Source: Burkholderiales bacterium
Lineage (GTDB): Bacteria; Pseudomonadota; Gammaproteobacteria; Burkholderiales; Burkholderiaceae_C
Reading direction: 5' to 3'
DNA: 64,000 nt
Assembly: GCA_028868825.1 (NCBI GenBank)
Contig: JAGWTU010000002.1
Coordinates: 62,001-126,000, forward strand
Positions 1 through 64,000 of the stretch are shown piece after piece; positions within the stretch are counted from its first letter, which is position 1; each line of letters starts with the position of its first letter. Made by a program: the position numbers and the translations under genes. Below the pieces are notes generated by a model, which saw only the letters and a program-made list of their open reading frames with translations, ran no database searches and was not told the origin of the DNA.

Positions 1-490
1 CCGCCGCGGCCAGCGTGCCCGCCGTGCCGGTGGTGTGGAAGACGCGGTAATGCGAGCGGCCGAGGAATTCACCGACGCGGATGCCGACCTCGTAGCCGGC
101 GACCGCCGCGGCCAGCAGCTCGCGCCCCGAGCGGCCGAGCGCCTGCGCCGCGGCGAGCGCGGGCGGGAACACGACGGCCGCCGGGTGGAACACCGAGCCG
201 TTGTGGACATCGTCCTGCTCGGCGACATGCGACGACGCGGCGTTGATCGCCGCGGCGACGAGCGGGCTGCTGCCGCGGCGCTGTATCAGGATCTCGGAAG
301 GGCCGTCCGACGGCCCCTGGCCGGTCCAGTAGCGGGCGATGGCTTCGACCGGCCGCTCGCCCTTGCCGGCCAGCGCCGAGCCGGCCCAGTCGAGCAGCAG
401 GTCCTCGGTGCGGCGCGCCACCGGCGCCGGGATGTCGCCGTAGCGCAGCGTGGCGGCGAATTCGGCGAGTGCCGTTCCGGGGTGGGTCAT
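1..490 (-). CDS. MmgE/PrpD family protein (partial, C-terminus outside window)
   Basis: The minus-strand reading from the ATG at 490 starts MTHPGTALAEFAATLRYGDI and contains an HVAEQDDVHNGSVFHPAAVV stretch. This is characteristic of the N-terminal all-helical domain of the MmgE/PrpD family (2-methylcitrate dehydratase, cis-aconitate decarboxylase, iminodisuccinate epimerase). About 163 residues are visible, and the family is usually 440-480. It lies 19 bases downstream of the CoA-transferase gene on the same strand, so it is probably the last-known member of a CoA-linked organic-acid catabolism operon. The substrate cannot be read from this part. Family assignment is firm; PrpD in the strict sense is not, because no prpB or prpC is seen in the window. 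Confidence 0.85.
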   Translation of the reverse strand, partial: MTHPGTALAEFAATLRYGDIPAPVARRTEDLLLDWAGSALAGKGERPVEAIARYWTGQGPSDGPSEILIQRRGSSPLVAAAINAASSHVAEQDDVHNGSVFHPAAVVFPPALAAAQALGRSGRELLAAAVAGYEVGIRVGEFLGRSHYRVFHTTGTAGTLAAA

Positions 491-509
491 GTTTGTCCTC
501 GATTTCAAT

Positions 510-1700
510 TCAGATCGCGCCGTCGGCGCGCAGCGCGGCGATCGCGTCGCCGCCGTAGCCGAGTTCGGCGAGCAGCGCATCGGTGTGCTGGCCGAGCGCC
601 GGCACGGCGTCCATGCGCGGGTCGAATTCGGCCGGCAGGCCGGGCGGCTTCAGCGCCGGAATCGGGCCGGCCGGGCTGCCGACCTCGGTCCAGCGCTCGC
701 GCGCCGCGAGTTGCGGATGCGACCAGACATCGGCCATCTGCCGCACGCGGGCGCTGGCGATCTGCGCCGCGTCCAGGCGCTGCTCGATCTGCGCCGCATC
801 GAGCGCCGCGAAAGCCTCGACGATGATCGCCGTCAGCGCCTCGCGCGCGGCGACGCGGCGCGCGTTCGATGAAAAACGCTCGTCGGCGGCGAGCCCGGGC
901 CGTTGCAGCACGCGCTCGCAGAAGACCTGCCATTCGCGCTCGTTCTGCAGACCCAGCATCACCGTGGAGCCATCGCCGGCCGGGAACGGTCCGTAGGGGA
1001 AGATCGTCGCGTGCGCGGCGCCGGCGCGCGGCGGTTGCGGCGCGCCGTCGCAGGCGTAGTACAGCGGGAAGCTCATCCACTCGACCATCGCCTCGAGCAT
1101 CGAGACATCGATGCGGCAGCCCAGCCCCGTGCGGCCGCGCTGCAGCAGCGCCGCGAGGATGCTGCCGTAGGCGTTGGTGCCGGCTGCTATGTCGGCGATC
1201 GAGCAGCCGGCCTTGGCGGGGGACTCGGGCGTGCCGGTGACGGCGAGGAAGCCAGCCTCGCTCTGGATCAGCAGGTCGTAGGCCTTCTTGTCGCGATAGG
1301 GTCCGGGGCGTTCAGGGTCGTCGCCATAGCCCGAGATGTCGCAGACGATCAATTTCGGATGCTGCGGCTGTAGCGCCTCGAACGACAGCCCGAGCCGCGC
1401 CGCCGCCCCCGGTGCGAGGTTCTGCACCAGCACGTCGGCCTGCGCGAGCAACCGCTGCAGCACCTCGCCGGCGCGTTCATGTTTGAGGTCCAGCGTCAGG
1501 CTTTCCTTGCTGCGGTTCGTCCAGACGAAATGCGAGGCGAGGCCCCGCACGCGGGCGTCGTAGGCGCGGGCGAAATCGCCGACGCCGGGGCGTTCGACCT
1601 TGATCACGCGCGCGCCGAGGTCGGCGAGCTGGCGCGTGCACAGCGGCGCCGCGATCGCATGTTCGAGCGTGACGACGGTGATGCCTTCGAGCGGTCGCAT
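510..1700 (-). CDS. CaiB/BaiF family III CoA-transferase
   Basis: This 396-residue protein has the normal length for a family III CoA-transferase, which moves CoA between carboxylic acids through an aspartyl-CoA intermediate. The N-terminus MRPLEGITVVTLEHAIAAPL and the DLGARVIKVERPGVGDFAR segment are typical of the fold. The SIADIAAG motif supplies Asp170, at the position of the catalytic aspartate in formyl-CoA transferase. The start ATG (1698-1700) shares a base with the stop of the acyl-CoA dehydrogenase gene (TGATG), so the two are translationally coupled. Together with the downstream MmgE/PrpD gene it suggests activation and beta-oxidation-like processing of a short dicarboxylate or hydroxy acid such as itaconate or a malate analogue. 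That pathway is an inference. Confidence 0.9.
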   Translation of the reverse strand: MRPLEGITVVTLEHAIAAPLCTRQLADLGARVIKVERPGVGDFARAYDARVRGLASHFVWTNRSKESLTLDLKHERAGEVLQRLLAQADVLVQNLAPGAAARLGLSFEALQPQHPKLIVCDISGYGDDPERPGPYRDKKAYDLLIQSEAGFLAVTGTPESPAKAGCSIADIAAGTNAYGSILAALLQRGRTGLGCRIDVSMLEAMVEWMSFPLYYACDGAPQPPRAGAAHATIFPYGPFPAGDGSTVMLGLQNEREWQVFCERVLQRPGLAADERFSSNARRVAAREALTAIIVEAFAALDAAQIEQRLDAAQIASARVRQMADVWSHPQLAARERWTEVGSPAGPIPALKPPGLPAEFDPRMDAVPALGQHTDALLAELGYGGDAIAALRADGAI

Positions 1701-2863
1701 CAGAAGCTCCGCGGCAGGCCGAGCACATGCTCGGCGATGTAGCTCAGGATCAGGTTGGTGGAGATCGGCGCCACCTGGTACAGCCGCGTCTCGCGGAACT
1801 TGCGCTCGACGTCGTATTCGTCGGCGAAGCCGAAGCCGCCATGGAACTGGATGCAGGCGTTCGCCGCCTCCCAGCTCGCCTTCGCCGCCAGGTATTTCGC
1901 CATGTTCGCCTGCGCGCCGCAGGGCCGGTGGGCGTCGAACAGCCGGCAGGCCTGCCAGCGCATCAGGTTGGCCGCCTCGACCTCGATATAACTCTCGGCG
2001 ATCGGGAACTGCACGCCCTGGTTGCTGCCGATCGGGCGGCCGAAGACGACGCGCTCGCCGGCGTATCTCGTCACGCGGTCGATGAACCAGTAGCCGTCGC
2101 CGATGCATTCGGCGGCGATCAGCGTGCGCTCGGCGTTGAGGCCGTCGAGGATGTACTTGAAACCCTGACCCTCGAGGCCGATCAGGTTCTCGGCCGGGAT
2201 CTCGAGGTTCTCGAAGAACAGCTCGTTGGTCTCGTGGTTGACCATGTTCGGGATCGGCCGCACCGTCATGCCAGTCTTCTCGGCCGCGCGCAGGTCGACC
2301 ATGAAGATCGACATGCCCTCGCTCTTCTTCGCCACCTCGGCCAGCGGCGTCGTGCGCGCGAGCAAGATCATCCAGTCCGAATGCTGGACGCGCGAGATCC
2401 AGACCTTCTGGCCGTTGATGACGTAGCGGTCGCCGCGCCGCACGGCCGTGGTCTTGATCTTCGTCGTGTCGGTGCCGGTGCTCGGCTCGGTCACGCCCAT
2501 CGACTGCAGCCGCCACTGCCCCGAGGCGATCTTCGGCAGGTAATGTCGCTTCTGCTCGGCCGAGCCATGACGCAGCAGCGTGCCCATGTTGTACATCTGG
2601 CCATGGCAGGCGCCCGAGTTGCCGCCGCAGCGGTTGATCTCCTCCATCACGACGCTGGCCTCGGCCAGGCCGAGTCCCGAGCCACCGTATTCGGCCGGGA
2701 TCATCGCGGCGAGCCAGCCGGCCCTGGTCAGCGCATCGACGAATGCCTCGGGGTAGCCGCGCTCGGCGTCGATCCGGCGGTGGTAGGCGTCGGGGAAGGC
2801 CGCGCAGAGGGCGCGCACGGCGTCGCGGATCTCGGCGTATTCGTCGGGCTCTCGTTCGATCAT
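1700..2863 (-). CDS. Acyl-CoA dehydrogenase family protein
   Basis: This is a 387-residue flavoprotein of the acyl-CoA dehydrogenase family. Visible hallmarks are the LQSMGVTEPSTGTDTTKIKT substrate/FAD loop, the VWISRVQHSDWMILLART strand, and the C-terminal FHGGFGFADEYDVERKFRET helix region. At the C-terminal place where medium-chain enzymes have the catalytic Glu (YEGT), this protein reads YQVAPIST, so the base must come from elsewhere or the enzyme differs in mechanism. The same variant occurs in CaiA-like proteobacterial relatives, from memory of the family. It is the first gene of the minus-strand set and overlaps the CoA-transferase start by one base. The start at 2863 leaves a 123-base divergent promoter region shared with the alcohol dehydrogenase gene. 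Confidence 0.9.
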   Translation of the reverse strand: MIEREPDEYAEIRDAVRALCAAFPDAYHRRIDAERGYPEAFVDALTRAGWLAAMIPAEYGGSGLGLAEASVVMEEINRCGGNSGACHGQMYNMGTLLRHGSAEQKRHYLPKIASGQWRLQSMGVTEPSTGTDTTKIKTTAVRRGDRYVINGQKVWISRVQHSDWMILLARTTPLAEVAKKSEGMSIFMVDLRAAEKTGMTVRPIPNMVNHETNELFFENLEIPAENLIGLEGQGFKYILDGLNAERTLIAAECIGDGYWFIDRVTRYAGERVVFGRPIGSNQGVQFPIAESYIEVEAANLMRWQACRLFDAHRPCGAQANMAKYLAAKASWEAANACIQFHGGFGFADEYDVERKFRETRLYQVAPISTNLILSYIAEHVLGLPRSF

Positions 2864-2986
2864 GATGGCAGTCGGTGCGGGTGCGAACGCGCGAGCATGC
2901 CTTGCGCCGGGCGCGACGACAATTCGGATTTCGGGAACCGGACCTTAGCCGGACATGAACCTTGCCGCCTGACCAGGAGAGTCGCC

Positions 2987-4111
2987 ATGCTGATCCGCGC
3001 CGCCGTCCTCGAAGCCATCGGGGCACCCCCACCCTACGCGAGCAGCCTGCCGCTGCGCATCCGCGAGGTCGAGCTCGATCCGCCGGGGCCGGGCGAGGTG
3101 CTGGTGCGCATCCGCGCCGCCGGGCTTTGTCATTCCGACCTCTCGGTGATCTCGGGCGACCGGGCGCGGCCGGTGCCGATGGTGCTCGGCCATGAATCGG
3201 CGGGCGAGGTCGTCGCATGCGGCGCCGGCGTCGACGACCTCGCGCCCGGCGACCGCGTCGTGCTCGTCTTCATGCCCAGCTGCGGCTGCTGCGCGCCCTG
3301 CGCCGAGGGCAGGCCGGCGCTGTGCGAGCCGGGCGCGGCAGCCAACGGCGCCGGCACGCTGCTGTCGGGCCAGCGCCGGCTGCGCGCCGGCGGCGTCACG
3401 CTGAACCACCATATCGGCGTCTCCTGCTTCGCCGAGCATGCGGTCGTCTCGCGCCGCTCCTGCGTCAAGGTCGAGACCGACCTCAGCGACCGCGAGCTCT
3501 CGCTCTTCGGCTGCGCCGTGCTCACCGGCGCCGGCGCGGTGATCAACACGGCGCGCGTGCAGGCCGGCTCGACGGTGGCCGTCGTCGGCCTCGGCGGCGT
3601 CGGCTTCAGCGCCCTGCTCGCCGCGCTGGCCAGCGGCGCGCGCGAGGTCGTCGCGCTCGACCTGAATGCCGGCAAGCTGGCGCTGGCGCGCGAACTCGGC
3701 GCCACCGCGGCCATCGACGCCGGCGCCGCCGACGCCGCCGAGCAGGTGCGCGCGTTGACGCGCGGCGGCGTCGATTACGCCTTCGAGATGGCGGGCGCCG
3801 TGCCGGCGCTCGACCTCGCCTGGCGCATCACGCGCCGCGGCGGCAGCACGGTGACGGCCGGGCTGCCGCACCCCGATCGCCGCTTCCAGCTGCCGCCCGT
3901 GCAGATGGTGGCCGAGGAGCGCACGCTGCGCGGCAGCTACATCGGCTCGGCCGTGCCGATGCGCGACATCCCGCGCTACATCGACCTCTACCGCCGCGGT
4001 CGCCTGCCGGTGGACCGGCTGATGGGCGACACCTTGACGCTCGACGAGATCAACCGCGGCTTCGACCGCCTGGCCTCGGGAGACGCCCTGCGCGACGTGG
4101 TGATCTTCTGA
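2987..4111 (+). CDS. Zinc-dependent alcohol dehydrogenase, class III-like
   Basis: This 374-residue medium-chain dehydrogenase/reductase is expected to oxidise or reduce alcohols and aldehydes with NAD(H). The catalytic zinc ligands appear in GLCHSDLS (Cys) and LGHESAGEV (His-Glu). The structural zinc Cys cluster lies in PSCGCCAPCAEGRPALCEPG. The Rossmann motif is VAVVGLGGVGFSAL, followed by an acidic Asp in VVALDLN that favours NAD. The ATG at 2987 is preceded by an AGGAGA ribosome-binding site (2975-2980). It is divergent from the acyl-CoA dehydrogenase operon and may supply or remove its substrate, but no direct link is visible. It is close in architecture to the acryloyl-CoA reductase/benzyl alcohol group and its substrate is unknown. 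Confidence 0.9.
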   Translation: MLIRAAVLEAIGAPPPYASSLPLRIREVELDPPGPGEVLVRIRAAGLCHSDLSVISGDRARPVPMVLGHESAGEVVACGAGVDDLAPGDRVVLVFMPSCGCCAPCAEGRPALCEPGAAANGAGTLLSGQRRLRAGGVTLNHHIGVSCFAEHAVVSRRSCVKVETDLSDRELSLFGCAVLTGAGAVINTARVQAGSTVAVVGLGGVGFSALLAALASGAREVVALDLNAGKLALARELGATAAIDAGAADAAEQVRALTRGGVDYAFEMAGAVPALDLAWRITRRGGSTVTAGLPHPDRRFQLPPVQMVAEERTLRGSYIGSAVPMRDIPRYIDLYRRGRLPVDRLMGDTLTLDEINRGFDRLASGDALRDVVIF

Positions 4112-4165
4112 ACGGGGGCAAAGGACGCTTCATCGGCGACCCGCTCGCGCGGCCCTGGGCGCGGT

Positions 4166-4187
4166 GGCGGCCGGCGGCCCGGCCGCC
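4166..4187. terminator. GC-rich hairpin between convergent genes
   Basis: GGCGGCCG (4166-4173) and CGGCCGCC (4180-4187) form a perfect 8-bp stem with a 6-base loop. It sits between the stop of the alcohol dehydrogenase gene (4111) and the stop of the convergent exporter gene (4199). There is no U-tract, so it may act as a Rho-independent terminator only weakly. Confidence 0.4.
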
Positions 4188-4198
4188 TGTTCAGCGCG

Positions 4199-5599
4199 CT
4201 ATTTCGCCCACATTCGCGCGCCGCTGGCGATCGCCGCCACGGCGGCAAAGCCCGCGCCCAGCGCCAGCGCCCAGGTCGATCCCCGGGCACCGGCGAGTCC
4301 GAGGCACAGCGCCACCAGCGCCGCGCCGCCGGTCTGCCCGGTGAGGCGGGCGATCGCGATGACGCCGCTGGCGCCGCCGCTGCGCTCGGGCGGCGCGCTC
4401 GACATCAGCGCGCGCAGATTGGGCGACTGGAAGAGCCCGAAGCCGACGCCGCACAGCATCATGCGCACGACGATGCCGGCGACCGTGGGTGACGGCGGCA
4501 GCAGCGCCATCGAGGCCATGCCGGCCGAGAGCAGCGCCAGCCCGACGGCGCCCAACACGGCGGGCGGATAGCGGTCGGACATGCGGCCGGCGATCGGCGC
4601 CGCGATCGCGACGACGATAGGCCAGGGCGAGAGCAGGAAGCCGGTCTCGACCGGATTGCGGTGCAGCACGGTCTCGAAATAGAACGGCAGCGAGACGAAG
4701 GCCAGCCCCTGGGTCGCGAACGAGGCCACCGCGGTCAGTGCCGAGAGCGCGAACAGCGGCCGCCGCAGCAGGTCCACCGGCAGCATCGGCGCCGGGTGGC
4801 CGCGCTGACGACGCAGCAGCGCGAAGAGTGCCACGCCACCGACCACGAGCAGCGCCGCGACGCGCGACGCGCCGGCGCGCTGCGCCGCCGCCGTCATCGC
4901 GCCGATCAGCGTCGCGCAGGCCAGCGCCGTGAGACCTGCCGTCGCGGGGTCGAAGACATGGTCGCGCGGCGTGCTGCGCGGCAACGCCGGCAGCGCGAAA
5001 GCCAGCGCCATCACGCCCAGCGGCACGTTGATGCCGAACAACCAGGGCCAGGGCGCGACGGCGAGCACGAGCGAAGCCACCGTCGGCCCGACGGCGAAGG
5101 CGACGCCGACGACGAAGGCGTTGATGCCGACGCCGCGGCCGAGCCGGTGCGCCGGGAAGAGCAGCCGGATGAGCGCGATGTTGACCGACATCGGCCCGGC
5201 CGCGCCGAGGCCCTGGAGCGCGCGCGCCGCGGCCAGCGCCGGCAGCGAGGTCGCGCACGCGCAGGCCAGCGAGGCGACGGTGAAGACGGCGACGCCGGCG
5301 AGGAAGATGCGCCGCGGCCCGACGAGGTCGCCCAGCGCCGCCAGCGGCAGCAGCGCGGCGACGACCGCGATCTGGTAGGCGTTGACGATCCACACCGAGG
5401 CGGCGGGCTGCGCATGCAGGTCGGCGGCGATCGTCGGCAGCGCCGTGTTGGCGATCGCGGTGTCGAGCGACGCCAGTGCCACGGCCACCAGCACCGCGAC
5501 CAGGGCGCGGCGTTCGGCGGCGCCGGGCGGGTGGTCGGGCGGGGCGACGCCCGCGGCCGGCGCGACGGCGTCGCCGGCCGCGGCGTCGCCACCCGTCAA
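4199..5599 (-). CDS. MFS transporter, DHA2 drug:H+ antiporter type
   Basis: This is a roughly 466-residue, multi-membrane-segment major facilitator. The signature ASLDTAIANTALPTIAADL in the first helix and the WIVNAYQIAVVAALLPLAAL helix are typical of the DHA2 (EmrB/SmvA-like) branch with 14 predicted helices. The family exports drugs, dyes or metabolites in exchange for protons across the inner membrane. No ATG is available near the expected start. I chose the TTG at 5599, which overlaps the stop of the upstream binding-protein gene (TTGA), giving a short, Ala/Pro-rich cytosolic leader. An internal GTG is an alternative. Translational coupling to a ModA-like protein is unusual for an exporter. 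Confidence 0.8.
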   Translation of the reverse strand: MTGGDAAAGDAVAPAAGVAPPDHPPGAAERRALVAVLVAVALASLDTAIANTALPTIAADLHAQPAASVWIVNAYQIAVVAALLPLAALGDLVGPRRIFLAGVAVFTVASLACACATSLPALAAARALQGLGAAGPMSVNIALIRLLFPAHRLGRGVGINAFVVGVAFAVGPTVASLVLAVAPWPWLFGINVPLGVMALAFALPALPRSTPRDHVFDPATAGLTALACATLIGAMTAAAQRAGASRVAALLVVGGVALFALLRRQRGHPAPMLPVDLLRRPLFALSALTAVASFATQGLAFVSLPFYFETVLHRNPVETGFLLSPWPIVVAIAAPIAGRMSDRYPPAVLGAVGLALLSAGMASMALLPPSPTVAGIVVRMMLCGVGFGLFQSPNLRALMSSAPPERSGGASGVIAIARLTGQTGGAALVALCLGLAGARGSTWALALGAGFAAVAAIASGARMWAK

Positions 5600-6276
5600 G
5601 CCGGCTCCATGCCGTTGCGCCGCTTGATCTCGTCGCAAGCCGGTGCGGCCAGGGCCGCGAGCAGGTCGGCGACCTCGACGCGGCGCTGCGAGGTCGCGGC
5701 GATCGCGCCGGAGAACGTCGTCACGACCTGGATCGCCGGCGGCAGCGGGCCCAGCACGGTGATGCCGTCGAGGTGCATCAGCTCGCTCAGCTGCTGGAAG
5801 CCGAGGTCGGCATCGCCGCGCGCGACGAGCGTGCCGACCGGCACGCCGGGCGGCGCCTGGACGATGCGCTCGGCGATCTGCGCCGCGATGCCCCAGCGCT
5901 CGAACAGCTGCTGCAGCGCGACGCCGCTGGGGCCGGTGGAATAGCTCAGCCGCGGCGCGGCGAGCACGGCGCGGCGCACCGCGTCCTCGCTGCCGATGTC
6001 GGGCCGCGGCGCACCGGCGCGCACCGCCAGCGCGACGCCCGAATGGACGAGGTCGACACGGCTGCCGGCCACGGCATGGCCCGAGGCGATGAGCGCGTCG
6101 ATGGCCTGCGCCGACAGCACGACGGCGTCGAAGGCCTCGCCCGCGCGCACGCGCTTGGCGGCGTCGACGCCGCCCACGGATTCGACGGCGACCGCGGCGC
6201 CGCGCGGCGGCGCCAACAGATCGGCCAGAAGCTGGCGCGTGGCCATCGAGGAAATCAAACGCAACGCAGCTGCCAT
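5596..6276 (-). CDS. ModA-like substrate-binding domain protein without signal peptide
   Basis: This 226-residue protein matches the family 11 extracellular solute-binding fold (ModA/molybdate-binding type). The sequence runs LRLISSMATRQLLADLLAPP, then a region with AFDAVVLSAQAIDALIASG, and LSYSTGPSGVALQQLFERWG, which is the usual hinge and ligand-loop order. The start ATG at 6276 follows an AAGGAGAG ribosome-binding site. There is no signal peptide or lipobox, so the protein should be cytosolic, unlike true ModA. No modB or modC gene is adjacent; the next gene is an MFS exporter. Cytosolic ModA-like paralogues are common in Burkholderiales and their ligand is generally unknown. Family call is fairly sure, function is not. 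Confidence 0.75.
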   Translation of the reverse strand: MAAALRLISSMATRQLLADLLAPPRGAAVAVESVGGVDAAKRVRAGEAFDAVVLSAQAIDALIASGHAVAGSRVDLVHSGVALAVRAGAPRPDIGSEDAVRRAVLAAPRLSYSTGPSGVALQQLFERWGIAAQIAERIVQAPPGVPVGTLVARGDADLGFQQLSELMHLDGITVLGPLPPAIQVVTTFSGAIAATSQRRVEVADLLAALAAPACDEIKRRNGMEPA

Positions 6277-6356
6277 CGTGCCTCTCCTTGCGCGGCCTAT
6301 TATGGTCAGACCGCCGGCGGCCCGGCCGATGCTCACCCAACCACAGGAGACCCCCG

Positions 6357-7724
6357 ATGAGCGACAACCGCACCCAGTACCTGCTCGACGCGAGCCGGAT
6401 GCCCAAGCATTGGTACAACATCGCCGCCGACCTGCCGCAGGCGCTGCCGCCGGTGCTGCACCCGGGCACGATGCAGCCTATCGGCCCCGCCGACCTCGCA
6501 CCGCTGTTCCCGATGGCGCTGATCGAGCAGGAGGTCTCGACCGAGCGCGAGATCCCGATCCCCGAGCCGGTGCGCGAGGTGTTCAAGCTCTGGCGCCCGG
6601 CGCCGCTGTTCCGCGCGCGCCGGCTCGAGCAGGCGCTGGGCACGCCGGCACGCATCTACTACAAGTACGAAGGCGTCTCGCCTGCCGGCAGCCACAAGCC
6701 CAACACCGCCGTGCCGCAGGCCTGGTACAACGCCCAGGCCGGCGTGAAGAAGCTGACGACCGAGACCGGCGCCGGCCAATGGGGCAGCTCGCTGGCCTTC
6801 GCCGGCGCGCTGTTCGGCATCGACGTCACGGTGTTCCAGGTGCGCGTCTCGTACGACCAGAAGCCGTACCGCCGCGCGCTGATGGAGACCTACGGCGCGC
6901 GCTGCATCGCCAGCCCGTCGAACGAGACCCAGGCCGGACGCGCCGCGCTCGCGCTGCGGCCCGACCATCCGGGATCGCTGGGACTGGCGATCAGCGAGGC
7001 AGTCGAGGTCGCGGCGACCCACGACGACGTCAAGTACGCGCTCGGCTCGGTGCTCAACCATGTGCTGCTGCACCAGACCATCATCGGCCAGGAGGCGATG
7101 CTGCAGCTCGAGATGGCCGGCGACGACCCCGACGTCATCGTCGGCTGCACCGGCGGCGGCAGCAACTTCGCCGGCATCGCCTTCCCCTTCATCGGCCAGC
7201 AACTGCGCGGCGGCAAGAAACGCCGCATCGTCGCCGTCGAACCCGCGGCCTGCCCGTCGCTGACGCGCGGCAAATACGCCTACGACTTCGGCGACACCGC
7301 GAAGATGACGCCGCTGACGAAGATGCACACGCTGGGCAGCAGCTTCACGCCGCCGAGCTTCCACGCCGGCGGACTGCGCTACCACGGCATGGCGCCGCTC
7401 GTCAGCCACCTCAAGGAGCTCAAGCTGCTCGAGGCCGTGGCCTACCACCAGGTCGCCTGCTTCGAGGCCGGCGTGATGTTCGCGCGCGCCGAGGGCATCG
7501 TGCCGGCGCCCGAGGCGAACCACGCCGTCAAGGGCGCCATCGTCGAGGCGCTGCGCTGCAAGGCCGAGGGCCGCAGCGAGGTGATCCTCTTCAACCTCTG
7601 CGGCCATGGCCATTTCGACATGAGCGCGTACAGCGCCTACTTCGCCGGCAAGCTCACCGACCAGAGCTACGACGAGTCGGAACTCGCGATGGCGCTGGCC
7701 GGGCTGCCTTCGGTCGCGGCGTAG
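6357..7724 (+). CDS. TrpB2-type tryptophan synthase beta-like PLP enzyme
   Basis: This 455-residue fold-type II PLP enzyme belongs to the TrpB2 group, which is longer than ordinary TrpB (about 400). Lys114 in EGVSPAGSHKPNTA is the PLP Schiff-base lysine. The GAGQWGSSLAFAGALFG loop and the phosphate-binding GCTGGGSNFAG motif are intact, and SEVILFNLCGHGHFD closes the active site. TrpB2 proteins condense indole with serine and usually act without an alpha subunit. No trpA is adjacent, which agrees with an indole-salvage or stand-alone role. The ATG at 6357 has an AGGAGA site at 6345-6350. It is divergent from the ModA-like gene. Confidence 0.9.
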   Translation: MSDNRTQYLLDASRMPKHWYNIAADLPQALPPVLHPGTMQPIGPADLAPLFPMALIEQEVSTEREIPIPEPVREVFKLWRPAPLFRARRLEQALGTPARIYYKYEGVSPAGSHKPNTAVPQAWYNAQAGVKKLTTETGAGQWGSSLAFAGALFGIDVTVFQVRVSYDQKPYRRALMETYGARCIASPSNETQAGRAALALRPDHPGSLGLAISEAVEVAATHDDVKYALGSVLNHVLLHQTIIGQEAMLQLEMAGDDPDVIVGCTGGGSNFAGIAFPFIGQQLRGGKKRRIVAVEPAACPSLTRGKYAYDFGDTAKMTPLTKMHTLGSSFTPPSFHAGGLRYHGMAPLVSHLKELKLLEAVAYHQVACFEAGVMFARAEGIVPAPEANHAVKGAIVEALRCKAEGRSEVILFNLCGHGHFDMSAYSAYFAGKLTDQSYDESELAMALAGLPSVAA

Positions 7725-7731
7725 GCGCCGC

Positions 7732-7753
7732 GACGCCGGCGAGGCGCGGCGTC
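7732..7753. terminator. Hairpin between convergent trpB2-like and lipoprotein genes
   Basis: GACGCCG (7732-7738) and CGGCGTC (7747-7753) make a 7-bp stem with an 8-base loop directly after the stop at 7724 and overlapping the convergent stop at 7752. No U-run follows, so terminator function is tentative. Confidence 0.35.
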
Positions 7754-9413
7754 AGAACGACCAGGGCATGTCGCCGCCGTGCTGCGACGGCGAGCCGAGG
7801 TCGAGCACGCCGTTCGTGACGCTGCGCGCCGCACCGACGGTGATCTTCCCGGCTGCGTAGCTGCCGACGACGACGACCTCGTCGCCGGCGGCGACGCTGC
7901 CGAACGTGCGCGCACCCTTCGACGCGATCGCCGCCGGGTCGGCGCTGATGGCGATGCCGGCCACGGCGAACGTCGTCGGCGTGCCCGTGACCCCGCTGTT
8001 GACGACCGCCGGCGTCGCGTCGACGGGACCCTGCACGGCCGCGAAGGCCAGTGCCGGGACGATCGTGACCGCCTGCGCGAGCTGCTGGCCGCCGGCATCG
8101 GTCTGCGTCTGCACGACCAAGGTCTGCGAGGCGCTCGCGGCCAGGTAGGCCTGGAAGGTCGTGATGTTGAACGGATTCGACGCCGGGTCGTGCAGACCCC
8201 AGGCCTTCGACGAGCGATCGGCAAGCCGGGTCGACGCATTCACCGTGATCGACTCGCCCAGCAGCGTCAGCACATAGGTCCCGCTCGCCGATCCCACCGC
8301 CACGCCGGTGGCATTGCCTTCGAAGGTGTAGTTGCGACTCGAGGCGGCGTGGACGATGGTCAACGAGGTCGCGACGACGCTGGCGCCGGTGCTGCCGATG
8401 GTCCCGACGACCTTCACGATGTCGCCGATCGCCGGCAGCGCCGTGCCGGCGGGCAGCGCCGACGCGTCGACGTTCACGCCGCGGACGACGAACGACGCCG
8501 TGCCGACGCTCGAGACGGCGCCGACGAGATCGACGGCCGCACCCGGGGTCTCGAGCGCGAGCGAGCTGCGCCGGCGCGCGCCGCTGGCACTGATGCTCGC
8601 CGCCGGCAGCGACGGTGCCGTCGCGGCCCAGGCCGACACGATGTTGCCGACGCTGAACGCCGATGCGCAGGCGCTGGCCGCGCCGCCGACGCGACAGGTC
8701 GCCGATGCGAGGTCGACGGTGAGCCCACCGATGGTGATGGTCGACGCGCCGACCGCGCTGACGAGCCCCTCGACCTTGAAGCTCGCGACGGCGCCCGAGC
8801 CCGGCAGGTCGCGCACCGAGACGAGGGTCGCGACGATGGCCGCCGAGCCGGCCGGCGCCGCGGCGGCGTAGAGGTAGCCGTCGACCGTGACATAGCTGCC
8901 CGGCACGGCGGTCGCGCCTGCGCCGCTCGTCGCGCTCAGGCCGGCGATCGAGGTCACCGCCGCGCAGGGGTTGGTCGTCGCCGTGACGCAGGCGCGGTGA
9001 TCGCTGAACGCGGTCGCCGAGGTCAGCCCCACGGTCTGCCCCATCACCGTCAGCGTCGCGCTGCCGATCGCGTCGACATAGCCGCGCGCCAGCGGGTCGA
9101 CATGGAGCTCGGCGGCCTCGTTGCTGCCGGCCGCGTGGACGACGTCGACGACCTGGCCCACCTCGAGCCCGCTGCTGCCCAGCGCCGCGCCGCTGTCGTC
9201 GTCGACGACGCCGGCTTTCGCGGTCGAGTACTCGACACCGCCGACGAAGACGCTGCCGAAGGCCGTGATCGCGCCCGAGGACAGCGCCTGCGGCTGGACC
9301 GGGACCGACGCCGCGGTCGAAGCGCCGCCGCCACCGCAGGCGGTCAGTGCAGCGGCCAGCACGGCGACGATTGCGCAGGCGGCGACGCTGCCGCCGATGG
9401 ATGCCATTCTCAT
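7752..9413 (-). CDS. Lipoprotein with repeated DUF5666 domains
   Basis: This is a 553-residue exported lipoprotein. The N-terminus carries a hydrophobic signal ending in the lipobox LTAC, with Cys26 as the predicted lipidated residue, then a Gly/Ser linker. The remainder is a series of beta-rich repeats of roughly 70-100 residues with the pattern 'G.V.A.....I.V.G..V....AT', which is typical of DUF5666. The repeats start with AFGSVFVGGVEYST and recur as VEGLVSAVGASTITIGGLTV and VVGTIGSTGASVVATSL. Such proteins are common in Rubrivivax-like bacteria and have no established function. The M at 9413 was chosen because a GAGG lies about 8 bases upstream; the Met at 9407 is also possible. It stands alone, convergent with the trpB2-like gene. 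Confidence 0.8.
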   Translation of the reverse strand: MRMASIGGSVAACAIVAVLAAALTACGGGGASTAASVPVQPQALSSGAITAFGSVFVGGVEYSTAKAGVVDDDSGAALGSSGLEVGQVVDVVHAAGSNEAAELHVDPLARGYVDAIGSATLTVMGQTVGLTSATAFSDHRACVTATTNPCAAVTSIAGLSATSGAGATAVPGSYVTVDGYLYAAAAPAGSAAIVATLVSVRDLPGSGAVASFKVEGLVSAVGASTITIGGLTVDLASATCRVGGAASACASAFSVGNIVSAWAATAPSLPAASISASGARRRSSLALETPGAAVDLVGAVSSVGTASFVVRGVNVDASALPAGTALPAIGDIVKVVGTIGSTGASVVATSLTIVHAASSRNYTFEGNATGVAVGSASGTYVLTLLGESITVNASTRLADRSSKAWGLHDPASNPFNITTFQAYLAASASQTLVVQTQTDAGGQQLAQAVTIVPALAFAAVQGPVDATPAVVNSGVTGTPTTFAVAGIAISADPAAIASKGARTFGSVAAGDEVVVVGSYAAGKITVGAARSVTNGVLDLGSPSQHGGDMPWSF

Positions 9414-9641
9414 GATCGGTACCTCGCTCCAAAAGGAAGGGACCGCCGCCGGCCCCGATGTAATCGATGTTCCCGCCGTCGACGCAACGCCTTTCGAAGG
9501 GCCGGTAAAGCTTCATGAGCACTTGCAGCGCGATGTGCGAACTGTCACCGGCCGCATCGAGGCAATACCCACTCGCAGGTTTCGCCTTTGGGACGCCCGA
9601 TCGCGAGCGCCGCTTAGACTGGCCCGTTACCCAGGCCGCCC

Positions 9642-10898
9642 ATGACGCCCAGCACCATCCAGATCACCGGCACGGCGCTTTTCGCCCTGGCCATCGTCCA
9701 CACCTTTTCGACCGCGTGGTTCGAGCGCCTCGCCAGGCGCAGGCCGCGCCATGCCGGGCTCTGGCACCTGCTGGGCGAGGTCGAGGTCGTGTTCGGCTTC
9801 TGGGCGATGGTGCTGGTGGTCGCGATCTTCGCCGTCGAGGGCGAGAAGAGCGCGATCGACTATCTCGAATCGCGCAACTTCACCGAGCCGATGTTCGTGT
9901 TCGCGATCATGGTCATCGCCGGCACGCGGCCGGTGCTCGAGACCGCCAGCCGCGCGCTGCTGCTGGTCGCACGGGGGCTGCGGCTGCGCGGCAGCCTCGG
10001 CCTGTACCTGTCGGTGCTGGTGCTCGGGCCGCTGCTCGGCTCGTTCATCACCGAACCCGCGGCGATGACGCTCTCGGCGCTGATCCTGGCGCGCCATTGC
10101 ATGGGCCGGCCGATCTCGACGCGGCTGAAATACGCGACGCTGGGCGTGCTCTTCGTCAACGTCTCGATCGGCGGCACGCTGACGCCCTTCGCCGCGCCGC
10201 CGGTGCTGATGGTCGCCGGCACCTGGGGCTGGGACATCGTCCACATGCTGAGCTTCTTCGGCTGGAAGGCCGCGGTCGCGGTGGCCGTCAACGCGGCCGG
10301 TGCGGCGCTGCTGTTCCGGCGTGAACTGGCGTCGCTGCCGCTGCTGCCCGATCCGGGCACGGCATCGACACCGCTGGTGCTGAAGGCGATCCACATCGCC
10401 TTCCTCGTCGGCGTGGTCGTGTTCTCGCACCACCCGACGCTGTTCATGGGCCTGTTCCTGTTCTTTCTCGGCGTCACCCAGGCCTATCCGCGCTACCAGG
10501 ACCGGCTCATCCTGCGCGAGGGCCTGCTCGTCGCCTTCTTCCTCGCCGGACTCGTCGTGCTCGGCGGCCAGCAGTCCTGGTGGCTGCAGCCGCTGCTGAT
10601 GGGCATGAGCAGCGACGCCGTCTTCGTCGGCGCCACGGCGCTGACGGCGTTCACCGACAACGCCGCGCTGACGTACCTCGGCTCGCTCGTCGACGGCCTG
10701 AGCGAGCCGTTCAAGTACGCCCTCGTCGCCGGTGCGGTCACCGGCGGCGGCTTGACGATCATCGCCAACGCGCCGAATCCGGCCGGCGTCGCGATCCTGC
10801 GCGGCCACTTCGCCGAGAAGACGGTGAAGCCGCTCGGCCTGTTCGCCGGCGCGCTCGCGCCAACGCTGGTGGCCGCGGCGGCGTTCAAGTGGCTGTGA
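9642..10898 (+). CDS. Putative Na+/H+ antiporter (PF07399-like)
   Basis: This 418-residue inner-membrane protein has about 11-12 hydrophobic segments. The internal motifs FITEPAAMTLSALILAR and FVNVSIGGTLTPFAAPPVLM, and near the C-terminus TAFTDNAALTYLGSLV and IANAPNPAGVAIL, form two related half-motifs as in ion transporter folds. They match the putative Na+/H+ antiporter family related to ArsB/NhaD. The protein would exchange a cation for protons, but no substrate has been read directly. The ATG at 9642 is preceded only by a weak AGG. It stands as a single gene between a divergent lipoprotein gene and the convergent dsbA. Confidence 0.8.
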   Translation: MTPSTIQITGTALFALAIVHTFSTAWFERLARRRPRHAGLWHLLGEVEVVFGFWAMVLVVAIFAVEGEKSAIDYLESRNFTEPMFVFAIMVIAGTRPVLETASRALLLVARGLRLRGSLGLYLSVLVLGPLLGSFITEPAAMTLSALILARHCMGRPISTRLKYATLGVLFVNVSIGGTLTPFAAPPVLMVAGTWGWDIVHMLSFFGWKAAVAVAVNAAGAALLFRRELASLPLLPDPGTASTPLVLKAIHIAFLVGVVVFSHHPTLFMGLFLFFLGVTQAYPRYQDRLILREGLLVAFFLAGLVVLGGQQSWWLQPLLMGMSSDAVFVGATALTAFTDNAALTYLGSLVDGLSEPFKYALVAGAVTGGGLTIIANAPNPAGVAILRGHFAEKTVKPLGLFAGALAPTLVAAAAFKWL

Positions 10899-10922
10899 GC
10901 GCGGCGGCCGCGCCAGGACGAA

Positions 10923-11549
10923 TCAGGCGCCGGCGCGCGACTTGCGGATCAGCGCGTCGACGACCTGCAGCGCCTGCGTCTCGCCGACCGAGATCGATAC
11001 GATGTAGCGGCCGTTCACGGCGAGGGTCGGGACGCCGTCGATGCGGTAGTTCTTGAACGCCTGGTTCGCGATGCCCAGACGGGACGCGACGGTGAAGCCC
11101 TTGAGTGCCTCCTGCAGTTTGGCCAGATTGATGCCGTTGGCGCTCGCGAACGCGGCCAGCCCGGCGTCGTTCTCGAGGTGCATGCCCTGACGGTGCAGCG
11201 CGTTGAAGACCTTCTGGTGGATCTCCTCGGGCTCGCCCATCGCTTCGAGGGCGTAGAACAGCTTCTGGTAGAAGACGTGGAAAGGTTGCCAGGCCGCCGG
11301 GATGCGACGGAAATTGACATCCGCCGGCAGCTTCTTGACCCAGGGCTCGAGCACGGTCTGGAACTCGAAGCAATGCGGGCACCAGTAACCGAAGAACTCG
11401 ATCACCTCGATCTTGCCCGGCACCGCCACCGGCACCGGCTGGCCCAGCCGGGTGTAGTCCTTGCCCTCGACCGGATCGGCGGCCGCCCGCACGGTGGCGG
11501 TCAGCAGGGGCGCGGCCACGAGGCCGAGCGCAAATTCGCGACGCTTCAT
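10923..11549 (-). CDS. dsbA: Thiol:disulfide interchange protein DsbA
   Basis: This 208-residue periplasmic oxidoreductase introduces disulfide bonds into exported proteins and is re-oxidised by DsbB. A signal peptide (residues 1 to about 23, MKRREFALGLVAAPLLTATV) precedes the thioredoxin domain. The active site is EFFGYWCPHCFEF with Cys57 and Cys60, and the cis-proline loop is GVPTLAVNGRY. The length is usual for the proteobacterial family. I chose the ATG at 11549, which has a GAGG about 8 bases upstream, over the longer in-frame start at 11612. It converges on the antiporter gene with a 24-base gap. Confidence 0.95.
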   Translation of the reverse strand: MKRREFALGLVAAPLLTATVRAAADPVEGKDYTRLGQPVPVAVPGKIEVIEFFGYWCPHCFEFQTVLEPWVKKLPADVNFRRIPAAWQPFHVFYQKLFYALEAMGEPEEIHQKVFNALHRQGMHLENDAGLAAFASANGINLAKLQEALKGFTVASRLGIANQAFKNYRIDGVPTLAVNGRYIVSISVGETQALQVVDALIRKSRAGA

Positions 11550-11806
11550 TCGATGTCCTCTATCAGATCCGGCAGCAGCGACCATCGCCGACCGTTCTCC
11601 TCTACAACGCACCAGGCGCGTACAGGCTGACCCGATTTTGACCCAAGCGGCGCCTGCCGCCCGCGGGCTTCATGCGGCGTCGCCGATGCGACATCGGCCG
11701 TCACATTCTTTGCGCCGGCTTAACGGCAACCCCTCCCGAAGAGGGTCAACGCGCGCCGACAGCCGGCGTTGAATCCCGGCGGCATCTCGCCGCCCAGGAG
11801 ATCCTC

Positions 11807-11959
11807 ATGAAGCCCTTCGGTCGCATCCTGCGCATCGCCGCGCTGACCGCCTTTGCCGTCGGCCTCTCGGGCTGCTGCCTGCTCTGGCCCTTCGACCACG
11901 ACCACGAGCGTGGCGGCCGCGGAGGCGGCCATCGCGGCGAATACGGGCACCGCTACTAG
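11807..11959 (+). CDS. Tiny lipoprotein with His/Gly-rich tail
   Basis: This 50-residue protein is too short for most gene finders. It has a basic N-terminus, a hydrophobic segment and the lipobox LSGC with Cys23 as the lipidated residue. A short tail rich in Asp, His, Arg and Gly (DHDHERGGRGGGHRGEYGHR) follows. A strong AGGAG ribosome-binding site lies at 11796-11800. The stop codon overlaps the convergent stop of the OPT transporter gene by four bases. The His/Asp-rich tail could bind divalent metal, which would suit the neighbouring metal/peptide transporter, but this is only a suggestion. Confidence 0.7.
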   Translation: MKPFGRILRIAALTAFAVGLSGCCLLWPFDHDHERGGRGGGHRGEYGHRY

Positions 11960-13935
11960 ATCAGCACGTTGATGATGGCGTTGCCGATCCCCATCAGCGC
12001 CGCGCCCGAGATGAGGCCGGCGCAGATCGGCTCGCAGCCCTCGACCCAGATCACGTGACCGCGGCTGGCCGGGTCCTTGTGGCGCAGGCCCATGACCCAG
12101 AACAGCAGCGCGCCGACCCACATCGCGAAGGTCGACTCCGGCGGCAGCACGACGCCCAGGCCGACCGACACCGCCGAGAGCGGGAAGCGGCCCTTGGTGA
12201 AGATGCGTGCCAGTTCCATCACGATGGCGCTCGCCGCGGCCACCGCCATCGAGATCAGCGCCGAGGTCGGCAGCCCGTGCAGGCCCTTGGCGATGAGTTC
12301 GGCCACGCCCTTCCACTGGATCGCGGCCGGAAACGCGAACTGGTCCGAGACCATCGTCGCCGGCGAGCGCACGCCATGGGCGTCCGGCGGCAGGAAGAGC
12401 AGGAAGAACAGCGGCACGCAGGCCAGCGAACCGGCGACGATGCCGATGACATGGCCGACGGCCTGCTGGCGCGGCTTGCCGCCGAGCATGTAGCCGGGCT
12501 TGATGTCGGACAGCAGGTTGGCGGCGTTGTTCGAGATCTCGGCCGTCATGCCCGCCGGCAGCAGGTTGCTGGCCGGGTTGCTGCGGTCGATCGCACCCAT
12601 CGTGAACTGGGTGATCTTGGACAGCGCGCCGGTCGGCGTCCACGAGGTCAGCGCCATCGAATTCGCGCTGATCACGGTGAGCACGAAGATCAGCGGCAGG
12701 CTCACGAGCGCCAGCACGATGGGCACGCCGAAGAAGGCATGGGTAATGTAGCCGCCGAGCAGGCCGAGCAGCGGCACGCCGACCCAGGACAGCCACAGCG
12801 GCAGCTCGATATGGGCGACCACGTCGGGCTCGTCGGTGGCCTTCTTGCGACGCAGCGAGGCCAGCGCCTTCGTGAACAGGTCGGGCTTGGCCGCCAGGCT
12901 GACGAGCGAGCCGACGACCATCATCGTCACGCCCCACCACAGCGACCACTGGTTGACGATCTCGGGGCGCGAGATCGGCACCAGGTGACCGTTCGGGGCC
13001 ACGCGCTGGACGATGTCGCCGGCCTGGATCATCAGCGGCGCGAGGATCACGAAGTTGACGAAGGCGCCGAGCAGGCAGCTCGTGGCCACCGCGATGCCCA
13101 TCAGGCCGCCGATGCCGAGCATCGCGACGTCCAGGTTCAGGCGCAGGCCGAGCTGGCGGACGTCGGTGCCGAGGATGCGCGGGATCACGCCGCCGGCGCG
13201 CGCCGCCCAGTCGTAGTAGTACTGGTCGATGCGGTCGTGGAAGGTCCAGGGCTCGGTCAGGCCGGCCCAGCGGTCCATGCGCAGCAGCTTGAACTGCAGC
13301 ACCTTCATCCAGCCGTCGCTGACGACGGCCTGGTAGGCGCCGGCGGCCAGTGCGACGACGGCCAGCAGCCGCGCCTTGAACATGCCGGCCGCCGCCGAGC
13401 CGGTGTAGAGCGAATCGAGCACGACGCCGCTGGCGCGGCCCTCGGGAAACGGCAGCTGCTCGTCGTTGATGAAGCGCCGCTTCATCGGGAACGCGACGAG
13501 CACGCCGATGCAGGCGATGACGACGAGCCAGGCCATCATCTGCCACCAGGGCACGATGACGCCGGTGATGAGCATGTAGGCCGCCAGGCTCGAGATCAGC
13601 GGCGAGGTCATGTAGCCGGCCGCCGTCGCGATCGACTGCGTGCAGTTGTTCTCGAGGATCGTGTAGTCGGACGCCAGCCCGGCGCCGTGCAGGATGCGGA
13701 AGATCGCGAACGACAGGATCACCGAGGTCAGCCCGACGCCGATGCCGATGCCGGTCTTGGCGCCGATGTACAGCGCCGTCGCGGCGAGGATGCCGCCGAG
13801 CAGGAAGCCGGTGACGGCGCTGCGCAGCGTGAGCTGCGGCATGTCGCCGCGGAACACGTTCGTCAGCCACCATTGGTCCTTCTGCGCCCGCGACCAGTCG
13901 CGGATCTGGGTCTCGTCGAGGTGGAGGATCGTCAT
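11956..13935 (-). CDS. OPT family oligopeptide/metal-chelate transporter
   Basis: This 659-residue membrane protein of the OPT superfamily (prokaryotic OPT/YSL-like) is the usual length with about 16 hydrophobic segments. Evidence includes the N-terminal MPQLTLRSAVTGFLLGGILA helix, the DYTILENNCTQSIATAAGYM motif, and the C-terminal PPESTFAMWVGALLFWVMG and GCEPICAGLISGAALMGIG helices, the 'EGCEP..AGLI' element being characteristic. Family members take up oligopeptides or metal complexes by proton symport at the inner membrane. The substrate is not predictable here. It is a single gene, convergent with and touching the tiny lipoprotein gene. Confidence 0.9.
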   Translation of the reverse strand: MTILHLDETQIRDWSRAQKDQWWLTNVFRGDMPQLTLRSAVTGFLLGGILAATALYIGAKTGIGIGVGLTSVILSFAIFRILHGAGLASDYTILENNCTQSIATAAGYMTSPLISSLAAYMLITGVIVPWWQMMAWLVVIACIGVLVAFPMKRRFINDEQLPFPEGRASGVVLDSLYTGSAAAGMFKARLLAVVALAAGAYQAVVSDGWMKVLQFKLLRMDRWAGLTEPWTFHDRIDQYYYDWAARAGGVIPRILGTDVRQLGLRLNLDVAMLGIGGLMGIAVATSCLLGAFVNFVILAPLMIQAGDIVQRVAPNGHLVPISRPEIVNQWSLWWGVTMMVVGSLVSLAAKPDLFTKALASLRRKKATDEPDVVAHIELPLWLSWVGVPLLGLLGGYITHAFFGVPIVLALVSLPLIFVLTVISANSMALTSWTPTGALSKITQFTMGAIDRSNPASNLLPAGMTAEISNNAANLLSDIKPGYMLGGKPRQQAVGHVIGIVAGSLACVPLFFLLFLPPDAHGVRSPATMVSDQFAFPAAIQWKGVAELIAKGLHGLPTSALISMAVAAASAIVMELARIFTKGRFPLSAVSVGLGVVLPPESTFAMWVGALLFWVMGLRHKDPASRGHVIWVEGCEPICAGLISGAALMGIGNAIINVLI

Positions 13936-14025
13936 GGACCGGCCGAAGTTTTCGGCGCAGTGTAGCGGCGGCCCCTTGCGCTACGCCCCGGATACCCGGC
14001 CTGTACCGGGCAGGCGCGCGCCGCG

Positions 14026-14493
14026 TCAGGCGCGTTCGTCGACGATCTGACCGCGCTGCGGCTGCGGCGCGTACGAGCCCGGAGTGGCCGGCGCCTGCGG
14101 TTCGAGCGACGCCGATTTGTGCTGGCCGGGCGACGCCGCGCTTTTGCCCGCCGCAACGGCGTGGCTGGGGGACTCCGTGTGGCCCGTGCCGTTGCCGGCA
14201 TTGCTGCTGGCCTGGATCTTCTCGAGCTGCGATTCGAGCACGAGGCGCTGGATCTGCGCCTCGACGCTGACGATCTCGCTCGTGATCGACGCCGTCTGCG
14301 ACGACGAGACGAGCGTCGATGGCGTGCCGCCCGCCTGCGCCGCGGCCGCATTGGCCCCGCCCTGCGACTTCTGCGCCTGGGCGAGCTGGCGCTGCAACGA
14401 CCGGATCTGCTTGTTCAGTCCGGCGATGGTGGCGTCGCTGCCGGATTGCAGAGTGCCGGTCGTCGATGGACTCGAACTGACGGCGGTGATCAT
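14026..14493 (-). CDS. FlxA-like protein
   Basis: This 155-residue protein has a FlxA-like central coiled coil: SDATIAGLNKQIRSLQRQLA followed by a second helix ITSEIVSVEAQIQRLVLESQ. The N-terminus is Ser/Thr-rich and the C-terminus is Pro/Ser/Gln-rich and probably disordered. FlxA in E. coli is expressed with flagellar genes, but its molecular role is unknown. No flagellar gene is in the window and no signal peptide is visible. The start ATG at 14493 lies in the sequence GATCATG without a strong ribosome-binding site. The family call rests on the paired heptad helices. Confidence 0.6.
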   Translation of the reverse strand: MITAVSSSPSTTGTLQSGSDATIAGLNKQIRSLQRQLAQAQKSQGGANAAAAQAGGTPSTLVSSSQTASITSEIVSVEAQIQRLVLESQLEKIQASSNAGNGTGHTESPSHAVAAGKSAASPGQHKSASLEPQAPATPGSYAPQPQRGQIVDERA

Positions 14494-14642
14494 GGCGGGC
14501 TTTCGGGCGGTTCGCTATGGAGGCGGCTATACGAGCCGGATATCGTGCACGGACGACCCGAGCTTGAGCGCGCGGCAGCCCCACGGCGCCATCGCGGGCC
14601 CGAAGCGTGAATTAGTTCACGGCGATGACGACGGGAACCGGC

Positions 14643-15836
14643 TCAGTCGATCAGCGCTCCTGTCGGCGGGCTGCTGGCGTCGAACACCGCCGGCGCAGCC
14701 GCGGCGCGCCAGAGCCGGGCGATGTCGCGCTCGGTTTCGCCCTCGCTCAGCGTCAGGATCTCGCCGGCGTCGTCGATGCCGTAGACCGGCGGCATCGCGC
14801 GGCTGCAATGGCGGCTCCACATCGACATCGTGTAGGCGCCGACGCCGCCGATCTCGACGATGTCGCCCTCGACGAGGGTCGGCGCGTCGACGCTGCCGAG
14901 CAGGTCGCCGGCGAAGCACAGCGGGCCGGCGATGGTCTGCGCCAGCGCCGGGCCCTGGCGCGGCGCGTAGTCGGGCCCGAGCGCGCGCAGGGGGTAGGAC
15001 CAGTCCTGCGGCCGGTAGACGCGGCGCAGCAGGAAATCGGCGCCGAGGTGGATCGTCGCGACGCCGCGGCGCGCGTATTCGACGCGGCTGTAGGCGCGCG
15101 CCGCGTCGGCGAGCAGCGAGCGCCCCATCTCGGTGTAGACGGTCCAGCGGCCCTCGAAGAGTTCGGGCACCGCACGCGCCAGCGCGGCGGCGTAGTCGGC
15201 GTAGCGCGCCTGCGCCGGCAGCCCGCCGCCGAGGTTGATCCAGCGCGTAGCCGGCCGGCTGCGCGCGAGGTCGACGAGGCGCCGCGCCGAGAGCACGAGC
15301 TGATCGATCGAACAGCCCTGCGATCCGACATGGGCATGCCAGCCGGCGCAGGCCAGATCCGCGGGCAGCGCGTCGTGCGGCTCGCCGAAGCGGCTGCGCG
15401 CATCGGCGACGCTGGTGGCGGCGATCGTCCCCGCGCCGACCAGCGTGTTCACGCGCAGCGAACAGGGCACGCTGATGCGCGCCAGCTCGTCGAGGCTGTT
15501 GGCGCTGAGCACCCAGCCCAGGGCCTGCGCGCGCTCGATCTCGAGCCGCGTCTTCGCCGGCGAGTCGTAGAGGATGGTCGCACCCGGGCAGGCGCGGTGC
15601 GCGACGAGGCCCTCGGGCATCGAGGCCGCTTCGAATCCGTAACCCCAGCCGGCAAAGCGCCGCAGCAGCGCCGCGTAGGGCGCGGCCTTCAGCGCCAGGC
15701 AATGGTGGAAGGCGGGCAGCGCGTCGCGCAGTTCGCGCGCGCGCCGCTGCACGGCGCCGAGGTCGTAGACGACGGCGCTGGGCGTCTCGTCGTCGAGCCG
15801 CAGCCGACCCGCCAGCCGCGCCGCCAGCTCAGCCAT
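14643..15836 (-). CDS. Fold-type III PLP decarboxylase, DAP/ornithine-decarboxylase-like
   Basis: This 397-residue enzyme has the alanine-racemase-like barrel plus C-terminal beta domain of LysA-type decarboxylases. The PLP lysine lies in HCLALKAAPYAALLRR. AHVGSQ, NLGGGLPAQ and YTEMGRSLLADAA match the HxGSQ, GGG and ExGR cofactor motifs. The C-terminal catalytic Cys is in CFAGDLLGSVDAPTL, followed by GGVGAYTMSMWSR, but the Glu usual in CESGD is Phe here, so the substrate is likely not meso-diaminopimelate. The ATG at 15836 overlaps the upstream PLP-enzyme stop by eight bases. It is the third gene of a coupled ATP-grasp/PLP/PLP cluster that looks biosynthetic; the substrate is unknown. Confidence 0.8.
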   Translation of the reverse strand: MAELAARLAGRLRLDDETPSAVVYDLGAVQRRARELRDALPAFHHCLALKAAPYAALLRRFAGWGYGFEAASMPEGLVAHRACPGATILYDSPAKTRLEIERAQALGWVLSANSLDELARISVPCSLRVNTLVGAGTIAATSVADARSRFGEPHDALPADLACAGWHAHVGSQGCSIDQLVLSARRLVDLARSRPATRWINLGGGLPAQARYADYAAALARAVPELFEGRWTVYTEMGRSLLADAARAYSRVEYARRGVATIHLGADFLLRRVYRPQDWSYPLRALGPDYAPRQGPALAQTIAGPLCFAGDLLGSVDAPTLVEGDIVEIGGVGAYTMSMWSRHCSRAMPPVYGIDDAGEILTLSEGETERDIARLWRAAAAPAVFDASSPPTGALID

Positions 15837-17037
15837 GGGCGAGCTCGCGGCGAATCGCATCGGCCAGTCGCTCGAGGTCGGCGCCGGCGGCCGCCGTCTC
15901 CGTGCGCGCACCGAGCGCGACGCGCAACAGGCGGCGCGCACCGGCCGCCACCGGCTGGCCGATGAAAACGCCGCGCGCGATCAGCCGCCGGTGCAGCGCC
16001 AGCGTGCGCGCGGCATCGAGGCCGAGGTCGAAACTGCAGATGCCCTGGCGCTCGGTCGCGCCGTCGAGCTCGAAGTGCGGCAGCCGCCGCAGCGGCGGCA
16101 GCAGGGCTTCCTCGAGCGCGCGCGCCCAGTCGCGCCGCGACGGCTCGAGCGCCAGCGCATCGATCGCCAGCCGCCAGCGCGCGACGACGCCCGCGCCGAT
16201 CGGAAAGCCGAGCGCGCGCGGCCAGTCCTCGGGGAACAGCGTGGCGCCGCAGAAAGGCGGCGCGCCGCGGAATTTCGATCCGGTGACGATGACGGCCCAG
16301 CCGAGGTCGAGCCAGCGCCGCACGTCGCCATGGCCCTGGCGGCCCTGTGAGGCATCGACGACGACGCGCAGGCGGGGCCCGAGCGCGCGCTGCAGTTCGA
16401 TGCAGGCGGCCTCCGAGGGCGCGGCCAGCCCGGTCTTCGTGCACGGCACATGGTGCAGCAGCACCGGACGCGGCGCGAGGCCCTGGACGAGGTCGATGAC
16501 GCGTGCATCGACGACATCGCCCGCCAAGGCATGGCCGCGCGCGTCGCGCAGCGCGATGCTGGCGAGCTCGACGCGCAGCGCCAGCGGCGCCGTCACCGGG
16601 CCGCCGCGCACATGGGCCAGGCCGGCCGCCGCGCGCGCGCAGCCGCTGCCGATCTCGTTGGGGTCGATGAGGACGTTGTGGAACGGTTCGTCGCCCATCG
16701 CCAGCGCCGCGCTGTATTCGGCGTCGGTGCCCGAGGCGGCGAGGCGGCATTGCGCGGCGCCGTAGAGCAGCTGCAGATAGCGCTCGGGGGCGATCGTCGC
16801 GGTCGCGCTGCGCAGCACCTGGTGGCGCGCGAGCAGCGCCGGCGTCACCGGGTTGGCGGTGCAACTGCCGAAGTGGATCAGCCCGTCGCCCGCCAGCGCC
16901 GGCAGGCCGTAGGGATTGCGGCCGCGCTCGTCGACGCCCTGACCCAGCTCGGCGAGCGCGCGGGCCTCTTCCTCCTGCGCGCGCTCGACATCGACGGCGA
17001 TGGCCGCGGGCGAGGTCATCAGCGAGGCCGCGTTCAC
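15829..17037 (-). CDS. Class V aminotransferase-like PLP enzyme of unknown function
   Basis: About 402 residues. The fold-type I pattern is visible. SGTDAEYSAALAMG would bind the PLP phosphate. VVVDASQGRQGHGD supplies the Asp that contacts the pyridine nitrogen. VIVTGSKFRGAPPFCG carries the candidate Schiff-base lysine, as in class V aminotransferases and cysteine desulfurases. The N-terminal NPYGLPALAGDGLIHFGS segment and the rest do not match a family I can name. I chose the GTG at 17037 because it overlaps the stop of the ATP-grasp gene (GTGA), the pattern of a coupled operon; an ATG at 17019 is the alternative. Possible roles are transamination, beta-elimination or acyl condensation within the cluster's pathway. 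No substrate is assigned. Confidence 0.7.
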   Translation of the reverse strand: MNAASLMTSPAAIAVDVERAQEEEARALAELGQGVDERGRNPYGLPALAGDGLIHFGSCTANPVTPALLARHQVLRSATATIAPERYLQLLYGAAQCRLAASGTDAEYSAALAMGDEPFHNVLIDPNEIGSGCARAAAGLAHVRGGPVTAPLALRVELASIALRDARGHALAGDVVDARVIDLVQGLAPRPVLLHHVPCTKTGLAAPSEAACIELQRALGPRLRVVVDASQGRQGHGDVRRWLDLGWAVIVTGSKFRGAPPFCGATLFPEDWPRALGFPIGAGVVARWRLAIDALALEPSRRDWARALEEALLPPLRRLPHFELDGATERQGICSFDLGLDAARTLALHRRLIARGVFIGQPVAAGARRLLRVALGARTETAAAGADLERLADAIRRELAHG

Positions 17038-18332
17038 GACAGCGCCGCGGTCCCGGGCTTCGTCTTCGGCTTCAAGCAGGCCGGATCGCGCGCCGCTTGC
17101 GCCAGCAGATCGCGGAAGGCGGCGAACAGCCGCAGCATGTGCGGCCGCTTGTAGCCGTAGTCCTGCAGCGGGTCCATCGCGTGGGCGACGCCGCCGGTGT
17201 CGCATTCGAAGATCAGCAGCCGGCCGTCGCGCGTCTCGGCGCAGTCGACGCTGCAGTAGTCCAGGCCCAGCCGCTCGTCGAGCGCCGCCAGCGCCGCCGC
17301 ATGGCGGCGCGCGAATCCGGTCTCGAAACCGTCGAGGAAGCGCTGCTCCTCGGCCCGGTTGTCGGCGCGGTCGGCCATGTCGCCGTTCAGGTAGTGGACC
17401 ATCCAGCGCGCCGAGATCGCCAGGTGCACCGGCCAGGCGCGGCCGCCGACCAGCGACAGCCGCACCTTGCGGTACTGGCCGTCGGCGCCGGCGTAGTCGA
17501 CGAAGTTCGAGATCACGAAGTCGTCGCCGGCGTTGGCGCCGAGATGGACGGCGAGCGCATCGCGATCGGCGATGCGCGCCAGGCCGTGGCCCGCGTGGCT
17601 GCCCAGCGGCCGGCAGATGAGCGGGAAGGCGCCACCGGGCAGCAGCGCATCGAGATCGGATTCGCCGCGCGCCAGCGCCGCCAGCGCGGCGCGGTCGGCA
17701 CGCACCGACGGCGGCACGAGGCAGCCGGGCACGCCCGCAAGCACGCGCCACAGCGATTCGCGCGCCAGCGCGAGCACGCGCGCCGCATCGTTGAGCTGCG
17801 GCACCCCCGCGTGCCGCGGCGCGCGGGCCAGGGCGGCAAGCAGCGGCCGCGCCGCCGGCGACTCGCAGACGGCGAGGCAGGCGACGTCGACGGCCGCCCG
17901 CGTGCCGGCCTGCAAGGGCTGCGCGGGATCGAGGTATTCGAGGTCCAGCGTCACGTCCGAGCCGTGCAGCAGGAACTCGATCGGCATGTTCGCCATCAGG
18001 TCGCCCGGCGTCATCAGCATCGCCGCACGCAGGCGCTCGGGGCCGGTGGCGGCCAGCGTGTAGACGCGGCGGATCGCCAGCGCTTCGGCCTGCATGCGCA
18101 GCGCCAGTTCGGTGCGGCCGCGCAGGAACAGGATGGTCGAGAGGTCGAGCAGGGCATTGGCGTCTTCGGGATCGCGCTCGGCGCGCAGGACGAGGCGGTC
18201 GCGCAGCGGCGTCAGGTCGAGGCCGCGAAAGCACATCTCCATCAGCCGCGGCAGGCCGATGAGGTCACGTTCTTCGCGCGCCGCCGGGTAGTACATCGGC
18301 TCGGGTCGCGCGGTCTGGGCTTGGAGGTTCAT
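17034..18332 (-). CDS. TPR-like plus ATP-grasp domain protein, putative peptide/amide ligase
   Basis: This 432-residue protein begins with a short helical, TPR-like region (AERDPEDANALLDLSTILFL and following). The C-terminal half has ATP-grasp features: the GGAFPLICRPLGSHAGHGLA lysine/glycine-loop region, YRKVRLSLVGGRAWPVHLAI, and the metal-binding end LGLDYCSVDCAETRDGRLLI followed by FECD. ATP-grasp enzymes join a carboxylate to an amine or thiol through an acyl-phosphate. The canonical Lys in the 'P.i.KP' strand reads CRP here, so nucleotide binding may be unusual. It is the first gene of a three-gene coupled cluster. The start at 18332 has no strong ribosome-binding site; Met13 is an alternative. 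Function unknown. Confidence 0.7.
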   Translation of the reverse strand: MNLQAQTARPEPMYYPAAREERDLIGLPRLMEMCFRGLDLTPLRDRLVLRAERDPEDANALLDLSTILFLRGRTELALRMQAEALAIRRVYTLAATGPERLRAAMLMTPGDLMANMPIEFLLHGSDVTLDLEYLDPAQPLQAGTRAAVDVACLAVCESPAARPLLAALARAPRHAGVPQLNDAARVLALARESLWRVLAGVPGCLVPPSVRADRAALAALARGESDLDALLPGGAFPLICRPLGSHAGHGLARIADRDALAVHLGANAGDDFVISNFVDYAGADGQYRKVRLSLVGGRAWPVHLAISARWMVHYLNGDMADRADNRAEEQRFLDGFETGFARRHAAALAALDERLGLDYCSVDCAETRDGRLLIFECDTGGVAHAMDPLQDYGYKRPHMLRLFAAFRDLLAQAARDPACLKPKTKPGTAALS

Positions 18333-18465
18333 CCGTCGGTGGCTGGAGGGGATCCGGCGACCCGCCTGCTGAATCGCACATCGGCAGGCGGATCGAACGG
18401 CCCCAGTTTCAACCGCCGGCGCGCGGTGCGAGCGCCGCATTAACGCCGGATCCACCGGCCAGTTT

Positions 18466-18942
18466 TCAGCCGTCCTGGCTGGGCGCGCGGCTGAGTTCGT
18501 TGTTCTCGGTCACCAGCCGACGCAGCATGCGCATGAATTCGGCGCGCTCGGGGGCGGGCAGCGGCTCGAGCATGCGGCGTTGGGCGCGCTCCATGCCCGG
18601 GCGCACGGCATCGAGCAGCGCGCGGCCGGCGGCCGTCAAGGCGAGCCGGCGCACGCGGCGGTCGTCGGGCGAGCAGTGGCGCTGCAGCAGCGCGCGCGCC
18701 TCGAGGCGGTCGACGACGCCGGCGATCGTCGAGGTGTCGAAGCCGATCGCGCGCGCCAGCGAGCGCTGGTCGATGCCGGGCGCATCCGCCACCATCTGCA
18801 GCGCCGCGAACTGCACCGGCGTCACGCCGTGGCCGTCGGTCTCCTGCAGGAACACGGCGACCGCGATCTGCTGCAGGCGCCGGATGTAGTGCCCGGGCTG
18901 GTCGATGGCCGCGGCGGCCGGCGCGAGCCCGTCGCGCTTCAT
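18466..18942 (-). CDS. MarR family transcriptional regulator
   Basis: This 158-residue winged-helix repressor-type protein shows the MarR pattern: HYIRRLQQIAVAVFLQETD as the dimerisation helix, DQRSLARAIGFDTSTIAGVV as the helix-turn-helix, and RLEARALLQRHCSPDDRRVR as the wing with the conserved DxR. It would bind a palindromic operator and be released by a small aromatic or phenolic ligand. The ATG at 18942 overlaps the hemerythrin stop (ATGA), making it the last gene of the liv-hemerythrin operon. It may therefore autoregulate the transporter or regulate the ATP-grasp cluster 133 bases downstream. Assignment is sure; its target is not. Confidence 0.9.
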   Translation of the reverse strand: MKRDGLAPAAAAIDQPGHYIRRLQQIAVAVFLQETDGHGVTPVQFAALQMVADAPGIDQRSLARAIGFDTSTIAGVVDRLEARALLQRHCSPDDRRVRRLALTAAGRALLDAVRPGMERAQRRMLEPLPAPERAEFMRMLRRLVTENNELSRAPSQDG

Positions 18943-19532
18943 CGCCGCGGACCCAGCCCCCAGGGTTCGGGCACCAGGTTGACGATGCGGCGGTAGAACT
19001 GGCGGAACCATTCGTTGTCGCTGTTGCCGTGCAGCGGGTCGCGGTTCTCGGCGAAGGCGGCGGCGATGCCTTCCCAGTCGGCCTCGGTCAGCACTTCGAC
19101 GGCCTTGGGCAGCACCGCCGTCTCCTCGAGCGACATGTGCTTCCAGTGGAAATCGGCATAGGTGCGCACCTTGGCGTCGAACTCGGCCGCGGCGCCCGGG
19201 ATGTCGGCCTCCATGCGTCCGAGCAGCGTCTTCAGCCGGTCGAGGTGCGGGCGGCTGTTCGCATGCTGGCTCGTCAGCTCGTCGAGCGCGGCGTCGATGT
19301 CGTGGGTGCGGCGGCGCACGCGCGGGAACAGCACCTGGTCCTCCTTCGGATGGTGCAGCGTCTCGGGGAAGGCCTCGATGTAGTAGATGATCGACCACAG
19401 CAGCTTGTAGTCGGGCGTCAGCCGGCCCTGCGCGATGTCGTCGGCGACATGCCTGAGCGCGTCGACGACGGCGGCCAGGGTCTGGTGTTCGGCGCGCACG
19501 ATGCGCAGCGCCTGCTGTTGTGCGGTGGTCAT
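18939..19532 (-). CDS. Hemerythrin HHE domain protein
   Basis: This 197-residue protein has the iron-ligand pattern of the HHE cation-binding domain. RAEHQTLAAVVDALRH gives the first His. LHHPKEDQVLFPRVRR gives the His and Glu of the second helix. TSQHANSRPHLDRL and ADFHWKHMSLEETAVLPKA supply further His and Glu. Such non-haem di-iron proteins sense or store O2, NO or iron, in the cytoplasm here as no signal is seen. The ATG at 19532 has a GAGGAG site and overlaps the livF stop (ATGA); its own stop overlaps the marR start. Its position inside an ABC-transporter operon is unusual and suggests redox or oxygen sensing tied to the transported compound. Confidence 0.85.
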   Translation of the reverse strand: MTTAQQQALRIVRAEHQTLAAVVDALRHVADDIAQGRLTPDYKLLWSIIYYIEAFPETLHHPKEDQVLFPRVRRRTHDIDAALDELTSQHANSRPHLDRLKTLLGRMEADIPGAAAEFDAKVRTYADFHWKHMSLEETAVLPKAVEVLTEADWEGIAAAFAENRDPLHGNSDNEWFRQFYRRIVNLVPEPWGLGPRR

Positions 19533-20251
19533 GCGGGGGCTCCTCGGGTGGGATGGGACGCGGCACCGAGCCATTGCTCGAGCCGCTCGGTGCTCAGCTC
19601 GTCGCTGGCGCCGCGGTGCACGATGCGGCCGCGCTCGAGCACGATGGCCTCGCGCGTCAGCGGCAGGATCTGGTGCGCATGCTGCTCGACGAGGATGACG
19701 GCCAGGCTGCCCTCGGCGACCATGCGGGCGATGATGGCCAGCAGTTCCTGCACGATCAGCGGCGCCAGCCCCTCGAGCGGCTCGTCGAGCAGCAGCAGGC
19801 GCGGGTTGAGCATCAGCGCGCGGCCCATCGCCAGCATCTGCTGCTCGCCGCCCGAGAGCTGGTTGCCGAGATTGCGCCGGCGCTCCTGCAGGCGCGGGAA
19901 GGTGGCGTAGACGCGCGCCAGGTCCCAGGGGCCGCGGCGGGCGACGACGGTCAGGTTCTCCTCGACGGTGAGCGACGCGAAGATGTCGCGCTCCTGCGGC
20001 ACCCAGCCCAGGCCGGCGTGGGCGCGGCGGTGGCTGGCCACGCGCACGAGGTCCTGGCCGTCCCAGCGCAGCGCGCCGCGGGTCTGGTTCGTCGCCCCCA
20101 TCAGCGTCGCCAGCAGCGTCGTCTTGCCCATGCCGTTGCGCCCGAGCAGCGCCAGGCTGGCGCCGGCGTCGAGTTCGAAGCTGATCTCCTCGAGCACGGT
20201 CGCCGCGCCGTAGCCGGCCCAGACGCCTTCGACTTCGAGCAGCCTAGCCAA
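19529..20251 (-). CDS. livF: LivF-type ABC transporter ATP-binding protein
   Basis: This roughly 240-residue ATPase belongs to the branched-chain/amide-type (HAAT) importers. Walker A is LGRNGMGKTTLLATLMG, the signature is NQLSGGEQQMLAMGRALM, Walker B is LLLLDEPLEGLAP, and the H-loop is VILVEQHA. It pairs with LivG on the inner face of the membrane. The best start is the TTG at 20251, which overlaps the livG stop and gives a normal-length LivF; the upstream ATG at 20290 would add a basic, unlikely extension. The substrate may be a branched-chain amino acid, an aromatic acid or an amide. The binding protein does not decide it by eye. Confidence 0.9.
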   Translation of the reverse strand: MARLLEVEGVWAGYGAATVLEEISFELDAGASLALLGRNGMGKTTLLATLMGATNQTRGALRWDGQDLVRVASHRRAHAGLGWVPQERDIFASLTVEENLTVVARRGPWDLARVYATFPRLQERRRNLGNQLSGGEQQMLAMGRALMLNPRLLLLDEPLEGLAPLIVQELLAIIARMVAEGSLAVILVEQHAHQILPLTREAIVLERGRIVHRGASDELSTERLEQWLGAASHPTRGAPA

Positions 20252-21002
20252 GCTCGGCCTCGCCCAGGTAGACCTGGCGCACGCGCGCATCGGCGGCGAT
20301 CGCCTCGGGGCTGCCCTCGGTGAGCAGGGCGCCGCCGACGAGCACCGAGATGCGGTCGGCGAAGCGGAACACGAGGTCCATGTCGTGCTCGATGAGCAGG
20401 ATCGTAACCTCGCGCGGCAGCGCCAGCAGCGTCTCGAACAGCTCGCGGCTCTCGCGCGTCGGCACGCCGGCGGCGGGCTCGTCGAGCAGCAGCACGCGGG
20501 GCCGCGCGGCCAGCGCGAGCGCGATCTCGATCAGCCGCTGACGGCCGTAGGCGAGGTCGCGCGTGCGCGCATGGGCGGCCTCGATCAGGTGCAGCCGCTG
20601 CAGCAGCTCGGCCGCCTCGCCGACGGCCTCGGCATGGGCGCCGACCGGGCGCCAGAGACGGCCGGCGATGCCGCGGCGTTCGCACACCGCCAGCGTCACC
20701 GATTCGAGCACCGTCATCTCGGCGAACAGGCGGTTGATCTGGAACGTGCGCGCAAGGCCGCGGCGCACGCGCTGGTGCTGCGGCAGCCGCGTCACGTCCT
20801 CGCCGCCGAGCCACACCGACCCGGCGCTCGGTTCGAGGAAGCCGGTGAGCAGGTTGATCAGCGTCGTCTTGCCGGCGCCGTTGGGGCCGATCAGCGCGTG
20901 GCGCGCGCCGGCGGCGACCTCGAGCGTGACGTCCTGCGTCGCGACGAAGCCGCCGAAGCGCTTGACGAGGCCGCGTGTCTGCAGCGCCGGCGCCGCCGTC
21001 AT
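20244..21002 (-). CDS. livG: LivG-type ABC transporter ATP-binding protein
   Basis: This is a 252-residue HAAT ATPase. Walker A is IGPNGAGKTTLINLLTG, and the ARTFQINRLFAEMTVLESVT stretch is the typical LivG Q-loop. The signature is degenerate, DLAYGRQRLIEIALALAARP, as usual for LivG. Walker B is VLLLDEPAAGVPTRESRELF and the switch is ILLIEHDMDLVF. The ATG overlaps the livM stop (ATGA). It works as a heterodimer with LivF to power LivHM. Confidence 0.93.
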   Translation of the reverse strand: MTAAPALQTRGLVKRFGGFVATQDVTLEVAAGARHALIGPNGAGKTTLINLLTGFLEPSAGSVWLGGEDVTRLPQHQRVRRGLARTFQINRLFAEMTVLESVTLAVCERRGIAGRLWRPVGAHAEAVGEAAELLQRLHLIEAAHARTRDLAYGRQRLIEIALALAARPRVLLLDEPAAGVPTRESRELFETLLALPREVTILLIEHDMDLVFRFADRISVLVGGALLTEGSPEAIAADARVRQVYLGEAELG

Positions 21003-22006
21003 CGCGCGACCCCCGGCCAGCGCGCGGCGACCTGTCGCAGCGCACCCATCAGGCCGCCGCGCGCGAACAGCACGACGGCGATCAACACGAGGCCGAGCCA
21101 GAACTGCCAGTACTGCGGATTGATGCCGGCGAGCTGGTGGCGCACGGTCATGAAGACGATGGCGCCGAGCATCGCGCCGTACAGCGACCCGGTACCGCCG
21201 AGCACGAGCATCAGCAGCAGCTCGGCCGAGCGCCCGAACGCCAGCACGTCGATGCTGACGAACTGCGTCGTCTGCGTCAGCAGCGCGCCGGCGACGCCGG
21301 CGTAGGCCGCGGCGATCGTGTAGACGGTGACGAGCCGCGCGTGGACCGGGCTGCCGAGTGCGGGCATGCGCGCCGCGTTCTGGTGGATGCCGCGCAGCGA
21401 GAGTCCGAAAGGCGCGTGGACGAGGTGGCGCGCGACCCAGAACAGCGCGAACAGCACGGCGACGCTGTAGATGTAGCCGGTGCGGCCGACCATGTCGAAG
21501 CCGAAGCGGCCGAGCAGCGGCCCGATTTCGACGCCCTGCAGCCCGTCGACGCCACCGGTGATGTCGGTGAGCTTGTTCGCGGCCTCGTAGAGCATCACCG
21601 CGACACCCATCGTCACCATCAGCCGCGTCAGGTCGGCGCCGCGCAGCACGAGGAAGCTGGTCGCGAAGCCGAGCGCCGCGGCCACCGCGGCGGCGCCGGC
21701 CAGGCCGAGCAGCGGGTCGCCGTGGCCATGGGCGGCGAGCAGCCCCGCCGTGTAGGCACCGATGCCGTAGAACGCGGCATGGCCGAGCGAGACGATGCCG
21801 GCGTAGCCGAGGATGAGGTCGAGCGAGATCGCAAACAGCGCCATGATGGCCATCTGCGTGAGCAGCGCGAGGTCGCCCGGGAAGGCGAAGTAGGCCGCCA
21901 CCGGCAGCAGCCAGAACAGCCCTTCGGCCCGGCGCCAGCGCGACGCGTCGCGCAGCGCAGAGGCATCGAAGGCCGCGGTCCCGGCGCTGCCGGCGAGGTT
22001 CGTCAT
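20999..22006 (-). CDS. livM: LivM-type ABC transporter permease
   Basis: This 335-residue permease has about nine hydrophobic helices. Hallmarks are ISLDLILGYAGIVSLGHAAF near the N-terminus and GRSAELLLMLVLGGTGSLYG plus the EAA-like loop near the C-terminus. It forms the inner-membrane channel with LivH. The ATG at 22006 overlaps the livH stop by four bases, and its own stop overlaps livG. The length agrees with LivM from betaproteobacteria. Confidence 0.93.
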   Translation of the reverse strand: MTNLAGSAGTAAFDASALRDASRWRRAEGLFWLLPVAAYFAFPGDLALLTQMAIMALFAISLDLILGYAGIVSLGHAAFYGIGAYTAGLLAAHGHGDPLLGLAGAAAVAAALGFATSFLVLRGADLTRLMVTMGVAVMLYEAANKLTDITGGVDGLQGVEIGPLLGRFGFDMVGRTGYIYSVAVLFALFWVARHLVHAPFGLSLRGIHQNAARMPALGSPVHARLVTVYTIAAAYAGVAGALLTQTTQFVSIDVLAFGRSAELLLMLVLGGTGSLYGAMLGAIVFMTVRHQLAGINPQYWQFWLGLVLIAVVLFARGGLMGALRQVAARWPGVAR

Positions 22007-22860
22007 TTCGCCGCCCCGCGGCCGAACAGCCCCTGCGGCCTGAAGATCAGCGTCACGACCATCACGGCGTAGATCATGAAGGCGCCGGCCTGCGGCACGT
22101 AGTACTTGCCGGCGACGTCGGCGATGCCCAGCAGCAGCGAGGCCAGCAGCGAACCCTTGATGTTGCCGCTGCCGCCGACGGCGACGACGATGAGGAAGTA
22201 GACGATGTACTTGACCGGGAATTCCGGGTCGAGCCCGAGCATCTCGACGCCGAGCGCGCCGCCCAGCCCGGCCAGCGCCGAGCCGAGCGCGAAGCTGATG
22301 ACGAAGACGCGGTCGACGTCGATGCCCAGACCGCGCGCGGCGCGCGGGTTGTCGACTGCCGCGCGAAGCCGGGCGCCGAAGCGCGTCGAAGCGACCATCC
22401 ATTGCAGCGCCCAGGCCAGCGCCGCGCCGACGACGATGAGGAACAGCCGGTAGACGCCGATGTCGACGCCGGCGAGATGGAACTGGCCGCGCAGGGCGTC
22501 GGGCAGCTGCAGCGGCTGCTGCTGGGCGCCGAACAGGTACTGCGCCGCCGCCATCGAGACGAAGACGAGGCCGAGCGAGAACAGCACCTGGTCGAGCGGC
22601 TTGGCGCCATAGAGGCGCCGGTAGAGCAGCCGCTCGAGGACGACACCGAGCGCCGCCGTCGCCAGCGCCGCCAGCGGCAAGGCGACCAGGAAAGGCACGC
22701 CCAGTCGATTCAGCAGTGTCACGCAGACATAGCCGCCGAACATCGCGAACGCGCCATGTGCCAGGTTGACGAAGTTCATCAGCCCCAGCGTCACCGACAA
22801 GCCGACGCTGATCAGGAAGAGCAGCATGCCCGACGCGATGCCGTCGAAGAGGATGGTCAT
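22003..22860 (-). CDS. livH: LivH-type ABC transporter permease
   Basis: This 285-residue permease shows the LivH pattern: GIASGMLLFLISVGLSVTLG then LMNFVNLAHGAFAMFGGYVC in the N-terminal helices, and VVAVGGSGNIKGSLLASLLL in the C-terminal coupling region. It is 28 bases downstream of livK and overlaps livM. I chose the ATG at 22860, where homology starts, rather than the upstream start at 23028, which would run through livK sequence in another frame. Confidence 0.93.
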   Translation of the reverse strand: MTILFDGIASGMLLFLISVGLSVTLGLMNFVNLAHGAFAMFGGYVCVTLLNRLGVPFLVALPLAALATAALGVVLERLLYRRLYGAKPLDQVLFSLGLVFVSMAAAQYLFGAQQQPLQLPDALRGQFHLAGVDIGVYRLFLIVVGAALAWALQWMVASTRFGARLRAAVDNPRAARGLGIDVDRVFVISFALGSALAGLGGALGVEMLGLDPEFPVKYIVYFLIVVAVGGSGNIKGSLLASLLLGIADVAGKYYVPQAGAFMIYAVMVVTLIFRPQGLFGRGAAK

Positions 22861-22888
22861 GACGGCGCGCGGGCGCGGGCGCAGGGCG

Positions 22889-24067
22889 TTACGGCTTGCC
22901 CGGATCGCGGAAGTCGTTGACCTGGTCGAACTCGACGTTCTGCAGCTTGCCGCCGACGCGCTCGGTCTTGCGGATGTAGATCGTCTGCACGATGTCGCGC
23001 GTCGCCGGGTCGATCTCGATCGGGCCACGCGGGCTCGTCCACTTCATGCCCTTGGCGGCATCGACGAACTTCTCGGCGTCGGTGTTGCCGTGGGTCTTGT
23101 CGAGCACGGCGGCGATCAGGTGCATGCCGTCGTAACCGCCCACCGACATGAAGTTCGGGCGGTCCTTCGGGTAGGCCTTGTAGTAGGCCTCGGTGTAGGC
23201 CTTGTTCTCGGGCGACTTGTGGGCCTCGGAATAGTGGAACGAGGTCACGAGGCCGATCGCGGCGTCGCCGATGGCGTCGAGGATGTCCTCGTCGGGCAGG
23301 TCGCCGGTGGAGATCAGGCGGATGCCGCTGGCGGCCAGGCCGCGCTCGGTGAAGCCCTTCATGAAGGCGATCGTCTCGGCACCGGGCGGCATGAAGATGA
23401 AGACGGCGTCGGGCTTGACGTCCTTGATCTTCTGCAGGAAGGGCGCGAAATCGGGGTTCTTCACCGGCACCCGCACCTCGCCGACGATGGTGCCGCCGGC
23501 GGCGCTGAAGGTCTTCTTGAACTGCGCCTCGGCGTCCTGGCCGGGGCCGTAGTCGGCGACCAGCGTGAAGGCGTTCTTGATCTTGTTCTTCGCCGCCCAG
23601 CTGGCGATCGGCGCCGTGTTCTGCGGCAGCGTCATCGACACGCGCACGATGTACGGCGACTTCGTCGTCACCGCCGAGGTCGCCGCGTTCATCACGATCA
23701 TCGGCTTCCTGGCCTCGGTCGCGACCGGCGCGACGGCGAAGGCCGAGGGCGTGAGGCCGAAGCCGGCCAGGATGTCGACCTTGTCCTTGACGACGAGCTC
23801 CTGCGCCAGCCGCTTGCTGACGTCGCCGGCGGTGCCCGGGCTGTCGTCCTTGAGCACGATCTCGACCTTGCGCCCGCCGTAGGTGTCGCCATGCTGGGCA
23901 AGGTACAGGCGCACGCCATGCTCGATCTGCTTGCCGTAGGCGGCGAAGGGGCCGGACATCGGCAACACGAGGCCGATCTTCACCGGCTCGGCGGCGCCGG
24001 CGACGGCACTGACCAGGGTTCCGAGGGCCGCGAGGGCCAGGGTGACGAGATGCTGTTTCAGGTTCAT
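22889..24067 (-). CDS. livK: LivK-type periplasmic substrate-binding protein
   Basis: This 392-residue periplasmic binding protein has a signal peptide (MNLKQHLVTLALAALGTLVS, cleavage near AGA-AEP) and a type 1 periplasmic-binding fold starting VKIGLVLPMSGPFAAYGKQI. The GRKVEIVLKDDSPG and ILAGFGLTPSAFAVAPVATE segments are typical of HAAT receptors. It delivers ligand to LivHMGF. It starts at 24067 with an AAGGAC ribosome-binding site. The ligand cannot be read: the Ser/Thr and Tyr residues usual for leucine receptors are not clearly conserved, so an aromatic or dicarboxylic acid is possible. Confidence 0.9.
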   Translation of the reverse strand: MNLKQHLVTLALAALGTLVSAVAGAAEPVKIGLVLPMSGPFAAYGKQIEHGVRLYLAQHGDTYGGRKVEIVLKDDSPGTAGDVSKRLAQELVVKDKVDILAGFGLTPSAFAVAPVATEARKPMIVMNAATSAVTTKSPYIVRVSMTLPQNTAPIASWAAKNKIKNAFTLVADYGPGQDAEAQFKKTFSAAGGTIVGEVRVPVKNPDFAPFLQKIKDVKPDAVFIFMPPGAETIAFMKGFTERGLAASGIRLISTGDLPDEDILDAIGDAAIGLVTSFHYSEAHKSPENKAYTEAYYKAYPKDRPNFMSVGGYDGMHLIAAVLDKTHGNTDAEKFVDAAKGMKWTSPRGPIEIDPATRDIVQTIYIRKTERVGGKLQNVEFDQVNDFRDPGKP

Positions 24068-24233
24068 GCGGGTCCTTCGAAGGCGCGGGTGGGTGCGCCG
24101 GATAACGTCAGCACACGAATATTCAGTGCTGTGATGTTTTCCGACGATCGAACCCAGGACAACCCGGACAAACCCCGGCGGGCGCATCACGGCGGCGATT
24201 GTGCCGCGCCAGGCGCGGGGACGCCGGCGCCGC

Positions 24234-25253
24234 TCAGGCCTGCATCACGCGATCGCGGCCGGCGGCCTTCGAGCGGTAGAGCGCGGCGTCGGCGCGCGCC
24301 ATCAGCGAGTAGGCGTCGTCATCGGGAGCGAGCTGGGCGACGCCGCCCGAGATCGTCACCGTCAGCACGACGTCCTGCGTGCGCCGGTCGCGCAGCCGCA
24401 TCGACTTCGTGCGCATGCGCACCGCTTCGGCGACCTCGGTGGCCTGCTGGGCCGTCGTGTTCGGCATCAGCAGCGCGAATTCCTCGCCGCCGTAGCGCGC
24501 CGCGGACTGCACCGGGTCGGTGATCGACCCGCGCAGGATCGCGGCCACGGCCTGGATCACGCGGTCGCCGACGAGGTGGCCGTGGACATCGTTGACCTGC
24601 TTGAAGTGGTCGATGTCGAACATCGCCACGCAATGCGAGCGACCGGGGTGCGGCGGCTCGGACAGCAGCGCCTGGATGCGCCGGTCCAGACCCTTGCGGT
24701 TGAGCACGCCGGTCAGCGGGTCGACCAGGGCCTCGTCGCGCGCGCGTTCGAGTTCGCTGCGCAGGCGCTGGATCTCGGTCTGGCTCGAAGCGACCTGGGT
24801 CTGCAGATCCTGCACCGAGAGCTGCATCTTGGCCGTGCGCTCGATCGCCTCGGCCAGCCGCGGCGAGAGCTCGTTGCTGCCGGGATCGGCCAGCGCGTCG
24901 GTGAGCCGGCTGAGGTGGTCGCCGTAGGACCCGGCCTGCTCGTCGGTGCGCGCGGCCGACTGCTCGACGCTGTGCATCAGCTTCTGCATCTGGCCACCGA
25001 TGCGCACCAGCGCCTCCTCGTCGGGGCCGGCGACATGGTCCTTGTACAGGCGCAGGATGGCGGCATCGTCGATCGGCGCCACCGCTTGTTCGAGGCGGGC
25101 GACTTCGGCGCTCAGGCCACCGTTGATGCCTGCCAGATGCTCGTACCAGACGGTGTACGTCAACGGATTCAAGGCTGCCGCCTGCCGACCCATCGGGGCC
25201 AATGCCAGGCGCAGCAGTTCGGCGCTGTGTGCCTTGTCTTCGGTATATCTCAA
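24234..25253 (-). CDS. GGDEF-domain diguanylate cyclase
   Basis: This 339-residue cytosolic protein makes cyclic di-GMP. The N-terminal 160 residues are helical with no recognised sensor, and a coiled coil (QTQVASSQTEIQRLRSELER) leads into the GGDEF domain. The active-site motif is ARYGGEEFALL, and DPLTGVLNRKGLD and FDIDHFKQVND are intact. The RxxD inhibitory site is absent, so product inhibition is unlikely. The start is a TTG at 25253, chosen because a perfect GGAGG site lies at 25260-25264 with a 6-base spacer; the longer reading has no such site. A lux-box-like palindrome lies about 120 bases upstream, so a LuxR protein may control it. Confidence 0.88.
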   Translation of the reverse strand: MRYTEDKAHSAELLRLALAPMGRQAAALNPLTYTVWYEHLAGINGGLSAEVARLEQAVAPIDDAAILRLYKDHVAGPDEEALVRIGGQMQKLMHSVEQSAARTDEQAGSYGDHLSRLTDALADPGSNELSPRLAEAIERTAKMQLSVQDLQTQVASSQTEIQRLRSELERARDEALVDPLTGVLNRKGLDRRIQALLSEPPHPGRSHCVAMFDIDHFKQVNDVHGHLVGDRVIQAVAAILRGSITDPVQSAARYGGEEFALLMPNTTAQQATEVAEAVRMRTKSMRLRDRRTQDVVLTVTISGGVAQLAPDDDAYSLMARADAALYRSKAAGRDRVMQA

Positions 25254-25372
25254 GCCCGACCTCCACCATTGCCGGGCCGGCCGCGATCCGTGTCGCCTTG
25301 CCAAGCCTCAGTCCCCTCCCCTGAGCGAGTATCGGTCGCGAGGGGCGCCGCTTGTAACTGCAGGTAGGGTTC

Positions 25373-25392
25373 ACCTGTCAGAGTTATCAGGT
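25373..25392 (-). promoter_or_regulatory. lux-box-like palindrome upstream of the GGDEF gene
   Basis: The 20-base element ACCTGTCAGAGTTATCAGGT has perfect 5-base outer arms (ACCTG/CAGGT) at exactly the spacing of the lux box (consensus ACCTGTAGGATCGTACAGGT). It lies about 120 bases upstream of the diguanylate cyclase start and about 450 bases from the end of the LuxR-type gene. This is where an acyl-homoserine-lactone-bound LuxR dimer would bind. The match is by eye and the inner bases diverge. Confidence 0.55.
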
Positions 25393-25571
25393 CTCAGTCG
25401 TGGTTTTTGCCAAAAACGACGCAAGCTGGACCGTGGTACCGATCGGCGGCGGCCCGGCGCCGGCCGGCCTCGGTCCCGGCCAAGGCCAACGCCGCGCCGG
25501 ATACGAGACCCAGGCACGGTGCCGGTGGAACGCGGGAGCGGCGGCGATCGACGTCGCCGCCACGCGGGTGC

Positions 25572-25591
25572 GGCCGGCCAAGCGGCCGGCC
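25572..25591 (-). terminator. GGCCGGCC hairpin
   Basis: GGCCGGCC at 25572-25579 and again at 25584-25591 (a self-complementary octamer) makes a perfect 8-bp stem with loop AAGC. It lies 41 bases past the stop of the 25-residue ORF on the minus strand. No U-tract is present; it may end the luxR transcript. Confidence 0.4.
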
Positions 25592-25615
25592 CAGCGGAGG
25601 TCGGATCGACCTCGG

Positions 25616-25642
25616 CTTCAGCTCAGCTCAGATCAGCTGAAG
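25616..25642 (-). repeat. Inverted repeat over the end of the 25-residue ORF
   Basis: CTTCAGCT (25616-25623) and AGCTGAAG (25635-25642) form a perfect 8-bp stem around an 11-base loop that overlaps the last codons of the small ORF. It may stabilise the 3' end of the transcript or take part in termination with the next hairpin. Confidence 0.4.
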
Positions 25643-25710
25643 AACCAGTCGATGATGGCATTCCAGCCGCCACCGATAGGGAAGGAGCTTTCGAAAAGGT
25701 TCGTCAACAT
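25633..25710 (-). CDS. Small 25-residue peptide downstream of luxR-type gene
   Basis: The minus strand has an ATG at 25710 preceded by an AGGAGAG ribosome-binding site at ideal spacing. The reading encodes 25 residues, beginning MLTNLFESSFPIGGG and ending WNAIIDWFFS, before a TGA. It is amphipathic, acidic and aromatic at its C-terminus. It lies 127 bases after the LuxR-type gene on the same strand and is followed by two hairpins, a layout typical of a real short gene. It matches no peptide family I know. It could be a small membrane-associated or signalling peptide. The IIDWF string also occurs near the N-terminus of the divergent protein at 26643. Confidence 0.5.
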   Translation of the reverse strand: MLTNLFESSFPIGGGWNAIIDWFFS

Positions 25711-25837
25711 CGCTGCTCTCCTGTCTGCTGGTTGAGCCGCCGTTGTCAGGGCGGATGCATGCATTGCAGCAAACTTCGAACAGGCAGCGAAGTCCCGCGC
25801 CTTTGTAGCTTGACCTCGCCCGACTCAAGTGATAACG

Positions 25838-26554
25838 CTAAAGCAGCCCCAGCGTCATCGCCCTCAACATCGCCATGTGCTTGCCCGAAACGCCGAGCTT
25901 GCGCATCACGTTTCGCAGGTGGAAGTTGACCGTGTGTTCGCTCATCGAAAGGATCTGCCCCACGGCCCAGGCCGATTTGCCCTCGCGCGTCCATTGCAGG
26001 ACTTCGCGTTCGCGCGGCGTCAGGTGGATAGGCGGGAATTGCGGCTGCGCTTCCGGCCCGAGCACGCGGATCGCCGTCTCCTGCGCATAGACCGCCAGCA
26101 ATTGCAGATCGGCCAGCAGACGGGTGAGCTGGCCGTCGTCGCTGGGCAGCGGTTCGTTGCGATCGACGCCGAGCAGGAAATGCTTGCCCGCCGGCAGATG
26201 CAGCGCCATCGCGATGCCGGTGCGGTAGCCGAATGGTGCGAACGTCTCCCAGAGATCGCCCGCATCCTCCTCGACGTAGAGCGACTGGTCGTAGGTGATC
26301 GGCAGATGCGATTGCTTGAGGCGTTTGAAGACGGGATCGCGGCGCGTGTTCTCCATATCGACGGCCTGCGCCTGGTATTCCGCGGGCGTATTGCCGATAC
26401 GCACGAACAGCGATTTCTCACCCGGCTGTTCGATCGCCAACGCCGCGGTGACGAGGCCGAAATTCATCTTCTGGGCGAAATCGACGAGGCGATGCTCGAA
26501 CGACGATCGATCCGTCGCGGCACTGACTTCGAGATAATCCTGCTGCCTCATCAT
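25838..26554 (-). CDS. LuxR-type regulator with autoinducer-binding domain (LuxR solo)
   Basis: This 238-residue protein has an N-terminal autoinducer-binding domain and a C-terminal LuxR helix-turn-helix (HLTPREREVLQWTREGKSAW, then SMSEHTVNFHLRNVMRKLGV). The Asp-Pro pair that contacts the homoserine-lactone amide is present in RRDPVFKRL, and FAPFGYRTGIAMAL carries the conserved Gly. The Trp that follows in TraR-like proteins is Tyr here (LPITYDQ). No luxI-type synthase lies in the window, so it is a solo regulator answering to own or foreign signals. Two adjacent ATG codons lie at the start; a GAGG precedes both. It is divergent from the 26643 gene, with 88 bases between them. Confidence 0.88.
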   Translation of the reverse strand: MMRQQDYLEVSAATDRSSFEHRLVDFAQKMNFGLVTAALAIEQPGEKSLFVRIGNTPAEYQAQAVDMENTRRDPVFKRLKQSHLPITYDQSLYVEEDAGDLWETFAPFGYRTGIAMALHLPAGKHFLLGVDRNEPLPSDDGQLTRLLADLQLLAVYAQETAIRVLGPEAQPQFPPIHLTPREREVLQWTREGKSAWAVGQILSMSEHTVNFHLRNVMRKLGVSGKHMAMLRAMTLGLL

Positions 26555-26642
26555 CGATCCTCAAAGACCGTCAAAGTTGCTAGCTTGTGCCATGAATCCC
26601 GGGCCACGACGATGAGCGCTCCTTTTCACTAGGGGTGACGCG

Positions 26643-27113
26643 ATGGGCGTTCAATCGTGGATGATCAAATCCTGGCCGATTATCGATTGGTTCTTGCCCG
26701 CATCCAGCGACCGCTGGCCGAATTTTTGGCATGTGAACACCCAAATCCGGGAAAATTCGGACCCTTCGGGCTTGCGCTCGGGTGAAACCGTGTGGTTGGG
26801 CGTGGTCGACAGCAAGAGCGTCGGCGCGGCCTGGGAATGGTCCGAAGTGCGCCACGGCGTCGTCGTGCTGACCGATCCCAACTCGATCCAGTCGAACCTG
26901 CGTTTCGTCGGCATCGACTGCGGCGGCGAGGACGAGGCCGTCACCGCCGTCTGCCTGAACCGGCTCACGCACCACCTGCCCTGGCAGCCCGCCGTGCGCG
27001 CGCTGCTGGCCGCGGCAAACCAGCATCCCGAGGTCGCACACGAGCATGCGGCGGCCTCGTCGTCGGCGATCTGGACGCCGGCGGAGGCAGCCGCGGCCTT
27101 GCGCGCCGCCTGA
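26643..27113 (+). CDS. Hypothetical protein, divergent from luxR-type gene
   Basis: This 156-residue protein matches no family I recognise. It begins [20 protein letters not shown], is rich in Trp in the first 35 residues, and then forms a mixed alpha/beta region ([52 protein letters not shown]), ending in an Ala-rich helix. No signal peptide or membrane segment is evident. Codon bias from about 26790 onward is like the neighbouring genes, supporting a real gene; the first 40 codons are less biased. An AGGGGTG site precedes the ATG. It sits between the luxR-type gene and bioB and may be under LuxR control from the shared 88-base region. Confidence 0.65.
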
Positions 27114-27249
27114 ATCCGGCGCGGGTCCCGACGGCCGCCGGCCGCGGCGGTACGATCGACGTTTCGGCGCTGCGACCCACGCGGCCACGGCCGCGTCGCC
27201 CGACGGCGCGGCAGCCGACGTCACCGTCGTTGCCATCGAGACCCGCTCC

Positions 27250-28251
27250 ATGACCGAGCCCCAGATCATCGCCATGCCGGCCTCGCGCGCCGGCACCCGA
27301 ACCGTCGCGCCGGCGCAGCGCTGGCCCACCGCGGCCATCGCCGAGCTCTTCGACCGTCCCTTCATGGACCTGCTGCACGAGGCGCAGACGGTGCATCGCG
27401 CGCACTTCGACGCCAACGAGGTCGAGTTGGCGACGCTGCTGTCGATCAAGACCGGCGGCTGCCCCGAGGACTGCGGCTATTGCCCGCAGTCGGTGCATTA
27501 CGACACCGGCGTCGACGCCGGCAAGCTGATGGACCTCGACGCCGTGCGCGACGCCGCCACCGCAGCGAAGCAGGCCGGTGCGACGCGCTTTTGCATGGGC
27601 GCCGCATGGCGCGCGCCCAAGGACCGCGACATCGAGAACGTCTCGGCGCTGGTCAAGCTCGTGAAATCGCTGGGCCTCGAGTCCTGCGCCACGCTGGGCA
27701 TGCTCAGCGAGTCGCAGGCCCATGCGCTCAAGGACGCCGGGCTCGACTACTACAACCACAACCTCGACACCGCGCCCGAGGCCTACGGCCGCATCATCTC
27801 GACGCGCGACTACCAGGACCGCCTCGACACGCTCGAGCATGTGCGCGACGCGGGCCTGTCGGTGTGCTGCGGCGGCATCGTCGGCATGGGCGAGAGCCGG
27901 CTCGAACGCGCCGGGCTGATCGCCCAGCTCGCCAATCTCGACCCCTACCCCGAATCGGTGCCGATCAACGAACTCGTGCGCGTCGAGGGCACGCCGCTGG
28001 CCGATGCCGAGAAGATCGACCCCTTCGAATTCGTGCGCACCGTCGCCGTGGCGCGCATCACGATGCCCAAGGCGCGTGTGCGCCTGTCGGCCGGCCGCGC
28101 GCAGATGGACGAGGCGCTGCAGGCGTTGTGCTTCGTCGCCGGCGCGAATTCGATCTTCTACGGCGACAAGCTGCTGATCACCGGCAACCCCGATGTCGAG
28201 CGCGACCGCGCGCTGCTGGCCCGCCTGGGGCTGCGGCCGCGCGCGGCCTGA
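27250..28251 (+). CDS. bioB: Biotin synthase
   Basis: This 333-residue radical-SAM enzyme inserts sulfur into dethiobiotin to give biotin. The SAM-cluster motif is [20 protein letters not shown] with the three Cys in CxxxCxxC. Further hallmarks are [20 protein letters not shown] and [17 protein letters not shown], with the SAGRAQM and [14 protein letters not shown] segments carrying the Arg and residues for the auxiliary [2Fe-2S] cluster. Length and order are normal. It is the first of four contiguous biotin genes. I chose the ATG at 27250; earlier in-frame codons would run into sequence without homology. Confidence 0.95.
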
Positions 28252-28273
28252 ATCCGCCGCCGGTGCGAGGCCG

Positions 28274-29641
28274 ATGAGCGGCAACGACGACTGGCGGCGC
28301 CGCAGCCTGGCTGCGGTCTGGCATCCCTGCACGCAGATGAAGCTGCACGCCGAATCGGCGCAGCCGCTGATTCCGGTGGCGCGCGCCGAAGGCGTCTGGC
28401 TGCACGACTACGACGGCCGGCGCTACCTCGACGCGATCAGCAGCTGGTGGGTCAACCTCTTCGGCCACAACCACCCCGCGATCCGCGACGCGCTCGCCGA
28501 CCAGTTGCAGCGCCTGGACCATGTGATGCTCGCCGGCTTCAGCCATGCGCCGGTCGTCGAACTCTCGGAGCGCCTCGCGGCGCTGACCGGCCTGGGCCAC
28601 GCGTTCTACGGCAGCGACGGCGCGTCGGCGACCGAGATCGCGCTGAAGATGAGCCTGCACCATTGGCGCAACGCCGGGCAGCCGCGCAAGAACGCCTTCG
28701 TCGGCGTCGCCGGCGGCTACCACGGCGAGACCGTCGGCGCGCTGGCGGTGACCGACATCGCGCTGTTCCGCGAGGCCTATGCGCCGATGCTGCGGCTGGC
28801 GGCGACGGTGGCGAGCCCCGACGCGCGCGGCGCGCTGGCGGGCGAGGACGCGGCGGCGGTGGCCGAACGCGCGGCAGCGGCGCTCGAAGACTGGCTCGCG
28901 CAGCACCACGAGGAGACGGCGGCGCTGATCGTCGAGCCGCTGGTCCAATGCGCCGCCGGCATGGCGATGCACGATGCGGCCTATCTGCGCCGCGCACGCG
29001 CGCTCTGCGACCGCTACCGCGTCCACCTCGTGCTCGACGAGATCGCAGTCGGCTTCGGCCGCACCGGAGCGATGTTCGCGCACCAGCAGGCCGGCATCCG
29101 GCCCGATTTCATCTGCCTGTCCAAGGGCCTCACCGGCGGCACGCTGCCGCTGTCGGCGGTGCTGACGACCGATGCCGTCTACGCCGCGTTCTACGACGAC
29201 ACGCTCGCGCGCGGCTTCCTGCATTCGCACAGCTACACCGGCAACCCGCTCGCCTGCCGCGCCGCGCTGGCGACGCTGGATCTGTTCGATTCGACCGACG
29301 CGCTGCGCGGCAACGCCGCCACCGCGGCCGCGCTGACGGCGCAATTCGAGCCGCTGTCGCGCCACCCGCGCGTGCGCCACGCGCGCCATCTCGGGATGAT
29401 CTGGGCCTGGGACGTCGAGACGACGCTGCCCGATTTCGCGCGCCGCTACGCGCGCCACGCGCTGGCCCAGGGCCTCGTGCTGCGGCCGATCGGGCACACG
29501 CTGTATGCGATGCCGCCCTACGTGATCGGCGACGACGAGGGCGACATCCTGGCCCGCGGCGCGCTCGCCGCGCTCGAAGCGACGCTGGCCGAGGAAGGCG
29601 CGGCCGGCATCGCCTCCACGCATGACGCCGTCGCCCCCTGA
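28274..29641 (+). CDS. bioA: Adenosylmethionine-8-amino-7-oxononanoate aminotransferase
   Basis: This 455-residue class III aminotransferase converts KAPA to DAPA using SAM as amino donor. VWHPCTQMKLH and WLHDYDGRRYLDAISSWWVN are typical N-terminal BioA motifs. YGSDGASATEIALKMSL binds PLP phosphate, LVLDEIAVGFGRTGAMFAHQ holds the catalytic Asp, and ICLSKGLTGGTLPLSAVLTT carries the Schiff-base Lys. The ATG at 28274 follows GAGG closely. It lies 22 bases after bioB and overlaps bioD by 20 bases, so it is part of one operon. Confidence 0.95.
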   Translation: MSGNDDWRRRSLAAVWHPCTQMKLHAESAQPLIPVARAEGVWLHDYDGRRYLDAISSWWVNLFGHNHPAIRDALADQLQRLDHVMLAGFSHAPVVELSERLAALTGLGHAFYGSDGASATEIALKMSLHHWRNAGQPRKNAFVGVAGGYHGETVGALAVTDIALFREAYAPMLRLAATVASPDARGALAGEDAAAVAERAAAALEDWLAQHHEETAALIVEPLVQCAAGMAMHDAAYLRRARALCDRYRVHLVLDEIAVGFGRTGAMFAHQQAGIRPDFICLSKGLTGGTLPLSAVLTTDAVYAAFYDDTLARGFLHSHSYTGNPLACRAALATLDLFDSTDALRGNAATAAALTAQFEPLSRHPRVRHARHLGMIWAWDVETTLPDFARRYARHALAQGLVLRPIGHTLYAMPPYVIGDDEGDILARGALAALEATLAEEGAAGIASTHDAVAP

Positions 29642-30341
29642 GACCGCGCCGGCGGGCGCCGTGCGCTGCGTCTTCGTCACCGGCACCGACACCGGCGTCG
29701 GCAAGACCTTGATCAGCGCCGCGCTGCTGCACGCGCTGGCGCGCCACCACCGTGCCGTCGTCGGCATGAAGCCGGTGGCGGCAGGGCTCGTGCGCGACGG
29801 CGAGGCCTGGATCAACGACGATGTGCGCGCGCTGCGCGCGGCGTCGACGCTGGCGGTGCCGCCCGAACTCGACAACCCCGTCGCCCTGCCCGACCCGCTG
29901 TCGCCGCATCTCGCGGCGGCGCGCGCCGGCCGCCGCATCGCGGTGGCCGAGCTGCTCGCCGCGCAACGCGCGCTGGCCGCGCGCTGCGATTTCGTCGTCG
30001 TCGAGGGCGCCGGCGGCTGGCGCGTGCCGATCAACGACAGCGAAACCCTGGCCGACCTCGCGCGCGCGATCGCCGCACCCGTGCTGCTCGTCGTCGGCAT
30101 GCGGCTGGGCTGCATCAACCACGCCGTGCTCAGCGCCGAAGCGATCCGCGCCGACGGCCTGACGCTGGCCGGCTGGGTCGCCAACCAGATGGATCCCGAA
30201 ATGAACGCCCTGCCCGAGAACATCGAGACGCTGCGCCGGCGCCTGGCCGCGCCGCTGCTCGCGAGCTGCTCCTGGCGCGCCGCCCCGGACACACCCGATG
30301 CGCGTCGCATCGCGATCGAACTGCCGCAGGCCTGGCGATGA
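29622..30341 (+). CDS. bioD: Dethiobiotin synthetase
   Basis: This 239-residue P-loop enzyme closes the ureido ring of dethiobiotin from DAPA, CO2 and ATP. The P-loop is FVTGTDTGVGKTLISAAL, followed by VVGMKPVAAGL; FVVVEGAGGWRVPINDSET is the conserved Mg/phosphate loop. It overlaps the bioA end by 20 bases and the bioF start by four. The length is normal. Confidence 0.95.
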   Translation: MTPSPPETAPAGAVRCVFVTGTDTGVGKTLISAALLHALARHHRAVVGMKPVAAGLVRDGEAWINDDVRALRAASTLAVPPELDNPVALPDPLSPHLAAARAGRRIAVAELLAAQRALAARCDFVVVEGAGGWRVPINDSETLADLARAIAAPVLLVVGMRLGCINHAVLSAEAIRADGLTLAGWVANQMDPEMNALPENIETLRRRLAAPLLASCSWRAAPDTPDARRIAIELPQAWR

Positions 30342-31558
30342 GCTGGCTGGCCGAATTCGATGTCCGACTGGCCGAACTCGACGCGCGCTCGCTGCGCCGG
30401 CGCCGCCGCGTCGTCGCGCCGCTCGACGGCGCGCGCATGGCCGTCGACGGCGTGCCGCTGCTGGCCTTCTGCAGCAACGACTACCTCGGCCTCGCCGGCC
30501 ACTCGGCGCTGCGCGCCGCGGTGCACGAGGCGGTCGACCGCTACGGCGTCGGTGCCGGCGCGTCGCCGATGGTCAGCGGCCATGGCGAGGCGAATGCCGC
30601 GCTCGAACTCGAACTCGCGGCCGCCGTGCAATTGCCGCGCGCCGTCTACTTCTACGCCGGCTATGCGACCAATGCGAGCCTCGTCCAGGCCCTCGTCGGC
30701 GCCGGCGACGAGATCCACGCCGACGCCCTCAACCATGCCTGCCTGATCGATGGCGCAAGGCTCTCGCGCGCCACCATCCACCGCTACGGCCATGGCCGGC
30801 TCGACGAACTCGAGGCCCATCTCGCGGCGAGCGCGGCGCGGCGCAAGCTCGTCATCAGCGACACCGTGTTCAGCATGGACGGCGACATCGCCGACGTCGC
30901 CGCCCTCGTCGCGCTGTGCGAGCGCTACGACGCACTGCTGCTGATCGACGACGCGCATGGCTTCGGCGTGCTCGGGCCGCAGGGCCGCGGCGCGCTGGCC
31001 GCCGCCGGCCTCATCGGCGAGCGCGCCTCGCCGCGCGTGATCTACATGGCCACGCTGGGCAAGGCCCTGGGTGTCGCCGGCGCCTTCATCGCCGGGCCCG
31101 AGAACCTGATCGAGTGGCTGCTGCAGAAGACGCGCAGCTACACCTACGCGACGGCCGCGCCGGCGCTGCTGGCGCAGGCGCTGCGCGCCTCGCTGGCCTG
31201 CGTGCTCGGCGCCGAGGGCGAGACGCGCCGTGCGGCGCTGCACGCGAACCAGGCGCGGCTGCGCGAGCGCCTGGCGCCCGGCGCCTGTGCCGCGGTCGAC
31301 GCCATGGGCTGGCGGCTGGCGCATTCGCCGAGCGCGATCCAGCCGCTGATCGTCGGCGGCAACGACGCGGCGCTGGCGCTGATGGCGGCGCTGCAGCGGC
31401 GCGGCTACTGGGTACCGGCGATCCGCCCGCCGACCGTCGCCGAGGGCACGGCACGGCTGCGCATCGCGCTGTCGGCCGCGCACACGCCGGCCGATGTCGA
31501 CGGCCTGGCCGATGCGATCGCCGCCGAGGCGGCGGATCTTCAGCGGCTGTCGACGTAA
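30338..31558 (+). CDS. bioF: 8-amino-7-oxononanoate synthase
   Basis: This 406-residue alpha-oxoamine synthase condenses pimeloyl-CoA or pimeloyl-ACP with alanine to KAPA. FCSNDYLGLAGHSALR and SPMVSGHGEANAALELELAA are typical, and IDDAHGFGVLGPQGRG supplies the Asp-Ala-His of PLP binding. The Schiff-base lysine is in YMATLGKALGVAGAFIAG. The ATG overlaps the bioD stop (ATGA). The 3' end overlaps the convergent TPR-GGDEF gene by 19 bases. No bioC or bioH is visible, so pimeloyl supply is encoded elsewhere. Confidence 0.95.
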   Translation: MSWLAEFDVRLAELDARSLRRRRRVVAPLDGARMAVDGVPLLAFCSNDYLGLAGHSALRAAVHEAVDRYGVGAGASPMVSGHGEANAALELELAAAVQLPRAVYFYAGYATNASLVQALVGAGDEIHADALNHACLIDGARLSRATIHRYGHGRLDELEAHLAASAARRKLVISDTVFSMDGDIADVAALVALCERYDALLLIDDAHGFGVLGPQGRGALAAAGLIGERASPRVIYMATLGKALGVAGAFIAGPENLIEWLLQKTRSYTYATAAPALLAQALRASLACVLGAEGETRRAALHANQARLRERLAPGACAAVDAMGWRLAHSPSAIQPLIVGGNDAALALMAALQRRGYWVPAIRPPTVAEGTARLRIALSAAHTPADVDGLADAIAAEAADLQRLST

Positions 31559-33768
31559 TCGGCGCGCCGCGGCGGCGGCGCCGGCGACACCGGCCCGGCC
31601 TCGTCGACGCAGCAGTTGCGGCCGCGGCGCTTGGCCTCGTACAGCCGCGCATCGGCGAGGTCGAGCGCCACCGTCCAGCCGCAGGCCAGCGGATCGGTGG
31701 CATCGACCGGGAATGCGGCGACGCCGATCGAGCAGCTCAGCGCGAGTTCGCGGCCGCCGACGGCGAACGGCCGCGCCGCCACCGCCGCGCGCATGCGCTC
31801 GGCCAGCAGCGCGGCCTCGCGCCGGTCGGCCTCGCGCATCGCGACGAGGAATTCCTCGCCGCCCCAGCGCACGACGTGATCGTGGTCGCGCGTCACGCCG
31901 AGCAGGCGGCGCGCGAATTCGACGAGCACGGCATCGCCGGCGGCATGGCCATGCTCGTCGTTGACACGCTTGAAATGGTCGATGTCGACGAGGAAGAACA
32001 GCAGGTCGGCGTCGGCCGGCGCGGCATCGCCGTCCAGCCCCATCAGCGCGCTGCTGCGATGCGCGCGCACGCATTGCGCGACATCGGCCGCGATCACCTG
32101 GTCGAGGAAGCGGCGGTTGCGCAGGCCGGTGAGCGGGTCGGTCAGGCTCAGGTCCTCGATGCGCGCATAGGCCTGCTTGAGCTGGTCGTTGCGCTGCATG
32201 AGCAGCGACTGCGCGGCCTGCAGCCTTTCGTTGACGGCTTCGAGCTCGGCCGCGCGCGCGGCCTCGGCGCCGGCGGCGCGGCGCTGGATCTCGGCCTCGG
32301 CGAGCGCGCGCTCGGTCTTCATGCGCACCTCGATGGCCACCGCCCGCTGCGCCGCGTCGCGGGCGTTGCGCGAGCGCAGCGCCTGGTTCGCGGCGCGCAG
32401 CGCCGCCACCGCCTCGGCATGGCGGCCGGCGCCCGAGAGCCCGGCCGCGTAGTCGTCGAGCAGGTCGGCCGCGTGCTCGATGTCCATGTGCTCGGAGACG
32501 AGTTCGACGGCATCGCCGAGATGCGCGAGCGAGCGCGCCGGCACGCCGGCGCGCCGTGCCATGCGCGCCAGCAGCCGCAGCGCATCGACCTGCATCGGCA
32601 CGTCGCCTTCGGCGCGTGCGAGCGCGAGCGCCCGCTCGGCGTGGCGCACCGCGGCCTCGCCGGCGCCGCCGGCGCTGTCGACCTCGGCGATGCCGAGCAG
32701 CGCGTAGCGCTCGAGCTCGAGCGCATCGGCGGCGAGTTCGCGGTCGACCAGCATCGCGTAGCCGGCGCGCGCGGCCTCGAGCCGGCCGTCGGCCAGCGCC
32801 GCCGTCGAGGCCGTGTAGACGGCGACCAGGTAGCCCTTCGAATCGCGCTGCGACGCCAGCACCTCGACCGCCTCGTCGGCGAGCCGGCTCGCCGCCTCGT
32901 GGCGGCCGAGCAGGCGCATCGACCCGGCCATGACCTCCAGGCAGCGCCCGACGAGCTGCGGCCAGCCGAGCCGGCGCGCCTCGTCGAGCGCCGGCTGGGC
33001 GCAGGCGAGGCAGGCGTCGTGATCGCCCAGGTCGAGCCACACCGAGGCCCGCGTCACCACCGCCGACCAGCGCTGGCGCACCTGGCCGGCGGCCTCGTTG
33101 TGCTGTTCCGAGCGGTGCAGGCCCTCGATGGCCTCGGCGTAGCGGCCGTAGCGCAGGTCGATGAACGACACCGCGAGCTGGGCCATCGCGGCGAGCGCCG
33201 GCTGCGGTTCGGCGAGCCAGGTCGCGAGCCGGGCCTCGTGCAGCGCGCGCGCCTGCGCCGCATCCTCGAAGGTGTCGAAGCAGACCTGCGCCAGTTCGGC
33301 CGCCTGCCGGCGCTCGGTGTCGTCGGGCGCCGCCAGATCGGCCGAGCGGCGCGCGGCGCTGCGACGCGCGGCGTAGTCGCCGCGATCGCTCGCGATCCAG
33401 GTCTGCAGCCAGGCGCAGTCGCTGCGGCCGGCGGCGCAGGCGCAGGCGGCGAAGATCGCGTCGGCCGCGGCCGCCCGCGCGGCGGCAGCAGCGAGGTTCC
33501 CGCCCAGCGACTCGACCTCGCCGAGCACGAGCAGCGCGTAGCCGCGCGCGCGCGCCGCATCGATGTCCTGCGGGTCGTCGCCGGCCGCCGCGTCGAGCAC
33601 CGCGCGCGCGACGCCGGCGGCCCAGCGGTGGTCGAGCTGCCGGCCCTGCCAGGCGGCCCAGACGAGGCTGTCGCGATCGAGCCGCGCCGCGTCGGCGTCG
33701 CGCAGCTGCTGCCAGCGCGCCAGGATCTCGGCATCGGCGTGGCGCCGCGGTCGCTCCAACTTGCTCAT
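31540..33768 (-). CDS. TPR-repeat diguanylate cyclase
   Basis: About 742 residues. The first 500 are helical TPR-like repeats of 35-40 residues (for example LAQVCFDTFEDAAQARALHE and YALLGIAEVDSAGGAGEAAV). A coiled coil (QRRAAGAEAARAAELEAVNE) follows, then a GGDEF domain with DPLTGLRNRRFLDQV, VDIDHFKRVNDEHGHAAGD and the active site VVRWGGEEFLVAM. An RxxD inhibitory site (RDHD) precedes the motif. No membrane segment or signal is visible, so it is cytosolic. The domain layout resembles GGDEF proteins fused to tetratricopeptides in many proteobacteria. The start at 33768 (MSKLERPRR) was preferred to 33882, whose extra residues look disordered; neither has a strong ribosome-binding site. Confidence 0.85.
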   Translation of the reverse strand: MSKLERPRRHADAEILARWQQLRDADAARLDRDSLVWAAWQGRQLDHRWAAGVARAVLDAAAGDDPQDIDAARARGYALLVLGEVESLGGNLAAAAARAAAADAIFAACACAAGRSDCAWLQTWIASDRGDYAARRSAARRSADLAAPDDTERRQAAELAQVCFDTFEDAAQARALHEARLATWLAEPQPALAAMAQLAVSFIDLRYGRYAEAIEGLHRSEQHNEAAGQVRQRWSAVVTRASVWLDLGDHDACLACAQPALDEARRLGWPQLVGRCLEVMAGSMRLLGRHEAASRLADEAVEVLASQRDSKGYLVAVYTASTAALADGRLEAARAGYAMLVDRELAADALELERYALLGIAEVDSAGGAGEAAVRHAERALALARAEGDVPMQVDALRLLARMARRAGVPARSLAHLGDAVELVSEHMDIEHAADLLDDYAAGLSGAGRHAEAVAALRAANQALRSRNARDAAQRAVAIEVRMKTERALAEAEIQRRAAGAEAARAAELEAVNERLQAAQSLLMQRNDQLKQAYARIEDLSLTDPLTGLRNRRFLDQVIAADVAQCVRAHRSSALMGLDGDAAPADADLLFFLVDIDHFKRVNDEHGHAAGDAVLVEFARRLLGVTRDHDHVVRWGGEEFLVAMREADRREAALLAERMRAAVAARPFAVGGRELALSCSIGVAAFPVDATDPLACGWTVALDLADARLYEAKRRGRNCCVDEAGPVSPAPPPRRADYVDSR

Positions 33769-34027
33769 CGACGCAGTATCGGCGCCGCCGCAGGCCGACA
33801 AGAGCCCGGGCCCGTCGCCGGACGTGCCTTCTTGCGCGTCGCGCCGGGCGCGGGCATCCGAACCGGCGGTTGCAGCCATCAAAACCTATACGGAAGTCTG
33901 TTCAAACGCAAAACCGATCTTGGCAGCATGTTTCGCCCCTGCGCCAGGCCCCGCTTCGACTCCGGACGGGCTCCCGGCCGCTGATCCCGGGCTACCATCC
34001 GACTTCCCAAACCACGAGGGTGTATCG

Positions 34028-34534
34028 ATGAAGACGAATCTGCTTTGCGCGGCCGCACTGGGCCTGTTCCTGACGGGCGCCGTCTACGCGGCGCCGCCGG
34101 CCGATGCGCCCGCCGGCACGACCGGCCTGTGCAAGGACGGCACGTATTCGAACGCGGCCGCCAAGAAGGGCTCGTGCAAGGGCCACAAGGGCGTCAAGGA
34201 ATGGTACGCGGCCGATGCCGCGCCGGCGGCCAAGGCGGCTGCGCCGGCCGCCAAGACCGCGGCGCCCGCCGCTGCCGCGACGACGGCCGCGACCGCCGCA
34301 CCGGCCGCGACGCCGGCCCCGGCGAAGGCCGCCAAGACGATGCCCGCGCCGGCCGCCAACGCGGCGCCCGGCGGCGGCCCCGGCATGGTCTGGGCCAACG
34401 ACAGCACGAAGGTCTACCACTGCCCCGGCGACAAGTGGTACGGCAAGACCAAGAAGGGCGAGTACATGAGCGAGGCCGACGCCAAGGCAAAGGGCATGCA
34501 CGGCGACCACGGCAAGGCCTGCGCGGCGAAGTGA
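34028..34534 (+). CDS. DUF3761-type exported protein with Ala/Pro-rich linker
   Basis: This 168-residue exported protein has a signal peptide (MKTNLLCAAALGLFLTGAVY, cleavage near AYA-APP). A DUF3761-like Cys module follows (GLCKDGTYSNAAAKKGSCKG then HKGVKEWY), then a 70-residue low-complexity Ala/Pro/Lys/Thr linker. It ends with a second Cys-containing module (VWANDSTKVYHCPGDKWYGK, then KKGEYMSEADAKAKGMHGDH). The C-terminal module is repeated in several betaproteobacterial periplasmic proteins, from memory. Function is unknown. It is followed by a strong terminator. Confidence 0.75.
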   Translation: MKTNLLCAAALGLFLTGAVYAAPPADAPAGTTGLCKDGTYSNAAAKKGSCKGHKGVKEWYAADAAPAAKAAAPAAKTAAPAAAATTAATAAPAATPAPAKAAKTMPAPAANAAPGGGPGMVWANDSTKVYHCPGDKWYGKTKKGEYMSEADAKAKGMHGDHGKACAAK

Positions 34535-34575
34535 CGCCGGCCTGAGGCGCCGCACGAAACGGCGCCGGCAACGAA

Positions 34576-34608
34576 AAGGGCGCGACGGCTGCATGCCGTC
34601 GCGCCCTT
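34576..34608. terminator. Strong bidirectional terminator
   Basis: AAGGGCGCGACGGC (34576-34589) and GCCGTCGCGCCCTT (34595-34608) form a perfect 14-bp stem with a 5-base loop, followed on the plus strand by CGTCGTTTT. It separates the DUF3761-type gene from the convergent HU-like gene and can serve both. Confidence 0.85.
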
Positions 34609-34654
34609 CGTCGTTTTGCGCTGGCTGCGGTGGCCGGAGCCACCGATCGATGCC

Positions 34655-35050
34655 TTACAGCGCGGCGTCCTTGAGCTTCTTGAGCGCGCGCGCCTTGATC
34701 TTCGTCGACGCCGGCTTGGCGGCGAACATGCGCTCGACGCCGGTGAACGGGTCCTTGCCCATGCGCTTCTTCTTCGCCGGCACGGCCACGGCCGTGATCT
34801 TCAGCAGGCCGGGCAGCGTGAACGAGCCCAGGCCCTTCTTGTGGATCGAGGCGAGGATCGTCGCCTCGAGCGCGGCCAGTACCGACTTCGCGGTCTTGGG
34901 CTCGACGCCCGCGGTCTGCGCCACATGCGTGTTCAGCGCCGTGCGGTTGAACGCGGTCTTGATCGGCTTGAGCGCAGCGGCCGGCGCCTTGGCCGGCGCG
35001 GCGGCCTTCTTGGTTGCGGGTGCGGTAGCGGTCTTCTTTGCAGTTGCCAT
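34655..35050 (-). CDS. HU-like DNA-binding protein with Lys/Ala-rich N-terminal tail
   Basis: This 131-residue protein has a 25-residue N-terminal tail of Ala, Lys, Pro and Thr (MATAKKTATAPATKKAAAPA and on). An HU/IHF-like core follows: TAFNRTALNTHVAQTAGVEP, then SVLAALEATILASIHKKGLG and SFTLPGLLKITAV. The arm reads KKRMGKDPFTGVERMFAAKP, with the GxxPxTG-like element of HU arms. A histone-H1-like tail on an HU core is a betaproteobacterial nucleoid-protein design. It would compact or bend DNA. It is divergent from the hox operon across 160 bases. Confidence 0.85.
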   Translation of the reverse strand: MATAKKTATAPATKKAAAPAKAPAAALKPIKTAFNRTALNTHVAQTAGVEPKTAKSVLAALEATILASIHKKGLGSFTLPGLLKITAVAVPAKKKRMGKDPFTGVERMFAAKPASTKIKARALKKLKDAAL

Positions 35051-35139
35051 GGTTGCTTTCGGTCGTTGGGAGTCGTTGAAACAAGGGAAATCAGCGCGCC
35101 GGCATTCTAGGCGCGCCGCGGCGCATCGCGCGGCAATGC

Positions 35140-35153
35140 TTGATGCTCATCAA
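35140..35153 (+). promoter_or_regulatory. FNR/ANR-type anaerobic regulatory box
   Basis: TTGATGCTCATCAA is a perfect match to the FNR consensus TTGAT-N4-ATCAA. It lies 57 bases before the proposed hoxF start. A class II arrangement (centre at -41.5) would put the transcription start near 35188. It predicts anaerobic activation of the hydrogenase operon by an FNR, ANR or DNR protein. Confidence 0.8.
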
Positions 35154-35210
35154 GCACACGCCGCGGTCGGCGGCCCACATTGGGGCTACCCCAGCGCCCG
35201 ACCCGCCGCC

Positions 35211-37010
35211 TTGACCCCCGCCAGCCCGCACCCCGTAACCGCAGCGCAAGCCGTGCTCGCGCGCCACCGCGGCGATCGCCATGCGCTGCTGCAGATGCTG
35301 ATCGAGCTGCAGGCCGAGATCGGCTGGCTGCCGCGGCCGGCGCTCGCGACGCTGGCCACCGCGCTGGCCCTGACGACGGCCGAGGTCGAGGGCGTGGCGA
35401 CCTTCTACCGCTTCCTGCATCTGCAGCCCCTCGGCGCCTACCGCATCCTGTTCAGCGACAACGTCACCGACCGCATGGCCGGCAGCACGGCGCTGATGGA
35501 CGACCTGTGCCGGCGCCTGGGCGTGGCGCGCGGCCGCGTCGGCGCCGACGGCCTCGTCAGCGTCGACACGACCTCGTGCACGGGGCTGTGCGACCAGGGG
35601 CCGGCGCTGCTCGTCAACCACCATCATGTCGTGACGCGGCTCGATGCCGCGCGCGTCGCGCGCATCGCCGAACTGGTGCGCGGCCGCGTGCCCGTCGCGC
35701 AATGGCCGGCGCCCTGGTTCGAGGTCGCATCGACGGTACGCCGCGCCGACCGGCTGCTCGCGCCGCCGGCGGGCGACGCGCTGGCCGCGGCGCTGGCGCG
35801 CGGCGCCGATGCGACTCTGGCCGAGGTCGTCGCGAGCAAGCTGCGCGGCCGCGGCGGCGCCGGCTTTCCGACCGGCGCCAAATGGCGGCTGTGCCGCGAT
35901 GCCGCCGGCGACGACGGCAAGGTCGTCGTGTGCAACGCCGACGAGGGCGAGCCCGGCACGTTCAAGGACCGCGTGCTGCTCGCCGAGCGCGCCGATGCGG
36001 TGTTCGACGGCATGACCATCGCCGCCTTCGTCACCGGCGCGCGCCGCGGCTTCGTCTACCTGCGCGGCGAATACCGCTTCCTGCTCGAATCACTGCAGGC
36101 CGTGCTGGCGCGCCGGCGCGCAGCCAAGCGGCTCGGCACCGCCATCCTCGGCCGCGCCGGTTTCGATTTCGAGATCGAGATCCACCTCGGCGCCGGCGCC
36201 TATGTCTGCGGCGAGGAATCGGCGCTCATCGAATCGCTCGAGGGCCGGCGCGGCACGCCGCGCATCCGCCCGCCTTTTCCGGTCGAGAGCGGCTACCTCG
36301 GCCGGCCGACCGTCGTCGACAACGTCGAGACCTTCTGCGCCACGGCCTGGATCGCCGAACACGGCGGCGCCGCCTGGGCCGCCATCGGCACGCCGCAATC
36401 CAGCGGCACGAAGATCCATTCGATCTCGGGCGACTGCGAGCGCCCGGGGATCTACGAATACCCGTTCGGCACGCGCATCGTGCGCATGCTCGAGGACTGC
36501 GGCGCGCACGACACGCAGGCGGTGCAGGTCGGCGGGCCTTCGGGGCTCTGCCTCTCGGCCTTCGAATTCGGCCGCCGCATCGCCTTCGAGGACGTGCCGA
36601 CGGCCGGCGCCTTCATGGTCTTCGACCGCCGCCGCGACCTCTTCGAGATCGCGCGCGGCTTCGCGCATTTCTTCGCCCACGAGAGCTGCGGCTTCTGCAC
36701 GCCCTGTCGCGTCGGCACGGCGCTCGTCGTCAAGCGCCTGGACAAGCTCGCCGCCGGCCAGGGCTCGCGCCACGACATCGACGTGCTGTTCGAGCTCGAC
36801 CACCTGATGCACGGCGCCACGCATTGCGGCCTCGGCGCCAGCGCCTGCAATCCGCTGCGCGACACCATCCTCAAATTCCGCCCGGCCTACGAGCGGCATC
36901 TGAAATCGCTGCATTTCGAACCCGGTTTCGACCTCAACGCCGAACTCTCGATCGCGCGCCGCATCACCGGTCGCAGCGATGCCGGCGCCTATCTGGACGA
37001 AGCCACATGA
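35211..37010 (+). CDS. hoxF: NAD-reducing hydrogenase diaphorase subunit HoxF
   Basis: This 599-residue flavoprotein transfers electrons between the hydrogenase module and NAD+. The N-terminal NuoE-like part has the [2Fe-2S] region TTSCTGLCDQGPALLVNHHH. The NuoF-like part has the FMN/NADH loops LRGRGGAGFPTGAKW and VVCNADEGEPGTFKDRVLL, then the 4Fe-4S site HESCGFCTPCRVGT with the last Cys in GLGASACNPLR. The length matches Cupriavidus HoxF (about 600) when the TTG at 35211 is used. An ATG at 35136 overlaps the FNR box and would lie upstream of the expected transcript start. The ribosome-binding site is weak, so the start is uncertain. It overlaps hoxU by four bases. Confidence 0.92.
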   Translation: MTPASPHPVTAAQAVLARHRGDRHALLQMLIELQAEIGWLPRPALATLATALALTTAEVEGVATFYRFLHLQPLGAYRILFSDNVTDRMAGSTALMDDLCRRLGVARGRVGADGLVSVDTTSCTGLCDQGPALLVNHHHVVTRLDAARVARIAELVRGRVPVAQWPAPWFEVASTVRRADRLLAPPAGDALAAALARGADATLAEVVASKLRGRGGAGFPTGAKWRLCRDAAGDDGKVVVCNADEGEPGTFKDRVLLAERADAVFDGMTIAAFVTGARRGFVYLRGEYRFLLESLQAVLARRRAAKRLGTAILGRAGFDFEIEIHLGAGAYVCGEESALIESLEGRRGTPRIRPPFPVESGYLGRPTVVDNVETFCATAWIAEHGGAAWAAIGTPQSSGTKIHSISGDCERPGIYEYPFGTRIVRMLEDCGAHDTQAVQVGGPSGLCLSAFEFGRRIAFEDVPTAGAFMVFDRRRDLFEIARGFAHFFAHESCGFCTPCRVGTALVVKRLDKLAAGQGSRHDIDVLFELDHLMHGATHCGLGASACNPLRDTILKFRPAYERHLKSLHFEPGFDLNAELSIARRITGRSDAGAYLDEAT

Positions 37011-37738
37011 GCGCTTTGCCCATCGACAACAAGCTGATGCTCGACGGCATCGAGATCGCCTTCGAGCCCGGCGACACGATCCTCGAGGCGGCGACGCGCG
37101 CGCACCGCTACATCCCGCACCTGTGCTGGCACCCCGAATTCGGCGCCCATGGCAGCTGCCGGCTGTGCACGGTGAAGGTGAACGGCCGCAGCGCCGCGGC
37201 CTGCACGACGCGCGCGACGCCGGGTGCCGAGGTCCAGAGCCACACCGACGAACTCGACGCCGGGCGCAAGACGCTGCTGCAGATGCTGTTCGTCGAGGGC
37301 AACCATTTCTGCCCGAGTTGCGAGAAGAGCGGGAACTGCCTGCTGCAGGCCACGGCCTACGAGATGGGCATGGAGGGGCCGCATTTCGAGGAGTTCTATC
37401 CCGACCGCCCGCTCGACGCGAGCCACCCCGAGCTGCTGCTCGACACCAACCGCTGCATCCTCTGCGGGCTGTGCGTGCGCGCCAGCCACGCCGAAGGCAA
37501 GGACGTGTTCGCGATCGGCGGCCATGGCCTGAAGACGCGGCTGCTGATCGCCGGCGCCAGCGGCCGGCTCGGCGATTCGGGCCTGAGCGCGAGCGACCGC
37601 GCCGCATCGATCTGCCCGGTCGGCGCGATCCTGCCCAAGCGCCGCGGCTTCGCGGTGCCGATCGGCGCGCGCCGCTACGACCTCGCATCGGCGGCCGAGG
37701 AGATCGAGGGCCCGGCCGTCGAAGGTGGTGCACCATGA
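37007..37738 (+). CDS. hoxU: NAD-reducing hydrogenase diaphorase subunit HoxU
   Basis: This 243-residue iron-sulfur protein is equivalent to the N-terminal part of NuoG. An N-terminal [2Fe-2S] domain (HLCWHPEFGAHGSCRLCTVK, with a further Cys in SAAACTT) is followed by a His/Cys [4Fe-4S] site (NHFCPSCEKSGNCLLQ) and a ferredoxin-like site (DTNRCILCGLCVRASH with a distal ICPVGAI). It wires HoxF to the hydrogenase dimer HoxYH. The ATG overlaps the hoxF stop and its stop overlaps hoxY (ATGA). Confidence 0.93.
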   Translation: MSALPIDNKLMLDGIEIAFEPGDTILEAATRAHRYIPHLCWHPEFGAHGSCRLCTVKVNGRSAAACTTRATPGAEVQSHTDELDAGRKTLLQMLFVEGNHFCPSCEKSGNCLLQATAYEMGMEGPHFEEFYPDRPLDASHPELLLDTNRCILCGLCVRASHAEGKDVFAIGGHGLKTRLLIAGASGRLGDSGLSASDRAASICPVGAILPKRRGFAVPIGARRYDLASAAEEIEGPAVEGGAP

Positions 37739-38262
37739 CCGCTGCGCCGCGCAAGCTCAAGGTCGCGACGGTCTCGCTGGCCGGCTGTTTCGGCTGCCAC
37801 ATGTCGCTGCTCGACATCGACCTGCGCCTGCTCGACCTGCTCGAGCACATCGAGTTCGACCGCAGCCCGCTGACCGACCTCAAGACCGTCGGCCATTGCG
37901 ACATCGGCCTCGTCGAGGGCGGCCTGTGCAACGCCGAGAACGTGCTCGTGCTGCGCGAATTCCGCGCCCATTGCAAGACGCTGGTCGCCGTCGGCGCCTG
38001 CGCGATCAACGGCGGCCTGCCGGCGCAGCGCAACCACCTCGACCTCGGCCATCTGCTCACCGATGTCTACGGCGCGGCCGTGCCGTCGGACCCCGAACTG
38101 CCGCTGCCGCTGAACCACGTGCACCCGCTCCACGAGGTCGTCCACGTCGACTATTTCCTGCCCGGCTGTCCGCCCTCGGCCGACGCCTTCTGGCAGTTCC
38201 TGAACGATCTCATGGCCGGGCGCACGCCACGCCTGGGCCATGACCTGATGCACTACGACTGA
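37735..38262 (+). CDS. hoxY: NAD-reducing hydrogenase small subunit HoxY
   Basis: This 175-residue subunit carries the electron-entry iron-sulfur cluster next to the [NiFe] site. SLAGCFGCHMSLLDIDLRLL holds the first two Cys ligands, VGACAINGGLPAQRN the third and FLPGCPPSADAFWQFLNDLM the fourth. The short length and lack of a twin-arginine signal are as expected for the cytoplasmic bidirectional (group 3d) type. It overlaps hoxU by four bases and hoxH by one. Confidence 0.94.
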   Translation: MTAAPRKLKVATVSLAGCFGCHMSLLDIDLRLLDLLEHIEFDRSPLTDLKTVGHCDIGLVEGGLCNAENVLVLREFRAHCKTLVAVGACAINGGLPAQRNHLDLGHLLTDVYGAAVPSDPELPLPLNHVHPLHEVVHVDYFLPGCPPSADAFWQFLNDLMAGRTPRLGHDLMHYD

Positions 38263-39701
38263 TGCTGCAAGCCACCCCCACCCTGCGCCGCGTCGCCATC
38301 GATCCGCTGACCCGCGTCGAGGGTCACGGCAAGGTCACGCTGCTGCTCGATGAAGCCGGCCACGTGCGCCAGGCGCGGCTGCACATCGTCGAATTCCGCG
38401 GCTTCGAGAAATTCATCGAGGGCCGGCCGTACTGGGAAGTGCCGGTGATGGTGCAGCGGCTGTGCGGCATCTGCCCGGTCTCGCACCACCTCGCGGCCTC
38501 GAAGGCGCTCGACCTCGTCGTCGGCGCCGTGCCGGTGACGGCCAGCGCCGACAAGCTCAGGCGGCTGATGCATTACGGCCAGGTGCTGCAGTCGCATGCG
38601 CTGCATTTCTTCCATCTCGCGAGCCCCGACCTGCTGTTCGGCTTCGATTCCGAGGTCGCGCGGCGCAACATCGTCGGCGTCGCCGCCGCACACCCCGAGA
38701 TCGCGCGCCAGGGCGTGCTGCTGCGGCGTTTCGGCCAGGAGGTGATACGCGCCACGGCGGGCAAGCGCGTGCACGGCACCGGATCGGTGCCGGGCGGCGT
38801 GAACCGCCATCTCGCGCCGGCCGACCGCGACGCGCTGCGCGCCGAGCTGCCGCAGATGAAGGCCTGGGCCGTCGATGCGGTGGCGCTGGCGCGCCGGCTG
38901 TACGCACAGGACCCGGCGCTGCACGACGGTTTCGGCACGACGGCGGCGAACATGCTCTCGCTCGTGCGTGCCGACGGCGCGCTCGACCTCTACGACGGCG
39001 TCATCCGCGCCCGCGACGCGGCCGGCGCCATCCTCTTCGACGGCGCCAGCGACCAGGGCTGGCGCGACCTCATCGCCGAGGCCGTGCGGCCCTGGACCTA
39101 CATGAAGTTCCCCTACCTGCGCAGCCTCGGCCCCGAGCTCGGCTGGTACCGCGTCGGCCCGCTGGCACGCATCCAGAACTGCGACTTCATCCCGAGCCCG
39201 CTGGCCGAAGCGCAGCGACGCGCATTCGTCGCCGGCGGCGTCGTCCACGCGCCGCTGGCCTACCACCGCGCGCGCATGATCGAGCTGCTGCATTGCGTCG
39301 AGGTCATCGAGACGCTGCTCGCCGACCCCGACCTCATCGACGGCGAACGCATGGCCGGCGGGCCGCGCCGGCGCAGCGGCATCGGCATGATCGAGGCGCC
39401 GCGCGGCACGCTGATCCACCATTACGAGGTCGGCGACGACGACCTCGTGACGATGTGCAACCTCGTCGTCTCGACGACGCACAACAACCAGGCGATGAAC
39501 GAGGCCGTGCTCGCCGTCGCGCGGCAATACATCGACGGCCGGACGCTCACCGAAGGGCTGCTGAACCGCATCGAGGTTGCGATCCGCGCCTACGACCCCT
39601 GCCTGTCGTGCGCCACCCACGCGCTGGGGCAGATGGCGCTCGAGGTCACCCTGGTCGACGCCGAGGGCGCCGTCGTCGACCGCCGCACCCGCCAGCCATG
39701 A
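38262..39701 (+). CDS. hoxH: NAD-reducing hydrogenase large subunit HoxH
   Basis: This 479-residue catalytic subunit binds the NiFe(CN)2CO centre that splits or makes H2. The two Ni ligand motifs are intact: [12 protein letters not shown] near residue 70 and [15 protein letters not shown] near the C-terminus. A tail of about 26 residues follows the final His and should be removed by the protease HoxW after metal insertion. The N-terminus [17 protein letters not shown] is typical. The ATG shares a base with the hoxY stop (TGATG). The hyp maturation genes are not in the window. Confidence 0.95.
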
Positions 39702-40153
39702 TGAACGCCGCGCTGCTGGTGTTCGGCTGGGGCAATCGCAGCCGCGGCGACGACGCGCTCGGGCCGCTCTTCGTCGAGCAGCTCGCGCAGCGCTGGGGCG
39801 AGCGCGGCGATGTCGATTTCCTCGACGATTACCAGCTCGTGCCCGAACATGCGCTCGACCTCGTCGGCCGGCGCGCCGTGCTCTTCGTCGATGCCTGCGT
39901 CGAGGGCACCGCGCCCTTCGTCGGTCGCGCGGTGGTCGCCAGGGCCGATGCCGACCTCGCCAGCCATGCGCTGACGCCGGCGGCGCTGCTGCAGGTCTAC
40001 CGCCGCGTCGAGGGCCGCGACGCGCCGCCCGCCACGCTGCTGGCGATCCATGCCTCGAGCTTCGATCTCGGCGCGGCGCCGCGCGCCGATGCGATGGCGA
40101 ATCTCGAGGCGGCACTCGACTGGGGCCACGCCTGGCTGGAGTCGCACCTGTGA
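39698..40153 (+). CDS. hoxW: Hydrogenase maturation protease HoxW
   Basis: This 151-residue endopeptidase of the HycI/HoxW family should clip the HoxH C-terminal tail. The N-terminal FGWGNRSRGDDALGPLFVEQ holds the conserved Asp; VLFVDACVEGT the second; SSFDLG and an HxH-like LASHALTPAALLQVY the usual later positions. It overlaps the hoxH stop (ATGATGA). Presence of HoxW in the operon supports an active, processed hydrogenase. Confidence 0.88.
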   Translation: MMNAALLVFGWGNRSRGDDALGPLFVEQLAQRWGERGDVDFLDDYQLVPEHALDLVGRRAVLFVDACVEGTAPFVGRAVVARADADLASHALTPAALLQVYRRVEGRDAPPATLLAIHASSFDLGAAPRADAMANLEAALDWGHAWLESHL

Positions 40154-40175
40154 AGCCAGGCGCGCGCGGCCGGCG

Positions 40176-40643
40176 CTATTTCGGCGCCCGCGCGGCCTGA
40201 TCGGCGAGCAGCTTGTCGACGCGCGCATTGGCGCGGTTGCGTGCCAGCGCGCGCATCAGGCCGCCGCGCTCGTCGAGCAGCTTCGCGCCCTCGACCTGGC
40301 AGGCGGCCGAGAGCTGGTGCAGCGCATCGGCGTCCAGCGCCGATTGCGCCTGTTCGGCCTCCTTGAGCAGTTCGTCGGCGCGCGGGTTGCGCAGGCCCTG
40401 CTCGTAGGCCGCGCCGATGAAGGCGAAGCCCCATTCGGTGAGCACGACCATGCGCGCGCGCGCCTCGGCGTCGGGTGTCGCGGCGCGCGGCGCCAGCGCG
40501 AGCGCGTCGCGCTTGAGCACGGCGACGCAGGACGAGGCGTGGCGGTAGAACGCCGGCGTGTCGTCGGCGGCACATGCCGGCACGCCGGTGCCGAGGACGC
40601 CGACGAGCAGCGCGGCGCTCAGGATGCGGGCTTGAGCTGACAT
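40176..40643 (-). CDS. Small exported helical protein, function unknown
   Basis: This 155-residue protein has a signal peptide (MSAQARILSAALLVGVLGTG, cleavage near ACA-ADD), then a helical domain with FYRHASSCVAVLKRDALALA, LTEWGFAFIGAAYEQGLRNP and LHQLSAACQVEGAKLLDERG. Two Cys could form a disulfide. No family is recognised. It is the second of two overlapping minus-strand genes and is convergent with hoxW. The start at 40643 overlaps the upstream gene end by 25 bases. Confidence 0.65.
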   Translation of the reverse strand: MSAQARILSAALLVGVLGTGVPACAADDTPAFYRHASSCVAVLKRDALALAPRAATPDAEARARMVVLTEWGFAFIGAAYEQGLRNPRADELLKEAEQAQSALDADALHQLSAACQVEGAKLLDERGGLMRALARNRANARVDKLLADQAARAPK

Positions 40644-40918
40644 GTCTCGGGCTTGCCGTCCTTGTACGCGGGGGCGATGCCGTTCGGCGCGCCCTGCCCG
40701 CCCGGCCCGACGATGACGAGATAGGCCTGGCCGTCGATGCAGATCTTGTCGAGGTCCCAGGCACGGAAGCGGCCCTCGATGCGGATCTTCTCGATCAGCG
40801 CGCGCTCCAGCGGCACGCTGCGCGGCTCGGGCTCGGCATGGACGCTCGACGCAGCGGTCAGCGATGCGAGCAGCGCCGCCAGGGGCAGCAGCAGGGGCAG
40901 GGTCTTGATGGCAGGCAC
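40619..40918 (-). CDS. Small exported protein, function unknown
   Basis: This 99-residue protein starts with a clear signal peptide (MPAIKTLPLLLPLAALLASL, cleavage near VHA-EPE). The mature part of about 70 residues contains IEGRFRAWDLDKICIDGQAY and ends with KDGKPETCQLKPAS; two Cys may form a disulfide. I chose the GTG at 40918, which follows a GAGGAA site about 8 bases upstream. The ATG at 40978 would place a polar 20-residue leader before the signal. It overlaps the next gene and forms a two-gene unit with it. No function is assigned. Confidence 0.6.
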   Translation of the reverse strand: MPAIKTLPLLLPLAALLASLTAASSVHAEPEPRSVPLERALIEKIRIEGRFRAWDLDKICIDGQAYLVIVGPGGQGAPNGIAPAYKDGKPETCQLKPAS

Positions 40919-40987
40919 GGTGTGGTTCCTCACGGGCGACGAAGGGGCGGCGCAGCGGCGATGGTTGTTCCCCGTCAACGCGGGCGC

Positions 40988-41692
40988 CTACCCGCCGGTG
41001 GACAGGAACTCGGCATGGCCGCGCGCGCGCAGCTCGCAGGCCGGGCAGGTGCCGCAGCCGTAGCCCCAATCGTGGCGCTGCGAGCGGTCACCGGTGTAGC
41101 AGGTGTGGGTGTGCTCGCGCACGATCTCGAGCAGCGCCGCGCCGCCCAGCGTGCTTGCCATGCGCCACGTCGCGGCCTTGTCGATCCACATCAGCGGCGT
41201 CTCGACGACCAGGCGCTGGTCCAGACCGAGGCTGAGCGCGACCTGCAGCGCCTTCAGCGTGTTGTCGCGGCAATCGGGGTAGCCCGAGTAGTCGGTCTCG
41301 CACATGCCGCCGACCAGTACCTCGATGCCGCGCCGGTAGGCGATGGTCGCGGCGAAGGTCAGGAACAGCAGGTTGCGCCCGGGCACGAAGGTGTTGGGCA
41401 GGCCGCCGGCCTGCATCTCGATCGCGCGCTCCTGGGTCAGCGCGGTGTCGCTGATCTGGCCCAGCAAGGCGAGGTCGAGGCGGTGGTCGGCACCGAGCCG
41501 CGCGCCCCAGTCGGGGAAGGTCGCGCGCAGCGCGTCGGTGACGCGGGCGCGGCAGTCCATCTCGACGGCGTGGCGCTGGCCGTAATCGAAGCCGATGGTC
41601 TCGACGCGCGCATGGCGTTCGAGCGCCCAGGCCAGGCAGGTGGTCGAGTCCTGGCCGCCGGAAAAAAGGACGAGTGCGCTGCGGTTCATCAT
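40988..41692 (-). CDS. queC: 7-cyano-7-deazaguanine synthase QueC
   Basis: This 234-residue ATP-dependent enzyme makes preQ0 from 7-carboxy-7-deazaguanine, a step of queuosine tRNA modification. The PP-loop is [20 protein letters not shown], followed by [32 protein letters not shown] is a family signature. The zinc Cys set lies in [20 protein letters not shown] followed by ACEL. Two ATG codons in tandem start the gene at 41692; no strong ribosome-binding site is visible. It is divergent from the methyltransferase gene by 49 bases. Confidence 0.95.
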
Positions 41693-41741
41693 GACGGCGG
41701 CTACGATAACCGCATCCCCGAGCGCCGATCGATGGAGTGAC

Positions 41742-42326
41742 ATGCACCTGCCGCCGATCTTCACCCTGCCGCTGGCGATCCCGTTCTGGATCGCCTTCTG
41801 GTTCACCTTCATGCGCGAGGGCCGCGTCGTCTCGAGCGCGATGAAGGCGGGTCCGACGACGCAGGACGCCGGCACGTTCCGCATGCTGATGATCGCGTCG
41901 CCGCTCGTGACGCTGGTCGCCGTCGCGCTGGCCTTCGTGCCCTGGCTCGTGATGGCGAACGCGGACCTCGCGGTGGCCGCCGGCATCGTGCTGATGCTGG
42001 CCGGCGCCTGGCTGCGGCGGCGCTGCCTCGTCGAGCTCGGCGCCTCGTTCACCGGCGTCGTGCGCGTGCTGCCCGGGCAGGCCATCGTCTGCACCGGCCC
42101 CTACCGCCGCGTGCGCCATCCCTCGTACACGGCGGCGATCCTGATCTTCAGCGGCGTCGGCGTCGCGCTCGCGAGCTGGCCCGCGCTGGCGCTGATCTTC
42201 GCGGGCCATGTCGCGCTCTACGGCCGCCGCATCGCGGTCGAGGAGCAGGCCCTCGTCGAGACGCTGGGCCAGCCCTACCGCGACTACATGGCGCGCACGC
42301 ACCGCTTCATACCCGGACTCGTCTGA
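41742..42326 (+). CDS. Isoprenylcysteine carboxyl methyltransferase-like membrane protein
   Basis: This 194-residue membrane protein has about four to five hydrophobic segments, with the C-terminal [20 protein letters not shown] motif followed by [20 protein letters not shown]. This is the SAM-binding signature of the ICMT/PEMT methyltransferase superfamily. Bacterial members methylate unknown lipid or isoprenoid-like substrates. A GGAG at 41734-41737 precedes the ATG. It is divergent from queC and upstream of the GST gene. Confidence 0.8.
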
Positions 42327-42399
42327 GCCGCCTGCCATCCCGGTGGGCCGGCCTGGGTTAAAAACGGGGGCCCGCCAACCCCGCTCGAAAGGTCCAGCG

Positions 42400-43029
42400 A
42401 TGAAGCTCGTCGGCATGCTCGATTCGCCCTTCGTGCGGCGCGTCGCCATTTCGCTGCAACTGCTCGGCGTCGAATTCGAGCACCAGTCGCTGTCGCTGTT
42501 CCGCACCTACGACGAGTTCAAGCGCATCAACCCGGTGGCCCGCGCGCCGACGCTGGTCTGCGATGACGGCACGGTGCTGATGGATTCCACCTTGATCCTC
42601 GAATACGCCGAGGCGCTGGCGGCACCGCGCAGCCTGATGCCGGCCGCGCTCGCCGACCGGCGCGCCGAGCTCGAACTCATAGGCCTGGCGCTCGCGCTGT
42701 GCGAGAAAAGCGTGCAGCTCTTCTACGAGCGCATGCTGCGGCCGCCCGAGCGGCGCCACCAGCCCTGGGTCGACCGCATCACCGAGCAGCTGCTGGCGGC
42801 GCACGACGGGCTCGAGCAGCGCCTGGCGCGGCGGCCGCTGGCGGGCACGAGCACGACGATCTCGCAGGCCGGCGTCAGCATCGCGGTGGCCTGGACCTTC
42901 ACGCAGCGCGCGCTGGCCGGCGCGATCGACGCGGCAGCCTACCCGGCGCTGGCGGCGCACGCCGCGGCGGCCGAATCGCTGCCCGAATTCGCTGCCGCGC
43001 CGCATGGCGAGCAGACCGTGCGGCGCTGA
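42400..43029 (+). CDS. Glutathione S-transferase
   Basis: This 209-residue protein has an N-terminal thioredoxin-like domain (MKLVGMLDSPFVRRVAISLQ, with Ser9 as candidate catalytic residue). The glutathione-binding cis-Pro/Ser elements are RAPTLVCDDGTVLMDSTLIL. The C-terminal domain is all-helical. It would conjugate glutathione to electrophiles or act as a reductase in the cytosol. AAAGG precedes the ATG by about 9 bases. The neighbouring genes give no substrate hint. Confidence 0.9.
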   Translation: MKLVGMLDSPFVRRVAISLQLLGVEFEHQSLSLFRTYDEFKRINPVARAPTLVCDDGTVLMDSTLILEYAEALAAPRSLMPAALADRRAELELIGLALALCEKSVQLFYERMLRPPERRHQPWVDRITEQLLAAHDGLEQRLARRPLAGTSTTISQAGVSIAVAWTFTQRALAGAIDAAAYPALAAHAAAAESLPEFAAAPHGEQTVRR

Positions 43030-43048
43030 GTCGCTGCGGGAGCCGGTG

Positions 43049-43609
43049 ATGGAATTGCGGCGACCTGCGCACGAGCATCTGCCCGCTTATGTCGCCGCGC
43101 TCGAGCGCGGCTGGTCGCCCGACAACGTGCGTGGCGCGCTCGCCGCGCTCGACGAACTCGACCGCATCGCCGACGACGCCGACGCCTTCCTCGCCACGCT
43201 CGACGACCCCGAGGCGCTGGGACCGCCGATCCCGCTGCCCGACGGCTCGCGCGTGGCGCGGCTGCCCGGGTTCAGGCGCTGGATGTGGGCCGATGGCGAA
43301 TTCGTCGGCAGCATCAGCCTGCGCTGGCAGCGCGGCACGCCGGCGCTGCCGCCTTATTGCCTGGGCCATGTCGGCTACGCCGTCGTGCCCTGGCGTCAGC
43401 GCCGCGGCCATGCGCGCGCGGCGCTGCGCGCGCTGCTGCCGCTGGCGCGCGGGGTCGGCCTGCCCTGGGTCGAGATCACGACCGATGTCGACAACCTCGC
43501 CTCGCAGCGCGTCATCGAGGCCGCCGGCGGCTTCCTCGTCGAACGCTTCACGAAGCCGGCCGTCTACGGCGGCGCGCCGGGGCTGCGCTTTCGCATCGAC
43601 CTCGGCTGA
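43049..43609 (+). CDS. GNAT family N-acetyltransferase
   Basis: This 186-residue acetyltransferase shows the GNAT fold: MWADGEFVGSISLRWQRG, then HVGYAVVPWRQRRGHARAAL as the acetyl-CoA pyrophosphate loop, then GLPWVEITTDVDNLASQRVI and EAAGGFLVERFTK. It would acetylate an amine on a small molecule or protein N-terminus. A GGGAG precedes the ATG at 43049, 19 bases after the GST stop. A degraded copy of the same GLPWV-ITTD motif occurs near 51130. Confidence 0.9.
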   Translation: MELRRPAHEHLPAYVAALERGWSPDNVRGALAALDELDRIADDADAFLATLDDPEALGPPIPLPDGSRVARLPGFRRWMWADGEFVGSISLRWQRGTPALPPYCLGHVGYAVVPWRQRRGHARAALRALLPLARGVGLPWVEITTDVDNLASQRVIEAAGGFLVERFTKPAVYGGAPGLRFRIDLG

Positions 43610-43785
43610 GCTTGCGCCGCCAAGCCCACCGAATGGCCCACCGATCCGTCCGGCGCCTGCCGGCTCTCGAGGAAGGCGATGCCGGCATCGATCGCCAATT
43701 GCGTCTTCAGGTGCAACGCCGGACTCAGGTCATCGGGTTCGGCGCGGGCCAGGCCGGCCGCACACAGCGAGTCGACTTGGGTCAA
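43564..43785 (-). CDS. Possible 73-residue ORF, doubtful
   Basis: A minus-strand reading from a TTG at 43785 gives 73 residues, with LHLKTQLAIDAGIAFLESRQ followed by APDGSVGHS. The 'FLESRQ.PDGS' string resembles one repeat of the prenyltransferase/squalene-cyclase alpha-toroid. Its 3' end overlaps the GNAT gene by 46 bases on the opposite strand. No good ribosome-binding site is visible. It may be a fragment of a lost gene or a chance reading. Otherwise the stretch 43610-43839 holds nothing I can identify. Confidence 0.25.
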   Translation of the reverse strand: MTQVDSLCAAGLARAEPDDLSPALHLKTQLAIDAGIAFLESRQAPDGSVGHSVGLAAQAQPRSMRKRSPGAPP

Positions 43786-43839
43786 ACCAATTCGAAACGG
43801 CAGTCGAACGGCGGCCCCGCCGACGCGGCGCCGGCGGGA

Positions 43840-44184
43840 TCATTTCGTCGTCGCGGGCGGCGCGGCCTCGCCCGGCGGCGTTTCGGGGACGTAGACGATG
43901 TCGCCATTGGCCAGCCGGTAGGCCGTGCCCAGGCGCCGGCCCTTGCCGCCCAGGTTCTCGTCGGTGCTGCGGTAGCGTTCCAGCGGCGTCGCGTTGTCGG
44001 GCACCTTTTCGGCCTGCGTATGCTGCAGGGCCTGCGCGGCCACCTCGGGCGACTTGTGCGCGATCTGCGCCATCACGGCAATGCCGAAACCCAATGCGAA
44101 CACGACCCCCAGATCGAAGAGGTTGGCCATGCCGTCCAGCGGATCGTCGCTGGACATCGAACTCAGCCGCAATTTGCGCATCAT
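43840..44184 (-). CDS. DUF2149 family membrane protein (HmuV-like)
   Basis: This 114-residue protein has the DUF2149 layout: a short cytosolic N-terminus (LSSMSSDDPLDGMANLFDLG), one transmembrane helix (GVVFALGFGIAVMAQI), and a periplasmic tail with GRRLGTAYRLANGDIVYVPE. The arrangement resembles ExbD/TolR. DUF2149 genes are found next to TolQ-like and CobN-like genes, including hmuV of Bacteroidetes haem loci. Here it is the last gene of that unit, sharing a base with the TolQ-like stop. It probably forms a proton-driven complex with the TolQ-like protein. Confidence 0.8.
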   Translation of the reverse strand: MMRKLRLSSMSSDDPLDGMANLFDLGVVFALGFGIAVMAQIAHKSPEVAAQALQHTQAEKVPDNATPLERYRSTDENLGGKGRRLGTAYRLANGDIVYVPETPPGEAAPPATTK

Positions 44185-44762
44185 CACTCCAGGCGGGAAA
44201 AGACGAATTCGATGTCGGCCAGATCGCCGCGGTACCAGTGGCGCCGAACGAGATGCACGGCAAAGCAGCTGCCGCCGATGAACAATCCGACGACGGTCGC
44301 GTTGAAGGCCACGACGAGTTGCGTCGACAGTGCCGAGAGGTCCCATTTGGTCAGCGCCAGCAGCGTCGGCCCGAGCGGTATCAGGGTGCCCGCGAGGCCG
44401 AGGATCGGCCCCAGGCGCACGCCCAGCATCAGGCGGTCGAGCAGGCGCTCGACCTCGAGCTGCAGTTCGTCGAGCAGACGCTCGCGGGCCGCGGGCGCCT
44501 CGGCGGCGAGGCGGAACGCGCGCGCGCGCAGGCCCTGCAGTGCCGGCGCCTGGTCCGGCCGCAGGCGTCGCAGCGGATCGAGCTTGAGCTCGCGCAGCAG
44601 GCCGCGCCAGGCCGCCGCATGGCGGGCGCGCGACACGCCCTCGCCGATGAGCCCGCCGAGCATCAGCAGGCTGAATGCGGCGAAGCCGATGAGCAGCACG
44701 ATGTCGGGTATCAACATCGCGCCGGCGATGCCGTGCAGGGCTTGAACGACCAGATCTCTCAA
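44184..44762 (-). CDS. MotA/TolQ/ExbB proton channel family protein (HmuU-like)
   Basis: This roughly 192-residue inner-membrane protein has an N-terminal helix (PDIVLLIGFAAFSLLMLGGL), a long helical cytosolic region, and a TolQ-type helix pair (GPILGLAGTLIPLGPTLLAL, then LVVAFNATVVGLFIGGSCF) with the conserved Thr and Pro of the proton path. It would use the proton gradient to energise the periplasmic partner. The start is a TTG at 44762 overlapping the chelatase stop (TTGA), supported by a GGGAG site at 44769-44773 six bases upstream; an ATG at 44717 has no such site. It is the HmuU counterpart in the hmu-like set. Confidence 0.85.
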   Translation of the reverse strand: MRDLVVQALHGIAGAMLIPDIVLLIGFAAFSLLMLGGLIGEGVSRARHAAAWRGLLRELKLDPLRRLRPDQAPALQGLRARAFRLAAEAPAARERLLDELQLEVERLLDRLMLGVRLGPILGLAGTLIPLGPTLLALTKWDLSALSTQLVVAFNATVVGLFIGGSCFAVHLVRRHWYRGDLADIEFVFSRLE

Positions 44763-47700
44763 CGTGCGCTCCCGGCTTTCAAAGGTATGCCCAGCAGGCC
44801 CAGGGACAGCATCGCCAGGCCCACCAGCCAGCGCGCGACGTCGACGTTCCTGTCGGTCGGCGTCGGCCGGGCCTGCACCTGCGCCTGCGGCCGGGGTTCG
44901 GCGGCCGCGGGCTGCGGCTCGATGCGCTTGCCGACGACGGCCTGGCCGGCATCGGCGCCGTCGCGGCTGCGGGCCATCGCCTGCATGAAGGCCGCGGCCG
45001 CGCCCGGCACCAGCTGCGCCACCTGCTGCTCGAGCTTGCGGTTGCCGCCGGCCGACAGGCCGGTCGACGCGCCATGCGCGATCGTCAGCTCGGCATACAG
45101 CGAAGCGAGTTCGCGCAGCGTGCGCGCGTCGGGCTTCCAATAGCCCTTGCGCGAGGCCTCGAGCATGGTGGCGGCGATTTCCTGCAGCGCCGCCGGGTTC
45201 TGCTTTTCGAACCAGGCGCGCAACCCGAGGCCGTTGCTGTCCTGGATCAGCACGCGGTGGATCTCGTCCCAGACCTTCGGGTCCACCGCCTGCTGGCGCG
45301 TCACGTTCCAGCCGAAGGTGTTCTCGACCAGCGCCGCCATCTGCCCGGCGCCGGCATAGTCGTGCGCCTTCATGCCCTGCAGCCATTCCTTGTTCAGCAG
45401 CTCGCTGCGCAGATTGCTCTCGAGCACCTCCTCGAAACGCCGCATGCGCGCGCCGTCGGGGTTGCGCACGTCGGCGATGTAGGCCGCCGGCTCCTTGCCC
45501 GTGAGTTCGCTCACGGCCATGCTGAGTCCGCCGAGGTACTCGTAGGCATGGTGGTTCGACAACTGGCTGGTCATGTTCGACGCCCACACGCGCACCAGCG
45601 TGTCGGTGCCCTGGATCGCCGACTTGTACAGCGCCGGTGCGGCCTCGCCCCAATGGGCGCCGCTGTAGACGTAGCTCATGTTGTCGACGTAGACCGAGGT
45701 GATCTCGCGCCTGGACTCCCAGGCCCCGCTGCGCGGCACCAGGTACAGGATGTTGGTGCCCGAGACATTGCCCGGCTTGGTGCCGAAGATGCGGGCCGTC
45801 GACAGCTCGGCCGCCTGCGCCGCCGGCAGGCCGCGGTGCCGCAGCGCGGCCTCCAGGCGCTGGCTGCCGATGCGCACGCCGTTGTCGGCCTCGGGCGCGG
45901 CGGCGGCCAGCTTGACGGCCTTGTCGATCAGCCTGACGCGCGACGGGAAGTTGTCCTTGTACTGGCCCCCCATGGCGATGAAGACGTCGACACGCGGATG
46001 CTTGAGCTCGGCGCGCGGAATCAGCTCGACGTCGACGGCCAGGCCGTTGGCGTCCCACACCGGGCGCACGCCCAGCAGGTACAGCACCTGGCCCTCGTTG
46101 ACGCCGTAGTCGCGCATCGTGTCCATGCCGTTGAGGTCGATGCCGACCTTCGTCGGATGGCGGGACTTCAGCAGATCGTCGATGAGCTGCCGGGCCACCT
46201 CGTAGGACGGACGTGTCGGGATCTCCTCGGGGTTGAGGCTGTAGAGGTTGCGGCCGCCGGGCACGCTGGACGGATTGCGCACCGGGTCCGGCCCCGGTCC
46301 CGCCGCGATGTAGCGGCCCTCGAGCGCATCGAGCAGGGCCACGATCTCGCGGTCGGCCTGGCGCAGGTGCGCCAGCAGCTCGCGCGCGTGGTCGGCGTCG
46401 GCGCGCAGCGCCGGCGGCGGTGCCGCCGTGCCGATGACGCTGTCGCGCACGAAGCGGCGCGCGCGCTCGTGCAGCCAGTCGGCGCGCGCCGCGCCGGCGA
46501 GCCCGGCCGGCGGCGGCTCGGCCAGCGCGAGGCGCTCGATGAAGGTCTGCCGCAGCGACGCGACGAGCGGATCGAGCAGGCGCGCATCGTCGGGCACCTG
46601 GCCGAGCACGTGCAGGGTCTTCGGCGTCGCCTCCTCGGCCTGGCGATCCAGCCACTCGCCGACGGCCTCGACGGCGGCGTCGCTCAGCGGCGCGTCGCCG
46701 GCCGGCGTGCCGGGGATGCGCGCGGCACGCGCGGCCGCGCCGATGCGCTTGCGGAACTCCTGCTTGAGCACGCCCGCCTCGAGGGTCGCGAACTTCTGCA
46801 CATCCTCCTGCAGATGGCGCAGCTCGGGCGACAGCGGGGAGCGCTCGCCCAGCGGCGGCAGGTGGTCGACGAGCAGGGCGGCGGCGCGGCGGCGGGCGAG
46901 CGTCGATTCGCCGATGTTGTCCATGATCCAGGGGTAGATCACCGGCATGTGGCCGATCAGCAGGTCGGTCCAGTCCTGCGCACCCAGGCCGGTGCCCTTG
47001 CCCGGCAGCATCTCGAGCGAGCCGTGCGTGCCCCACAGCACCAGCGCCTGCGGCTTGTAGTCCTCCTGCAGCCACCAGTGGAACGCGAGGTAGTTGTGCG
47101 GCGGCGGGATGTCCTTGGCGTGCAGCACCTGCTCGTCCTCGACCTGCCCGCGCAGCGGCTGCGGCATCAGGATGACGTTGCCCAGGCGCACCGAGGGCAG
47201 CACGATCTGTTCGACGCCGTGGCGCTTGACGACCATGTAGCGTCCCGGCGGCGGCCCGAACCGCGCCTCGACGGCGGCGCGTTGCGCCGCGTCGAGCTTG
47301 CTGCGATACCAGGCCAGGTATTCGGGCAGCGGGATCAGGACCGTGCCCGGCGCGTCGGCCAGGCGTTCGAGGTCGCCCTGCGCCCAGGGGCCGTAATTGC
47401 GGCCGCGCGCCTTCATCCAGTCGATCAGTTCGTGGGCCGTCTGCGGCAGCGGATCGACCCGATAGCCGCGCTGCTTCAAGCGCGGCAGGAAACGCAGCAG
47501 GCTCTCGGGCCCGTCGAGGAAGGCGCCGGTGGGGCTGCCGCGCATCAGGTCGTCGGCGCCGAGCGCGTTGTTGTAGTAGACGATGGCGACGCGCTTGTCG
47601 GCATTGGCCGTGCGCCGCAGGTCGACCCAGGCGCGCGCGCGCGCGGCGAAATGCTGCACGCGCTCGGGTATCGGCTCGTGCAGGCGGAAGCCGGCGGCAT

Positions 47701-48685
47701 TCAACTGCAGCCCGCCGACGACGATCGGCTCGATCGTGCCGAGCATCTCCTGCAGGCTCATGAACAGGCCGCGGTCGTGCGCGTTCAGGCCTTCGGGGTT
47801 GGCGCGCCACTCGGCGATGGTCGCGCCCAGCATCGAGATCGGGCGCAGATAGGGCACGCCCAGCTCGGCCAGGATCGCGGCGTGGGCGTCGGACCACAGC
47901 CGCCCATGGCGATCCTCGATGACGAGGTCGGGGTGCAGCTCGCGCACCAGCCGCTCCATGCTCGTCGAATACTCCGAGAAGATCGTGGCGACGTTGAAGC
48001 CCTGGGCCGTCAGCGCGGCGACGAGGGCGTCGGTGACCTGGGTGTCGTGCGTGACCCAGAAGGCCTGCTGGATCAGCAGCGCCGCCACCGGGGCGCCGGC
48101 GCGCCAGCCGGCGCGGGTGCGGAATTCGGCCAGCGTGTCGATCGCCTGGTCGTGACCCGGCAGGTAGTAGCCGCTCTCGGGCATCGGCAGCGGCGGCTCG
48201 ACGCTGCCCTTGCCGCCGAAGTAATGCACCGCGATGTACTGGTACAGGCGGCGCATGTTGACGTTGCCGTTGGGCACCCAGTAGGCCGCGATGCGCTCGT
48301 CGGTCTCGAGGATGCCGGCGCGCTGCAGCGAGGCATGCGCGCCGCGGCGGTCGAGCGCGACGACGCGCGGCTTGCCGGTGGCGCCGCGCGCCGCGCGCAG
48401 CCGCTCGGTCAGCACCGCGGCATCGGGCGCGGCGATGTTGAGCACCAGCACCAGGTCCTGCTGGCGCAACTGCTCCACGCTCGGCAGCCGATCGGTGTCC
48501 ATGAAGATCGACGGCATGCCGGCCGCGCGCGCCGCCTCGCTCAAGGCCGGCATGGCCCGGTCCCAGACGCCGACGAAGGCCAGATGCGGTGCGGCGGCGG
48601 CAGCCGCATGGGCCGGTGCGGCGGCCCACAGCAGCAGCCAGGCCAGCAGGGCCGGCAGGCTGAGGCGCAGGACCCGCGCCAGCAT
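44759..48685 (-). CDS. Exported CobN-like chelatase, HmuS-like
   Basis: This 1308-residue protein has the CobN/magnesium-chelatase-H fold along its whole length, for example YLAWYRSKLDAAQRAAVEAR, ALVLWGTHGSLEMLPGKGTG, NLYSLNPEEIPTRPSYEVAR and WASNMTSQLSNHHAYEYLGG. Unlike cytosolic cobaltochelatase it starts with a signal peptide (MLARVLRLSLPALLAWLLLW, cleavage near AHA-AAA). It ends with a transmembrane helix (VARWLVGLAMLSLGLLGIPL). It should therefore face the periplasm. No CobS/CobT or ChlI/ChlD partner is adjacent. A TonB receptor precedes it (one-base overlap) and TolQ/DUF2149 genes follow. Haem dechelation, as for Bacteroides HmuS, is inferred; cobalt or another tetrapyrrole is possible. 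Confidence 0.85.
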   Translation of the reverse strand: MLARVLRLSLPALLAWLLLWAAAPAHAAAAAAPHLAFVGVWDRAMPALSEAARAAGMPSIFMDTDRLPSVEQLRQQDLVLVLNIAAPDAAVLTERLRAARGATGKPRVVALDRRGAHASLQRAGILETDERIAAYWVPNGNVNMRRLYQYIAVHYFGGKGSVEPPLPMPESGYYLPGHDQAIDTLAEFRTRAGWRAGAPVAALLIQQAFWVTHDTQVTDALVAALTAQGFNVATIFSEYSTSMERLVRELHPDLVIEDRHGRLWSDAHAAILAELGVPYLRPISMLGATIAEWRANPEGLNAHDRGLFMSLQEMLGTIEPIVVGGLQLNAAGFRLHEPIPERVQHFAARARAWVDLRRTANADKRVAIVYYNNALGADDLMRGSPTGAFLDGPESLLRFLPRLKQRGYRVDPLPQTAHELIDWMKARGRNYGPWAQGDLERLADAPGTVLIPLPEYLAWYRSKLDAAQRAAVEARFGPPPGRYMVVKRHGVEQIVLPSVRLGNVILMPQPLRGQVEDEQVLHAKDIPPPHNYLAFHWWLQEDYKPQALVLWGTHGSLEMLPGKGTGLGAQDWTDLLIGHMPVIYPWIMDNIGESTLARRRAAALLVDHLPPLGERSPLSPELRHLQEDVQKFATLEAGVLKQEFRKRIGAAARAARIPGTPAGDAPLSDAAVEAVGEWLDRQAEEATPKTLHVLGQVPDDARLLDPLVASLRQTFIERLALAEPPPAGLAGAARADWLHERARRFVRDSVIGTAAPPPALRADADHARELLAHLRQADREIVALLDALEGRYIAAGPGPDPVRNPSSVPGGRNLYSLNPEEIPTRPSYEVARQLIDDLLKSRHPTKVGIDLNGMDTMRDYGVNEGQVLYLLGVRPVWDANGLAVDVELIPRAELKHPRVDVFIAMGGQYKDNFPSRVRLIDKAVKLAAAAPEADNGVRIGSQRLEAALRHRGLPAAQAAELSTARIFGTKPGNVSGTNILYLVPRSGAWESRREITSVYVDNMSYVYSGAHWGEAAPALYKSAIQGTDTLVRVWASNMTSQLSNHHAYEYLGGLSMAVSELTGKEPAAYIADVRNPDGARMRRFEEVLESNLRSELLNKEWLQGMKAHDYAGAGQMAALVENTFGWNVTRQQAVDPKVWDEIHRVLIQDSNGLGLRAWFEKQNPAALQEIAATMLEASRKGYWKPDARTLRELASLYAELTIAHGASTGLSAGGNRKLEQQVAQLVPGAAAAFMQAMARSRDGADAGQAVVGKRIEPQPAAAEPRPQAQVQARPTPTDRNVDVARWLVGLAMLSLGLLGIPLKAGSAR

Positions 48686-50922
48686 CAGAAGCCCAGCGTC
48701 GCGCTCAGCACGGCGCCGAAGCCGGGGGCGAGCAACTGCTGCTGCGCATAGGCCTCGCGGTAGCGGACGTCGAGGACGTTGTTCAGCGCCAGGCTCAGGT
48801 CCACCGGCGTGCTGCCGGCGTGCAGGCGCAGGCCGCCGCGCAGGTTGAGGACGGCAAAGCCCGGGATCTGGTAGCCCGCACGGTACGGCGGGTTGGTCGT
48901 CGCGTTCGGCGAGCCCCGGGCGGGGTCGGTCGCGAAGCCCACGTCGGCCTGATCCTGCGGCGCGTGGTGGCGCAGGCGCTCGGCCCAGCGCAGCGCCGCC
49001 TCGGCCCACCAGGACGCGCCCGCACCCTGGGCGCGCAGCCCGACGCGGCCGTTGAACGGTGGCATGAAGCGCAGCGGCACATGCGCCGCCTGATCGACGC
49101 CATGGGTGTAGGTTGCGCTGGCGAACGCGCGCAGGCCGGCGCCCAGCATCACGCCGGCGTCGAGTTCGGCGCCGTCGACTTCGCCGCGGCCGCTGTTGAC
49201 GCCGCGCTGCGCGGTGACGACGCCGACGCCCGGGATGTCGATCGTGCCCTGGGCGACCGAGGTGATGAGGTCCTTCAGGTTCATCCGGTACAGCGTCGCC
49301 GAGGCCCAGCCGGCCGGCGCCGACCAGCGCGCCGAGACCTCGTAGCTCAGGCTGTGCTCGGGGCCCAGACCCGGGCTGGGCACGCTGGCGATGCCGGTGG
49401 CGAAGACCGGCACGCTGGTGCTCAACATGTCCGAATAGGTCGGCGCGCGGAAGCCGCTGGCGACGTTGCCGGCCAACGACCAGGCCGGCGTGATGCGGTA
49501 CAGCAGGCCCAGGCTGTAGGTCGGCGCGTGCCAGCTGCGGTTCAGGCGCAGGTCGGCGACCGTGAACGGGGCCAGCGCGTCGACGGCCACCGGATGCGAA
49601 TTCAGCGTCACCTGCTCGAAGCGCGCGCCGGCATCGAGCGAAAGATCGCGCGTCAGCGCCCATTGCGCGAGCGCGAAGGCGTCGAGCACGTCGTAGGTCC
49701 CGTCGGGCACCTGGCCGTTGGGCGTCACCGTGACGACGGCGCCCGTGGCCTTGTTGGTCGTGGCGAGCAGCTTCGACGACGCCAGGTTCTCGAAGCGGGC
49801 ATCGGCGCCCAGGGTCAGCAGCGCCGCGCCGAGACGGGCCGTGTTCTGCAGCCCCAGTCCAGCGATGTGCTGTGAGGTGAGCGCCGTCGTCACGCTGACG
49901 CTCGTCGCCGCCTCGTTGGTCGTCAGGCGCGACGCATCGTATTGCTGGGCGTAGACGTAGCTCTGGAGATGCTCGCTGTAGCGGCCCAGGTCGCTCCGCT
50001 CGTAGCCGAGCTTGGCGATCCAGCGCCGCTCGTAGGGGCCGAAGATGCGCGGCACGCCGCTCGGGTTCAGCTTCGATTGCGAGTAGGTCTGGACGTCGGT
50101 GCGCGAGTCGGCGACGAGCGATGCGCTCAGCGTCTGCCGCGGGTCGATGTGCCAGGCCGCGCCGGCGTGGCCGCCGAGGTTGTCGAAGCCGGCGTTGGCA
50201 ATCGTGCCGACACCCGGCGCGTGGTATTTGCCCAGGTGCTGACCCGACAAGCCGAACGTGCCGGCCGCCGTGTCGCCGGTCAACGTCAGGTCGGTCCAGC
50301 CCGTGGTTTCACCGTCGACGCTGGCCAGGCGCGCACCGGCGTCGCCCGACAGGCCCTGGCGGGCCGAGAACGGATTCGACTGCTTGCCGATGACGTTGAC
50401 GACGCCGCCGATGGCATCGCTGCCGAACTGCACCGCACCCGGGCCGCGCAGCACTTCGATGCGGGCGACGCTGGCGATCGGGAACTGGTTGAAGAAGCCG
50501 TTGGGGCCGCTGAACTCGGCGCCGTTGTTGATGCGGATGCCGTCCCAGAGATAGACGACGCGGTTGCCGATCTGGCCACGGATGATCGGCGAGCCCTGGA
50601 CGTTGTTGTACGACGACCAGACGCCGGGAACCTCGGCCAGCATCAGGTTGGGGGTACGGGCCTGCTCGTGCGCGATCTGCTCGCCGCCCACCAGCGACAC
50701 CGCCTGGGGGATGTCGGCCAGCGACTGCGGCGTGCGGGTCGCCGTGATGACGATCGGCGATGCAGCGGGTGGCGCAGCGTCTGCGCCCCAGGCGGGGCCT
50801 ACGGCAACGCCCGTCATGCCGGCCAGCGTCGATACGCCCCGGGTGAACCAGTTCCTGGACCACGCGGCCCACACTCGCTGGCGTCGGAACCGAGGCCGGT
50901 CGATGCCTGTACGCAACTCCAT
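48685..50922 (-). CDS. TonB-dependent outer-membrane receptor (HmuR/haem-receptor-like)
   Basis: This 745-residue receptor has a 46-residue signal region ending in PAWGADA, a TonB box and start of the plug near PIVITATRTPQSLADIPQAV, and a plug domain with RVVYLWDGIRINNGAEFSGP and RIEVLRGPGAVQFGSDAIGG. A 22-strand barrel follows, ending GFGAVLSATLGF. The barrel has a FRAP box at 491-494 (SGFRAPTYSDML), characteristic of haem receptors; the following NPNL box is degenerate (PSPGLGPEHS) and no His lies between them. The ATG at 50922 has a GAGGAGG site. It is the first gene of the four-gene hmu-like operon. Confidence 0.88.
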   Translation of the reverse strand: MELRTGIDRPRFRRQRVWAAWSRNWFTRGVSTLAGMTGVAVGPAWGADAAPPAASPIVITATRTPQSLADIPQAVSLVGGEQIAHEQARTPNLMLAEVPGVWSSYNNVQGSPIIRGQIGNRVVYLWDGIRINNGAEFSGPNGFFNQFPIASVARIEVLRGPGAVQFGSDAIGGVVNVIGKQSNPFSARQGLSGDAGARLASVDGETTGWTDLTLTGDTAAGTFGLSGQHLGKYHAPGVGTIANAGFDNLGGHAGAAWHIDPRQTLSASLVADSRTDVQTYSQSKLNPSGVPRIFGPYERRWIAKLGYERSDLGRYSEHLQSYVYAQQYDASRLTTNEAATSVSVTTALTSQHIAGLGLQNTARLGAALLTLGADARFENLASSKLLATTNKATGAVVTVTPNGQVPDGTYDVLDAFALAQWALTRDLSLDAGARFEQVTLNSHPVAVDALAPFTVADLRLNRSWHAPTYSLGLLYRITPAWSLAGNVASGFRAPTYSDMLSTSVPVFATGIASVPSPGLGPEHSLSYEVSARWSAPAGWASATLYRMNLKDLITSVAQGTIDIPGVGVVTAQRGVNSGRGEVDGAELDAGVMLGAGLRAFASATYTHGVDQAAHVPLRFMPPFNGRVGLRAQGAGASWWAEAALRWAERLRHHAPQDQADVGFATDPARGSPNATTNPPYRAGYQIPGFAVLNLRGGLRLHAGSTPVDLSLALNNVLDVRYREAYAQQQLLAPGFGAVLSATLGF

Positions 50923-50947
50923 TCGATACCCTCCTCGGTCGCATTAC

Positions 50948-50966
50948 GAGTCCCGTCAACGGACTC
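50948..50966 (-). repeat. Inverted repeat upstream of the TonB receptor gene
   Basis: GAGTCC (50948-50953) and GGACTC (50961-50966) are perfect 6-base arms separated by CGTCAAC, 26 bases upstream of the receptor start codon. The position suits a repressor operator or a leader hairpin. Confidence 0.35.
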
Positions 50967-51089
50967 TCCGCTTGTTGCCGACCAAGTCTAAAGGCTAGAG
51001 ATTGCGGCACATCGACAGATGCATCACCCCCCCCAATACCGGGGAATGAATATTTCACGCGGCCCGAAGCAAGGGGGGTCGTCGGGCCC

Positions 51090-51195
51090 AGGTACCGCGA
51101 GGCGCCGGGCAAGCTGGCGCTCTTGGCTCTCTTGGTCGGTCTGCCCTGGGTCGACATCACGACCGACTTCGCCAAGCAATTCACAGCTATTGGCC
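51090..51195 (+). pseudogene. Relic of a GNAT acetyltransferase gene
   Basis: The plus-strand frame through 51090-51195 reads KLALLALLVGLPWVDITTDF. This matches the GLPWVEITTDVDN motif of the intact GNAT at 43049-43609 (nine of ten residues over GLPWV-ITTD, with close nucleotide identity). The rest of the domain is missing on both sides. It is most simply a decayed fragment, from the same family if not from that gene. Confidence 0.5.
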
Positions 51196-51287
51196 GTGAG
51201 CTGGCATTTCGTACTGGTATCCATAAGAATCGGATGGCAAACCATCCAAGAGGGAACCAGGAACCACGCAGTGGAAGGTCGCACCCG

Positions 51288-52643
51288 ATGACATCCGGGC
51301 ACCGGCAGTCGCCTGGCGTTCGCCCGGCCGCCACGGGGCCGTGGCCGGGCCTGGCGCCGCAAGCATCGGCGCGCCTGGCATGGATCGCCGCGCAGGCGCC
51401 GATCCTGTTCACGCTGCTCGTCCTCGTGCTGTTGGGCTGGGCGGCGGTGACCATCGCCTCCGACCTCGTGACGGTGGCGCACATCGAGGACCGGCAACTG
51501 CCCAAGCTCGAACTGATCCAGGAGGCGAAATACGCCGACCTCGTCGCCAGCGTCGCGCTAGGCCAGGCCGTGATGGCACAGGACCGGGCCCAGGCCCGGG
51601 ACTCGGTGGATCGCTACGCGGAGTTCGATCTGCGCGCGCAGCGGGCGCTCAGCCGCATCGAGGCGACCACGCGGGCCGAGGCCAACAAGGCCCGCGTCCG
51701 ATCGGTGCTGCAGGCGCACGACGCGCTGCTGGCCGCTCGGGGCCGCGTGCTCATGACGCTGCAGGACCCGTCCGGCGCCCCGCTGCAGGACGCGCAGACG
51801 AAGGCCCTCGATACGACCCTGAACGCCTACCTCGCCCGCCTGCAGGTGCTCTACGACGCCGAATCCAGGAACGTGGGCAAGGGCATCGCCGATGCGCTGG
51901 TCAAGACGATGCGTGCGCGCGGCCTCGTCGCGCTGGCCGGCGTGCTGGCGCTGCTGGCGGTGCTGCAGCAGCTGCGGGTCCGCTTTCGCGCCGCCCGGGA
52001 ATCGGTCGCGCGCAAGGACCGCGAGATCGAGGTCCTGCAGCGGCAGCGCGACGGCCTCGTGCGCGAGGTTCATCACCGCATCAAGAACCACTTGCAGGGC
52101 CTGCTGACGCTGATCGAAGGCGGCGCCGCCGGCGATCCGGCCGCGGCCGCTCCGCTGCAGACGCTCGAAGGCCATGTGCTGGCGCTGATCAACGTGCATG
52201 GCCTGCAGGCCGGGTCCGGGCCCGCCGGCGGCGGCGCGATCTCGCTGCGCGAACTCGTGGCCAACCAGCTGCCGCTGATCGAGGCCAGCTTCCCGTCGAC
52301 CACCGTGAAGCTCGATGCGGCCGCCGACACGCAGGCCCTGCTCGACAGCGACCAGGCGGTGCCGGTGGCGCTGGCGGTCACCGAGCTCATCGTCAACGGC
52401 CTCAAGCATGGCGTGGGCGCGCAGGTCGCGGTGGCGATCTCTAGCGGCGAGGGCCTGGCGGCGATCGCCATCACCAACCGCGTCGCGGCGCCGCCGGACT
52501 TCGACTGGGAACGACGCGTCGGTCTGGGCACGGGATTGCAGCTCCTCGCCTCGCTGCTGCTGGGCATCGGCCGCATCGACCAGGGCCCGAACCCGCCCGG
52601 CGAGCTGACGATGACGATCCATCTCGAGACGGCCCGCGCCTAG
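51288..52643 (+). CDS. HisKA_2 (HWE-like) sensor histidine kinase
   Basis: This 451-residue inner-membrane sensor has two transmembrane helices (APILFTLLVLVLLGWAAVTI and GLVALAGVLALLAVLQQLRV) enclosing a helical, four-helix-bundle-like periplasmic domain of about 140 residues. A coiled coil leads to the HisKA_2 dimerisation domain, with the phospho-acceptor His in REVHHRIKNHLQGLLTLIEG. The ATPase has the N-box AVTELIVNGLKHGV and a G-box-like GLGTGLQLLASLL. HisKA_2 kinases often pair with ANTAR regulators; one follows 7 bases downstream. The ATG at 51288 is preceded by GGAAGG. The signal is unknown; the divergent receptor operon is a candidate target. Confidence 0.9.
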   Translation: MTSGHRQSPGVRPAATGPWPGLAPQASARLAWIAAQAPILFTLLVLVLLGWAAVTIASDLVTVAHIEDRQLPKLELIQEAKYADLVASVALGQAVMAQDRAQARDSVDRYAEFDLRAQRALSRIEATTRAEANKARVRSVLQAHDALLAARGRVLMTLQDPSGAPLQDAQTKALDTTLNAYLARLQVLYDAESRNVGKGIADALVKTMRARGLVALAGVLALLAVLQQLRVRFRAARESVARKDREIEVLQRQRDGLVREVHHRIKNHLQGLLTLIEGGAAGDPAAAAPLQTLEGHVLALINVHGLQAGSGPAGGGAISLRELVANQLPLIEASFPSTTVKLDAAADTQALLDSDQAVPVALAVTELIVNGLKHGVGAQVAVAISSGEGLAAIAITNRVAAPPDFDWERRVGLGTGLQLLASLLLGIGRIDQGPNPPGELTMTIHLETARA

Positions 52644-52650
52644 CCCGACC

Positions 52651-53232
52651 ATGGCCCGCATCCTCCTCGTCGAAGACGATGCCCTCGTGCGGCATGGCAT
52701 CTCGCGCATGCTGGTCGCGGCCGGTCACGAGCTGCGCGTCGCGTCGCGCGGCGCCGCCGGCGTCGACGAGGCGGCCTTGTTCGATCCGCAACTCGTGGTG
52801 CTCGATGTCGGCCTGCCCGACTTCGACGGCATCGAATGCGCGCGGCGGCTGCGCGCGGCGCGCTATGCGGGCCCGATCGTCTTCCTGACCGCCGACGGCA
52901 GCCCCGACACCGTGCGCGCCGCCATCGGCCTGGGCGCGCATTCGTACATGGTCAAGCCGATCACCGGCACGCAGTTGCTGCCCGTCGTGCTGACCGCGCT
53001 GGCGGCCGCCGACGCGGCGCACGAGCGCGAGCGGCGGATGCAGACCGCGCTCGACGACAGCCGTCGCATCAGCGCCGCCGTCGGCGTCCTCGCCGAACGC
53101 CATGGGACCTCGACCACCGCGGCCTTCGAGCTGCTGCGCGGTCGGGCCCGCGGACGCTCGCAGAAGGTCAGCGCCGCCGCCGAGGAAGTGCTGTCGCGGG
53201 TCGAGCAGGCGCCCGGCGAAACGCCGGGATAG
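52651..53232 (+). CDS. Response regulator with ANTAR RNA-binding domain
   Basis: This 193-residue protein has an N-terminal receiver domain with phospho-acceptor Asp52 in VVLDVGLPDFDG, the acidic pair EDD at 8-10, and Lys102 in YMVKPI. The C-terminal ANTAR domain reads DSRRISAAVGVLAERHGTST, AAFELLRGRARGRSQKVSAA. ANTAR regulators relieve transcription termination by binding paired hexaloop RNA hairpins. It is the cognate partner of the preceding HisKA_2 kinase. Its RNA target was not found within the window. Confidence 0.92.
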   Translation: MARILLVEDDALVRHGISRMLVAAGHELRVASRGAAGVDEAALFDPQLVVLDVGLPDFDGIECARRLRAARYAGPIVFLTADGSPDTVRAAIGLGAHSYMVKPITGTQLLPVVLTALAAADAAHERERRMQTALDDSRRISAAVGVLAERHGTSTTAAFELLRGRARGRSQKVSAAAEEVLSRVEQAPGETPG

Positions 53233-53328
53233 AGGGAAGCCACCTCGGGGCCGCCGGCGCCTGCGCGGGCTGAGAGCCCCGTGGGCGGCGGCCGGCGACC
53301 GGCGGCAAGCAAGGGCCCCGCGGCCTCG

Positions 53329-54285
53329 TTACTGCGTCTTCGTCAGGTAGTTGACGTAGCACAGGCTGTAGATGTCCAGATTGCGCTGCACGAGGTAGTT
53401 GCGCGACGCCACGGACAGTCCCGGCAACGTCATGTTGTAGTAGGCCCCGTTGGGCGCCACCGACAGCGACTGGCCGAAGGTCCACGCGCATTTGTCGCCG
53501 TTCTCGGCGCCGTTCGAATCGGCCCAGCCGGTGCGCGGATTCGGGTCGGTCATCGTCTCTTCGAGCTCGTGCGCCACGACCGAGATCATGCCGTCGACGC
53601 CGGCGTTGCCGTTGGGCCCGACGGATTGCGCGGCGCAGCCCGAGAGGCAGCGGTTGGCATTGCCGACGAAGGAGTACTTGATGTTGACGCCCTGGATCGT
53701 GCCGCTGGTGTGCCAGCCGCAGTACTTGGTGCAGAAGCCCGAGGTCTCGGAGACGTCGGACGAGGTCAGCACGAAGTAGACGGCGTTCGGGTCCTTGATG
53801 CCCGACCTGGTGATGTAGGTCGAGACGATGGTCGCGATGTCGCTGTCGCGCAGCTTGCTGCCGCGCGAATAGGCGTCGCTGCCCTGGAACGTCGTGCCCA
53901 GCGACCCGGTGACGGCCGTGCCGCCGCTGCCCGTGTACAGCGAGTTGATCGCCAGATAGGGCGAACCGCTGACGCCGTGGATGAAGTCGCCGACGATGGA
54001 CTGCCCGGCCGGCGTGTCGCTGCCGTTGGCCTGGTTCCAGTTGCCGTACCAGATCAAGTGCACGTTCGGCGTCGTCAGCACCGGTCCGCCGTTCCACTTG
54101 ATGACCGGGGTCATCGACCCCGTCGATCCGGCCGTCGGCGCCTCGCTGGTCATGTGACCCGGATTGATGCGGTGCGGAATCGGCGGGCCGGCGGTCTCCG
54201 GCGCTGCGGCGCGGGCCTGCAGGCCCGCCAGGCCCAGGATCGCGATGCCGAGATGACCGAGGAACGATGGAAAGCGTTGCTTCAT
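53329..54285 (-). CDS. Secreted EXORDIUM/PHI-1-like protein with HExxE motif
   Basis: This 318-residue exported protein has a signal peptide (MKQRFPSFLGHLGIAILGLA, cleavage near ARA-AAP). The domain resembles the phosphate-induced protein 1 (EXORDIUM) family first known from plants: WNGGPVLTTPNVHLIWYGNW, then a region ending in SVVAHELEETMTDPNPRTGW and CAWTFGQ. His239, Glu240 and Glu243 form an HExxE motif that could bind metal. Six Cys may form disulfides. Biochemical activity is not established for the family. It stands alone, preceded by an AT-richer promoter region. Fungal and bacterial members are known, so recent transfer from plants need not be invoked. Confidence 0.75.
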   Translation of the reverse strand: MKQRFPSFLGHLGIAILGLAGLQARAAAPETAGPPIPHRINPGHMTSEAPTAGSTGSMTPVIKWNGGPVLTTPNVHLIWYGNWNQANGSDTPAGQSIVGDFIHGVSGSPYLAINSLYTGSGGTAVTGSLGTTFQGSDAYSRGSKLRDSDIATIVSTYITRSGIKDPNAVYFVLTSSDVSETSGFCTKYCGWHTSGTIQGVNIKYSFVGNANRCLSGCAAQSVGPNGNAGVDGMISVVAHELEETMTDPNPRTGWADSNGAENGDKCAWTFGQSLSVAPNGAYYNMTLPGLSVASRNYLVQRNLDIYSLCYVNYLTKTQ

Positions 54286-54306
54286 GATCGAGCTACCGTT
54301 CTAACG

Positions 54307-54376
54307 TATTGAATGAACCAACCAAGATCGGATGACGGTCTTGATTGAGCGAGTTGGCAACGATACCCATTCAATA
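54307..54376. repeat. Widely spaced 9-base inverted repeat in an AT-rich region
   Basis: TATTGAATG (54307-54315) and CATTCAATA (54368-54376) are perfectly complementary 9-base arms, 52 bases apart, upstream of the EXORDIUM-like gene. The surrounding 54290-54440 is AT-richer than the rest of the window. It may be a paired operator, a promoter region, or the trace of an inserted element. The whole stretch 54286-54546 holds no gene I can support. Confidence 0.35.
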
Positions 54377-54546
54377 GACGCGTATATCAAGGGTAATCAT
54401 GTAGCGTCATGCGATATCACCGGAAGTCCATTCCAGTGTCATAACCATCGAGTTCCCGGCCGTCGGCGGTCGCCGGCCGGACGGCATCGGTCCGCCGGGA
54501 TGGGCAGGCACAATCCGGCGCCGATCCCGCTCCGCCCTCGTCAGCC

Positions 54547-54942
54547 ATGCCCAGCATCACCATCGAAGTCCGCAGGCGTTACGACCACGCGACCGAGGTC
54601 GCGCTGATGGAGGCCGTGCAGGCGGTGCTCGTCGAAGCGTTCCGGATCTCGCCCGTGCATCGCAACGTGGCGCTGGTCGTCCACGAGCCGCACCGCTTCA
54701 TCGGCCGCACGGATTGCCCGGCGCCCGAATACCTGACGAACATCAGCATCTTCCTGCTGCCCGGCCGCTCGACGGCCGCCAAGCGCCGGCTCTACGACGG
54801 CCTGGCCGAGCGGCTGGAGGCCTTCGGCATCCCGCGGCAATGCCTGCTCGTGAAGATCCACGAACTGCCGGCCGAGAACTTCGGCGTGCGCGGCGGGCAG
54901 GCGCTGTGCGATGTCGAGCTGGGGTATCCGGTCGACGTCTGA
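54547..54942 (+). CDS. Tautomerase family protein
   Basis: This 131-residue protein belongs to the tautomerase/MIF superfamily, long form. After Met removal, Pro2 (MPSITIEVRRRYDHATEVAL) would be the catalytic base. HRNVALVVHEPHRFIGRTDC and ISIFLLPGRSTAAKRRLYDG give the two beta-alpha-beta halves. Such enzymes isomerise keto-enol groups in aromatic catabolism or dehalogenation. The length is double that of 4-oxalocrotonate tautomerase. It converges on the pyruvate carboxylase gene with a 9-base gap. Confidence 0.85.
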   Translation: MPSITIEVRRRYDHATEVALMEAVQAVLVEAFRISPVHRNVALVVHEPHRFIGRTDCPAPEYLTNISIFLLPGRSTAAKRRLYDGLAERLEAFGIPRQCLLVKIHELPAENFGVRGGQALCDVELGYPVDV

Positions 54943-54951
54943 GGGCGCCTT

Positions 54952-57900
54952 TCAGGCGGACGCGCGCAGCACGATCAGCAGGTCCTTGGCGCTGACGCGG
55001 TCGCCGGGGCCGACGAGCACTTTCTCGATCTCGCAGTCGCGCTCGGCCGCGATGTGGGTCTCCATCTTCATCGCCTCGAGCGCGACCAGCGGGCTGCCCG
55101 CGCGCACCTTCTGCCCCGCCTTCACCGGCACCGAGACGATGCCGCCGGGCATCGGCGCGGCGACGTGCAGCGGGTTGCCGGGCTCGGCGACGGGGCGCTT
55201 GGCGGCCGACTTGGCGCCTGCCGCGGCGTCGCGGGCCTCGTCGACATGGACGGTGCGGCTCTGGCCGTTGAGTTCGAACTGCAGCCGGTGGCTGCCGCTC
55301 TCGGCATCGCGCTGCAGCGCCTGCAGCGTGACGAGCAGCGTCTTGCCGGGGTCGATCTCGATCGAGAGCTCGTCGCCGAGGTGCAGGCCGTAGAAGAAGG
55401 CCGGCGTCGGCAGCACCGAGGTGTCGCCGTAATGGCGGCGATGCTCGAAATACTGCTGCGTCACCTTCGGGTACATCAGGTACGAGGCGAGCTGGCGGTC
55501 GTCGAGCTTGACGCCGCAATCATGTTCGCCCTGCGCGCGCGCGGCCTCGAGGTCGACCGGCGCGATCTGCGCTCCCGGCCGGTAAGGCGCCGGCGGCTCG
55601 GCCTTCAGGATCTTGCGGCCGAGTTCGAGCGGGAAACCGTCGGGCGGGAAGCCGAGCTCGCCCTTGAACAGCGAGACCACCGATTCGGGGAACGCCATCT
55701 CGCGCGCCGGGTCGGCGACCTCGGCCGGCGTGAGGTCGTTGGCGACCATCATCAGCGCCATGTCGCCGACGACCTTCGACGTCGGCGTGACCTTGACGAT
55801 GTCGCCGAAGAGCTGGTTCACGTCGGCATAGGCGCGAGATACCTCGGTCCAGCGATGTTCGAGGCCCAGCGAGCGCGCCTGTTCGCGCAGGTTCGTGTAC
55901 TGGCCGCCCGGCATCTCGTGGCGGTAGACATCGGCGGTGCCCGAGCGGATCTCGCTCTCGAAAGGCGCGTAGTAGCGCCGCACGCCTTCCCAGTACATGC
56001 TGGCGCCGTGCAGCGCGTCGAGGTCGACGCCGGGGTCGCGTTCGCTGCCGGCCAGCGCCGCGGCGATGCTCGAGAGGTTCGGCTGCGAGGTCAGCCCGCT
56101 CATCGCGTCGAGCGCGCCGTCGACGGCGTCGCAGCCGGCGTCCACGGCGGCCAGCACCGACGCGGCCGCGATGCCGCTCGTGTCGTGGGTGTGGAAATGC
56201 ACCGGCAGCCCGGTCTCGGCCTTCAGCGCGCGCACGAGTTCGGCGATGGCGCGCGGCCGGCCGACGCCGGCCATGTCCTTGATCGCCAGCACATGCACGC
56301 CGGCAGCCTTGAGTTCGCGCGCGATGCCGAGGTAATAGCCGAGCGCGTATTTCGGCCGCGTCCTGTCGTGCAGGTCGGCCGTGTAGCAGATCGTGCCCTC
56401 GCACAGCGCGCCGCTGGCGAGCACGGCGTCGATCGCGACGCGCATGTTCTCGACCCAGTTCAGCGAATCGAAGACGCGGAACAGGTCGACGCCGCCGGCT
56501 GCCGCCTGCTCGACGAAGAAGCGCACGACGTTGTCGGCGTAGCTCGTGTAGCCGACGCCGTTGGCGCCGCGCAGCAGCATCTGGAAGATGACGTTCGGGA
56601 TCTGCGCGCGCAGCAGCGCCAGGCGCTGCCACGGGTCCTCCTTGAGGAAGCGCAGCGCGACGTCGAAGGTCGCGCCGCCCCAGCATTCGAGCGAGAACAG
56701 CTGCGACAGCGAGCGCGCGTAGTACGGCGCGATCGGCAGCATGTCGGCCGTGCGCATGCGCGTGGCCAGCAGCGACTGGTGCGCGTCGCGCAGCGTCGTG
56801 TCGGTGAGCAGCACCGGCTTGCTCTCGAGCATCCATTGCGCGAAGCGCGCCGGGCCGAGTTCGCGCAGGCGGTCGCGGCTGCCGGGCGGGATCGGCGCCT
56901 GCGCATCGACCTTCGGCAGCACCGGGCGCGGCAGCGGCAGCTCGGGCTGCCTGCGGCCCTTCATCTCGGGATGGCCGTTGACGGCGACCTCGCCGAGGTG
57001 GCGGAGCAGCCTCGTCGCGCGGTCGCGCCGGCGCGTGAAGGCCATCAGCTCGGGCGTGGTGTCGATGAAGCGCGTCGTCAGCTCGCCGGTGACGAAGGCC
57101 GGGTGGTTGATCAGGTTCTCGAGGAACAGCAGGTTCGACGCCACGCCGCGGACGCGGAACTCGCGCAGCGAGCGGTCCATGCGCGCGATCGTCTCGGCCG
57201 CGCTCGGCGCCCAGGTCGTGATCTTCACGAGCAGCGAGTCGTAGTAAGGCGTGATCACCGCGCCGCCGTAGGCCGTGCCGGCATCGAGCCGCACGCCGAA
57301 ACCGGCCGGGCTGCGGTAGGCCGTGAGGCGGCCGTAATCGGGCAGGAAGCCGTTGCTCGGGTCCTCGGTCGTGATGCGGCATTGCAGCGCATGGCCGTTC
57401 AGCGCGATGCGCTCCTGCGGGGGCACGCCGGCGGCGCGGCGGCCGCCTTCGTCCTCGAGCAGGCCGATATGGCCACCCTCGCTGATGCGGATCTGCGCCT
57501 TCACGATGTCGACGCCGGTGACCATCTCGGTCACCGTGTGCTCGACCTGGATGCGCGGGTTGACCTCGATGAAATAGAAGGCGCCGCTGTCGACGTCCAT
57601 CAGGAACTCGACGGTGCCGGCATGCGTGTAGTGCACCGCGCGCATCAGCCGCAGCGCGCTGTCGCACAGCGCGGAGCGCGTCGCGTCGTCGAGGTAGGGC
57701 GCCGGCGCGCGCTCGACGACCTTCTGGTTGCGCCGCTGCACCGTGCAGTCGCGCTCCCACAGGTGGACGACGTGGCCATGCTGGTCGCCGAGGATCTGGA
57801 CCTCGACATGGCGTGCACGCCGCACGAGCTTCTCGAAATACACCTCGTCGTTGCCGAAGGCGGCGAGCGCCTCGCGCCGCGCCGCGGCGAGCGCGGCCTC

Positions 57901-58446
57901 GACCTCGCCCTCGTTCTCGATCACGCGCATGCCGCGGCCGCCGCCGCCCCAGCTCGCCTTGAGCATCAGCGGGTAGCCGACACCGGCGGCCATCGCCAGG
58001 CAGCTCGCGAGGTCGGCCGGCAGCGGCGGCGTCGCCGGCATCACCGGCACGCCGGCGGCGACCGCCGCGTGCCGCGCCGCGACCTTGTTGCCCAACGTGC
58101 GCATGACCTCGGGCGTGGGGCCGATCCAATGCATGCCGGCGGCGATCACGGCCTCGGCGAAATCGGGGTTCTCGGAGAGGAAGCCGTAGCCGGGGTGGAT
58201 CGCGTCGACCTGGGCGGCGCGCGCGATGCGCAGGATGTCGGCTATGTCCAAGTACGCGGCCAGGGGCTTGCGGCCCTCGCCGACGAGGTAGGCCTCGTCG
58301 GCCTTGAAGCGGTGCAGCGCCAGCCGGTCCTCGCGCGAATGGATCGCGACGGTGCGGATGTGCATCTCGGACGCCGCGCGCATGACGCGGATGGCGATTT
58401 CGCTGCGGTTGGCGATGAGCAGCGATTTGATCTTCGTGGACTTCAT
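54952..58446 (-). CDS. pyc: Pyruvate carboxylase
   Basis: This 1164-residue biotin enzyme makes oxaloacetate from pyruvate, bicarbonate and ATP. Domains run in order. The biotin carboxylase starts LLIANRSEIAIRVMRAASEM and has WGGGGRGMRVIENEG and FFIEVNPRIQVEHTVTEM-like motifs. The carboxyltransferase has LLTDTTLRDAHQSLLATRMR and HFHTHDTSGIAAASVL. A C-terminal biotinyl domain has VALEAMKMETHIAAERDCEI with the biotinylated Lys. The length is standard for single-chain enzymes. It depends on biotin from the bio operon also in this window. The start ATG at 58446 has only a weak ribosome-binding site. Confidence 0.95.
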   Translation of the reverse strand: MKSTKIKSLLIANRSEIAIRVMRAASEMHIRTVAIHSREDRLALHRFKADEAYLVGEGRKPLAAYLDIADILRIARAAQVDAIHPGYGFLSENPDFAEAVIAAGMHWIGPTPEVMRTLGNKVAARHAAVAAGVPVMPATPPLPADLASCLAMAAGVGYPLMLKASWGGGGRGMRVIENEGEVEAALAAARREALAAFGNDEVYFEKLVRRARHVEVQILGDQHGHVVHLWERDCTVQRRNQKVVERAPAPYLDDATRSALCDSALRLMRAVHYTHAGTVEFLMDVDSGAFYFIEVNPRIQVEHTVTEMVTGVDIVKAQIRISEGGHIGLLEDEGGRRAAGVPPQERIALNGHALQCRITTEDPSNGFLPDYGRLTAYRSPAGFGVRLDAGTAYGGAVITPYYDSLLVKITTWAPSAAETIARMDRSLREFRVRGVASNLLFLENLINHPAFVTGELTTRFIDTTPELMAFTRRRDRATRLLRHLGEVAVNGHPEMKGRRQPELPLPRPVLPKVDAQAPIPPGSRDRLRELGPARFAQWMLESKPVLLTDTTLRDAHQSLLATRMRTADMLPIAPYYARSLSQLFSLECWGGATFDVALRFLKEDPWQRLALLRAQIPNVIFQMLLRGANGVGYTSYADNVVRFFVEQAAAGGVDLFRVFDSLNWVENMRVAIDAVLASGALCEGTICYTADLHDRTRPKYALGYYLGIARELKAAGVHVLAIKDMAGVGRPRAIAELVRALKAETGLPVHFHTHDTSGIAAASVLAAVDAGCDAVDGALDAMSGLTSQPNLSSIAAALAGSERDPGVDLDALHGASMYWEGVRRYYAPFESEIRSGTADVYRHEMPGGQYTNLREQARSLGLEHRWTEVSRAYADVNQLFGDIVKVTPTSKVVGDMALMMVANDLTPAEVADPAREMAFPESVVSLFKGELGFPPDGFPLELGRKILKAEPPAPYRPGAQIAPVDLEAARAQGEHDCGVKLDDRQLASYLMYPKVTQQYFEHRRHYGDTSVLPTPAFFYGLHLGDELSIEIDPGKTLLVTLQALQRDAESGSHRLQFELNGQSRTVHVDEARDAAAGAKSAAKRPVAEPGNPLHVAAPMPGGIVSVPVKAGQKVRAGSPLVALEAMKMETHIAAERDCEIEKVLVGPGDRVSAKDLLIVLRASA

Positions 58447-58590
58447 GACGGCTTCGGGATTCAGGTTCTCGTTCGATGAGGTTCCGCCGCAAGGCCTGTG
58501 CCAGCGCATGCGCCGGACCCTGCCGGACCGGGATCGATCGTCTCACGGCGGTGCAGGCCGCCCAAATCGGGGCAGCACCCGAGCGCCGGA

Positions 58591-59868
58591 CTAAGCCATC
58601 AGCACCTGCAGACTGTGCTCGACCGCCGCGGTCAGGCGCTCGAGCGTGCGCAGCTGCTGTTCACCGGCGCCGGCCAGCGCCGCGGCATCGCCGGCCCGCT
58701 GCGCGCGCAGCAGCGCGAGCCAGCCTTCGCGCGCCTCGGCCTGCGCGGCGCGGATCTCGGGCGACGTCAGCGGCGCGGCCTCGATCGCCTGCTGCACGCG
58801 CTCGTAATCGGCGAGCGCGAGCTGCAGCTGCTCGGCGCGATCGGCACGCGGCGCCAGCCGGTCGAGCAGCGCCTGCTTGACCAGGCGCTGCGTGCGCATG
58901 CGCTGGCTGCCGCAGAGGTTGACGATGGCCAGCGCGCGCGCAGCGCCGCCGGCTTCGAGCGCGGCGGTGAGGCGGTCGGCGGCCTGCAGCAGACCCTCGG
59001 CGCGCGTATCGATCGCCTCCAGCGTCGTGAGGTCGAGCCGCAGCGCCAGCGCCAAGCGCAACGACTCCCAGGCCACGGTGACATCGCGCAGCGCCGCCGC
59101 GGCATCGGCATCGAGCCCGCTGCCGCCATGGCCGCCGGAACAGCCGAGATGGTCGAGGTTGTCGAGCAGCCGTTGCACGGCCTCCTGCTGGCGCCGACGC
59201 GCGCCGGCGGCGTCGATGCGCGCCAGCCGCTGCGCCGCCTGCGCGACGAGGCGCTGCGAGAGCATGCGCAGCTGCCCGGCGCGGTTCACCGCGTCGGCGC
59301 GGCGCGCGGCGTCGACGACCGAGCGCGCGACATCGGCCAAGCGCAGATTGGCATCCATCGCGGCGCCGCGCAGCAGCCTGTAGGCGCCGTCCTCGTCGAG
59401 GCTGCGCGCGGCCATCAGCAGGCCCTTGGCGCGGTCGATCCAGATGCGGTCGTCGATCTGCGCGCGCAGCGCCGCGATCTCTCCGCGCAGCGCGGACTCG
59501 CGCCGATGGCGCGCCGCGGCAGCGGCGAGCAGCGCCGGCAGCACGGCGGCGGAGGGCAGCTCGAGCCAGCAATCGGCCCCGGCGCGGCCGAGCGCGGCGG
59601 CCTGCGCGGCGTCGATGCCGGGCGCGATCACCGACAGCGCGTGCGTGGGGACGAGCGCGAGCAGCGGCGCGATGTCGCCGCCGCGCGGCAGCTGGCAGAC
59701 GAACTGATGCGGTGCACCGGACGCCGCATCGCGCACCAGGCTGATGCAATCGACGACCGCGACGACCTCGGCGCCGGCGTTCTCGAGCCGCTCGCCCAGC
59801 GCTTGCGCAGCGGCCGGCGTGTCGGCGCAGGCGACGACGCGCAGAGGGCCATCACGGTCCTTGTCCAT
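58591..59868 (-). CDS. NasR/NasT-like ANTAR regulator with PilJ/NarX-type P-box domain
   Basis: This 425-residue cytosolic regulator has three parts. Residues 1-125 are receiver-like but lack a clear phospho-acceptor Asp (FVCQLPRGGD). Residues 127-187 form an ANTAR domain (RIWIDRAKGLLMAARSLDED, GAYRLLRGAAMDANL). Residues 190-425 are helical, PilJ-like, with two P-box motifs: AVNRAGQLRMLSQRL (193-207) and IVNLCGSQRMRTQRL (315-329). NarX and NarQ bind nitrate with a similar P-box. It should be a one-component, nitrate-responsive antiterminator, functionally like Klebsiella NasR but with ANTAR placed N-terminally. It is divergent from narK, whose leader carries the matching RNA target. Confidence 0.85.
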   Translation of the reverse strand: MDKDRDGPLRVVACADTPAAAQALGERLENAGAEVVAVVDCISLVRDAASGAPHQFVCQLPRGGDIAPLLALVPTHALSVIAPGIDAAQAAALGRAGADCWLELPSAAVLPALLAAAAARHRRESALRGEIAALRAQIDDRIWIDRAKGLLMAARSLDEDGAYRLLRGAAMDANLRLADVARSVVDAARRADAVNRAGQLRMLSQRLVAQAAQRLARIDAAGARRRQQEAVQRLLDNLDHLGCSGGHGGSGLDADAAAALRDVTVAWESLRLALALRLDLTTLEAIDTRAEGLLQAADRLTAALEAGGAARALAIVNLCGSQRMRTQRLVKQALLDRLAPRADRAEQLQLALADYERVQQAIEAAPLTSPEIRAAQAEAREGWLALLRAQRAGDAAALAGAGEQQLRTLERLTAAVEHSLQVLMA

Positions 59869-59916
59869 GCCCGCGAGCTTAGCCGCGTGGCGTCGCCGGC
59901 GCCGGCGACGCGACGC

Positions 59917-59932
59917 GGGCACGCCGCTTGCA
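59917..59932 (+). promoter_or_regulatory. Sigma-54 (RpoN) promoter for the narK/nitrate locus
   Basis: GGGCACGCCGCTTGCA matches the -24/-12 consensus TGGCAC-N5-TTGCA except the first base. GG at 59918-59919 and GC at 59930-59931 are exactly ten bases apart. Transcription would start near 59943, right at the first ANTAR hairpin. This suggests NtrC-controlled expression under nitrogen limitation. The call is by eye. Confidence 0.75.
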
Positions 59933-59943
59933 ACGCGAAGCCT

Positions 59944-59988
59944 GCGGTGTAACGACGCACCGCCGCAGTGAAGCGCCACCGCTGGCGC
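59944..59988 (+). ncRNA. ANTAR target RNA (paired hexaloop hairpins) in narK leader
   Basis: Two hairpins stand in tandem. P1 pairs GCGGTGT (59944-59950) with GCACCGC (59957-59963) around hexaloop AACGAC. P2 pairs GCGCC (59973-59977) with GGCGC (59984-59988) around hexaloop ACCGCT. Both loops have A at position 1 and G at position 4, the conserved bases of ANTAR targets, and are joined by 9 bases. A terminator hairpin follows at 60004. Binding of the divergent ANTAR/P-box protein would stabilise P1-P2 and allow read-through into narK. Confidence 0.8.
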
Positions 59989-60003
59989 CCGTCCCACTGA
60001 AAA

Positions 60004-60022
60004 CAAGCGCCGCGCGCGCTTG
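60004..60022 (+). terminator. Leader attenuator hairpin before narK
   Basis: CAAGCGC (60004-60010) and GCGCTTG (60016-60022) form a 7-bp stem with loop CGCGC, followed by GTTGCCATTT. It lies 16 bases after the second ANTAR hairpin and 72 bases before the narK start, the position of the attenuator in ANTAR-controlled leaders. Confidence 0.65.
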
Positions 60023-60093
60023 GTTGCCATTTCGCCAACCCCCGTGATCGCCGCGGCGCAGCCGTGGCCGTCCATCCACCTCAGGGATCCGCC

Positions 60094-61368
60094 ATGTCCG
60101 AATTCAAGACATTCATCCGCTCCGGTCATTGGCCGACCCTGGCGGCCTCGTTTCTCTATTTCGATTTCACGTTCGCGATCTGGGTGCTCAACGGCGCGAT
60201 GGGGCCGTTCATCAGCGAGTCCTACGGGCTGAATGCGGCGCAGAAGGGATTCATGATCTCGGTGCCGATCATCGCCGGCGCGCTGATGCGCTTTCCGCTC
60301 GGGCTGCTGTCGCAATACATCGGCCGCAAGAACGCGGCGCTGGTCGAGATGGCGCTCATCGTCGCCGCGCTGGCCTTCGGTTTCTATTTCGTCCACAGCT
60401 ACGACAGCGTGCTCGCGATGGGCGTGCTGCTGGGCATCGCCGGCGGCAGCTTCGGCGTCGCGCTCTCGCTCGGATCGGGCTGGTTCCCGCCGAAGTACAA
60501 GGGGCTGGCGATGGGCATCGCCGGCGCCGGCAATTCGGGCACCGTGCTCGCCGTGCTGTTCGCGCCGCCGCTGGCGCAGCATTACGGCTGGCAGACCGTC
60601 TACGGCCTGGCCGCGCTGACGATGCTGCTGCCGATGGTCGTGATGGCGATCGCCGCCAGGGAGCCGCCCGACCGCGAACAGCAGACGCTGCGTGAGCATC
60701 TGTCCTGCCTGTTCGAAAAGGACGGCTGGGCCTTCAGCCTCATCTACGTCATCACCTTCGGCGGCTTCATCGGCCTGGCGAGCTTCCTGCCGACCTATTT
60801 CCACGACCAGTTCGCCGTCACCAAGATCCAGGCCGGCCAGCTGACGATGCTGGCGACGCTGATGGGCAGCGCCGTGCGCGTCGTCGGCGGCTATGTCGCC
60901 GACCGCATCGGCGGCATCAACACGCTCTCGGGCGTGCTGCTGCTCGTCGCGCTGACGCTGACCGGTTGCGGCTTCATGGGCCATTCGCTGGCGCTGACGA
61001 CGCTGCTGTTCATGCTCTGCTTCGCGGCCCTCGGTGCCGGCAACGGCGCGCTGTTCCAGCTCGTGCCGCTGCGCTGGCCGCTGACGACGGCCGTGGCCGG
61101 TTCGATGATCGGCGAGATCGGTGCGCTCGGCGGCGGCTTCCTGCCGAACGCGATGGGGCAGTCCAAGCAGCTCAGCGGCAGCTATCTCTACGGCTTCCTC
61201 GCCTTCACGCTGCTGGCGCTGGCGATGCTGATCATGCTGCGCTGGGTGCAGATCCGCTGGACGCGCACCTGGGACGAGAAGGGTGGCCGCGCGCGCGCCG
61301 ATGCACCGCGCGTGGCGAACGACCCGGCCTACATGCCTTCGGCCGCCGCGCCGCGCAGCGCGAGCTGA
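60094..61368 (+). CDS. NarK/NasA-type nitrate/nitrite transporter
   Basis: This 424-residue major facilitator has 12 helices and the nitrate/nitrite porter signatures: AGALMRFPLGLLSQYIGRKN in helix 2 and following loop, GIAGAGNSGTVLAVLFAPPL in helix 5, and ALGAGNGALFQLVPLRWPLT in helix 11. The Arg in MRFPLG corresponds to the substrate-binding Arg of NarK. It brings nitrate into the cytosol for assimilation. AGGGA precedes the ATG. The leader with sigma-54 promoter and ANTAR target predicts control by nitrogen limitation and nitrate. It could also be called nasA. Confidence 0.92.
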   Translation: MSEFKTFIRSGHWPTLAASFLYFDFTFAIWVLNGAMGPFISESYGLNAAQKGFMISVPIIAGALMRFPLGLLSQYIGRKNAALVEMALIVAALAFGFYFVHSYDSVLAMGVLLGIAGGSFGVALSLGSGWFPPKYKGLAMGIAGAGNSGTVLAVLFAPPLAQHYGWQTVYGLAALTMLLPMVVMAIAAREPPDREQQTLREHLSCLFEKDGWAFSLIYVITFGGFIGLASFLPTYFHDQFAVTKIQAGQLTMLATLMGSAVRVVGGYVADRIGGINTLSGVLLLVALTLTGCGFMGHSLALTTLLFMLCFAALGAGNGALFQLVPLRWPLTTAVAGSMIGEIGALGGGFLPNAMGQSKQLSGSYLYGFLAFTLLALAMLIMLRWVQIRWTRTWDEKGGRARADAPRVANDPAYMPSAAAPRSAS

Positions 61369-61393
61369 AATGAAGAACGCCGGCGGCGCGCGC

Positions 61394-63100
<1,707 letters not shown>

Positions 63101-63144
63101 CGCCGCATTGTCGCCAGTGCGGCCCTGCACCAAGGAAGATACGC

Positions 63145-64000
63145 ATGAAGAAAGCCCAACTCGTCCTCGTCGGCAACGGCATGGCCGGCGTGCGCACGCT
63201 CGAGGAGCTGATCCGCATCGCCCCCGATCTGTACGAGATCACGGTGTTCGGCGCCGAGCCGCATCCGAACTACAACCGCATCCTGCTGTCGCCGGTGCTC
63301 GCCGGCGAGCAGCGGATCGACGAGATCATCCTCAACCCGTTGTCCTGGTACGCGGAGAACGGCATCACGCTGCACAAGGGCACGAAGGTCGATCGCATCG
63401 ACCGCATCCACCGCCGCGTCATTGCCGCCGACGGCACCGAGTGCGCCTACGACCGCCTGCTGATCGCCACCGGTTCGAACCCCTTCATCCTGCCGGTGCC
63501 GGGCCGTGACCTGGAAGGCGTGATCGGCTACCGCGACATCGCCGACACGCAGGCGATGATCGCCGCGGCCGAGAAATACCGCCACGCGGTCGTCATCGGC
63601 GGCGGCCTGCTCGGCCTCGAGGCCGCGCATGGCCTGCTCAAGCGCGGCATGCAGGTCACCGTCGTCCACATCATGCCCTGGCTGATGGAGCGCCAGCTCG
63701 ACGACGTGGCGGCCAGGATGCTGCAGAAATCGCTCGAGGAGCGCGGCATCCGCTTCCTCATCGGCGCGCAGACCGACAGCCTGATCGGCGGCGAGGACGG
63801 AAGGGTGATGGCCGTGCGCTTCAAGGACGGCAGCGAGATCCCGGCCGACCTCGTCGTGATGGCCGCCGGCATCCGTCCGAACACCACGCTGGCCGAGGCC
63901 GCGGGGCTGCATTGCCAGCGCGGCATCGTCGTCAGCGACACGATGCAGACCGTCACCGACCCGCGCATCTACGCCGTCGGCGAATGCGCGAGCCATCGCG
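63145..64000 (+). CDS. nirB: Assimilatory nitrite reductase large subunit NirB (partial, C-terminus outside window)
   Basis: The first 285 residues are visible. They form an FAD/NAD(P)H pyridine nucleotide-disulfide oxidoreductase domain: LVLVGNGMAGVRTLEELIRI as the FAD Rossmann motif, YNRILLSPVLAGEQ, LLIATGSNPFILPVPGRDL, VVIGGGLLGLEAAHGLLKRG as the NAD(P)H motif, and TDPRIYAVGECASH. The full protein (about 800 residues or more) adds a [2Fe-2S] and sirohaem/4Fe-4S module that reduces nitrite to ammonium. The ATG has an AAGGAAG site. It follows narK functionally but has its own start region next to the kinase gene. Confidence 0.93.
   Translation, partial: MKKAQLVLVGNGMAGVRTLEELIRIAPDLYEITVFGAEPHPNYNRILLSPVLAGEQRIDEIILNPLSWYAENGITLHKGTKVDRIDRIHRRVIAADGTECAYDRLLIATGSNPFILPVPGRDLEGVIGYRDIADTQAMIAAAEKYRHAVVIGGGLLGLEAAHGLLKRGMQVTVVHIMPWLMERQLDDVAARMLQKSLEERGIRFLIGAQTDSLIGGEDGRVMAVRFKDGSEIPADLVVMAAGIRPNTTLAEAAGLHCQRGIVVSDTMQTVTDPRIYAVGECASHR

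Follow-up and report, generated by a model that had tools for sequence, protein, structure and literature searches.

A receiver-ANTAR-PilJ regulator divergent from narK and a hexaloop leader RNA: a candidate one-component nitrate riboregulator in Burkholderiales

The window analysed in this work is a stretch of 64,000 nucleotides from a Burkholderiales bacterium, in which the genes for a regulator and for the transporter NarK diverge from a 225-base gap (Table 1). The part of nirB that lies beyond the window matches TIGR02374 with 923 bits. In the locus L083, a nirD-like frame (named by eye) comes after nirB, and then a molybdoenzyme. This enzyme scores below the cut-offs of the formate dehydrogenase and assimilatory nitrate reductase models that it matches, and is taken for nasA because of its place. 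The window also contains a receiver-ANTAR protein with a kinase (52651-53232). Three ANTAR matches were found in the genome to which the window belongs, viz. the regulator, this receiver-ANTAR protein and a weaker match on C76; judged by these three matches, no NasR is apparent in this genome. Genes for RpoN and NtrC are present.

Table 1. Positions in the window of the regulator, its domains, the leader elements and the adjoining genes.
Feature	Position	Strand	Basis or remark
Regulator gene	58591..59868	minus	425 aa; pseudo-receiver + ANTAR + tandem PilJ
Second four-helix bundle (PilJ), residues 310-424	58597..58941	minus	Pfam and predicted model
P-box 2, residues 316-328, VNLCGSQRMRTQR	58885..58923	minus	Alignment and motif scoring
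First four-helix bundle (PilJ), residues 177-306	58951..59340	minus	Pfam and predicted model
P-box 1, residues 194-206, VNRAGQLRMLSQR	59251..59289	minus	Alignment and motif scoring
ANTAR domain, residues 133-185	59314..59472	minus	Pfam, 6.4e-17
Pseudo-receiver, residues 1-125	59494..59868	minus	Q59 at place of phospho-acceptor Asp
Sigma-54 -24/-12 promoter motif, GGGCACGCCGCTTGCA	59917..59932	plus	Predicted +1 near 59943
P1 hairpin GCGGTGT-AACGAC-GCACCGC	59944..59963	plus	Hexaloop AACGAC, U-G closed
Alternative long hairpin excluding P2, tail CATTTCG	59965..60027	plus	Predicted; doubtful attenuator
P2 hairpin GCGCC-ACCGCT-GGCGC	59973..59988	plus	Hexaloop ACCGCT
G+C-rich hairpin	60004..60022	plus	Probably the attenuator of the first-pass annotation; T-run on minus strand
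narK, nitrate/nitrite MFS transporter	60094..61368	plus	TIGR00886, 232 bits, under cut-off of 311.7
nirB, nitrite reductase large subunit	63145..63999	plus	Runs off window

Of the parts that the first-pass annotation had assigned to the regulator, ANTAR and PilJ were recovered by Pfam, and the receiver-like part together with ANTAR by a family profile. By Pfam, PilJ was matched in two stretches of the protein (1.1e-13) and residues 1-130 had no match at E values up to 1. A family profile of 25 rows matched, over the receiver plus ANTAR part, Rv1626 (residues 6-190) and EutV (10-187), and also AmiR. At the phospho-acceptor column, which was read by eye from the profile alignment, the window protein has Gln59 and 24 of the 43 members have Trp, Tyr or Glu; as Asp is found in only two of the 43 (L029 and L050), the domain is a pseudo-receiver in nearly all of them. 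The two NarX-like P-boxes noted earlier are likewise present, VNRAGQLRMLSQ at residue 194 and VNLCGSQRMRTQ at residue 316, and the profile matches McpN (E 0.0009) over these boxes, with weak matches to NarX (0.035) and NarQ (0.83). At the level of sequence, the domain order, both GxxR boxes and the sigma-54 motif of the window system are established, and a double four-helix-bundle, NIT-like fold is predicted by the model for the sensor.

The alignment of residues 9-188 of the regulator with a NasT-type protein (38% identity, 2e-21) runs end to end, and this part therefore looks like a NasT core. However, NasT, which is described as receiving its signal from NasS (PMC3795266), stops after ANTAR, whereas the regulator has about 236 further residues that make up the sensor. 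The likeness extends to the leaders, as a sigma-54 motif plus hexaloop at similar spacing is seen, by our reading, in 14 of 30 NasT-type loci. In a midpoint-rooted tree based upon the receiver-ANTAR part, which comprised 74 rows (43 from the family, 30 of NasT type and the receiver-ANTAR protein of the window), the family and NasT-type rows were on opposite sides of one branch with 99/94 support. The window's receiver-ANTAR protein formed a long branch in this tree. The regulator is thus best understood as a NasT core that has gained a NIT-like tandem-PilJ sensor at its C-terminal end. This reading alters an earlier comparison with NasR in which the order of the domains was reversed and a receiver added: the reversed order holds, but the alignment with NasT-type proteins takes the place of a NasR to which a receiver was added.

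In the profile comparison, the one-component nitrate antiterminator found with a solved structure was NasR. Like NasR/nasF of Klebsiella oxytoca, the system described here has a nitrate-sensor module and an ANTAR domain in one protein, nitrate assimilation genes and an A1/G4 P1-P2 leader, and the sensor halves of the two proteins share, in the predicted model, the double four-helix-bundle fold. However, NasR consists of NIT then ANTAR without a receiver, an order that was found by Pfam in both NasRs tested (L004 Variovorax and L042 Hydrogenophaga, 185-187 bits), whereas in the window protein the order is pseudo-receiver, ANTAR and tandem PilJ, with the sensor C-terminal to ANTAR rather than N-terminal. 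The regulator also has no Pfam NIT match (E up to 1) and only 8% identity over the sensor, and its leader lacks a clear poly-U terminator. From EutV of Enterococcus faecalis, which is reported to be phosphorylated by EutW (PMC8934654), it differs in having Gln at the acceptor position and the sensor in the same chain. With McpN, NarX and NarQ it shares, by sequence and predicted model, a four-helix bundle with a GxxR box; in NarQ/NarX, and similarly in McpN, the nitrate site is described as lying between two chains (PMC8199190), whereas the regulator carries both of its boxes in a single chain that also contains an RNA-binding domain. PilJ domains with an N-box have been noted in transcriptional regulators generally, with ANTAR absent from the main text of that account (PMC6381276). 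No description of a receiver-ANTAR-PilJ regulator was found in the PMC papers searched; an earlier sighting is possible, because 17 ANTAR architectures are listed in Figure 1 of PMC3369931.

In the sigma-54-like motif of the window, GG and GC are exactly 10 bases apart, as had been claimed, and the flanks are of consensus type. The +1 of sigma-54 promoters is placed 12 bases after the -12 C, and nasF of Klebsiella has such a promoter. With this placement P1 is predicted to begin one base after the start, which would therefore lie just upstream of P1 and not downstream of the hairpins, the placement that the first-pass annotation had named as refuting. The 14-base core of the motif occurs once in 64 kb; as 0.62 occurrences are expected by chance, the motif alone is not significant, and its significance is in its conserved place across the leaders of relatives. 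For genes of the ANTAR group, 66 sigma-54 promoters, mainly from beta- and gammaproteobacteria, have been predicted (PMC12316311). Three weak matches to NtrC enhancer sites lie some 185-217 bases upstream of the sigma-54 motif; as they were scored without a shuffle control, no enhancer is claimed.

Both P1 and P2 of the window carry A1/G4 hexaloops and thus constitute a dual-hexaloop pair, in agreement with the two hairpins first reported; such a pair was seen in only 2 of 5000 shuffles of the 225-base region, or 6 of 5000 on looser terms. An outer helix, CAGTG (59966-59970) with CACTG (59995-59999), is predicted to lengthen P2. From the predicted start at 59943, P1 formed with a probability of at least 0.92 at each of the four lengths that were tried; the minimum-energy fold of a longer piece (59936-60093) lacked P1 and was not unusually stable (z -1.35). 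A search of Rfam over 59700-60300 gave no match to a family of ANTAR type and three matches at chance level.

The leaders of relatives were examined by a rule that calls for a sigma-54 motif and for an R1/G4 hexaloop on at least 5 pairs, the loop starting 14-24 bases past the motif, a range chosen after 16-21 had been seen in an earlier comparison. The motif was found in 42 of 44 intergenic regions and the motif with P1 in 41 of 44, as compared with averages of 2.35 and 0.05 in shuffled sets and with 6 and 0 on the reverse strand; the exceptions were L006, which has a variant promoter, L020 and L030. Many of these rows are close relatives (Variovorax), and the P1s comprise 28 distinct sequences. 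Within P1, 43 two-sided cells were counted against 17.5 in shuffles, and the covariation score was far above those of all slid registers. Two-sided change was seen in six of the eight pairs (38 of 500 shuffles were as high) and 17 further pair types were seen (14 of 500 as high); these two measures, which are less prone to relatedness, are weaker here. In 42 P1 loops, position 4 was always G and position 1 was A in 29 and G in 13, all 13 of the latter having a U-G closing pair. The closing pair was U-G in 35 of the 42 and C-G in seven, and the pair next to it was G-C in every case. Comparison of these sequences establishes a covarying P1 with an invariant G4 at a near-fixed distance from the sigma-54 motif.

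P2 of the window is itself C-G closed. A second A1/G4 hairpin within 80 bases was present in 13 of 43 leaders, compared to 2.2% of shuffled tails, and in two of the four leaders from the genus, viz. those of the window and G012 but not those of G021 and G058. In G012 the P2 loop is AACGAC, and the stem GCGCC/GGCGC within the CAGTG/CACTG helix is common to this leader and the window. Loss of the hexaloops in orthologous leaders, named earlier as a refuting result, was thus not seen for P1, which is kept and alone is general among the relatives; the second A1/G4 hexaloop is clade-limited.

At an E value of 1e-10 or less, 565 proteins were found, and the best 120 of these all carry ANTAR and PilJ. 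The architecture is thus a distinct one for nitrate ANTAR proteins, as the first-pass annotation had held, but the window regulator is one of many such proteins rather than a single case. At least 79 loci were obtained from the genome collection, 49 of them (L004-L052) carrying the regulator family and 30 of NasT type. By their record names the family loci are mostly from Burkholderiales, with a few from alphaproteobacteria (e.g., L033, L044); the frame of L006 appears broken and that of L051 extends to the contig end. Of the 49 listed family loci, 42 have the regulator divergent from narK or nirB; this arrangement is absent, in the stretch examined, from L026, L033, L035, L037, L043, L044 and L045, and in L026, L035, L037 and L043 the promoter motif plus hexaloop is found upstream of the regulator.

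The link between regulator and leader was also examined genome-wide in 120 genomes chosen as relatives, including that of the window (G000), with a cut-off for the regulator of E 1e-20 or less. The motif-plus-P1 pattern was found in G000, G012, G021 and G058, with none for the reversed-pattern control, and the regulator in G000, G012, G021 and G071. The regulator of G071 is cut by a contig end, at the place where its leader would be. The leader of G058, which is followed by narK, lies on a contig of 3,008 bases at a distance of 398 bases from the end and is preceded by a divergent pseudo-receiver start (best family match 1e-8) that the contig end cuts off. In G021 the regulator and the leader are about 3 kb apart. 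By these searches the two co-occur (Fisher p 6e-5, with kinship not corrected for), and as they are found in few of the 120 related genomes, the system is sporadic within the genus.

The explanation that we favor, and which we consider probable, is that of a one-component regulator in which the C-terminal tandem-PilJ (NIT-like) module senses cytoplasmic nitrate. Nitrate would bind between the two bundles and release ANTAR, and NtrC would drive initiation at the sigma-54 motif. The regulator is predicted to bind the P1 hairpin, and also P2 where there is one, at the 5' end of the narK transcript; premature termination would then be prevented and RNA polymerase would read on into the narK and nirB genes, through which one transcript may run. 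The terminator may be Rho-dependent, or it may be an intrinsic one whose U tract is weak. It should be mentioned that the frequent G1 (13 of 42) and U-G closing pair (35 of 42) of P1 count against this explanation, as A1 and a C-G closing pair are reported to be favored in NasR selection (PMC7496416).

The first-pass annotation had described the switch as complete, with an attenuator; this was overstated, because the attenuator is not established. The hairpin at 60004-60022 is terminator-like only on the minus strand, where its tail is TTTTCAGTGG; its tail on the narK strand is GTTGCCATTTCG, and it was rejected as an intrinsic terminator of narK since the T-run is on the minus strand only. A looser terminator search accepts one candidate in the window, but also 25% of shuffles, and with the same shuffle rate such candidates were found in 21 of 43 leaders, the sequences of which are related. 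The long hairpin that excludes P2 is similarly unsupported as a conserved switch, as P2 falls to 0.05 or below with 36 of 300 shuffled tails (the real value is 0.052) and the alternative fold is absent in the relative L086.

An alternative that we regard as unlikely, although it fares best among those considered, is that the same sensor and RNA target have an output other than classical antitermination, with Rho access, RNA stability or narK translation being controlled at the extreme 5' end. Consistent with this, the window leader gave no narK-strand terminator with a T-run, in 7 of the 11 relatives followed the second A1/G4 hairpin persists (p 0.8 or more) whatever the length tested, P1 is kept while P2 is missing in many leaders, and ANTAR targets outside the dual-hexaloop motif are described for Mycobacterium tuberculosis (PMC8934654). 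However, a hairpin followed by CTTTTT or TTTTT is present 21-33 bases before narK in L004, L007, L009, L039 and L051, and NasR and EutV are reported to act by antitermination (PMC3369936, PMC7496416).

That the tandem PilJ senses something other than nitrate, e.g., nitrite only or a redox signal, appears improbable. The published N-box is [IVL]-[ND]-x-A-G-x-Q-R-M-L-[ST]-Q (PMC6381276), and the window boxes agree with it at 11 and 10 of the 12 positions, so that neither is an exact match, which leaves some room for another signal. However, the regulator has both the Pfam PilJ domain and the GxxR core, the residues G198, R201, G320 and R323 are invariant in all 43 members of the alignment (31-93% identical to the query), nine of these 43 carry the exact N-box, and the adjoining genes are for nitrate transport and nitrite reductase. 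Of the 49 loci, both boxes are plain in 46, both GxxR cores are kept in L015 and L018, and L040 is cut before box 2. A still more improbable alternative, viz. that the adjacent regulator acts elsewhere and that the leader serves as target for a different ANTAR protein, for instance the receiver-ANTAR protein with its kinase, could draw upon the three ANTAR matches in the genome and the similar promoter-plus-hexaloop plan of NasT-type leaders, but it is opposed by the co-occurrence across the 120 genomes and by the closing signature peculiar to P1 of the family, and the receiver-ANTAR protein was rejected as the cognate regulator as the pair is not conserved beside family loci (4 weak matches in L004-L052, all to the family regulator itself).

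The one-component nitrate regulator that we favor differs from NasR in its reversed domain order, in the sequence of its sensor and in having a core derived from NasT, which suggests that nitrate control of ANTAR has been built more than once. As contacts between NIT and ANTAR are described as explaining the off state of NasR (PMC7496416), a family with the reversed order allows one to ask which contacts of this type are essential.

In 9 of 17 Variovorax loci (L004, L007-L010, L014, L016, L017 and L041, within the DNA examined) and in Hydrogenophaga L042, the opposite strand encodes a further ANTAR protein, about 420-430 aa long and bearing an LQRERG motif. A sigma-54 motif and one or more A1/G4 hexaloop hairpins come after it in the nine Variovorax loci, the hairpin being for the most part a second one 45-48 bases on; behind the NIT-ANTAR protein of L042 no such hairpin was found. 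The next genes in L004 resemble nrtABC, the first being Pfam NMT1_2 and the other two named by eye. In a hand-copied list of NasT/NasR-type leaders, the first hairpins were C-G closed in 17 of 17, with G-C next to it in 1 of 17; this contrast with P1 is limited to first hairpins, 9 of 26 in the broader NasT/NasR set being second hairpins. We tentatively suggest, with rather less than even confidence, that the family may have an RNA code of its own, in which a promoter-proximal P1 has U-G or C-G as its closing pair above an invariant G-C and is thereby distinguished from the C-G-closed hairpins of NasT and NasR, that it may be a second lineage of one-component nitrate riboregulators, put together independently from a NasT core and a C-terminal NIT-like sensor, and that one Variovorax nas cluster may run two insulated switches, with nrtABC controlled via NasR and narK-nirB via the regulator family. 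Because the closing pairs differ between the classes, genomes that have both offer a direct test of ANTAR RNA specificity. In the nine Variovorax loci, a first hairpin is also present under the rule in L008 and L016 only, that of L016 having G1.

In 14 of the 30 loci of the NasT type (L053–L082, read by hand), a sigma-54 motif and an A/G1..G4 hexaloop hairpin were observed by the predicted start, and the plan of these leaders matches that of the leaders in the family of the reversed regulator (pseudo-receiver-ANTAR-tandem PilJ). Within this family, locus L037 (positions 3221 and 7509) contains two regulators and two sigma-54/hexaloop leaders, with nirB near one of the latter. Locus L020 (10001-12399) carries a tandem pair of regulators and is without the standard promoter-proximal hairpin P1.

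A protein of the NasR type, in which NIT precedes ANTAR, is present at L004:14592-15878 in the same nas cluster as a reversed regulator; its equivalents are found in L007–L010, L014, L016, L017 and L041 and also at L042:17840-19120, this assignment being Pfam-tested for L004 and L042. In the nine Variovorax loci of this set the NasR-type gene is followed by a sigma-54 motif and a hexaloop hairpin, which in L004 are located upstream of nrtABC-like genes.

Another ANTAR system, a histidine kinase beside a receiver-ANTAR response regulator, is encoded in the window at a distance of about 6 kb from the reversed regulator and the narK leader, and no conservation of this kinase/response regulator pair alongside the reversed-regulator family was found. 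The phosphatase/kinase fusion was present in 38 of the 49 family loci (counted by hand). The terminator-like hairpin on the minus strand between the regulator and narK is perhaps a stop for antisense transcription. The pyruvate carboxylase and regulator genes are adjacent also in the related genome G071 (locus L094).

Additional features of the window
Feature	Position	Strand	Remarks
HWE/HisKA_2-like histidine kinase and receiver-ANTAR response regulator	51123-53232		adjoining genes; kinase matches below Pfam cut-offs
Pyruvate carboxylase gene	54952-58509	same as regulator	adjoins regulator
Terminator-like hairpin, TTTT tail	60022-60004	minus	reads toward regulator gene
PP2C phosphatase and Ser/Thr kinase fusion	61394-63133		convergent to narK
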